Assembly (NCBI GenBank): GCA_025359485.1
Contig: JANYGA010000142.1
Coordinates: 1-33,397 of the forward strand
Reading direction: 5' to 3'
Source of the DNA: Rhodospirillales bacterium
Lineage (GTDB): Bacteria; Vulcanimicrobiota; Vulcanimicrobiia; Vulcanimicrobiales; Vulcanimicrobiaceae
DNA: 33,397 nt
This document shows, in pieces, positions 1 through 33,397 of this stretch. The position numbers and the translations under genes were made by a program. The notes beneath the pieces were generated by a model. That model saw only the letters and a program-made list of their open reading frames with translations. It was not told the DNA's origin and searched no databases. Numbering within the stretch: position 1 is the stretch's first letter; the number at the start of each line of letters is the position of its first letter.

Positions 1-503
1 CCCTTCGTCGTGCGCGCTTCGACGTACGCGGCGGTACGTGGCGTGAGCTCGACCTCCGTCGCGCCGACGAAGCGACGTGCCCCGGGCGCCACGTCGGTCG
101 GATCCGCACCGCGACGCCGCAGGAGCACATGACCGTCGCCACGCGCGATGGCCGCGGCATCGGCAATGGGAAAGAACGCCGCGGCGCCGACGTCGCCGAG
201 CGGTGCGACGGTCCCGGGAGCGCGCGAGACGATCTCGGTATCGGGGCCGAGCAGGCCTGAGGCGACGCCCGCCGCGATAACGACGAGCGCACCGACCATC
301 GCGACGACGAGCCGCGCGCCGGTCGTCCCGTCCTCCCCACGACGGCCTGCGAGCGCGTAGCCGCCGATTGCCACGGCGCCGAGCGCGAGCATCGCGGCGT
401 ATTGCCAGGTGTGGAAGCCCGACCACTGCGGTGCGACGTCTTGCGCGAGCACGCTTGCGACGCTCGCGATCGCGGCGATGAGTCCGACGGCGCGCGGGCT
501 CAT
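1..503 (-). CDS. Membrane protein of unknown function, 3' end cut by the window
   Basis: This reading frame starts at an ATG (501-503) that overlaps the stop of the upstream thioredoxin gene as ATGA, and it runs open to base 1, so the C-terminus is missing. About 167 residues are visible. Three hydrophobic stretches appear near residues 6-20, 35-52 and 62-85. A more polar part follows and begins around GPDTEIVSR, which could lie outside the cytoplasm. I do not recognise the family. The coupling to a TlpA/ResA-like thioredoxin suggests a role in extracytoplasmic redox or cytochrome c maturation. That is inference from context only: no haem-binding or CXXC motif is seen in the visible part. Confidence 0.6.
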   Translation of the reverse strand, partial: MSPRAVGLIAAIASVASVLAQDVAPQWSGFHTWQYAAMLALGAVAIGGYALAGRRGEDGTTGARLVVAMVGALVVIAAGVASGLLGPDTEIVSRAPGTVAPLGDVGAAAFFPIADAAAIARGDGHVLLRRRGADPTDVAPGARRFVGATEVELTPRTAAYVEARTTK

Positions 504-1054
504 CGCGCTTTCGCGGCGAGCGCCGGACCGACGGCTCCGCGCATCTGCGCGAGGGAGAGTTCGCCATCGATACCGCGCAGGATATGGCCCGTTCGGTCGA
601 TCACGAGCGTCGTCGGTAATCCGACGGCCGCGTATGCGCGACCGTACTGCTGGTCTTCATCGAGGAGAATCGGATATCGCAACTTCATCTCGCGCGCGAA
701 CGCCGAGGCGGCTGCGGCCGATTCCCCTTGATCGATTCCGAGGATCACGAGCCCTTTGGCACGATTTTCCTCGTACAACTGCTCGAGGGCGGGGGTCTCG
801 CTCCGGCACGGCGCGCACCACGAAGCCCAGAGGTTTACGAGCACGATGCTGCCGCGATAGTGGTCGAGGCTATCGGTCTTTCCATCGAGCGTTTTGACGG
901 CGTAGCTCTGCGCGGGCGCTCCCGCGAGCATGCCGGGACCACCGCCGGCACCGCCGGCCCCCGTACCCCCGACGCCAAAATAGAATTTGACGGTCAAAAA
1001 GACGGCGACGATCGCGACGAGCGAGATCGCCCACCCGAGGCTAGGACGAGGCAT
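500..1054 (-). CDS. Membrane-anchored TlpA/ResA-like thiol-disulfide oxidoreductase
   Basis: 184 residues. An N-terminal hydrophobic anchor (about 8-28) is followed by a Gly/Ala-rich linker (29-45) and a thioredoxin fold. The active site WASWCAPC holds Cys80 and Cys83, and the cis-proline lies in VGLPTT (Pro147). This layout is that of TlpA/ResA/CcmG-type proteins, which reduce disulfides outside the membrane, often on apocytochrome c. The stop overlaps the start of the next gene by ATGA, so the two are probably translated together. The ATG at 1052-1054 lies only 5 nt from the divergent hydrolase start, leaving no room for a conventional promoter between them. The family call is firm; the substrate is unknown. 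Confidence 0.88.
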   Translation of the reverse strand: MPRPSLGWAISLVAIVAVFLTVKFYFGVGGTGAGGAGGGPGMLAGAPAQSYAVKTLDGKTDSLDHYRGSIVLVNLWASWCAPCRSETPALEQLYEENRAKGLVILGIDQGESAAAASAFAREMKLRYPILLDEDQQYGRAYAAVGLPTTLVIDRTGHILRGIDGELSLAQMRGAVGPALAAKAR

Positions 1055-1059
1055 TCACG

Positions 1060-1953
1060 TTGACTTCGCAGATCCCGAACGCCGCCCCCGCACGCGCATC
1101 GCGCCGCGCGACGTGGCGGCCCAGTACGCTGACGTTACGCGACGATCTCGTCGTCGCCGTCTTTGAGGCCGGTCGCATCGATCTCGACGCGCCGACGATC
1201 GTCCTCGTACACGGCATGGGACATTGGACGCAAGCCGCATGGGATTTCGTCGCGGCCGAATTCGACGCGACGCACCGCATCGTCGGGTTCGACCTACCGG
1301 GCTTCGGCGCGTCGTCGAAGCCAAATCTTCCCTACACGCTCGACTTTTTCGTCGGCATCCTCGCGCAGACCATCGCCGCCTACGTTCCCGCTACGCGTGT
1401 GACGCTCGTCGGCCATTCGCTCGGTGGGCTCGTCTCCGCGCTCTATGCAGCGCAGTACGAGGAACACGTCGGCACGCTCGTGCTCGTCGATCCCGCAGGG
1501 TTTCTCCGGACGCCCGCGCTCGTGCTCAAAATGATGGGCTCGCGCCCGGTTCGAATGCTCATGCGCAAGGTCCGGCCATCGCCGAAATTCGTCCGTCAAA
1601 CGTTTCGCAACGCCGTGTACGACCAGACGACGATTCCCGACGATTACTTCGACCGCGCGGTCGAACTCGCGAGCGATCCCGCGATGCTTCGCTCCTTTAC
1701 CGACGTCTATGCGAACGCGATGACACAGTTCATCCGACTCAAAACCCTCCACGCCCGACTCGCCGCGTATCGCGGACCGACGCTCGTGGTGTGGGGTCGC
1801 GAAGATCGGTTCGTTCCCGTCAAAGGCCTCGAAGCCGCGCGCGAGGTCTATCCCCACGCGACGACGCTCGTGATCGAACGCTGCGGCCACTGTCCGAACA
1901 TCGAATACCCGACCGTGCTCGCAGGCGCGATTCGCAGCGCGATGGCGGAATGA
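1060..1953 (+). CDS. Alpha/beta-fold hydrolase
   Basis: 297 residues of the classical alpha/beta hydrolase family. Visible elements in order are the oxyanion-hole HG (His51-Gly52, VLVHGMGHW), the nucleophile elbow GHSLGG with Ser120, the acid Asp249 in WGREDRF, and the catalytic His277 in CGHCPN. A cap region lies between about 145 and 235. The start is TTG, supported by GAGG at 1048-1051 with about 8 nt spacing; no in-frame ATG occurs before the catalytic core. The substrate cannot be told: the fold covers esterases, C-C hydrolases, epoxide hydrolases and haloperoxidases. It is followed after 51 nt by folD on the same strand. Confidence 0.85.
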   Translation: MTSQIPNAAPARASRRATWRPSTLTLRDDLVVAVFEAGRIDLDAPTIVLVHGMGHWTQAAWDFVAAEFDATHRIVGFDLPGFGASSKPNLPYTLDFFVGILAQTIAAYVPATRVTLVGHSLGGLVSALYAAQYEEHVGTLVLVDPAGFLRTPALVLKMMGSRPVRMLMRKVRPSPKFVRQTFRNAVYDQTTIPDDYFDRAVELASDPAMLRSFTDVYANAMTQFIRLKTLHARLAAYRGPTLVVWGREDRFVPVKGLEAAREVYPHATTLVIERCGHCPNIEYPTVLAGAIRSAMAE

Positions 1954-1974
1954 CGATGCGCGCTCCCGGGAACC

Positions 1975-2002
1975 GCTCGTACGCGTCACGTACCGTACGA
2001 GC
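1975..2002 (+). promoter_or_regulatory. Perfect 9-bp inverted repeat directly upstream of folD
   Basis: GCTCGTACG (1975-1983) and CGTACGAGC (1994-2002) are exact reverse complements around a 10-nt loop. The 3' arm ends 2 nt before the folD ATG at 2005. In RNA this would occupy the place where a ribosome binding site is expected, and no other Shine-Dalgarno sequence is evident. It could act as a translational brake, a protein operator, or a weak terminator of the hydrolase transcript; it has no T-tract. Confidence 0.5.
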
Positions 2003-2004
2003 CG

Positions 2005-2862
2005 ATGGATGCACGGATTCTCGACGGTCGCGCACTGGCAACCGAGCTTCGCGACGGGTTAACCGCGCGCACGACCGCCCTCGCGGAACGAGGGATCGAA
2101 CCGCACCTCCGCGTCGTGATGGTCGGCGAGGACGAATCGAGCCTCGCGTACCTGCGCGGGATGCGTTCCCTCGGTGCGAAGATCGGCGTGCGCGTCAGCG
2201 TCGACGATCTCGGGCACGCGTGCGACGTCGCCACGCTACGCGCGCATCTCATCGCGCTCGATACCGACAACGACGTGCACGGCGTGATCCTCCAGCAACC
2301 GTTGCCGCGCCATCTTTCGATTCGCGATATCGCCGACGCAGTGCCCGAGCGCAAGGACGTCGACGGCACCAATCCGTTGAATCAAGGGCGCCTCGCCTTC
2401 GCGACGGGTACGCGTTTCGTCCCCGCAACGCCCGGTGCCGTCATGCTCATCCTCGAGCGGAGCGGCGCGTGGCCGCTGCGCGGCAAAGATGTCATCGTCG
2501 TCGGGCGTTCGAGCGTGGTCGGTCTGCCGGTCGCGCTGCTCGCACTCGCACAGCACGCGACGATCACCGTCGTGCATAGCGCGACGGCCGAAATTCGCAC
2601 GCGCGTTCGTGCCGCCGACGTCGTCATCGTCGCGATGGGCAAGCCGCATGCCGTCGATGCGTCGTGGCTCAAAACCGGGGCCGTCGTCATCGACGTCGGC
2701 ACGACGGTCATCGACGGAAAGCTTCGCGGCGACGTCGATTTCGAAAGCGCGAGAACCGTCGCATCCGAAATCACGCCCGTGCCCGGCGGCGTCGGTCCGG
2801 TCACGAACGTCGCGCTCATGCGCAACGTCGTCACGTCAGCCGAAGCCGTCATTTTAGTTTAG
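2005..2862 (+). CDS. folD: FolD-type methylenetetrahydrofolate dehydrogenase / cyclohydrolase, catalytic Lys missing
   Basis: 285 residues, the usual FolD length. FolD converts 5,10-methylene-THF to 5,10-methenyl-THF (NADP-dependent) and then to 10-formyl-THF. Family marks seen are ILQQPLP (96-101), KDVDG (117-121), the dinucleotide-binding VVGRSSVVGLP (165-175) and PGGVGPVTN (260-268). In the family an invariant Lys sits four residues after the substrate-site Tyr (YVxxK); here the stretch is Tyr49-Leu-Arg-Gly-Met53, so that Lys is Met (codon 2161-2163). In characterised enzymes this Lys is needed for the cyclohydrolase step. The protein may therefore be dehydrogenase-only or use another residue (Arg54 and Lys59 are near). 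The 3' end overlaps the convergent LON gene by 9 nt. Confidence 0.92.
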   Translation: MDARILDGRALATELRDGLTARTTALAERGIEPHLRVVMVGEDESSLAYLRGMRSLGAKIGVRVSVDDLGHACDVATLRAHLIALDTDNDVHGVILQQPLPRHLSIRDIADAVPERKDVDGTNPLNQGRLAFATGTRFVPATPGAVMLILERSGAWPLRGKDVIVVGRSSVVGLPVALLALAQHATITVVHSATAEIRTRVRAADVVIVAMGKPHAVDASWLKTGAVVIDVGTTVIDGKLRGDVDFESARTVASEITPVPGGVGPVTNVALMRNVVTSAEAVILV

Positions 2863-3567
2863 CGAGAAATGTTTTCCGAAGAACTTCTCTTGCGTCGCGC
2901 GGAACGCACCGCCGGGGGCTGCGTTCGCTTGCGTCTGCGGTGATTCGCGCTTTCGCTCCAAGAGCGAGCGCAGTTGCGGTAAGAGCCGACGCAAAAAGCC
3001 GAGTTCGACCGTAAGGCGCTGTTCCGTGCTCGAGAGTTCGAGCAATCGCTGCTTCATTGAGTCTGCGACCTGCAGCGCGTCGCCGATCAAGAACGACGCA
3101 TCGACGGGATTATCGGGAAATTCGATGTCGGCTTTCATGCCGGAGAACTCGACCAGCAAGCGGAGATAATCGTTGAAGACGTCGCGAATCTCGCCGACGA
3201 GACCGGCGATCGTTCGCGCATCTTCCACTTCATCTTCGGGCAGATACGCGACGTCGACGACGAGAAAGGGCTCGCGTGCGACGACGCGCTCGACGCGAAA
3301 ACGACGCTTCCCGACGGTGCTGATATAATAGCGACCGTTTTCGAGTTGCGTGACGTCGCCGATTTCGGCCGTGGTGCCGACTTCATAGGGCATGACGTCG
3401 GGATCGCCCGCCTCATCGCCATCGCGAATGAGGCAGACGCCGAAGGCTTCGCCGCCCTCCAAACACTCCGAGACCATCTGTTTGTACCGAGGCTCGAAGA
3501 TGTGAAGGTTGAGGGCCGCCCCCGGAAAGAGCACGGCGTTGAGTGGAAATAGCCGGAGGCGACTCAC
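2854..3567 (-). CDS. LON substrate-binding domain protein (no protease domain)
   Basis: About 237 residues when started at the GTG at 3565-3567, 5 nt after the SOD stop. A longer frame runs upstream but would cover most of the SOD gene and is rejected. The N-terminus RLRLFPLNAVLFPG and HIFEPRYKQM are typical of the Lon N-terminal (PUA-like) domain, and IGDVTQLENGRYYI and GKRRFRV continue it. A helical region (about 120-210) and a charged tail follow. No Walker ATPase motif and no Ser-Lys protease dyad are present, so this is the stand-alone bacterial form often annotated as 'LON peptidase substrate-binding domain-containing protein'. Its role is not established. It is probably co-transcribed with the SOD gene. 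Confidence 0.85.
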   Translation of the reverse strand: MSRLRLFPLNAVLFPGAALNLHIFEPRYKQMVSECLEGGEAFGVCLIRDGDEAGDPDVMPYEVGTTAEIGDVTQLENGRYYISTVGKRRFRVERVVAREPFLVVDVAYLPEDEVEDARTIAGLVGEIRDVFNDYLRLLVEFSGMKADIEFPDNPVDASFLIGDALQVADSMKQRLLELSSTEQRLTVELGFLRRLLPQLRSLLERKRESPQTQANAAPGGAFRATQEKFFGKHFSLN

Positions 3568-3572
3568 GTGAT

Positions 3573-4187
3573 TTACGCCGGGGTGATCAAGCGCGATTCG
3601 GCCGCGCTCCAGTTGATGTTCGCGAAGAACGATTCGATGTATTTCGAGCGTTCCGAAGGCTTGTAATCGAGCAAGAACGCGTGCTCCCACGCATCCATCA
3701 CGACGATCGGCTTGAAGCCCGCGACGTTCCCGTCTTCGTGCAACGTCACCCAGTGGTTGGAGATACGGCCGCTCTTGGGATCTTGAAGCGCGAGCGCCCA
3801 GCCCACGCCACGCATCCCGCCGACGGCGACGAAATCTTTTTTCCACGTTTCGAAATCGCCGAAGCTCGCGCAGATCGCGTCGTGCAATTTGCCCGACGTC
3901 GGTGCTGCTGCGGCGTTGGACATCATGTTATCGAAGTAGTACTCGTGCAAGACCATGCCGTTGTACTCGAAACCGAGGCGACGCGTGATCTCGGCGAAAC
4001 CGGGATCGGCGCCCGCGACGGGACCCGCGTTGATCTTCGCGTTGATCTGCTCGTTGAGCAGATTCGTGTTCTTCACGTAGCCTTCGTACAGGCCGAAGTG
4101 CACGGTCAGGGTGTTGTCGGAAATGCCCTGCAGACCCGAAAGGTTCCACTTTTTGGGCGCATACGATTCTTGCGCTAGGGTCGCCAT
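3573..4187 (-). CDS. Fe/Mn-family superoxide dismutase
   Basis: 204 residues, no signal peptide, so presumably cytoplasmic. It dismutates superoxide to oxygen and hydrogen peroxide. The metal ligands expected in the family can be placed at His30 (LTVHFGLYEGYV), His81 (VLHEYYFDNM), Asp165 and His169 (MDAWEHAFLLDY). The ATG at 4185-4187 is preceded by a good Shine-Dalgarno sequence (AGAGGAGC) and longer upstream extensions are rejected. The first ligand helix is one residue shorter than in E. coli SodA/SodB and lacks their second and third histidines (HHxKHH). This marks a divergent subfamily, so Fe versus Mn cannot be decided. It is followed by the LON-domain gene; a secreted Cu/Zn enzyme lies at 25558-26124. 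Confidence 0.92.
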   Translation of the reverse strand: MATLAQESYAPKKWNLSGLQGISDNTLTVHFGLYEGYVKNTNLLNEQINAKINAGPVAGADPGFAEITRRLGFEYNGMVLHEYYFDNMMSNAAAAPTSGKLHDAICASFGDFETWKKDFVAVGGMRGVGWALALQDPKSGRISNHWVTLHEDGNVAGFKPIVVMDAWEHAFLLDYKPSERSKYIESFFANINWSAAESRLITPA

Positions 4188-4332
4188 TGCTTGCTCCTCT
4201 GATCTTTGCGCGGATGGTAGACGTGCGCGAACGCAACGCTCGTTCGACGGCCACGAGAACACTCTTGTCCCCAAGGCCGGCCCCGCGGTACGAGAGGTTC
4301 CCCACCGAGCGGAGCGACAAACCAGTCTCATC
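4188..4332. promoter_or_regulatory. Divergent intergenic region between Fe/Mn SOD and O-methyltransferase
   Basis: This 145-nt spacer must hold the promoters of both divergent transcripts. The SOD ribosome binding site lies at its left edge. I do not see a convincing -35/-10 pair or a long palindrome. The O-methyltransferase GTG has only a distant GGAG upstream. Confidence 0.4.
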
Positions 4333-4920
4333 GTGAGCGACTTGGATTATCTCAAGCGGCTGCATCGCAATCCCGCGCCGCTCCTGCTCGAACTCGAACA
4401 GCACGGCCGCGCGGACGACGTTCCCTTGGTCGATCGTGAGACCGGGCGGTTTCTCTCGACCCTCGTGCACGCGATGCAGGCCAATCGCATCCTCGAGATC
4501 GGCACGTCGTACGGATATTCGACCCTGTGGATGGCGCTCGCGATGCCGCCCGCCGGACACATCTGGACGATCGATCCCGACAGCGACCGTACCTCGATCG
4601 CCATCGAGTTTTTGCGACGCGCGGGAAAATTCGACGATATTTCGGTGATGAACCAACCCGCACTCGAAATCTTACCGACCTTTCCGGTCCGCAACCTCGA
4701 TATCGTCTTCATCGACGCGGTCGACACGGAATACGCCGAGTATCTCGAGCTCGTCGTGCCGCTCCTCAAGCGCTCGGGGCTCGTCATCGTCGACAATCTC
4801 TTGCCCGCGACGTCGACGGAGATTCGCGAATTCAACAAGATCTTTTTGAATCACCCGCAGCTCGACGCGACGATCGTGCCGATCGGCAACGGGATCGGGA
4901 TGGGGTCGCGCATCGAATGA
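4333..4920 (+). CDS. SAM-dependent O-methyltransferase, class I, metal-dependent (COMT/CCoAOMT-like)
   Basis: 195 residues from the GTG at 4333; the frame is open further upstream but would run into the divergent SOD gene. The SAM-binding loop is ILEIGTSYGYST (53-64). IDPDSD (80-85) follows as the acidic end of strand 2, and FIDAV with Asp128 and VDNLL with Asp154-Asn155 are the metal-binding positions of the O-methyltransferase family 3. Such enzymes methylate catechol-like hydroxyls; the substrate here is unknown. The stop overlaps the next ATG as ATGA. With the flavin reductase and the metallo-hydrolase downstream it forms a three-gene unit that could act on an aromatic or thiol metabolite; that is inference. 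Confidence 0.85.
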   Translation: MSDLDYLKRLHRNPAPLLLELEQHGRADDVPLVDRETGRFLSTLVHAMQANRILEIGTSYGYSTLWMALAMPPAGHIWTIDPDSDRTSIAIEFLRRAGKFDDISVMNQPALEILPTFPVRNLDIVFIDAVDTEYAEYLELVVPLLKRSGLVIVDNLLPATSTEIREFNKIFLNHPQLDATIVPIGNGIGMGSRIE

Positions 4921-5405
4921 CGGACGACCCCAGCAACGCGTTCCGTGCGGTCATGCGGCGCGTGCCCACGGGCGTCACCATCGTCACGACGGTCGTCGAT
5001 GGAAAGCCCAAAGGCTTTACCGCCAACGCCTTCGCGAGCGTCTCGGCCGCACCACCGATGATCCTGATCTGCGTGAACCGCCAAGCCCGTAGCCATCCGC
5101 TCATCGCGGCGGCCGGACATTTCTGCGTCAACGTCTTGCGGCTCGATCAACGCGAACTCGCCGAACGTTTTGCCTCGCACGCGAACGACGATCCATTCGC
5201 CGACGTCGCGTATCGTATCGATCGTTCGGGTTCGCCCGTCTTCGACGACGCGCTCGCATATCTCGATTGCGAACTCAGCGCCGAACACGCGGCCGGCACG
5301 CACACGATCTTCATCGGCAACGTCCTCGGGTGCGCCGCACGGGACGGTTCGCCGCTGGGTTATTTCAACGGCTCGTATCGGGATTTTCAATGCACGATTC
5401 CCTAG
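4917..5405 (+). CDS. Flavin reductase-like FMN-binding protein
   Basis: 162 residues, starting in an ATGA overlap with the O-methyltransferase stop. The sequence RVPTGVTIVTT, GFTANAFASVSAAPPMILICVN and GHFCVNVL is the signature of the flavin reductase (HpaC/RutF/ActVB-like) FMN-binding split-barrel family. These use NAD(P)H to supply reduced flavin to a monooxygenase, or act as oxidoreductases themselves. The C-terminal part (IFIGNVLGCAARDGSPLGYFNGSYR) is also standard. No partner monooxygenase is encoded next to it. The length is normal for the family. Confidence 0.88.
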   Translation: MTDDPSNAFRAVMRRVPTGVTIVTTVVDGKPKGFTANAFASVSAAPPMILICVNRQARSHPLIAAAGHFCVNVLRLDQRELAERFASHANDDPFADVAYRIDRSGSPVFDDALAYLDCELSAEHAAGTHTIFIGNVLGCAARDGSPLGYFNGSYRDFQCTIP

Positions 5406-6094
5406 CGCCCAAAGGTGGCGTGGTCATCGAACATCACGTCGTCGGGGCACTCGCGTGCACGTGCACGATCGTCGCCGATCTCGATGCGGGCGAAGCGATC
5501 GTGGTCGACTGCGGCGACGACGTCGATCGCATCGTTACGCGACTCGCCTCGCTCGGCGTGCGCGCGACGCATCTCGTCCACACGCACGCGCACATCGATC
5601 ATATCGGGGCGCTCGGCGATCTCCGCGATCGCACGGGTGGCATCGGACTCTTGCATCCCGGTGATTTGCCGCTTTACGGAATGCTCGCCGAACAAGCGCG
5701 TTGGCTCGGGCAGCGCCCGCCGCGCGTCGTCACCCTCGATGGCGATCTCGCGGACGGCGACGTAATCGCGGCGGGTTCGGCGCGCCTCGAAGTCGTGCAC
5801 ACGCCGGGCCATACGCCGGGCAGCGTCTCGTTCGCGGTGACGACCGCGGGTGCCTCAGCGGAGATACCGACGACACTCCTCACCGGCGACACGCTCTTTG
5901 CGGGTGCGATCGGGCGCTGGGATCTCGGCGGCACGAGCATGGAAGATATCGTCGCGAGCGTGCGCGAGAAATTATTCGCCTACGATGATTCCGCCGTCGT
6001 CATCCCGGGTCACGGACCCACAACGACGATCGGGCGCGAACGCGCTACGAACCCGTACTTTACAGACGCGCGTCACGGAACGCGCGTTCGGTAA
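5390..6094 (+). CDS. Metallo-beta-lactamase-fold hydrolase (glyoxalase II-like)
   Basis: 234 residues starting at the ATG at 5390, which overlaps the flavin reductase end by 16 nt. The zinc-binding signature THAHIDH gives His66, His68, Asp70 and His71. Further ligands lie in HTPGHTPGS (His141), LTGDTLF (Asp167) and IPGHGP (His208). The full set indicates a two-metal hydrolase of the glyoxalase II/persulfide dioxygenase-like branch, typically acting on thioesters such as S-lactoylglutathione. The exact substrate is not evident. The last 35 nt overlap the convergent GGDEF-EAL gene. Confidence 0.88.
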   Translation: MHDSLAPKGGVVIEHHVVGALACTCTIVADLDAGEAIVVDCGDDVDRIVTRLASLGVRATHLVHTHAHIDHIGALGDLRDRTGGIGLLHPGDLPLYGMLAEQARWLGQRPPRVVTLDGDLADGDVIAAGSARLEVVHTPGHTPGSVSFAVTTAGASAEIPTTLLTGDTLFAGAIGRWDLGGTSMEDIVASVREKLFAYDDSAVVIPGHGPTTTIGRERATNPYFTDARHGTRVR

Positions 6095-9000
6095 CGAAGG
6101 CATCGAATGCGCTCGCGGCCAGCGGCAGGCTGAAGAGATAGCCTTGAAACGAGCGGCATCCCGCATCGATGAGGAACGCTCGCTGCTCCTGCGTTTCCAC
6201 CCCCTCGGCGATGACGTCGAGACTCAAGCTGCGGCCCAGCGCCACGATCGTGCGCGCGATGACGCCGTCGTTGGCATCGACGAAGACGTCGCGCACGAAC
6301 GACTTGTCGATCTTGAGTTGGTTCAGAGGTAAACGTTTGAGATAGGAGAGCGACGAGTAGCCCGTTCCGAAATCGTCGAGCGAGAACCCGATGCCGATCT
6401 CGCGGAGCGCACCCATTTTCGCGATGACCACGTCGAGGTCGTCGACGAGGACGCTTTCGGTGAGCTCCAAGACGAGCCGCTCGGGATTCGCACCATACGC
6501 CTCGAGCGTCTCGACGACATGGCTGACGAAATCGGCCTGCCGGAATTCGCGCGCGCTCACGTTGATCGAGAGCGTGAGGTCCGCGGTGTGCGACCGCTCC
6601 GACCACGACACGAGTTGCAAACAGGCGAGTTCGAGAACCCGTCGCCCGAGGGGAACGATGAGCCCCGACTCTTCGGCGATAGGAATGAAGTCGTTCGGAG
6701 CGACGGCACCGCGACGTTCGTGCATCCAGCGGACGAGGGCTTCGGCTCCGATTACGTCGCCGCTCGCGTCGACCTGGGGCTGCAGGACGACGTGGAATTC
6801 GTCGGCACGCAGCGCCGCGCGAATGTCGTCTTCGAGCGCGCGCCGCGAGATCGCCATCGCCTCCATTTTGGGGTCGAAGAAGCGTACGGCATTACGGCCC
6901 GCGCCTTTCGCTTGATACATCGCGAGATCGGCCTGTTTGAGCACGTCGTCGGTATTCTCACCACGCGCGAAGAGCGTGACGCCGATGCTCGGCGTGCTGT
7001 TGTGCGCGGAACCGCGGAGATCGTAGGGGGCGTTGGAGGCGACGAGGATATCGGTCGCGACGCGCTGTGCGGCTTTGGTCGCGGAATCGAACGACGCGCC
7101 GAGCGATTCGAGCATGATCACGAATTCGTCGCCGCCGAGCCTCGCGACGGTGTCGGTCGCTCGGACGCATGACTGCAATCGCGACGCGACCTCTTGAAGC
7201 AACAGATCGCCCATATCGTGCCCGAGGGTGTCGTTGAGCGTTTTGAAGTTGTCGAGGTCGAGGAAGAGCAACGCGCCGAATCCGTCACCGCCGTCGATCG
7301 CCTTCTTGAGACGCTGGACGAGACAGTGTCGATTCGGGAGATTCGTCAGGACGTCGTAAAACGCGAGATGCTCGATCTCGCGTTCGGCGATATTGCGCGC
7401 GGTGATATCGGTGTCGATCGCGAGAATCGATCGCGCTTCGCCGCCGTCGTCGCTCACGAGCGACCACCGGCTCTCGACCCAGACGAGCGACCCGTCTTTA
7501 CGACGATGCTCGACTTCGCCGTTCCAAAAGCCGAGCGCGTGTACGGAAGCCGTCGCTTCTTTTAAGCGTTCGCGATCGTCGAAGAACGCATCGCCGAGCG
7601 TCGACCCGAGGACCTCGTCTCCACGCCAGCCGTAGAGACGCTCCGCGCTCTTATTCCAGAACGAGATCCGTCCGTCGATGTCACGAACCACGATCGCATC
7701 GCGCGCGCGATCGAGCCACGAGGCTTGATCGGCGATTCGTGCGTCGGCGACTTGCCGCTCGAGTTCGGCTGCAGCGCGGGCGACGAAAATTTTGAGCGTG
7801 GATGTCGTGAACTCGAGTTCGGCGATCGGTTCGCGAAAAAAGACCATCATCGTCGCGAGCATCGTGCCGTTCGAGTCGCATAGGCGCCACCCGACGACCG
7901 ATTGCGACCCGATGCTCGCCGCGACGGAGCATTGCGGGTACCGTTCGCTCAAGCGCGCTTCGACGATGAAGACCTCGTCGCTGCCGACGGCTTCACACGG
8001 CGAGCCATCCGACGTGAAATCCAGATTGCCGAGCAATGTCCCGTCGACGACGGCCACGAGCGTTCGCAACTTGGCCACATCCGTCGGGTGCTGACGGATA
8101 ACGAATGCCGCTTGCGCGCCGACCGCTTCCGCCATATTCACGACGAGCCGTTCGAGGAATTCCGTCCCCGCTCGCGCCGAGACCGCCGACGAAATCTTTA
8201 ACACCGCATCTTGAATGCGCTGCCGTTCGACTTGTACGCGCAGATGCTCGATGCCGAATGCGAGATCGCGCGCCATCTGCTGTAGCAGATCGAGCTCCGC
8301 CTTCGCGGGCTTACGCACGTCGAATGCGTGGAGGCCGAGGACTCCGAAAATTCGGCCCTTCGCGCGTAGCGGCAAATCGACGACGCTGCGATAACCACGC
8401 TCGAGCGCGGCGGGGCGATACTTCGCGAATCGCGTGTCGCGTTCGATGTCTTCGACGACGACCACGTCGCCGGTGCGGATCGTCATGCCGGCCGCGCAAT
8501 GACCCGACGGCAAATTCGCATCCCATCCCAAATGAAGATCGCCGAAATAATCGTCGTGATGCCCCGCGATCCCCACGAGCTCGATCGACCGCTCGGCATC
8601 GTCGCGGGCGAATCCGACCCACGCCATCGCGTACCCACCGACGTCGACGGCGAGGGCACAGATATCGCGAAGAAGTTGCTCTTCCGACGTCGCACGCACG
8701 AGCACTTCGTTACAGCCGCTGAGCATCTTGAGCGCGCGATTCATGCGCATCATCTCGAGTTCGACCGATTTGCGATCGGTGATATCTTGTAACGCGCCCA
8801 TGATGCGGCCGCGAGACCGGGCCGCCTGGCCGATCACGCGCACCCAACGCCGGCGCCCGACATGCGTTTCGATCTCGACCTCGATATCGAAGCCGGTGCG
8901 CGACCGATGACCTCTCTGCGACGCGTGGCGCATGCGATCGAACGCATCGCCGAGCAAAAATACCTTCGCTTCTTGAAAGGTCGGTCGCCAGCCGCGCGGC

Positions 9001-9602
9001 ATGTCGAAGATCGAGCAAACCTCGTCGGAGAGAACGAAGAAATGGTCGTTAATATCGAACGACCAACCGCCGAGATGCGCGGCTTCTCCCGCGAGCCGCA
9101 ACAACGATTCGCTCTCTTCGAGCAGCTGTGACTCACGCTTGCGATCGCCGATATGTTCGACGAATCCGACGAATTGCGTCGGCTCCCCGCGCGCGTTGCG
9201 AATGAGCGTCAAGGTCACGGCGCACCAAACGGGCCTGCCGTCCTTGTGCACGTAGCGCTTCTCCCACGCCGACGATGCGAGTTCGCCCGCGACCATTCGT
9301 GCGCGCGACACCGCTTCTGCGGCGCGGTCGTCGGCATGCGTCAATGCAGAACAGGTCATCTCGAGCATTTCGCGCGGGGTATAGCCGACGATATCGCACA
9401 GCCGCCCGTTAGCCTGTAGGAATCGCCCTTCGAGCGATACGAAGCACATGCCGATCGCGGCATGCTCGAAGAGCAGCGCGAAGCGCCGTTCGCTTTCGTC
9501 GAGCGCGCGCGCTGCACGGCGCTTCGAGACGCGCGATGAGACGCTTCGAGGAAGCGGTACGATCACCGAATCTCGTTTTCGCAGCGCGGTACGTATGAGC
9601 AT
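6060..9602 (-). CDS. PAS-PAS-GAF-GAF-PAS-GGDEF-EAL c-di-GMP signalling protein
   Basis: 1180 residues with no membrane segment, so a soluble sensor. Domains in order are PAS (about 35-155), PAS (157-275), GAF (300-455, after NRALKMLSGCNE), a second GAF-like domain (465-615), PAS (625-738), GGDEF (743-912) and EAL (920-1175). The diguanylate cyclase motif GGDEF (823-827) is intact and the allosteric I-site RxxD (Arg814-Asp817, RATD) lies five residues before it. The phosphodiesterase domain keeps the EAL motif (954-956), NVSAREF and DDFGTGYSS. Both making and breaking of c-di-GMP are therefore possible. The paralogue at 9734-12361 lies directly upstream in transcription order. The N-terminal 30 residues are Arg-rich, so the start could be a little further downstream. 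Confidence 0.93.
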   Translation of the reverse strand: MLIRTALRKRDSVIVPLPRSVSSRVSKRRAARALDESERRFALLFEHAAIGMCFVSLEGRFLQANGRLCDIVGYTPREMLEMTCSALTHADDRAAEAVSRARMVAGELASSAWEKRYVHKDGRPVWCAVTLTLIRNARGEPTQFVGFVEHIGDRKRESQLLEESESLLRLAGEAAHLGGWSFDINDHFFVLSDEVCSIFDMPRGWRPTFQEAKVFLLGDAFDRMRHASQRGHRSRTGFDIEVEIETHVGRRRWVRVIGQAARSRGRIMGALQDITDRKSVELEMMRMNRALKMLSGCNEVLVRATSEEQLLRDICALAVDVGGYAMAWVGFARDDAERSIELVGIAGHHDDYFGDLHLGWDANLPSGHCAAGMTIRTGDVVVVEDIERDTRFAKYRPAALERGYRSVVDLPLRAKGRIFGVLGLHAFDVRKPAKAELDLLQQMARDLAFGIEHLRVQVERQRIQDAVLKISSAVSARAGTEFLERLVVNMAEAVGAQAAFVIRQHPTDVAKLRTLVAVVDGTLLGNLDFTSDGSPCEAVGSDEVFIVEARLSERYPQCSVAASIGSQSVVGWRLCDSNGTMLATMMVFFREPIAELEFTTSTLKIFVARAAAELERQVADARIADQASWLDRARDAIVVRDIDGRISFWNKSAERLYGWRGDEVLGSTLGDAFFDDRERLKEATASVHALGFWNGEVEHRRKDGSLVWVESRWSLVSDDGGEARSILAIDTDITARNIAEREIEHLAFYDVLTNLPNRHCLVQRLKKAIDGGDGFGALLFLDLDNFKTLNDTLGHDMGDLLLQEVASRLQSCVRATDTVARLGGDEFVIMLESLGASFDSATKAAQRVATDILVASNAPYDLRGSAHNSTPSIGVTLFARGENTDDVLKQADLAMYQAKGAGRNAVRFFDPKMEAMAISRRALEDDIRAALRADEFHVVLQPQVDASGDVIGAEALVRWMHERRGAVAPNDFIPIAEESGLIVPLGRRVLELACLQLVSWSERSHTADLTLSINVSAREFRQADFVSHVVETLEAYGANPERLVLELTESVLVDDLDVVIAKMGALREIGIGFSLDDFGTGYSSLSYLKRLPLNQLKIDKSFVRDVFVDANDGVIARTIVALGRSLSLDVIAEGVETQEQRAFLIDAGCRSFQGYLFSLPLAASAFDAFVTERAFRDARL

Positions 9603-9733
9603 CTCGCCATGTCATTCACGTTCGGCACGAAGCCGTCGTTCCAACATTTAAGCTACGAAATAACGGTTAAGTTTTCGTTCCCGTCATGCTTTCCGAGCGT
9701 TACGTGCGCGTCGCGCGTGACCGCGCGCACACC
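9603..9733 (-). promoter_or_regulatory. Spacer between the two GGDEF-EAL genes
   Basis: This 131-nt gap contains the most AT-rich patch nearby (about 9640-9680, with AACATTTAAGC and AATAACGGTTAAG). It is a plausible promoter region for the downstream gene at 6060-9602. I cannot assign -35 and -10 boxes with proper spacing. The right part holds a GC hairpin, listed separately. Confidence 0.35.
9712..9727 (-). terminator. GC-rich hairpin just after the second GGDEF-EAL gene
   Basis: CGCGCG (9712-9717), TGAC, CGCGCG (9722-9727) forms a perfect 6-bp stem with a tetraloop. Flanking GTG...CAC sequence can extend it with a mismatch. It lies a few bases past the stop of the gene ending at 9734. There is no T-run, so it is at best a weak or factor-dependent terminator. 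Confidence 0.35.
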
Positions 9734-12361
9734 TCAGACCGGGGCGCGCTCGAGCACGAAACGTTCGAAGCTATCCGAATCGAGCGGTCGGCTGAAATAG
9801 AATCCTTGGAACGAGCGGCAGCCCGCGCCACGTAAGAACGCGAGTTGCGCTTCGTCTTCCACGCCCTCCGCGATGACGTCGAGATTTAGCGTCTGACCGA
9901 GCGAGACGATGATCTGTGCGATGATGGCGTCGTTCGAATCGGTCGTCACATCGCGCACGAACGAGCGATCGATTTTAAGTTGGTTTAGGGGTAAATGTTT
10001 GAGGTAGGACAGCGACGAGTAACCCGTGCCGAAATCGTCGAGTGAGAAGCCAACGCCGAATTCGCGAAGGGCGATCATCTTTGCGATGAGCACCTGAACG
10101 TCGTCGACGAAAACGCTCTCGGTGAGTTCGAGAATGACGCGATTGGGATCGGCTCCCGAGGACCGGATCGTCTTGATCGTATGGTCGACGAAATCCGCAT
10201 GACGGAACTCCCGGAAGCTGACGTTGACGGAGAGTTTGAGTGCCGCGAGATGCGGCCGCGCCGACCAGGCGACGATCTGCGCACACGCACTCTCGAGCAC
10301 ATGTCGACCGAGGGGCACGATGAGACCCGATTCCTCGGCGATGGGAATGAAATCGGTCGGGGCGACGGTGACGCCGTTGGCTCGCCGCCAACGGACGAGA
10401 GCTTCGGCTCCGATGACGTTTCCCACATCGTCGACGAGCGGCTGGTAGGCGAGCACGAGTTCGCGATCGCGAATGGCGACGCGCAGCGCTTCTTCGAGCG
10501 CGCGGCGTCTCGTGACCGTCGCTTGCATCTCGGGATCGAAAAATCGGATCGCGTTGCGACCGGCGGCCTTCGCTTCGTACATCGCGAGGTCGGCCTGTTT
10601 TAAAAGATCGTCCGAATTGGCGCCCTTGGTGAAGAGCGTGATCCCGATACTGGGCGTGCTGCTGTGCTCGTAACTTCCCAGAACGAACGGCGCGGCAAAC
10701 GCCGTGAGGAGTTCCAAGCCGACTTCCCGTGCGCGAATCGACGCCGCCTCGGCGGAATCGTCGAGATTTTCGAGCATCACGATGAACTCGTCGCCTCCGA
10801 ATCGCGCGACGGTATCGCTTTCGGAAACGATCGCTCGCAGGCGAGTAGCCACCTGTTGCAAGAGCACGTCGCCCTTATCGTGACCGAGCGTATCGTTGAG
10901 CGTTTTGAAATTATCGAGATCGATGAAGAGCAACGCACCGATCCCACAATCCACTTCGAGCGCCGATTTGAGACGTTGGATCAGCGCGAGACGATTGGGC
11001 AATGCGGTGAGTGCGTCGAAAAACGCGAGGTGCTCGATCTCACGTTCGGCGGCATTGCGTTCGAGCTGCGTCCGCAGATGGCCGATCCCGAAAGCGAGAT
11101 CGTCGGCGAGTTCTTGTAAGAGGTCGAGTTCGGCCTGTGGCGGCGAGACCACCTCACTCGTGTAGAGACTCAAAAGCCCGAACGTCCGATCGCCCTCTCG
11201 TAACGGAAGACCGATAAAACCGCGATATCCGCGAGCGTTCGCAACATCACGCCATGGTGCGAATGCCGAGTCCGATAACAAATCCGGAATGACGACCGCA
11301 CGACTCGATCGGATGGTGCGCCCCGCACCACCGCAACCGTACGGATCGTCCTCGTTCCAGCTCAACCGTAATAGCGAAAAATAGTTATCGACGTGCCCGG
11401 CGGACGCGATGGGCTCGATCGTCTTTGCGTCGTCGTCGCGAGCGAAGCCCACGAAGGACATGACGTATCCACCGACATCGACCACGAGTTTCGCGATGTC
11501 GGCCAAAAGCACGCGCTCGTCGGTGGCGCGCACGAGCACTTCGTTGCAGCCGCTCAACATTTTGAGCGCGCGGTTGATGCGCACGAGCTCGCACTCGGCC
11601 ATCTTCTGCTCGTGAATATCTTGCACCGCGCCGACCAGGCGCTTCCGTTTCGCGTCGACCGTCCCCATCGCACGAATCCAACGCGACACGCCTTGCGCGG
11701 TCTCGATCTCGAGCTCGAGATCGAAGCCTTCTCCCGTCGCGATGCTGTGATCGACCGCAGCGGCTACCATTGCAGACGAATCGGGCTTGTAGAACGCGAG
11801 CGCCTGGGCGAGCGTCGGCGAAGTGCCGAGCGGCACGCCGTAAATCGCGCAGACCTCATCGGACCAAGTGATCGCCTCGGTCTCGATATCGAATGCCCAA
11901 CCGCCCAGATGCACGGTACGGCCCGCAATCCGCAGGAGCGATTCGCTCTCCAATAATTTTTGCGCCGAGTTTTTGCGCTCGCTGATATCTTCGATGATCC
12001 CGACGAACTGCGTGGGCTCGCCACGATCGTCGTCGGTCAACGTGAGCGTCAAATTACACCAGACCGCCGTCCCGTCTTTACGGACGTACCGTTTTTCCCA
12101 CGTCGACGCGCGGTCGCCGCCGGAGAGCATTCGCAGCGTCATCGTTTTTTCGAAAACGCGGTCGTCGTCGTGCGTGAGATCGACGCACGTGGTAGCCAAT
12201 AGTTCTTCGAGCGTGTACCCGACGATCTCGCACAGGCGAGCGTTTGCGTGTACGAATTTCCCGTCGAGCGCGACGAAACACATCCCGACCGCAGCATGAT
12301 CGAAGAGCATCTGGAAGCGACGCTCCATGCTCAAGGTGCGGGTGAGATCGTGTTCGATCAC
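9734..12361 (-). CDS. PAS-PAS-GAF-GGDEF-EAL c-di-GMP signalling protein (paralogue)
   Basis: 875 residues. Domains are PAS (about 12-130), PAS (135-252), GAF (265-430), GGDEF (440-607) and EAL (618-870). The GGDEF motif (522-526) and EAL motif (653-655) are intact, as are NVSFREF and DDFGTGYSS. It aligns along its length with the protein at 6060-9602 (shared HAAxGMCFV, NRALKMLSGCNEVLVRAT, LNDTLGHD and LPLNQLKID) but lacks the second GAF and third PAS domains. The position of the RxxD I-site reads SESD (513-516), so product inhibition may be lost. The start is taken as GTG at 12359-12361; Met12 is an alternative, and neither has a clear Shine-Dalgarno sequence. Confidence 0.92.
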   Translation of the reverse strand: MIEHDLTRTLSMERRFQMLFDHAAVGMCFVALDGKFVHANARLCEIVGYTLEELLATTCVDLTHDDDRVFEKTMTLRMLSGGDRASTWEKRYVRKDGTAVWCNLTLTLTDDDRGEPTQFVGIIEDISERKNSAQKLLESESLLRIAGRTVHLGGWAFDIETEAITWSDEVCAIYGVPLGTSPTLAQALAFYKPDSSAMVAAAVDHSIATGEGFDLELEIETAQGVSRWIRAMGTVDAKRKRLVGAVQDIHEQKMAECELVRINRALKMLSGCNEVLVRATDERVLLADIAKLVVDVGGYVMSFVGFARDDDAKTIEPIASAGHVDNYFSLLRLSWNEDDPYGCGGAGRTIRSSRAVVIPDLLSDSAFAPWRDVANARGYRGFIGLPLREGDRTFGLLSLYTSEVVSPPQAELDLLQELADDLAFGIGHLRTQLERNAAEREIEHLAFFDALTALPNRLALIQRLKSALEVDCGIGALLFIDLDNFKTLNDTLGHDKGDVLLQQVATRLRAIVSESDTVARFGGDEFIVMLENLDDSAEAASIRAREVGLELLTAFAAPFVLGSYEHSSTPSIGITLFTKGANSDDLLKQADLAMYEAKAAGRNAIRFFDPEMQATVTRRRALEEALRVAIRDRELVLAYQPLVDDVGNVIGAEALVRWRRANGVTVAPTDFIPIAEESGLIVPLGRHVLESACAQIVAWSARPHLAALKLSVNVSFREFRHADFVDHTIKTIRSSGADPNRVILELTESVFVDDVQVLIAKMIALREFGVGFSLDDFGTGYSSLSYLKHLPLNQLKIDRSFVRDVTTDSNDAIIAQIIVSLGQTLNLDVIAEGVEDEAQLAFLRGAGCRSFQGFYFSRPLDSDSFERFVLERAPV

Positions 12362-12413
12362 ATCATCAGACGTTGGAAAGGAAGCACGAAGAGCGGACCA
12401 ACTTTCGAAGGTG

Positions 12414-12442
12414 GGAGGCCCCGGGCTTTGCCGAGCCCCTCC
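12414..12442 (-). terminator. Stem-loop between the cyclophilin and GGDEF-EAL genes
   Basis: GGGCT (12423-12427) pairs with AGCCC (12434-12438) around TTGCCG. The stem continues with GGAG (12414-12417) against CTCC (12439-12442) across a 5-nt bulge. It sits about 20 nt past the cyclophilin stop and 50 nt before the next gene, as expected of a terminator on the minus strand. No T-tract follows. Confidence 0.4.
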
Positions 12443-12463
12443 TAGACACCGTTCGGCAGAGAA

Positions 12464-13144
12464 TCACACGTCACGGAGCATTCCCCTGCGTTCTTTACTC
12501 GAAAATGGGCCACGCTCGACGTAGGTCGAGATACGGCGCACCGTCACAATCCGGATCGCGGGTAACAACTGTTCGCCCTGCGAGGGCGCCTCATGAATTT
12601 TACGCACGACCGCCATCCCACGGATCACGTGACCGAATACGGCATAGCCTGCCCCGAGCGGACCGCCCGCGTTGAGATACCGAGCGTCGCCGAGATCGAG
12701 AAAGAATTCCGTCGTCGCCGAATTGGGATCGCTCGTACGTGCCATGGCGATCGCGCCATCGGTATTGCTGAGGTGCGTCTTTGAGGTCGGCTCCAGCGCG
12801 ATCGTGGCGTTCGTGTTGCCGGCTTTGGGATTGAGTCCGCCCTGAATGACTTCGAAGGGCGCCGCGGGCTCGTTCTTTTTGATCACCGTCCGGTAAAATT
12901 CCGTATCGTCGTACGTCTTTGCATCGACGTACCGCAAGAAATTTTTCGTCGTGATCGGAGCCTTCGCTGCTTCGAGACGCACGACGATCGTCCCCAGAGA
13001 CGTCGTCATCGCGACGTCGACCGTCGAGCCGCTCCGGACGCCGGCGTGAGACGTCCGCGTCGTGGCGGCAAGACCGACCGTCGCCGTCGAAGACGCCGCG
13101 AGCGCGGCGCCGAGCACTACGATCCCAAGATACGAACGTATCAT
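12464..13144 (-). CDS. Exported cyclophilin-type peptidyl-prolyl cis-trans isomerase
   Basis: 226 residues. A signal peptide (about 1-26, ending near GLAATT) points to export. The cyclophilin core follows, with TTSLGTIVVRLEAAKAPITTKNFLRYV, FYRTVIKKNE, EVIQGGLNP, IAMARTSDPNSATTEFFLDL and YAVFGHVIRGMAVV. The Arg in FYR and the Gln in IQGG are the usual catalytic-site residues. It would isomerise Xaa-Pro bonds in extracytoplasmic proteins. It follows the U-type scaffold gene after 45 nt, so it may be co-transcribed with sufR, although the function differs and the linkage may be accidental. Confidence 0.9.
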   Translation of the reverse strand: MIRSYLGIVVLGAALAASSTATVGLAATTRTSHAGVRSGSTVDVAMTTSLGTIVVRLEAAKAPITTKNFLRYVDAKTYDDTEFYRTVIKKNEPAAPFEVIQGGLNPKAGNTNATIALEPTSKTHLSNTDGAIAMARTSDPNSATTEFFLDLGDARYLNAGGPLGAGYAVFGHVIRGMAVVRKIHEAPSQGEQLLPAIRIVTVRRISTYVERGPFSSKERRGMLRDV

Positions 13145-13189
13145 CGACCGCCAGGTTTGCCGACGTCCGCAGAAGCCCTTGGGCAGCGC

Positions 13190-13717
13190 CTAGCGCAACT
13201 TGATGAGGACTTTGCCTTCGTCGGCGGCAACGGTCGGCGCGTTGCCGTCGTCTTGCGACGTTTTCCCATTGCCCGCCATCGTCGCGGTCGTCGAGATCGC
13301 GGCTTCGCGAGCGGCGGCGGCCATCATGTCGTCCGTAATTTTGCCTGCGGCACGCTTCGTACGGAAGTCGTCGATCGCGGTCTGCAACGCCACGCGCGAA
13401 CGCTCGGGATAATCTTTTTTCTTCTCGGGATAGCCGTCGAGCTGCGCTTCGATATCGGCGTCGCTAATCGCGTAGGCGGCATCGAGCGATTTGCCGAGCG
13501 CCAGTTCGACGACGATGCTGCACGTCGCCGTGCCGAATCCGCATCCCGTCGTAAAGTACGACACGTCGACGATCTTCTCGTCCGGCCCCACTTTGAGGAA
13601 GTACGTATACATGTCGCCGCACGAGTCGCTGAAATACTCACCGCTCGCCATCGCGTTTTCCATCGATCGGAAGCCCGGGCGTTTTTCGACGAGCTCTTGA
13701 AATTTCACGAAGTTCAT
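13190..13717 (-). CDS. NifU/IscU-type Fe-S scaffold homologue lacking the third ligand Cys
   Basis: 175 residues. The ATG at 13715-13717 overlaps the sufR stop as ATGA, and a strong Shine-Dalgarno sequence (AAAGGAGA) lies inside sufR. The fold is that of the U-type scaffold: SCGDM with Cys33, and TTGCGFGTATCS with Cys59 and an extra Cys66. The third canonical Cys (HCSxLA in IscU, about residue 105) is absent; the equivalent helix reads PERSRVALQTAIDDF. The C-terminus (about 135-175) is an unusual Ala/Thr/Gly/Asp-rich tail. It may be a scaffold with altered ligation, a cluster carrier, or a regulator partner of SufR. The true SufU of the locus is at 17762-18193. Confidence 0.8.
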   Translation of the reverse strand: MNFVKFQELVEKRPGFRSMENAMASGEYFSDSCGDMYTYFLKVGPDEKIVDVSYFTTGCGFGTATCSIVVELALGKSLDAAYAISDADIEAQLDGYPEKKKDYPERSRVALQTAIDDFRTKRAAGKITDDMMAAAAREAAISTTATMAGNGKTSQDDGNAPTVAADEGKVLIKLR

Positions 13718-14409
13718 GCGATCGAGGTCTCCTTTAAGCGTGCGGCCGGGACGGCCGCACTGGCTGCGCCAACCGGCGTGCCCGCTGCGATTTCGAACCG
13801 GCACGCATCGCCGCCGGTTGCAATGGATTCGATCTGTCGGGTTTCCGAGGAGACCGTATCGTGAAGGACGGTATGGATGATCGCGCAGACTTCCGGGTGC
13901 TCGCCGACCGTTTGGCCGTATGGGCAGTGATGTTCGCGCAATTCGATGCCGCCGCCCGGCGTCTCGACGACATCGGCCTCGACGCCGTTCGCGCGTAGGA
14001 GCGCGGCGAGTTCGTACGTGCGGCCGCGAATGTCGGGCGCGGTCAGTTTCTCGCGATATTTCGCGGCTGCGCGATCGCCGAGCTTGCCGAGGACCGTTTC
14101 GAGCGCGGAAACGCCGAACGACTCGCGAACTTCCGTGAGCACGGCGTTGAGCATCTTATCGTACTGCTGGGGAAAGAGCGCGTCGGCGGCCGGTGCGAGC
14201 GAATATTCGAGCGTCGGCTTCGTGGGGCCGCGGCGAACGGAGCGCTCCATCACGTAGCCATCGCGCTCGAGCGTCAAGAGCTGTTGCCGAACGGCGTTGG
14301 TTGAAATCCCGAACGACTCGGCCAAATCGACGGCAGATGCGCTATGACGGCGCCGCAGCTCCGTCACGATCTTGCCCTTCGTCGATTGAAAAAATCGCGT
14401 GTCGTTCAT
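13714..14409 (-). CDS. sufR: SufR-type Fe-S sensing transcriptional repressor
   Basis: 231 residues. An N-terminal winged helix (about 10-70; SAVDLAESFGISTNAVRQQL is the recognition part) is followed by a dimerisation and ligand domain. Three cysteines lie at 162, 175 and 203, spaced CX12CX27C. That spacing matches the three cluster-ligand cysteines described for cyanobacterial SufR (Cys164, Cys177, Cys205). SufR represses suf genes when it carries a [4Fe-4S] cluster and releases them under iron or oxidative stress. Placement divergent from sufC, 88 nt apart, fits control of both directions from one operator region. The gene is coupled by ATGA overlap to the U-type scaffold downstream. Confidence 0.92.
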   Translation of the reverse strand: MNDTRFFQSTKGKIVTELRRRHSASAVDLAESFGISTNAVRQQLLTLERDGYVMERSVRRGPTKPTLEYSLAPAADALFPQQYDKMLNAVLTEVRESFGVSALETVLGKLGDRAAAKYREKLTAPDIRGRTYELAALLRANGVEADVVETPGGGIELREHHCPYGQTVGEHPEVCAIIHTVLHDTVSSETRQIESIATGGDACRFEIAAGTPVGAASAAVPAARLKETSIA

Positions 14410-14423
14410 GGTGGTGGTGCGAC

Positions 14424-14450
14424 AATAGCATCAATAGCGAAGATAGTCCA
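14424..14450. repeat. Three 9-bp-spaced ATAG repeats in the sufR/sufC control region
   Basis: AATAGCATC (14424), AATAGCGAA (14433) and GATAGTCCA (14442) share ATAG at exact 9-bp steps. They lie 15 nt upstream of the sufR start codon and next to the sufC -35 box. Binding of SufR here is a guess. The CAAC-N6-GTTG palindrome reported for cyanobacterial SufR is not seen. Confidence 0.35.
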
Positions 14451-14458
14451 TACTTTCC

Positions 14459-14488
14459 TTGACTTTCTCGGCCGATTTCCCGTATCAT
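14459..14488 (+). promoter_or_regulatory. Sigma70-like promoter of sufC
   Basis: TTGACT (14459-14464) and TATCAT (14483-14488) are separated by 18 nt. The sufC ATG is at 14498, only 9 nt after the -10 box. Transcription would therefore begin at or just before the start codon, giving a leaderless or nearly leaderless mRNA. No Shine-Dalgarno sequence precedes the ATG, which agrees with this. Confidence 0.6.
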
Positions 14489-14497
14489 CGGGCAGTT

Positions 14498-15271
14498 ATG
14501 AGCGAGCGTGGACTACAAATTTCCGGCCTGACCGCAAGTGTCGATGGCAACGAAATCCTCAAGGGTATCGACCTCGTCGTACCGCCCGGTAGCGTGCAAG
14601 CGCTCATGGGCCCCAACGGAAGCGGTAAATCGACGCTCGCTTTTTCGATCGCGGGCCATCCGAGTTACAACGTGACCGGCGGCTCCGTGAAGGTCGATGG
14701 CGAGGAGATGCTCGGCGTTGCGCCCGACAAGCGCGCGAAAGCCGGACTCTTTCTGTCATTTCAGTATCCTGCGGCGATCCCGGGCGTGTCGGTTGCGAAC
14801 TTCATTCGCACGGCGCGCCAAGCGGTCAAGCCCGACGACCTCACGCCATCGAAATTTCGCGCGATGATCTTCGAAAAGCTCGACGTCCTCGATATGGATG
14901 CCGCTTTTCTCTCACGCTACGTCAACGACGGATTCTCCGGCGGTGAAAAGAAGCGCCTCGAAATGTTGCAACTCGCGATGCTCGCACCGAAATATGCGAT
15001 CCTCGACGAGACGGACTCGGGCCTCGACGTCGATGCACTCAAAGCCGTCGGCGCCTCGGTCAATGCGCTCCGCGCGAGCGACGCGGGCAAGGATATCGGC
15101 TTTCTCATCATCACGCACTATCCGCGCATCTTGCAGTACATCCAGGCGGACGCCGTGCACATCATGATGGACGGTCGCGTCGTGAAATCGGGCGGTCCCG
15201 AGCTCGCCAACGTCATCGAACGCGAAGGCTACGATAAGATTCGCGAAGAGGTCGCCGCGAGTGTCGGGTAA
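14498..15271 (+). CDS. sufC: SufC, ABC-type ATPase of the SUF Fe-S assembly complex
   Basis: 257 residues, a typical SufC. The Walker A motif is GPNGSGKST (38-46) and the signature is FSGGEKKR (146-153). Walker B is AILDETDSGLD (167-177), with the SufC-specific ETDSGLD in place of the transporter EPTSALD. ITHYPR (205-210) contains the switch His. SufC drives rearrangement of the SufB/SufD scaffold during cluster building in the cytoplasm. The ATG at 14498 is chosen because it follows the promoter directly and gives the standard N-terminus. The gene heads the operon sufC, sufD-like, sufS, sufU, and overlaps the next gene by 11 nt. Confidence 0.95.
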   Translation: MSERGLQISGLTASVDGNEILKGIDLVVPPGSVQALMGPNGSGKSTLAFSIAGHPSYNVTGGSVKVDGEEMLGVAPDKRAKAGLFLSFQYPAAIPGVSVANFIRTARQAVKPDDLTPSKFRAMIFEKLDVLDMDAAFLSRYVNDGFSGGEKKRLEMLQLAMLAPKYAILDETDSGLDVDALKAVGASVNALRASDAGKDIGFLIITHYPRILQYIQADAVHIMMDGRVVKSGGPELANVIEREGYDKIREEVAASVG

Positions 15272-16517
15272 TACGAGCGTCGCCGTTACGGGCGTGACCA
15301 AAAGTGCGCTCGACGCGCTCATCGCTCAGCACGGCGAAGGTTCGATTCCCGCAAGCTTGCGCTACGACGCACTCGCGCGTTACGAAGAGCTGCCCGTGCG
15401 CTCGTCGATCCGCGGCGGACGCACGTGGAAACACGATCTCGCGAAACTTGATCTTAGCGGCATCGTGCCGTTCGAAACGCACGCGGGTGCCGAACTCTCG
15501 CTCGAAACGCTGTCACCGGCCGCGCGGGCGAAAGGCGTCACGATCGAGCGATTTTCGGTCGCGCGCGAACGCCATCGCGTTGCATTCGACGCGGCGTTCG
15601 GGTCGGCCATCGTTACGCGCGACGATAAGTTTGCATCGCTCGCACTCGCTTTCACCAATCACGGCGTCTTTATCGACGTGCCGGCGGGCGTCGCAATCGA
15701 CGAACCGCTGCTGGTCGGCTACGAAGCGCGCGAGACGGCGATTTTCCCCTACACGCTCGTCGCGCTCGGTGCCGGCGCGCGTGCGACGGTCGTCGAGCGG
15801 CTATCGGGCATCGCGGATGCACCGCTGGTGTGCGGAATCGCGGAATTCGTGCTCGCCGAGCGCGCGCATCTCACCTATTCCGTCGATCAACGCCTCTCGA
15901 CGCAGACGCGTGCGATTTTCACGCGACGCGCCGTGCTCGGTGACGACGCCCAACTCGATATTTCGTTCGCCGAACTCGGCGGCAAGCACATCGTCTCGCG
16001 CTTTCGTTCGGCCGAAACCGGTCGTGGCTCGCGGACGGGCGTCGTCGCGCTCTTCTTCTCCGACGGCGATCAACACATCGATATCGAGACCGAGACCGTG
16101 CATGCAGCCGCGAATACGCGCTCCGAAACGATCGTTCGAAGTGCGGGAACCGATCGCGGCCAGGGCCGGTATCTCGGCAATATCAAGATTTTGCCCGACG
16201 CGCATGGTGCCGATGCATCGCTGCGCGACGACGCACTCTTGCTTTCGGAAAAAGCGCATATCGATTCGGTCCCGGCACTCGAGATCGCCGCGAACGACGT
16301 CAAAGCGTTTCATGGCGCGACCGTCGGCGCGATCTCTGAAGATGAGATCTTTTACGCGCAGAGCCGCGGCATCGCGCGTGCCGATGCGGAACGCATGATC
16401 GCGCTCGGCTTCTTCGAACCCGCCGTCTCGCGTTTTCCCATCGGCGAACTGCGTGACGAAATTCGAACCGCGCTCGAAAACAAAATCGCTTCGAAAGCGG
16501 TCCTACACAGCGTATGA
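15261..16517 (+). CDS. sufD: SufD-like (SufB/SufD family) Fe-S scaffold subunit
   Basis: 418 residues from a GTG overlapping the sufC end. The N-terminal third is SufD-like; the beta-helix core and the C-terminal SufB/D block follow, with DVKAFHGATVG (346-356), DEIFYAQSRGI and ERMIALGFF. The HGATVG His351 matches the SufD His (E. coli His360) involved in cluster formation. The Cys two residues before it in E. coli SufD is Ala349 here, and the only Cys in the whole protein is Cys191. No separate sufB is present in this locus, although SUF operons normally carry sufB beside sufC and sufD. Either sufB lies elsewhere or this protein works as the only SufB/D-type subunit. Confidence 0.88.
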   Translation: MSGNTSVAVTGVTKSALDALIAQHGEGSIPASLRYDALARYEELPVRSSIRGGRTWKHDLAKLDLSGIVPFETHAGAELSLETLSPAARAKGVTIERFSVARERHRVAFDAAFGSAIVTRDDKFASLALAFTNHGVFIDVPAGVAIDEPLLVGYEARETAIFPYTLVALGAGARATVVERLSGIADAPLVCGIAEFVLAERAHLTYSVDQRLSTQTRAIFTRRAVLGDDAQLDISFAELGGKHIVSRFRSAETGRGSRTGVVALFFSDGDQHIDIETETVHAAANTRSETIVRSAGTDRGQGRYLGNIKILPDAHGADASLRDDALLLSEKAHIDSVPALEIAANDVKAFHGATVGAISEDEIFYAQSRGIARADAERMIALGFFEPAVSRFPIGELRDEIRTALENKIASKAVLHSV

Positions 16518-17761
16518 TCGCCACTCGCGACACCCGCGCCGCCACCATCGCCGCCGACTTTCCGATCCTCGCGCAGACGACGTCGCGCGGGAAACGGCTA
16601 GCATTTTTGGATTCGGCCGCGAGTTCGCAGAAGCCGCAAGCCGTCATCGACGCGCTCGTGCACTACTACACGCACGATAACGCGAACATCCATCGCGGCG
16701 TGTACGAACTCGCGACGCGCGCGACCGACGCGTTCGAAGGCGCGCGCGCGAAAGTCGCACGCTTCATCAACGCAGCCGAACCCGCCGAAATTGTCTGGAC
16801 GCGCAACTCGACCGAAGCGATCAATCTCGTGAGCTTCACGTGGGGCGTCACGAACCTCAAACCGGGTGACGTCATCCTCACGACGGAACTCGAACATCAT
16901 TCCAACCTCGTGCCGTGGCAGCTGCTCGCCGCAAAGACGGGCGCGGAACTCCGCTATATCACCGTCGATGCCCATGGCGTTCACGAACTCGGCGATCTCG
17001 ATGAGAAGCTGCGCGGTGTCAAGCTGCTCGCATTTACCGACGTCTCGAATACGCTCGGAACGATCGCACCGGTAAAGATGCTCGTCGATGCGGCGCACGC
17101 CGTCGGTGCGGTCGTGCTCGTCGATGGATCGCAATCCGTACCGCACATGAAGGTCGACGTCCGCGCACTCGACATCGATTTTTTCGTTGCAAGCGGCCAT
17201 AAGATGTGCGGCCCGACGGGAATCGGATTCTTATACGGCAAGCGCTCGTTGCTCGAAGCGATGCCGCCGTTCCTTACCGGCGGCGATATGATTCGCGAAG
17301 TCGGCTACGAGAAAACCTCGTTCAACGAACTGCCGTGGAAATTCGAAGCGGGCACGAGCAATATTGCAGACGCGGTCGGCCTCGGCGCCGCCGTCGACTA
17401 TCTCGAAGCCGTCGGGATGGATTGGATCGCCGAACACGAGCGTTCTCTGACCGCCTACGCGCTCGATTCGATGGAGCCGCTCGTCGCGCGCGGCCTCGCG
17501 ATCTACGGTCCCAAGGATCGTGCGAAGCGATCGGGTGTGATCTCGTTCAACTTCGCCGATATTCACGCGCACGACATGGCCTCGATCCTCGATACCGAGG
17601 GCGTTTGCGTTCGCGCCGGACACCATTGCACGATGCCGCTCATGGATAAGATGGGCTGGCCCGCAACGGCGCGCGCGTCGTTCTATCTCTACAACACCGA
17701 GCAAGATGTCGACCAACTCATCTTCGGTCTCGAGAAAGCCGCGACGGTCTTTAAGCTCTAA
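16514..17761 (+). CDS. sufS: SufS cysteine desulfurase
   Basis: 415 residues, a group II (SufS/CsdA-type) PLP enzyme. It removes sulfur from L-cysteine as an enzyme-bound persulfide for Fe-S cluster building. The PLP lysine is Lys230 in ASGHKMCGPTG, and the catalytic cysteine is Cys372 in the short loop RAGHHCTMPLM, typical of SufS. Other marks are NANIHRGVYELA, TRNSTEAINLV, ELEHHSNLVPWQ and KFEAGTSNIAD. It starts in an ATGA overlap with the preceding gene and ends immediately before sufU, so all four genes are tightly coupled. Confidence 0.96.
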   Translation: MIATRDTRAATIAADFPILAQTTSRGKRLAFLDSAASSQKPQAVIDALVHYYTHDNANIHRGVYELATRATDAFEGARAKVARFINAAEPAEIVWTRNSTEAINLVSFTWGVTNLKPGDVILTTELEHHSNLVPWQLLAAKTGAELRYITVDAHGVHELGDLDEKLRGVKLLAFTDVSNTLGTIAPVKMLVDAAHAVGAVVLVDGSQSVPHMKVDVRALDIDFFVASGHKMCGPTGIGFLYGKRSLLEAMPPFLTGGDMIREVGYEKTSFNELPWKFEAGTSNIADAVGLGAAVDYLEAVGMDWIAEHERSLTAYALDSMEPLVARGLAIYGPKDRAKRSGVISFNFADIHAHDMASILDTEGVCVRAGHHCTMPLMDKMGWPATARASFYLYNTEQDVDQLIFGLEKAATVFKL

Positions 17762-18193
17762 ATGGAAGATTTTTACAAAGAGTACATCCTCGATCACTAT
17801 CGTAACCCGCGAAACTTCGGCGAACTCGAAGCGCCCGATGCGACCGCGGAAGACCTCAATCCGCTCTGCGGCGACCGCATCCGTTTCGACCTGCGCATCG
17901 ACGGCGACGGTCGCGTGAGCGATGTGAAATTTTCCGGCAAAGGTTGCGCGATCAGTCAGGCGTCGGCGTCGATGCTTTCGGAATCGCTCAAGGGCGAGAA
18001 ACTCGAAGACGTCGCGCGACTCTCGCAAGACGTCGTCTTAGAGAACGTCGGCATCGGCATCAGCCCCGCGCGCATGAAATGCGCGATGCTCGGCCTCAAA
18101 GTCGTAAAATCCGCGGCGCTCGGTGAAATCGCGACGTGGCCCGATGAGGTGCCCGTCGCCCCGTCCAGGGCGGTAAACGACACATCCCGCTAG
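17762..18193 (+). CDS. sufU: SufU, sulfur acceptor/scaffold partner of SufS
   Basis: 143 residues; the ATG follows the sufS TAA with no gap. All three conserved cysteines are present: Cys36 in NPLCGD, Cys62 in GKGCAISQAS and Cys107 in RMKCAMLGL. In SufU these, with an Asp, bind zinc and accept the persulfide from SufS. The N-terminus YKEYILDHYRNPRNFG is standard. The last 20 residues are Pro/Ala-rich. This is the canonical U-type protein of the locus and contrasts with the Cys-poor homologue at 13190-13717. Confidence 0.94.
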   Translation: MEDFYKEYILDHYRNPRNFGELEAPDATAEDLNPLCGDRIRFDLRIDGDGRVSDVKFSGKGCAISQASASMLSESLKGEKLEDVARLSQDVVLENVGIGISPARMKCAMLGLKVVKSAALGEIATWPDEVPVAPSRAVNDTSR

Positions 18194-18234
18194 AGGGTTT
18201 CGCCGAACTCGCCGCACGCGTTGCGGGAGCGATC

Positions 18235-18537
18235 GTGCTCGACGCACTCGCGTTCATTGTATGGAACGTCGGCACGCGCACGCCGCTCGCGCTCCTGACG
18301 GACCTACGCCAAGGTTTGCGCGATCGGCGCGTGCTCGGCATCGGCATCATCTCCGCGATCGTCGGCCTCGTTTTCATCGTGGCGGCGACGGTCTTGCTCG
18401 CGCCTGCAATCGCCGATCCGCCGCGCGAACTTAGCGTCGCGGAATTGCTGACGTTTCTCGTCGCCCTTCTCGTCGAAATCCTCATCGGCGAGGACGTCCG
18501 GCGCCTCGTCGGCATCGGCCGAACGCCCTCGGTTTAA
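18235..18537 (+). CDS. Small membrane protein of unknown function
   Basis: 100 residues from a GTG preceded by GGGAG at 5 nt spacing, which fixes the start. A short hydrophobic N-terminus is followed by two predicted membrane helices at about 33-57 and 66-86. The C-terminus (GEDVRRLVGIGRT) is polar. I do not recognise a family. It follows sufU after 41 nt on the same strand and may be transcribed with the suf operon. The 3' end overlaps the convergent lipoprotein gene by 4 nt. Confidence 0.6.
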   Translation: MLDALAFIVWNVGTRTPLALLTDLRQGLRDRRVLGIGIISAIVGLVFIVAATVLLAPAIADPPRELSVAELLTFLVALLVEILIGEDVRRLVGIGRTPSV

Positions 18538-18998
18538 CTCTGGCGCTTGCCTTCGACGCAGACGTTTTGAACGTCGTAAGCGTTCATCGTGATCCATCGT
18601 TGCGAACCGCGATCGCGCACGAGCAGATAGATGTGGCGCGTGAGCGAGCCTTCGGGTGCGAGTGAGATCGCGATCGCGCGGATGCGTGCGAAGCCGTCGG
18701 TCTCGCCGAGCGTCGGCGCGCTTTTTGGTAGCGCGAGAAGCTGATCGTTGAAATGAGCGATCACGCCATCGCCCGCGCGCACGGCGCGCATCACGTCGAC
18801 ATCGGTCGGGCGATCGCTCAGGATCGTATCGTTGGTCGACGTCATCACGCTATCGACTCCCGTCATGCGCGCCTGCTTCGAGCCACAAAACGCCTCGACG
18901 CGCGTTGGATGACCGATCTTGGGAACGCTCGGCGCGCAACTCGCGAAGGCGATTGCGGTCAGAGCGCAAGCGAACGCGCGCGTTCGATATGCCGACAT
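18534..18998 (-). CDS. Small lipoprotein of unknown function, downstream of a secretin
   Basis: 154 residues. The N-terminus is positively charged, followed by a hydrophobic run ending in AFASC with Cys21, which resembles a lipobox with signal peptidase II cleavage. Two further cysteines (in EAFCGSK and NVCVEGK) could form a disulfide outside the cytoplasm. No family is recognised. It begins 6 nt after the secretin stop, so it is very likely co-transcribed with it. Some secretins use small lipoproteins (pilotins) to reach the outer membrane; that role is possible here but rests only on position. Confidence 0.65.
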   Translation of the reverse strand: MSAYRTRAFACALTAIAFASCAPSVPKIGHPTRVEAFCGSKQARMTGVDSVMTSTNDTILSDRPTDVDVMRAVRAGDGVIAHFNDQLLALPKSAPTLGETDGFARIRAIAISLAPEGSLTRHIYLLVRDRGSQRWITMNAYDVQNVCVEGKRQS

Positions 18999-19004
18999 CG
19001 CGCG

Positions 19005-20537
19005 CTAGTTTTTCGCGGGTACGGTCGTCGGCGCGACGATATGCGGCGTGACGACGATGTAGAGATTGGTTTGCGAGTGCGAGGTGTTCACGTGTCTGAA
19101 AAACGTTCCGATCAGGGGCAGATCGCCGATGAACGGCAATTTAACTAAGTTGCGAATTTCGTTATCTTGTAGCAGCCCGCCGATGACGAACGATTCGCCG
19201 TCGCGCACCGACGCGATCGTATTCGCCGTCCGTTGACTGATTTGCGGAACGCCCGATACGAAATTCGTAACGCTCGAGACTTCCGAATAAATATGAGACG
19301 TCACGAATCCGTCGGAACTCACACGCGGCTGAATCTGCAAATTCACGCCGACGTTGACGTAGCTGACCTGCTGCGCCGCACCCGCACCGCTATTGGCGAA
19401 GACGACCGACGTGATGATCGGAATCGCATCGCCCGTCAGGATCGATGCGGGTTGGCCGCTCTGCGCGAGGATGCGCGGCTTTGCGATGATCTTCGCATTG
19501 CCGAGCGAGACTTGCGCGAAAAGCGTCGCTTGAAAACTCACTTGACCGGTGCCCGGCTGGAGATTTTTGAGCGTGTATCCGCCGTTCGCGCCGCTGGCGT
19601 TGGCGATGATGCCGCTGCCGTCGGGTGAGAGGTCGATGCCGATGTTCCGCGCCGCCGAGTCGCTCAACTCGACGATCTGCGTTTCCAAAATGACGCTACG
19701 CACCGGGATATCGAGCTTATCGATGACCGCGCGTAAACCCGCGACGACATCGGGCGTGCCGGTGAGGACGATCGCATTGAGCCGCCGGTCGACGGCGATA
19801 TTTTCATTCACGCGCTGCGCGAGCCCGTTTTGCTGTCCGAAGCCACCGCCGTAGGTCTGCGCCGCGCCGCCGTTATTATTGCCGCTGCCGAACCCACCCC
19901 CGAGGCCACCGAACGAGCCCGTGAGCGACGATGTGCCGATGTTGGTTTGCGTGGGTGAAAACGTGTCGTTGGACGTCACGTTCGAACCGGCCGCGAGGAC
20001 GCCCGCAATCTCGCTGATATCGGCGTATTTGAGCGAGATCAATTCCGTCACGAGGCCCGTCGTTGCGGGCGCCGGCGTGGGCGCGAGCAATGCGTTCAGT
20101 TGCGCGTTCGAGATCCCGCCCGGGCCCCCGACCGCCGATGCGTTCGCTTTCGAAATATCGATGAAGATCGTCGCACCGGCGGCGCGAACGCGTACGGGCG
20201 TCGCCGCCGCGAGATGCAACGCGATATTGCTCGAAGCACCGGCCTGCGCGACCGACAGGCTTGTCACGGGGCCGCTTCCCGTAACGGTTGGGGGCACCGC
20301 TCCAACCGACGTATTATCGAAGATGACCGCCGTCTCAGACGTACCCGCGCCGACGAGATGGTAGATGGGCGCGGCGCCGCTGAAACCGATCGTCACCACG
20401 ACGCCGCCCAACGGTGCCGGATCGATCCGAACCGTGCTGAGAATCGAGGCGGCACGCGCGGGTGAGATCGCGGCGCAAAAAAAGACGATGAGGGCGATCG
20501 GCAAGACAACCGTCGGGGAAATGCCGCGGAGACGCAT
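19005..20537 (-). CDS. AMIN-domain secretin (type II/IV pilus PilQ-like outer-membrane channel)
   Basis: 510 residues from the ATG at 20535-20537, with a signal peptide of about 29 residues (SPARA-A). Domains are AMIN-like (about 32-130), a Pro/Ala linker, an N1-type secretin domain (165-275) interrupted by a Gly/Asn-rich segment (205-240), then the secretin core (285-500). Core marks are LGNAKIIAKPRILAQSGQPA, VGVNLQIQPRV, SVRDGESFVIGGLLQD and KLPFIGDLPLIGTFF. Secretins form large gated rings in the outer membrane for pili or secretion. AMIN domains are typical of PilQ and bind peptidoglycan. No pilMNOP or gsp genes adjoin it. The frame extends upstream with a possible TTG start behind it. 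Confidence 0.9.
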   Translation of the reverse strand: MRLRGISPTVVLPIALIVFFCAAISPARAASILSTVRIDPAPLGGVVVTIGFSGAAPIYHLVGAGTSETAVIFDNTSVGAVPPTVTGSGPVTSLSVAQAGASSNIALHLAAATPVRVRAAGATIFIDISKANASAVGGPGGISNAQLNALLAPTPAPATTGLVTELISLKYADISEIAGVLAAGSNVTSNDTFSPTQTNIGTSSLTGSFGGLGGGFGSGNNNGGAAQTYGGGFGQQNGLAQRVNENIAVDRRLNAIVLTGTPDVVAGLRAVIDKLDIPVRSVILETQIVELSDSAARNIGIDLSPDGSGIIANASGANGGYTLKNLQPGTGQVSFQATLFAQVSLGNAKIIAKPRILAQSGQPASILTGDAIPIITSVVFANSGAGAAQQVSYVNVGVNLQIQPRVSSDGFVTSHIYSEVSSVTNFVSGVPQISQRTANTIASVRDGESFVIGGLLQDNEIRNLVKLPFIGDLPLIGTFFRHVNTSHSQTNLYIVVTPHIVAPTTVPAKN

Positions 20538-20750
20538 ATCGCGTCGTATCGCGCGCGCACGATCCGGACCTCCCCCCAATTTCCGGCGTCGAAGCGATAG
20601 CGGGGGAAAAGATTTCTCTTGACACCGCCCGTGCGACATGGCAGGGAATGCAATCCAGTCGGTTAACGAAACCTTCTTTCGTCTTATTAGTTGGCGGGAT
20701 GCACTTACGTCTTGTCGCGATCGATTTCTCAAGTTGAGGAGACCCGGGTC
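20538..20750. promoter_or_regulatory. Divergent intergenic region, secretin and livK
   Basis: This 213-nt spacer has a TTGACA (20619-20624) on the plus strand, but no good -10 box at 16-18 nt. A weaker pair is TTAACG (20663-20668) with TATTAG (20685-20690), 16 nt apart. A short inverted repeat, CGAAA-CCTTC-TTTCG, lies at 20667-20681 within the latter. The livK ribosome binding site GAGGAGA is at 20736-20742. No gene is seen in the region. Confidence 0.4.
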
Positions 20751-21998
20751 ATGTTCAACCAAGCCAAGCCAAGTCGCGGGCAGTTCGTCGTCGGCGGCGC
20801 AGCCGGCGCGGCGGTAGCCGCATTCTCGAGCGTCAACGTCATCGCCGCTCCGATGAAAAAAGTCGTCATCGGCCTCGACGTTCCGCAAACCGGTCCCTAC
20901 TCCGATCAAGGACAGGATCAGCTCCGCGCTTACAAGCTGGCGATCGAAGAAATCAACGCCAAGGGTGGCGTGATGGGCATGCAGATCGAGGCGTCGGTCG
21001 GCGACGATCAGACGAAGGCTCCCGTCGCTGTGGAAAACGCGCGTCGCATGATCGAACGCGACGGCGCCGTGATGATCACGGGCGGCTCGTCGAGTGCGAC
21101 CGCGGTCGCGGTTTCGGGTTTGTGCCAAGAGAAGAAAACGATCTTCATGGCGACGTTGACGCATTCAAATGCGACGACGGACGAGTCGTGCCACTATCAT
21201 ACGTTCCGCCGCTACAACAATGCGTACATGTCGGCGCACGCGATGGCCAAAACGCTCCTCACGAAATACGGCACCGGCAAGTGGTTTCATATTACGGCCG
21301 ACTACACGTGGGGCCACTCGGTCTACGAGAGCCTGACCGAAGTTCTCGAGCCCAAAGGCGCGAAGACGATCAAGAACGTGCTCTTACCGCTTGGCACGAC
21401 CGACTTTTCATCCGCGCTTTCGCAGGCCCAAGCCGCGAAACCGGACGTCCTGGTCATCACCGAGTTTGGCAAAGACATGGTCAACGCGGTCAATCAAGCC
21501 GCACAGTTCGGCCTGACGAAATCGACGAAGATTCTCGTTCCGCTCGCGGATGAATATATGGCCAAAGGCGCGGGCGACAACTTCGACAACGTCGTTACGA
21601 CGGCACCCTTCTACTGGCAGTATCACGCGGCAAAATATCCGGCGGCGAAAAAATTCGTCGATGCGTTCATGAAGCGTTACGGCGCGCCACCGAGCAACGG
21701 TGCCGAATGTGCGTACACGAATATCTATCAGTGGAAAGAAGGCGTCGAGCGTTCGGGCTCGCTCGATCCCAAAAAGTTCATCGAGAAGATGGAAGGCCAC
21801 AAATTCACGGCGACCAAGGAGCCGGAATACTGGCGCGCATCGGACCACCAGGGCATCAACAGCTGCCTCGTTCTCGAGGGCGTTCCGGTGAAAGATCGTG
21901 CGAATCCGTACGCGTTCGCAAAGGTCCTCGAAGTGCACGACGGTGAGTCGGTCTCGATTCCGGCCGCCAGCAGCAAGTGCAAAATCGAGTCCGCCTAA
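20751..21998 (+). CDS. livK: Branched-chain amino-acid-type ABC transporter, substrate-binding protein
   Basis: 415 residues from the ATG at 20751, preceded by GAGGAGA. The N-terminus has SRGQFVVGGAAGAAVAAF, a hydrophobic export signal that resembles a Tat signal with one of the two arginines replaced. The mature part is a periplasmic-binding fold of the Leu/Ile/Val family: VVIGLDVPQTGPYSDQGQ, INAKGGVMGMQIE and VMITGGSSSATAVAVS. The ligand is not certain, since this family also binds amides, urea, short-chain acids and aromatic compounds. It is followed by a strong hairpin and then by the permease and ATPase genes, as in a complete HAAT importer. Confidence 0.93.
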   Translation: MFNQAKPSRGQFVVGGAAGAAVAAFSSVNVIAAPMKKVVIGLDVPQTGPYSDQGQDQLRAYKLAIEEINAKGGVMGMQIEASVGDDQTKAPVAVENARRMIERDGAVMITGGSSSATAVAVSGLCQEKKTIFMATLTHSNATTDESCHYHTFRRYNNAYMSAHAMAKTLLTKYGTGKWFHITADYTWGHSVYESLTEVLEPKGAKTIKNVLLPLGTTDFSSALSQAQAAKPDVLVITEFGKDMVNAVNQAAQFGLTKSTKILVPLADEYMAKGAGDNFDNVVTTAPFYWQYHAAKYPAAKKFVDAFMKRYGAPPSNGAECAYTNIYQWKEGVERSGSLDPKKFIEKMEGHKFTATKEPEYWRASDHQGINSCLVLEGVPVKDRANPYAFAKVLEVHDGESVSIPAASSKCKIESA

Positions 21999-22018
21999 CC
22001 GAACCTACGATACCTCGC

Positions 22019-22054
22019 AAAGGACCGGCTTCCCGATGTGGAAGCCGGTCCTTT
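22019..22054 (+). terminator. Perfect 15-bp hairpin between livK and livH
   Basis: AAAGGACCGGCTTCC (22019-22033) and GGAAGCCGGTCCTTT (22040-22054) pair exactly around a 6-nt loop, CGATGT. The 3' arm ends in TTT. It starts 20 nt after the livK stop and is the strongest hairpin in the window. It probably terminates part of the transcription, or protects the livK mRNA, so that binding protein exceeds membrane subunits. As a perfect palindrome it could act on both strands. Confidence 0.8.
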
Positions 22055-22973
22055 CGTACGCCGCACGACGCGCGAGAATGAGGACACGACTATCGACGCC
22101 ATCCTATCGCAGCTTCCCGGTCAACTTCTAGACGGATTCATCCGCGGACTCGTCTACGTCGCGATCGCCTTGGGCCTCACGATCGTCTTCGGCATGTTGC
22201 GCCTCGTAAATTTCGCTCACGGTGCGTTTTACGCCATCGGTGCGTACGTCGGTCTCGTCGTCGCGGAAAAACTGGGACTCGCGGCCGGCCTCATCGCAGC
22301 CCCGATCGCCGTCGCGTTTTTTGCCGTCGTTTTCGACCGCATCTTGTTGCGACGTTTTTATTCGAAAGAACCGACATCGCAGATTCTCGTAACGTTCGGC
22401 GTCGCGATCGTCGTGCAAGAAACATTGCGTCTCATCTTTGGCGGAACGACGCGCTCGTTTCCCATCCCCGCGGCACTTGCGGGATCGTTCAATCTCGGCT
22501 TCACGCAATATCCGACGTACCGGTTACTCTTCGCCATCGGTATCGTGCTGCTGATCGTTGCGGTCTATCTCTTCATCGAACGCACCGACTACGGGCTCAT
22601 CGTTCGCGCGGGCATCCGCGATCGAACGATGGTGCAACTCCTCGGCGGTAACGTCAAGCTGGCATCGACGATCATCTTCGCACTCGGGGCGAGCCTCGCG
22701 GGGCTCGTCGGCGCGGCTGCGAGCCCGATCTACAGCGTCGATCCGAATACCGGATTTTCGTTTCTCATCCCGTCGTTCGTCGTCGTGGTTATCGGGGGGC
22801 TCGGCAGCTTTTGGGGCGCGGTGCTCGGCGGTCTCCTCGTCGGCGAATTACAGAGCGTCGCCACCCTCGCCTTACCTGCGGCGAGCGACGTCATCATCTA
22901 TATCGCGATGGCGATCGTCTTGCTCGTCAAACCATCGGGCTTACTCGGCGAGAGCGAGATGATTCGCGGATGA
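22038..22973 (+). CDS. livH: Branched-chain amino-acid-type ABC transporter permease LivH
   Basis: 311 residues from the GTG at 22038, or 293 if it starts at the ATC at 22092. The family N-terminus is QLLDGFIRGLVYVAIALGLTIVFGMLRLVNFAHGAFY, with about eight membrane helices, and GGLGSFWGAVLGGLLVG is the conserved late loop. Homologues usually begin shortly before QLLDG, which places the natural start near 22092. The GTG lies inside the terminator loop and adds a charged leader of about 18 residues. Between them there is no in-frame ATG, GTG or TTG, while AGGA sits 7 nt before ATC 22092. The start is therefore unresolved. The stop overlaps livM by ATGA. Confidence 0.9.
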   Translation: MEAGPFVRRTTRENEDTTIDAILSQLPGQLLDGFIRGLVYVAIALGLTIVFGMLRLVNFAHGAFYAIGAYVGLVVAEKLGLAAGLIAAPIAVAFFAVVFDRILLRRFYSKEPTSQILVTFGVAIVVQETLRLIFGGTTRSFPIPAALAGSFNLGFTQYPTYRLLFAIGIVLLIVAVYLFIERTDYGLIVRAGIRDRTMVQLLGGNVKLASTIIFALGASLAGLVGAAASPIYSVDPNTGFSFLIPSFVVVVIGGLGSFWGAVLGGLLVGELQSVATLALPAASDVIIYIAMAIVLLVKPSGLLGESEMIRG

Positions 22974-24049
22974 GCACGGCCGATCTCCGTTTCTACGGTC
23001 TCACGTTGCTCGGACTCATGGTCTTCCCGTTCGTCATCCACCCGATCGGCGGCTATCCGGGTCTCGCGACGCAAATTCTCATCGTCGCAATCGCGACGGT
23101 CGGGTTCAATCTCTTACTCGGCTACGCAGGCCTACTCTCGTACGGACAGGCCGCGTTCTACGGCGTCGGTTCGTACATGGCGTTACTCACCGTGTCGCGT
23201 TTTTTTCCGAGCCATCCGAATTTTTGGCTCGCGATGATGCTTTCGATCGGCTTCGTCACGCTGATGGCGCTCGGCATCGGAGCGCTCGTCGTGCGCCTCT
23301 ACGGGATCTACTTCGGACTCGTGACGCTCGCGATCGCGCAGATGTTCTTCTTCATCATCTTCCAGTGGCGCGATCTCACGAAAGGCGACGACGGCTTGCA
23401 AGGCATCTCGTCGCCCGCGCTTCCGCTCGGCTTTACGTCGATCGATCTCTCGGCTCCGTTACCGCAAGCCGATCTCGGACCGTTCGGTAATCTCGGCGAC
23501 GTGCACTACTGGTACATCTTCGCTGCGATCGTGATGTTTCTCGTGCTCGCGTTCATGCGCACGCTCACGCAATCGCAATTCGGCGAAGTGCTCGGCGCGA
23601 TTCGCGAAAACGAGGAGCGCAGCATGTTCGTCGGCTTTGATCCTGCGAAATATAAACTCGCGGCTTTCACGATCGCGGGAGCGCTCGCGGGTCTCTCCGG
23701 AGCTTTACGCGGACTCTACGAAGGGTCGACGAATCCCGACGCGCTCACGGTCGATACGAGCGGCAATTTCGTGATCTTCGCCGTCGTCGGCGGCCTCAAA
23801 ACGCTCTTCGGTCCCGTCGTCGGCACCGGTCTCATCATGTATCTCCAAAACGTCATTAGCGCGAAGACGGAAGCATGGCGCCTGATCGAGGGGTTGATCT
23901 TCGTCGCGGTGATCGTCTTCTTGCCGGGCGGCATTCTCGGTACGTTGTTACGGCGCAATCGCAAAGGTCCGGCGCAGCGTATTCTTGCGGGCGCCGTTCG
24001 AACCGGTCCCGCGACCGACGCTTCGGTTCCCCGCGGAGTAACGCGCTGA
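22970..24049 (+). CDS. livM: Branched-chain amino-acid-type ABC transporter permease LivM
   Basis: 359 residues from the ATG in the ATGA overlap with livH. It is the second membrane subunit, with eight to ten hydrophobic helices. The family stretch is LLLGYAGLLSYGQAAFYGVGSY (about 45-66), then RLYGIYFGLVTLAIAQM, LGAIRENEERSMFVGFDPAKYKL and the late LFGPVVGTGLI. The LivM coupling loop (AIRENEER) that contacts the ATPases is well preserved. The C-terminal tail is basic and cytoplasmic. The gene overlaps livG by 1 nt (TGATG). Confidence 0.94.
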   Translation: MSTADLRFYGLTLLGLMVFPFVIHPIGGYPGLATQILIVAIATVGFNLLLGYAGLLSYGQAAFYGVGSYMALLTVSRFFPSHPNFWLAMMLSIGFVTLMALGIGALVVRLYGIYFGLVTLAIAQMFFFIIFQWRDLTKGDDGLQGISSPALPLGFTSIDLSAPLPQADLGPFGNLGDVHYWYIFAAIVMFLVLAFMRTLTQSQFGEVLGAIRENEERSMFVGFDPAKYKLAAFTIAGALAGLSGALRGLYEGSTNPDALTVDTSGNFVIFAVVGGLKTLFGPVVGTGLIMYLQNVISAKTEAWRLIEGLIFVAVIVFLPGGILGTLLRRNRKGPAQRILAGAVRTGPATDASVPRGVTR

Positions 24050-24813
24050 TGTCGGCGATTCTCGAAACCAAAAATCTCGGCAAGCGCTTCGGTGCGTTTG
24101 CGGCCAATAGCGAGATCGATTTCTCGGTGCAGAAGGGCGAATTACGCGCCGTGATCGGACCCAACGGCGCGGGCAAAACGACGTTCTTCAACCTGCTCTC
24201 CGGAATCGCCGACCCGACCGAGGGCGAGATCTACTTTCAAGGTGAGAAGATCACCCATCTTGCGGGACCGCGCCGTGTCGCACGTGGGATCGCGAAAGCG
24301 TTTCAAACCGCCAACGTCTATCCCGACGAATCGGTCTTCCAGAATTGTCGCCTCGCCGCGCTCGCGCATACGCAAGGCCTCTTCAAACTCGAACTCTTTC
24401 GGCCATCATCGCGCGATGCGAACGTCGATACGATCGCGCGCGAAGCACTCGAACTCGTCGATCTGTACGAGATGGCCAATTTGCGTGCGGGCGACCTATC
24501 GCACGGCGACAAGAAACGCCTCGATATCGCCGTCGCGCTCGCGACGAAACCGCAGATTCTCTTACTCGACGAACCCGTCGCCGGGATGTCACTCGAGGAA
24601 GTCGCCAAGACCGATCATCTCATTCGCGGTCTCGCGAAGCAGATGACGGTACTCATCATCGAGCACGACATGAATATGATCATGGGCATCTCCGACTCGA
24701 TCACGGTCTTGCATCAAGGGAAGATTCTCGCGCAGGGAACGCCCGCGGAGATTCGCTCGAGCAAAACCGTGCAAGATGCCTATCTCGGCGGCCACGACGA
24801 AGGACACGTATGA
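24049..24813 (+). CDS. livG: Branched-chain amino-acid-type ABC transporter ATP-binding protein LivG
   Basis: 254 residues. Walker A is GPNGAGKTT (38-46), the signature is LSHGDKKR in place of the more usual LSYGxQR, and Walker B is ILLLDEPVAGMS. The switch His lies in IIEHDM. It hydrolyses ATP on the inner face of the membrane for the LivHM permease. The ATG at 24049 overlaps the livM stop, and the end overlaps livF by ATGA. Confidence 0.95.
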   Translation: MSAILETKNLGKRFGAFAANSEIDFSVQKGELRAVIGPNGAGKTTFFNLLSGIADPTEGEIYFQGEKITHLAGPRRVARGIAKAFQTANVYPDESVFQNCRLAALAHTQGLFKLELFRPSSRDANVDTIAREALELVDLYEMANLRAGDLSHGDKKRLDIAVALATKPQILLLDEPVAGMSLEEVAKTDHLIRGLAKQMTVLIIEHDMNMIMGISDSITVLHQGKILAQGTPAEIRSSKTVQDAYLGGHDEGHV

Positions 24814-25535
24814 GCACGATCGCCACGGCAAACGAAACGATGTTACGCGTCGATGCGATCGACACGTATTACGGCGATAGCCATATCCTCAAGGGCTTGA
24901 GTTTAGAGATCCGGCGCGGTGAAACGGTCGCGCTGCTCGGGCGCAACGGCGTGGGCAAGACGACGACGCTCAAAAGTATCGTCGGTTGGGTGCCGCCCAA
25001 ACGCGGCACGATCACCTTCGACGGTGTCGACGTCACGGGCAACGAGATGATGGCCAATGCCCGCGCGGGCATCTCGCTCGTACCCGAAGAGCGACGCATC
25101 TTCACCAATCTCTCCGTCTACGAAAACATCAAACTCGCGCAGGTCACGGCACAGCGGCCCGGGTGGACGTTACAGGACGTCTACGATCATTTTCCGCGGC
25201 TCAAAGAGCGCGAGAAAAACAAGGGCGACGAAATCTCCGGCGGCGAGAAACAGATGCTCGCGATCGCGCGCGCGCTCGTGCAAGATACGAAATTACTCCT
25301 TCTCGACGAACCGACCGAGGGACTCGCACCGCTCATCGTGCGCGAAGTCGAAGCGATCGTGCGCGAGATCAAAGCGAAGGGCATGACGATTCTGCTCGTC
25401 GAGCAGAATTTTTACTCCGCACTCGCCGTCGCCGATCGCTGTTACGTCATCGATCAAGGCGCGATCCAATTCGAAGGCACGCCGACCGACCTCAAAGGCA
25501 ACACCGAGGTCCTCAGCCGCTACCTCCACGTGTAG
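24810..25535 (+). CDS. livF: Branched-chain amino-acid-type ABC transporter ATP-binding protein LivF
   Basis: 241 residues. Walker A is GRNGVGKTT, the signature is ISGGEKQM, and Walker B is LLLLDEPTEGLAP, the usual LivF form. LVPEERRIFTNLSVYENI is the LivF Q-loop region. It pairs with LivG to power the importer. The ATG overlaps the livG stop as ATGA. It is the last gene of the liv unit; 22 nt separate it from the convergent sodC. Confidence 0.95.
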   Translation: MSTIATANETMLRVDAIDTYYGDSHILKGLSLEIRRGETVALLGRNGVGKTTTLKSIVGWVPPKRGTITFDGVDVTGNEMMANARAGISLVPEERRIFTNLSVYENIKLAQVTAQRPGWTLQDVYDHFPRLKEREKNKGDEISGGEKQMLAIARALVQDTKLLLLDEPTEGLAPLIVREVEAIVREIKAKGMTILLVEQNFYSALAVADRCYVIDQGAIQFEGTPTDLKGNTEVLSRYLHV

Positions 25536-25557
25536 CGGCCCACCTCCAGAGCATTGG

Positions 25558-26124
25558 CTAGGAGCGCATCGGCCCGATCTCGCCGCATTCGACGCGACCG
25601 CCGGAGCCGCCATTGACGGGTTCGTCCGTGTAGTTATCTTCGTTCGCATGAATCATGATCGCGCGGCCGAGGATGCTCGTCGGGCCCGGCTTCAGACTCA
25701 AACGATCCGTGAAGAACGTCGTGCGCGCGTGTCCGGTATCGCTCGCGTTGATATTCGGCAGATCGCCCGCGTGACCGACGCCCGAAGGCCCGGCATGGTG
25801 CGTCGTTCCCTGCGGATCGAAGTGGCCGCCCGCAGCACCGAATGGCGTCGATTTCCCCGCGGTATCGACGAGTGCGTTACACGAGCCCGTCTCGTGAATG
25901 TGCATCCCGTGTTTGCCCGGCGACAGACCGTTCGTGTCGATGCGCACGAGCACGCCGCCCGTATCGATCGCGACGAACGTGGCGGTGCCGACTTCTTTTC
26001 CCGCGGGATCGACGATGTAGGCGGCATAGGTCGGCGTGCGATCGGCGGCGTGGACGCGCGATGGGACGGCGCTTGCGACGAGGACGCATGCGGCTGCGGC
26101 CAACAGGAACGACTTCGAATTCAT
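25558..26124 (-). CDS. sodC: Exported Cu/Zn superoxide dismutase
   Basis: 188 residues with a signal peptide (about 1-26, PSRVHA-A). Copper ligands by family alignment are His75, His77, the bridging His101 and His159. Zinc ligands are His101, His110, His118 and Asp121. Cys82 in ETGSC and Cys180 in VECGEI form the conserved intrasubunit disulfide. The ATG follows a strong AAGGAGA. It removes superoxide outside the cytoplasm. It lies 20 nt downstream of the acetyl-CoA synthetase gene and is probably co-transcribed with it. Confidence 0.95.
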   Translation of the reverse strand: MNSKSFLLAAAACVLVASAVPSRVHAADRTPTYAAYIVDPAGKEVGTATFVAIDTGGVLVRIDTNGLSPGKHGMHIHETGSCNALVDTAGKSTPFGAAGGHFDPQGTTHHAGPSGVGHAGDLPNINASDTGHARTTFFTDRLSLKPGPTSILGRAIMIHANEDNYTDEPVNGGSGGRVECGEIGPMRS

Positions 26125-26144
26125 GGCTCTGCGGTCTCCTTCAT

Positions 26145-28037
26145 TTAGTCTTCGAGCGTCGTCGTGTCGCCGAGCGACACGCCAGCCTCTTGCGCCTTGA
26201 GCAAACGTCGCATGATCTTGCTGCTCCGCGTTTTGGGAAGTTTCGGAACGAATTCGATTTCTGCCGGCGTGCCGATCGGCCCGAGATGATACCGGACGTG
26301 CTCGGTGAGTGCGCGCGCGAGTTCGTCACTCGCATCGTGACCCATACGTAAGACGACGAAAGCCTTAATGACTTCACCCTTGATGTCATCTGCTTTGCCG
26401 ACGACGCCCGCTTCCCCGCACGCCGGGTGCGAGACGAGCGCGCTTTCCACGTCGGCCGTCGCGATGCGATGACCCGCGACGCTGAGCACGTCGTCGGCGC
26501 GACCCAGAACGAGGATGCTGCCGTCGGCATCGATCGTCGCGACGTCGCCCGCGGTATAGCAGCCCGGAATGCTATCGAAATACGATCGATATTTCGCACG
26601 ATCGTTCCAGACGTCGGCGAACATGTACGGCACGGGCGTTTCGAGCACGAGCAGTCCGCCCGTACCGGGCGCGACCGCGTTCCCCGCTTCGTCACGGATC
26701 GAGAATCGTAAAGGACCGAAGGGTTTCCCGCTGCGATCCGGGCGAATTTCCGAGGTCGGCAGGAACCCGATCGCGGGGCTCGCGAGTTCGGTCTGCCACC
26801 ATTGATTGCAGACCGCCGCATTCCCACGGCCGACGATATCGTGTAAGAAGCGCCACGCTTCGGGATTGAGCGGCTCGCCCGCGCAGAGGATCTCTTGCAA
26901 CGATGAAAGATCGTATCGCGCGGGCAACTCGTCGCCGAAACGCATCAGCATGCGCGCGAGGGTCGGCGCGGTGTAGAGCTTCGTGATTTCGTGCGTCGCG
27001 ATCGTTTCGTAGACCGCGGCCGTCGTCGGATAATCGGGCGACCCCTCGCGGATGATATTCATCAAACCGTTGGCGAGTGCGCCGTAGACGATGAGGGAAT
27101 GGCCCACGATCCAGCCGATATCGCTCGTGCACCAGTAGACGTCGTGCGGCGTGATGCCCGTCGTATCGGCGAGCATCGCGGTCGCACCCGAGAGATATCC
27201 GCCGTGCGTCATGACGACGCCCTTCGGTTTCCCCGTGGTCCCGCTCGTGTAGAGGATGAAGAGCGGATGATCGGATGCGACGATCTCGGGCGCGCACGTC
27301 GTGCTCTGCTCCGCGACGTACTCGTCGTAATCGCGCACGCGCGCATCGATGCGTTCGGGCGGCGTTCCTCGCCGCCAGACGATGACGCGTTGCACGCTCG
27401 ACAGATTCGCGACGGCGTCGTCGAGGATACCGAGCAGATCGACCATCTTTCCGCGGCGATGCGTGAGGTCGGCGCCGATGACGACCTTCGCACCGGCATC
27501 TTCGATCCGATCGCGCAACGCCGTCGCACCGAGACCTGCGTAGATGACGCTGTGGATCGCGCCGATGCGCGCGCAAGCGAGCATCGCAACGATGCCTTCC
27601 ACCGAGAGCGGCATGTAGACGCACACGCGATCGCCTGCGACGACGCCGTCGGCGCGAAGTGCGTTTGCGAGACGGTTCGTTTTTGCGAGCAACTCGACGT
27701 ACGTCGTGCGCGTTTCGAGGCCGTCTTCGCGCAGATACCGATACGCGACGGCCGTGGGATCTGCATGCGCGTGGCGATCGAGACACGAGACGGTCGCATT
27801 GAGCGTTCCACCGGGATACCACGTGCTCGCGCCGATCTCACCATCGAGCGTACGCTCCGGCGACTTCTCCCACACGATGCGCGTCGCGCAGGCGGCCCAA
27901 AACGCGAGCGGATCTTCGAGCGCCTTCGCATTCCACGCATCTTGATCGGGGATCGTAGCCCACGCGGCAACGCTCGCGGGCGGCGCGAAGCGCTCGCCCG
28001 TTGCGAGCAGACTTGCGATCGGCGTTCGGTCGTTCAC
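26145..28037 (-). CDS. acs: AMP-forming acetyl-CoA synthetase (or close short-chain acyl-CoA synthetase)
   Basis: 630 residues from a GTG preceded by TAGGAGC. It activates acetate to acetyl-CoA through acetyl-AMP. The ATP loop is YTSGTTGKPKG (263-273). WWQTE (413-417) carries the Trp that limits the acyl pocket to acetate or propionate. YTAGD (495-499) and LGRADDV (511-517) are the hinge motifs. The catalytic, acetylation-prone Lys is Lys607 in PKTRSSKIMRR; the family normally has Gly where the second Ser stands. Sequence after the Trp motif (ELASPAIGFLPTSE) also resembles propionate or acrylate enzymes, so the acyl substrate is not certain. It lies in the unit anchored protein, acs, sodC. 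Confidence 0.93.
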   Translation of the reverse strand: MNDRTPIASLLATGERFAPPASVAAWATIPDQDAWNAKALEDPLAFWAACATRIVWEKSPERTLDGEIGASTWYPGGTLNATVSCLDRHAHADPTAVAYRYLREDGLETRTTYVELLAKTNRLANALRADGVVAGDRVCVYMPLSVEGIVAMLACARIGAIHSVIYAGLGATALRDRIEDAGAKVVIGADLTHRRGKMVDLLGILDDAVANLSSVQRVIVWRRGTPPERIDARVRDYDEYVAEQSTTCAPEIVASDHPLFILYTSGTTGKPKGVVMTHGGYLSGATAMLADTTGITPHDVYWCTSDIGWIVGHSLIVYGALANGLMNIIREGSPDYPTTAAVYETIATHEITKLYTAPTLARMLMRFGDELPARYDLSSLQEILCAGEPLNPEAWRFLHDIVGRGNAAVCNQWWQTELASPAIGFLPTSEIRPDRSGKPFGPLRFSIRDEAGNAVAPGTGGLLVLETPVPYMFADVWNDRAKYRSYFDSIPGCYTAGDVATIDADGSILVLGRADDVLSVAGHRIATADVESALVSHPACGEAGVVGKADDIKGEVIKAFVVLRMGHDASDELARALTEHVRYHLGPIGTPAEIEFVPKLPKTRSSKIMRRLLKAQEAGVSLGDTTTLED

Positions 28038-28051
28038 GTATTGATTCGCTC

Positions 28052-28918
28052 CTAAAGCTTATTGATCGCGTGATTGGCGATGAGCGCCGCACCCGACGAC
28101 GTGCGATGGACGGTGTATTGCCCGAAATAGAGGCCGCTCGCGGTTCGCAGATCGACATTGACCGTCGCGTTGTCGCCTGCGCTCCGCGCTTCGATGTGTT
28201 GGATGCGCGTCGAAGCGTTGAGAATACCCGTCTCCGCAAGCGTCTCCGGTGCGCCGGAACCGAACGCGGCACGTGCCGTCGCATCGTCGCCGCGCGCGAC
28301 GGCCGCGATGTATTGGCGTACGACGGCCGTTGCGAGTTTCGCGAATTCGGAGTCGCTATCGTCACTCGGCGCGGGCGCGTCGAGTTGCGGGGTCGCGGAT
28401 GCGGGTGCGGCCTTCGTCGTCGCGCGTGCGGGAATCGCCGCTACGGCGGCAACGGGTGGGCGCGCTGGCGCGTTCGTTACGATCGGCGCGTGCGTCGCGA
28501 GCGCCGGTGTCGCAGGCGCGGCGGTTACGGGCGCGGGCGTGGCGGGTGCGCGCGTCGGCGCGGCGGAGGGAGCCGACGTCGCACGCGGCGTCGCACGTGA
28601 CGTCTTCGCGGGCGCGGGCGTCGCCGAAGGAAATTCCGTCGGCGCGCTCGTCGGTTTTGGCGAGCGCGAGGTAGGCTCGGGCGATGCGGGTGCCTCCGTC
28701 GGAGCTGGCGTTACGGGCGTTTCCGTCGCAGCCGTCGTCGCGCGCGTCGTGACGACGACGTTTTGCGGCGTCGGCCCGCGCTTCCCGACGAGCGACAGTC
28801 CCGCACCGATGACGAAGCCGAGGACGACGACGGCGATAAGAATCGGAACCAGCGGTACGCCACCACCCGGTGGCGGCGTCGACGGCGGCCGCGAACGGCG
28901 CGGTAATGGATCTGACAT
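28052..28918 (-). CDS. Single-pass membrane protein with long Pro/Ala/Thr-rich stalk
   Basis: 288 residues from the ATG at 28916-28918. A short Pro/Arg-rich cytoplasmic start precedes one membrane helix (about 21-44). A low-complexity Thr/Ala/Pro stalk of about 150 residues (55-205) follows, then a C-terminal domain (about 212-288, EFAKLATAVVRQYIAAVARGDD...). That last part looks like the small alpha+beta NTF2/SnoaL-like or DUF4878-type fold, judging from its opening helix and later strands. No catalytic motif is recognised. The stalk suggests crossing of the cell wall or periplasm. The gene ends 14 nt before acs. The same frame is open further upstream but would cross a divergent gene. Confidence 0.75.
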   Translation of the reverse strand: MSDPLPRRSRPPSTPPPGGGVPLVPILIAVVVLGFVIGAGLSLVGKRGPTPQNVVVTTRATTAATETPVTPAPTEAPASPEPTSRSPKPTSAPTEFPSATPAPAKTSRATPRATSAPSAAPTRAPATPAPVTAAPATPALATHAPIVTNAPARPPVAAVAAIPARATTKAAPASATPQLDAPAPSDDSDSEFAKLATAVVRQYIAAVARGDDATARAAFGSGAPETLAETGILNASTRIQHIEARSAGDNATVNVDLRTASGLYFGQYTVHRTSSGAALIANHAINKL

Positions 28919-28924
28919 CACGCG

Positions 28925-29311
28925 ATGCGTTCGCGCTATGGCGCGTGCATACTGCGAGATGAACCCGAAAGGCACGTCGCGAAAAACGGCACCGTGATTC
29001 GCGTTCCCATTCCGATCGATGTCGCCACGATCGCCGCAACCGCGAGCGGCGTCTTCGCGCTCGGAACACCGCTGCGCGTCGATCGGCTGCTCGCGCTCGC
29101 GATCGCGCACTCGCTCGGTTCGCGCGCCCCGCAAGACAAGCGCGATCGTAGCATCCGCACGAATCTCGGTGCCTTCATGGCGGGGCGATTCGTCGTCGAC
29201 ATCGATGGCCGAATCTACGAGCGCCCCGATGACGTCGTGCTCTGCGCGGGAACCGCGACGCTACGCTTCTTCGCAAACGAACCGGGGCGGCATTCGCTCT
29301 CGGTCGGCTGA
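28925..29311 (+). CDS. Small protein of unknown function
   Basis: Up to 128 residues from the ATG at 28925; GTG at 28994 is an alternative start that removes a basic leader and gives about 105 residues. Neither has a clear ribosome binding site. The part from VIRVPIPIDVATIAATASG onward has regular hydrophobic spacing and ends in a compact, beta-like region (FVVDIDGRIYERPDDVVLCAGTATLRFF). No family is recognised. It starts 6 nt from the divergent stalk protein. Codon use matches neighbouring genes, which supports it being real. Confidence 0.5.
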   Translation: MRSRYGACILRDEPERHVAKNGTVIRVPIPIDVATIAATASGVFALGTPLRVDRLLALAIAHSLGSRAPQDKRDRSIRTNLGAFMAGRFVVDIDGRIYERPDDVVLCAGTATLRFFANEPGRHSLSVG

Positions 29312-29412
29312 CTGCGAACGTTCGTCGCGCGTCGCACGTTCGAAGGGAACGGTTCTCCGCGCTGTAACGTGGACGCTTAGCTTCTTCCCTATCGGCTTGT
29401 GAGCGTTTTGCC
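29312..29412 (+). promoter_or_regulatory. Leader of the amino-acid importer with clustered GAAC/GTTC motifs
   Basis: The perfect palindrome CGAACGTTCG is at 29315-29324. Its half CGAACGT is repeated inverted as ACGTTCG at 29336-29342, and GAACGGTTC follows at 29347-29355. Such clustering in 41 nt suggests an operator upstream of the binding-protein gene. No clear -35/-10 pair is seen. The regulator is unknown. Confidence 0.4.
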
Positions 29413-30222
29413 ATGCATTTGAATCTTCGTTTCCGTATCGTCGCGGCGGCCGTGGCGGCCGTCGTGACGTCGGCGCTCTACGCACCGAGCCCCGCGTCCG
29501 CTGAGGATACCCTCGCCGCGATCAAAGCTCGGGGCAAGATGATCGTCGGCGTGAAGGCCGATTATCCGCCGTTCGGTTTCCTCGATGGGGAGAATCATGT
29601 CGGCCTCGAGATCGATCTCTTGCACGACATCGCGAAGGATCTCTTGGGCAAAGCCGATGCGATCGAATTCATCCCCGTCGTCTCGGCCAATCGTTTCCAA
29701 TTCCTCAACACGAGTAAGGTCGATTTTCTCATGTCGACCGTGACCGTGACGGATAAACGCAAAGAAGTCATCGATTTTTCGGCGCCCTACATGAAGTCGG
29801 GTTGGCAGATTCTCGTGAAGCGCAACAACACGTCGATCAACGAGGCGACCGATCTCAAAGACAAAACGGTCGTCGTCGTTCCGGGGTCGACGGGCGAGGC
29901 CGGAATCTCGAAACTCGTACCCGACGCGAAACTGCTCAAACTCGCGCAAACGAGCGAAGCGCTCGATGCGGTCGACCAGGGGCGCGCGGATGCGTTCATA
30001 CAAGACACGGCGCTCTTGGTCGGTCTTACCATGCAGAAGCCGCAGTACAAAGCCGTCGGCGCCTCGCACGACGATTTTCCGATCGCGGCTGCATGTCGCA
30101 AGGGCGATGCGTCGCCGTGCGACTTCATCTCGAAAGAGATCGCGAAGTTTGCGAAAAACGGCGTCCTCGCACGCGAGTATCACAAGTGGTTATATAATAG
30201 CGCGAAACGCTTCATGCCCTAA
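29413..30222 (+). CDS. Polar amino-acid ABC transporter, substrate-binding protein
   Basis: 269 residues with a signal peptide (about 1-30, SPASA-E). It belongs to the family 3 solute-binding proteins (HisJ/GlnH-like): RGKMIVGVKADYPPFGFLDGENHVGLEIDLLHDIA, then LNTSKVDFLMSTVTVTDKRKEVIDFSAPY and VVPGSTGEAG. The ligand-binding Arg/Asp pattern fits a polar amino acid such as Glu, Gln, Asp or His, without deciding which. The last codons (about 30190-30200) use unusually AT-rich triplets forming TATAAT, a possible embedded -10 box. Permease and ATPase genes follow on the same strand. Confidence 0.92.
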   Translation: MHLNLRFRIVAAAVAAVVTSALYAPSPASAEDTLAAIKARGKMIVGVKADYPPFGFLDGENHVGLEIDLLHDIAKDLLGKADAIEFIPVVSANRFQFLNTSKVDFLMSTVTVTDKRKEVIDFSAPYMKSGWQILVKRNNTSINEATDLKDKTVVVVPGSTGEAGISKLVPDAKLLKLAQTSEALDAVDQGRADAFIQDTALLVGLTMQKPQYKAVGASHDDFPIAAACRKGDASPCDFISKEIAKFAKNGVLAREYHKWLYNSAKRFMP

Positions 30223-30270
30223 CCGAAGGCACGCACCATCGTCCTCGCAACCGGCCTGAACTTCTCGATC

Positions 30271-30921
30271 GTGCGCGATGCTGCCCCGCAGCTCGCGCAC
30301 GGTTTCGTTCTCACGCTGCAAATCGCGTTCTTCGGCGTGATCGGAGCGCTCGCCGTCGGCGTGATCGGTGCGGCGATGCGCGTCTCGACCTCGCGCGCGG
30401 CTCGCGTTGCGGCCACGGCGTTCACCGAATTTTTTCGCAACACGCCGCCGCTCGTACAGATCTATTTCCTCGCCTTCGCGATTCCGAAGATCCCCGGTAT
30501 CGGGCCGCATCTGATTCTGCCCTCGATCGTCGCGGCCACGCTCGGCCTCGTCTTACATCAGGGCGCGATCAATATCGAAATTTTGCGCGCGGGTCTGGGC
30601 GCCGTGCCCGCGGGGCAACGCGAAGCCGCCCAAGCGCTCGGACTTTCGCGCATCGACGAACTGCGCAGCGTGCTCGTGCCACAAGCCGTTCGCATCAGTC
30701 TCCCCGCGCTCGGCAACAACGTTATCTCGCTCTTTAAGAATACGACACTCGTCGCGTCCATCGGCGTGCTCGACATCTTCGGCGAAGCGAACGACATCAT
30801 CGCGACGATCCTCGTGAGCGCCGAACTCTTTCTCACCGTCGGCGTGGTCTACGTGATCTGCGTCGCACTCCTCGGTGCGCTCTTTCGTGCGCTCGAGCGC
30901 AAGTTCGCACTCGCACGGTGA
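30271..30921 (+). CDS. Polar amino-acid ABC transporter permease 1 (HisMQ/GlnP family)
   Basis: 216 residues from the GTG at 30271, or 227 if it starts at the ATC at 30238. The membrane-subunit signature is present: FTEFFRNTPPLVQIYFLAF and GAINIEILRAGLGAVPAGQREAAQALGLSR, which is the EAA coupling loop. The sequence just upstream of the GTG (LNFSI) reads like the family N-terminus, yet no in-frame ATG, GTG or TTG lies there. AAGG is placed 8 nt before the ATC. The frame is the same as that of the binding-protein gene and is separated from it by a single stop. About five membrane helices are expected. Confidence 0.9.
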   Translation: MRDAAPQLAHGFVLTLQIAFFGVIGALAVGVIGAAMRVSTSRAARVAATAFTEFFRNTPPLVQIYFLAFAIPKIPGIGPHLILPSIVAATLGLVLHQGAINIEILRAGLGAVPAGQREAAQALGLSRIDELRSVLVPQAVRISLPALGNNVISLFKNTTLVASIGVLDIFGEANDIIATILVSAELFLTVGVVYVICVALLGALFRALERKFALAR

Positions 30922-30928
30922 TGCGGCG

Positions 30929-31567
30929 ATGATGAGTTATCTGCACGCACTGCCGTCGCTCGCGCACGGGCTCGGCACGACGTTTCTCGTCTCCATCTCC
31001 GCGATGATCCTCGCGGTAGGGATCGGATTCGTGCTCGGCATCGTTCGGTCGCAAGTTCCACGCGCGATCGACCTACCGATCCTCGCCGTCATCGAATTCT
31101 TTCGCGGCATTCCGCTGCTCGTGCTGATGTACTTCATCTTCTTCGGCTTGCCGCAACTCGGATTTAAAACCGGACAAAACGCAGCCGCGATTGCGGCGCT
31201 CTGTCTCTACGCGGGCGCGCTCGGAAGTGAGATCGTGCGCGGTGCGATCGTCTCGATCTCCGGCGGCCAGACCGAAGCTGCGAGCGCGCTCGGTCTCTCG
31301 CGAGTGCAGATTCTCGCCCTCGTCGTGATCCCGCAGGCACTGCGACGCATGTTGCCGCCGTTCGTCGGTCTCTTCGCCCTCATCGTCGAGTCGAGTTCGC
31401 TATCATCGCTCATCAACGTGACCGATCTTCTGCAAACCGCGCATCAAAATGTCGAACGCGATAACGATATCGCACTCCCGGTGTATCTCACCGTGCTCGT
31501 CGCGTACTTCGCCGTCAACTATCCGATCTCGCTCGTCTCGCAGCGCCTCGAAAAGCGCCTCGCATGA
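30929..31567 (+). CDS. Polar amino-acid ABC transporter permease 2 (HisMQ/GlnP family)
   Basis: 212 residues from the ATG at 30929 (a second ATG follows directly). Family marks are LGTTFLVSISAMILAVGIGF, VIEFFRGIPLLVLMYF and the coupling loop GAIVSISGGQTEAASALGLSRVQ. It forms the heterodimeric channel with the preceding permease. The two permeases are separated by 7 nt. The longer frame begins inside permease 1 and is rejected. Confidence 0.92.
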   Translation: MMSYLHALPSLAHGLGTTFLVSISAMILAVGIGFVLGIVRSQVPRAIDLPILAVIEFFRGIPLLVLMYFIFFGLPQLGFKTGQNAAAIAALCLYAGALGSEIVRGAIVSISGGQTEAASALGLSRVQILALVVIPQALRRMLPPFVGLFALIVESSSLSSLINVTDLLQTAHQNVERDNDIALPVYLTVLVAYFAVNYPISLVSQRLEKRLA

Positions 31568-31593
31568 GCCGCTCGGACGCCCAGGAGTAGCCC

Positions 31594-32322
31594 ATGCCGA
31601 TGCTCGCGATGTCCGGAGTGCGCAAGGCCTTCGGGACAAACGTCGTCCTCAAAGACATCAACCTCGCCGTCGACCCGGGCGAAGTCTGCTGCATCATCGG
31701 TCCGTCCGGAAGCGGCAAATCGACGGTGCTGCGATGCATCAACCGACTCGTCACGATCGACGCGGGCGACGTCGTCATCGACGGCCTCTCCGTCATCGAC
31801 CCCGCCGTCAAAGACGTCGATTTGCGTCGACGTGTCGGGATGGTCTTCCAGCAATTCAATCTGTTCCCGCACATGACGGCGCTCGAAAACGTCACGCTCG
31901 CCCCGCGAAAGGTGCGTGGCCTCTCCGCCGATGCTGCAAACGCCCTCGGCGTGACGCTTCTCGAAAAAGTCGGTCTGCGCGAAAAAGCGCAGAGCTATCC
32001 CGCGCAGCTTTCGGGCGGCCAACAACAGCGCGTCGCCATCGCACGCGCGCTTGCGATGGAGCCCAAAGTGATGCTCTTCGACGAAGCGACGAGCGCGCTC
32101 GATCCCGAGATCACGGGCGAGGTGCTCGCGGTCATGAAAGCGCTCGCAAGCGAACACACGACGATGATCTGCGTGACGCACGAAATGGGTTTCGCGCGCG
32201 AAGTCGGCACGCATGTCGTGTTCATGGACGGCGGGCTCATCGTCGAAGAAGGCCCACCACACGCGATCTTCGATGCGCCTCAAGCAGAGCGAACGCAAGC
32301 CTTTCTTTCAAAAGTACTCTAA
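31594..32322 (+). CDS. Polar amino-acid ABC transporter ATP-binding protein (HisP/GlnQ family)
   Basis: 242 residues; ATG preceded by AGGAG at 7 nt. Walker A is GPSGSGKST (36-44), the Q-loop is [12 protein letters not shown], the signature is LSGGQQQR, Walker B is [14 protein letters not shown], and the switch His is in CVTHEMGFA. This is the standard polar amino-acid uptake ATPase. It completes a four-gene importer with the binding protein at 29413 and the two permeases. Confidence 0.95.
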
Positions 32323-32323
32323 C

Positions 32324-32842
32324 GTGCCGCCGCGGCGGCCGATCGCGATTCTCGCAATCGCCGTTGCGGCTGCGATCATCGTACCGCTCGGCGCGACCGC
32401 GCAGGCCGTCATTCGCGATCTCCCGGTGGGTCGATTCGTGCCCTACGGTCTCGACGGGACGCTCGTCCGCGTCGATGCGGTAACGGCGCACGCCCACGTC
32501 GGGCGCGATCCCTATCTTCGCGAACACCGTAGCGCCTCGGGATCGGATGGCTACGTGCTCGTCCATCTCTCGGTGCGCAATCCCGGAACGCAGCTCGAGA
32601 ATATCCCGCTCTTCGCAGCGACGACGTTCACGCGAGGTGGACGCGCGATCGATCCCGCGGTCTACGGTCCGTTCGTCGCGTCGTCGACGACGGCGGCTCC
32701 CTCATCGGCGACGATCGGATCGCGTGGAACGATTCACATCACGCTCGCCATTGCCGACGTCCCCGATAACGATCCACTCGCAAAGATCGTCCTCAGTCCC
32801 AACGATGCGACACCGGCGTATCGAATCCGTCTACCGCCGTAG
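32324..32842 (+). CDS. Secreted protein of unknown function, DUF4352/telokin-like pattern
   Basis: 172 residues from the GTG at 32324, 1 nt after the ATPase stop. A signal peptide (about 1-27, LGATAQA-V) is followed by a beta-rich domain. The phrase GSDGYVLVHLSVRNPGTQLENIPLF resembles the immunoglobulin-like DUF4352 family, in which a conserved 'YV-V-ls--N-g' strand pair is typical. The assignment is by eye and weak. No ribosome binding site is clear, so translation may be coupled to the ATPase. Its place at the end of the importer operon may be accidental. Confidence 0.65.
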   Translation: MPPRRPIAILAIAVAAAIIVPLGATAQAVIRDLPVGRFVPYGLDGTLVRVDAVTAHAHVGRDPYLREHRSASGSDGYVLVHLSVRNPGTQLENIPLFAATTFTRGGRAIDPAVYGPFVASSTTAAPSSATIGSRGTIHITLAIADVPDNDPLAKIVLSPNDATPAYRIRLPP

Positions 32843-32850
32843 CGGATGAC

Positions 32851-33397
32851 CTACTTCGCGCCGACGCGCGTTGCCGACGCGCCCGTACCCGCATTCGCCG
32901 ATCGTTGACGCAAAACGAGTTCGCCGTAGAGGGCGTTGGGCCACGCGAAGTCGTCGCGCGTAAACGCTTCGGGCCAATTCGCATTGAACGATTCGTGCAA
33001 TCGATGATCGCCGACATCCGAGGCAGCGATGAAGCCCATCGTACGTCGGATCTCTGCGGGATCGTTCGAGGTCAACGCTTGCACGATGAGCGAGAGCGGC
33101 CAAACGTAACCATGCGGCGTGTGCGGGCTACCGATCCCGCTCGCGTATTTTCCCTCGAAATAATATGGGTTGCGACTCGAGAGAATGAAGCGTCGCGTCG
33201 TGCGGTAGACGGGATCGTTCGCGTTGCGATACCCGAGAAACGGGATCGAGAGGAGCGACGGAATATTCGCATCGTCCATCAAGTTCGTGTGTCCGTACCC
33301 ATCGACTTCGTAGGCGAAGATATCGCCGAGACCGTTGACGTGCGTCGTACCGTAACGGAGGATCCCGCTGTTGATCTGCTTTGCGAGGCCCCATGCG
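32851..33397 (-). CDS. GH125-family glycoside hydrolase (exo-alpha-1,6-mannosidase type), 5' end cut by the window
   Basis: About 181 C-terminal residues are visible and the frame is open to the window edge. The sequence matches the GH125 (formerly DUF1237) pattern: WGLAKQINSGIL, IFAYEVDGYGH, LMDDANIPSLLSIPFLGY, GIGSPHTPHGYVWPLSLI, then LHESF and FAWPNALYGELVL. GH125 enzymes remove non-reducing alpha-1,6-linked mannose, and the HES region holds a Glu thought to be catalytic. A start codon inside the visible part (TTG or ATG at about 33280) would leave only a fragment, so the true start lies outside. The gene ends 8 nt from the convergent secreted-protein gene. Confidence 0.85.
   Translation of the reverse strand, partial: AWGLAKQINSGILRYGTTHVNGLGDIFAYEVDGYGHTNLMDDANIPSLLSIPFLGYRNANDPVYRTTRRFILSSRNPYYFEGKYASGIGSPHTPHGYVWPLSLIVQALTSNDPAEIRRTMGFIAASDVGDHRLHESFNANWPEAFTRDDFAWPNALYGELVLRQRSANAGTGASATRVGAK

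Follow-up and report, generated by a model that had tools for sequence, protein, structure and literature searches.

Gene organization of the suf locus

The window (the whole stretch of 33,397 nucleotides that was analyzed) comes from a genome of the class Vulcanimicrobiia (hereafter, the class) and contains a suf locus in which sufR and a gene encoding an IscU/NifU_N-type protein (hereafter, U2) lie on the reverse strand, and sufC, sufD, sufS, and sufU lie on the forward strand (Table 1). The U2 reading frame starts with an ATG at 13717 and stops at 13190-13192, and the ATGA overlap reported by the first-pass annotation is present: the TGA of sufR overlaps the start codon of U2. The SufR protein scored 65.8 bits against TIGR02702 (a model named SufR_cyano), under the equivalog cut-off of 178.8. 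The three cysteines in its C-terminal part (C162/C175/C203) occur in 95 of 97 distinct SufR copies, the other two being gapped there, and their spacing presumably resembles that of cyanobacterial SufR.

Table 1 Coordinates of the genes, codons, and sequence elements of the suf locus in the window.
Feature	Position	Strand	Evidence or remark
U2, protein of 175 aa with IscU/NifU_N fold, third ligand Cys missing	13190..13717	-	ORF, Pfam, AF2, Foldseek, VIA
Conserved C-terminal motif GKVLIKLR of U2, after low-confidence linker	13193..13216	-	alignment, pattern search, low linker pLDDT
Asp102-Tyr103 of U2, replacing the IscU His-Cys pair	13409..13414	-	invariant 101/101; ungapped alignment
Cys66 codon of U2, probably a buried small-residue site	13520..13522	-	Cys in 98, Ala in two, and Ser in one of 101; S or A in IscU/SufU relatives
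Cys59 codon of U2 (GCG motif)	13541..13543	-	invariant 101/101
Cys33 codon of U2 (CGD motif)	13619..13621	-	invariant 101/101
sufR, Cys162/175/203 (CX12CX27C)	13714..14409	-	TIGR02702; three Cys
Candidate SufR operator AGATAGTCCATACTTTCCTTGACTTTCT, overlapping TTGACT -35-like box	14441..14468	.	dyad conservation
sufC, divergent from sufR-U2	14498..15271	+	divergent in 87/87 loci
sufD	15261..16517	+	SUFBD_core match
sufS, closest solved relative B. subtilis SufS (5xt5)	16514..17761	+	sequence comparison with solved chains
sufU, Cys36/62/107	17762..18193	+	TIGR01994 104.9 bits, cut-off 92.5

The SufU of the window passed its family model, though it has no 21-23 aa insert between the second and third Cys (Cys62 to Cys107: 45 residues), the feature by which SufU is marked in passages of PMC10216065. 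Outside the suf locus, at G000:C152, is the strongest SUFBD match in the genome of the window, probably sufB, and the loci of one family in the class (f3: L114-L122, L124-L126) contain two SUFBD genes between sufC and sufS. Elsewhere in the window, two adjacent, similar large proteins on the reverse strand (6060-9602 and 9734-12361) have, by eye from the translations, the look of PAS/GAF-GGDEF-EAL signaling proteins and are perhaps a tandem duplication.

Family membership and distribution of U2

U2 matched the Pfam model NifU_N (PF01592) with 71.7 bits, above the curated cut-off of 22, but missed the cut-offs of the NCBIfam models iscU (44.4 of 192.4 bits) and NifU_clost (equivalog; 70.2 of 187.9 bits) and of the SufU model TIGR01994 (31.3 of 92.5 bits). 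Given the family-level match, U2 is not a new kind of protein. It is one of just two NifU_N proteins in the window's own genome, the other being SufU. The AlphaFold2 model of U2 (mean pLDDT 87.4, pTM 0.78; input of 42 of the 101 sequences) had IscU as its top Foldseek matches (7c8m, TMt 0.86, rmsd 1.5). Comparison by VIA gave Z 21.6 and rmsd 2.5 over 125 residues with Archaeoglobus fulgidus IscU (4eb5_C), compared to Z of about 13 to 16 with most SufU chains, and the hhalign match of U2 to SufU was partial and weaker than that to IscU/NifU.

Homologues were collected as 101 distinct class sequences from 124 loci, excluding two copies of the window and one fragment. In a tree of 17 of these with 11 IscU/NifU and 10 SufU sequences, which has long branches and no fixed root position, U2 forms one clade on the IscU/NifU side, apart from SufU (100/100 on the separating branch). 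The stem of the U2 clade is 2.13 changes per column and the branches within are much shorter, so that the history of U2 is apparently one burst of change, then freezing.

A scan with exact 8-residue words, which misses distant third-Cys-less NifU_N proteins in other phyla, found 76 U2 loci among 84,980 species (one genome per species). Their titles name Eremiobacterota, Eremiobacteria, Vulcanimicrobiota, or WPS-2, or simply say 'bacterium'; a single bin (L033), titled 'Rhodospirillales', has the same gene order. No U2-grade match was found in 19 other-class genomes of the phylum. Among the titles and abstract openings of the literature on SufR, IscU, SufU, and NifU or on Eremiobacterota/WPS-2, we recognized no report of a NifU_N subfamily that is encoded directly after sufR throughout a class and has Asp-Tyr as an invariant pair in place of His-Cys.

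Metal-site residues of U2

The only cysteines in the window's U2 are Cys33, Cys59, and Cys66. The first two, which had been proposed to match IscU/SufU ligands, are invariant in 101/101 homologues, as are Asp35, Lys100, Asp102, Tyr103, Pro104, and Arg106. Codons vary synonymously at all seven counted invariant positions (e.g., Tyr103: TAT 73, TAC 28), and the invariance is therefore not due to a lack of change. In ungapped phmmer alignments to solved IscU chains, the third ligand Cys corresponds to Tyr103 and the preceding His to Asp102 ('KKDYP'), and when a profile of U2 was compared by hhalign with IscU/NifU from other classes of the phylum, the third-ligand region was likewise ungapped. Functional IscU/NifU scaffolds have three ligand Cys and a His before the third, whereas U2 has Tyr103 and Asp102 at these positions in 101/101 homologues. 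The claimed replacement of the third Cys thus holds across the class, although it lies just before the PERSRVALQ helix and not within it. Neither Tyr nor Asp commonly serves as a cluster ligand.

A search of the class for homologues with the canonical third Cys, which the first-pass annotation had set as a refuter, returned none (0/101); the residue was kept in all 13 out-of-class IscU/NifU/SufU proteins that were read. One of these 13, a NifU-like protein (L138, genome G086), has HGD for CGD, so that its first ligand Cys is gone and the others are kept.

Cys66 lies seven residues past Cys59, inside a helix predicted at 60-73 in the AlphaFold2 model. Ala or Ser at this position in 3/101 homologues and the small residues found there in relatives speak against a role as the third ligand. 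Because Cys66 is not invariant, the proposed conserved set of Cys33, Cys59, and Cys66 does not hold in the strict sense, and Cys66 is probably a core residue rather than a ligand.

Loss of the persulfide-receiving cysteine

In human ISCU2, as described in parts of PMC11021402, the persulfide passes from NFS1 to Cys138; the C138S, C95S, and D71A variants show background persulfide levels only, and C69S and H137A keep 70% or more. U2 retains the equivalents of ISCU2 Cys69, Asp71, and Cys95 and is without those of His137 and Cys138, so it should not take up sulfur the IscU way. A protein that does not build clusters would agree with this loss of the persulfide-receiving residue. Given that the same locus encodes a SufU with three cysteines and a SufS resembling that of B. 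subtilis, the sulfur route would be complete without U2.

The C-terminal tail

A linker follows the core in 86/101 homologues; it is variable and mostly Ala/Pro-rich, and in the U2 model of the window pLDDT is below 50 for the majority of residues 145-156. The tail ends in a consensus of about GK-[LV]-[LTV]-I-x-L-[RH]. The C-terminus of all 85 complete tailed homologues is [IV]-x-L followed by one to four residues (exactly so in 80, with one to three more in five); a further tailed homologue (L100) is cut by a contig end and stands outside this count. The 15 tailless homologues, all from family f3, are 134-135 residues long and keep the sufR pairing, showing that the tail is dispensable for it. 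The added Gly/Asp/Thr-rich tail of the first-pass annotation is accordingly not a general feature of these proteins.

The C-terminal motif may be a docking strand. In a DNA pattern search, 24/24 matches in class genomes were at U2 C-termini (one per genome), and two genomes outside the class had one match each. A docking tag shared with other proteins was rejected because, within the class, the pattern occurs only at U2 ends. The motif also resembles, in our estimation, the cargo tags of encapsulins; targeting to encapsulin was rejected with PF04454 found in 0/79 class genomes and 1/19 other genomes of the phylum.

Conservation of the sufR-U2 pair

Adjacency of homologues to sufR, whose lack the first-pass annotation had set as its other refuter, was found throughout the readable loci: sufR is directly upstream of U2 on the same strand in 90/90 of them (91 were chosen; in the 91st, L081, the contig ends 103 bases upstream of U2). 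Both genes are present in 75/79 class genomes and both are missing from the same four (63-80% complete). Spacing is tight, with the four-base ATGA overlap in 25/90 readable loci, any overlap in 35/90, and no more than 35 bases between the two genes in 86/90. U2 is duplicated in genome G074, and either copy is accompanied by a separate SufR; the second pair (L123, G074:C10) is on a 3.3 kb contig ending just upstream of sufR. U2 and sufR are on separate contigs in G021, where sufR ends about 120 bases before the contig end, and a frame-broken SufR in G003, with unknown bases in the stretch, was read as an assembly gap.

No gene family recurred across loci as a third operon gene after U2 (next largest cluster: 13/80 loci). 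Two large clusters of downstream genes were discarded when reading of the sequences revealed chained, unrelated high-GC frames, and a cyclophilin gene downstream in the window (12464-13144) was discarded as a locus partner since it was matched only in copies of the window.

Because sufC is divergent in every locus counted, linkage alone is not enough to identify SufR as the partner of U2. Furthermore, U2 is one clade with the whole suf locus conserved, and the sufR pairing is thus one inherited arrangement and not many independent events. A review (PMC8593673) confines SufR, in its relevant passages, to Cyanobacteria and some Actinobacteria; the SufR-like regulator of these 75 class genomes is outside the groups named there.

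A conserved element between sufR and sufC

The region between sufR and sufC contains the element AGATAGTC-N12-GACTTTCT. The best dyad score was at least 10 of a maximum of 11 in 78/95 distinct intergenic regions vs 1/1900 shuffles, a lenient control since the dyad consensus was drawn from the same, related sequences. Elements of family f3 score 7 to 9, most of them with the right arm GACTATCT. At up to three mismatches, the element is a single site in the window's genome. In cyanobacteria, the divergent suf operon is under repression by SufR, which is also autoregulated, according to passages of PMC7058544, and we infer that one operator would control both sufR-U2 and sufCDSU in the class. In the stretch 14459-14498, a putative promoter, TTGACT-N18-TATCAT, stops 9 bases short of the ATG of sufC, and the sufC message may therefore be nearly leaderless.

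Other Fe-S carriers in the class

Matches to A-type carriers were rare, with PF01521 found in 1/79 and TIGR00049 in 2/79 class genomes (G000-G078), all of them partial and in genomes 74-79% complete, compared to 6/19 other genomes of the phylum; the PF01521 search was silent in 5/14 control genomes, including a cyanobacterium, so the absence from the class may partly reflect sensitivity. With this reservation, A-type carriers (SufA/IscA/ErpA) appear to be nearly absent from the class. ParA/Mrp-like ATPases, a family broader than Mrp, were present in 31/31 genomes and Nfu in 19/31. Among the families searched, U2 (75/79) is the most regular small candidate carrier.

Proposed role of U2 and rival explanations

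Our preferred reading, to which we assign a probability of about 0.45, is that U2 is a non-assembling, two-cysteine IscU derivative that relays an Fe-S cluster or iron in the SUF/SufR circuit. It is based on the fold, the ligand replacement, the invariance of the site, the pairing with sufR, the intergenic element, and the scarcity of A-type carriers. An IscU/NifU_N-type protein would have been recruited to the SUF locus by the class ancestor and would have lost the sulfur-receiving half of its site (His-Cys to Asp-Tyr) while keeping Cys33, Asp35, and Cys59, which would have ended cluster building. We infer that a U2 homodimer, with two Cys per subunit, holds a cluster made by SufBCD, or iron, and passes it on. 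The client would most likely be SufR, with which U2 would share its mRNA and operator; further apo-proteins may be served as well, since the class is nearly without A-type carriers. When cluster supply falls, SufR, which would bind at the element, would become apo, and sufR-U2 and sufCDSU would be derepressed together; the loop would be closed by U2 supplying SufR with a cluster again. Elements of such a scheme exist elsewhere: E. coli IscR needs IscU for its maturation (in parts of PMC9973013), and NfuA uses a degenerate A-type domain without a ligand Cys for targeting (in parts of PMC8593673). Counting against the relay are the presence of other carriers (ParA/Mrp-like ATPases and Nfu), the single origin of the sufR pairing, the possibly limited sensitivity of the A-type search, and the rarity of Tyr and Asp as ligands of clusters.

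In a narrower role, the view of the first-pass annotation, U2 would work for SufR alone, either loading it or reporting cluster status to it as an adaptor, and would be no general carrier. The premises of a sufR link and a missing third Cys stood up, whereas the inclusion of Cys66 among the ligands did not. Perfect co-occurrence (75/79 both, 4/79 neither), the bicistron in 90/90 loci, the duplicated pair in G074, and the lack of a conserved third gene downstream all favor service to SufR alone, but sufC is linked just as tightly (87/87), a distant SufR-like protein occurs without U2 in 1/19 other-class genomes, and the SufR passages of two reviews (PMC8593673, PMC7058544) mention no such partner. 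On this balance, we regard the SufR-only role as rather doubtful. We also think it unlikely that U2 is a dedicated sensor loader, whose sole task would be to take the SufBCD cluster to SufR and in which Asp102/Tyr103 would make the held cluster labile; if true, SufR would sample the output of assembly via a private adaptor.

Explanations without a cluster were weighed against the same residues and genes. U2 could act on the sulfur or metal side, binding zinc or iron at Cys33/Asp35/Cys59/Asp102/Tyr103 and modulating SufS/SufU. The standing metal ligands of ISCU2, Asp71 and Cys95, correspond to U2 Asp35 and Cys59 (parts of PMC11021402), SufU has a Cys-Asp-Cys zinc site (parts of PMC10216065), and Asp and Tyr would fit hard metals; however, the known sulfur pair, SufU and SufS, is already in the locus and the persulfide-receiving Cys is gone, which makes this role unlikely to a slightly greater degree than the dedicated loader. 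A ligand-free co-repressor or anti-repressor that binds SufR via the C-terminal motif would account for a conserved end behind a low-confidence linker, unique to U2 among the pattern matches in the class, and for genes that overlap or adjoin sufR, yet it is improbable when 15/101 homologues without the tail are still paired and the Cys and Asp residues of the metal site are invariant. Finally, the IscU fold and the three cysteines of most members would suit a canonical scaffold that assembles [2Fe-2S] clusters as IscU does, with Tyr103 or Cys66 taking the place of the third ligand. Such a scaffold is highly improbable: Cys66 is replaced in 3/101 homologues and is located in the next helix, seven residues beyond Cys59, ISCU2 C138S is without persulfidation (parts of PMC11021402), and the IscS-type partner gene, found beside some IscUs of the phylum, is absent from the suf locus.

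Comparison with known systems

U2 is like the IscU/NifU N-terminal domain (PF01592) in its fold, in its CGD and GCG motifs, in its phylogenetic side, and in having no SufU-type insert (C59 to Y103: 44 residues). Unlike that domain, it has Asp-Tyr for His-Cys in all 101 homologues, the signature SDSCGD and CGFG[TVI]AT, an optional tail, and SufR as its gene partner instead of IscS. With SufU, a zinc sulfurtransferase, it shares the superfamily, the type of locus, and the Cys-Asp-Cys part of the metal site, but it has neither the third Cys nor the 21-23 aa insert, its clade is separate (100/100), and a true SufU lies beside it. The A-type domain of NfuA (parts of PMC8593673) is a similar case of an Fe-S fold that serves targeting minus a ligand Cys, although its fold is unrelated and it is fused to a cluster-holding Nfu domain. 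The A-type carriers (SufA/ErpA/IscA), like U2 as proposed, are cluster carriers of the SUF system, but they have another fold and family. In the IscU-IscR feedback of E. coli (parts of PMC9973013), a scaffold matures its own regulator; that scaffold is canonical, whereas here a scaffold-derived paralogue lies in the operon of the regulator.

Implications for Fe-S regulation in the class

To our knowledge, little is established about how clusters are supplied to Fe-S regulators such as SufR. In these little-studied soil bacteria, an altered IscU-type protein is paired with SufR and, to judge from its sequence, probably carries finished clusters rather than making them. The SUF system of the class also seems to operate with hardly any A-type carriers, and the class extends the range of SufR beyond the Cyanobacteria and some Actinobacteria named in passages of PMC8593673. 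Across the class, a scaffold-derived protein is fixed beside a sensor, its sulfur-receiving residue removed and the replacement frozen, and sufR-U2 would thus be a clean two-protein system that separates sensor loading from cluster building.
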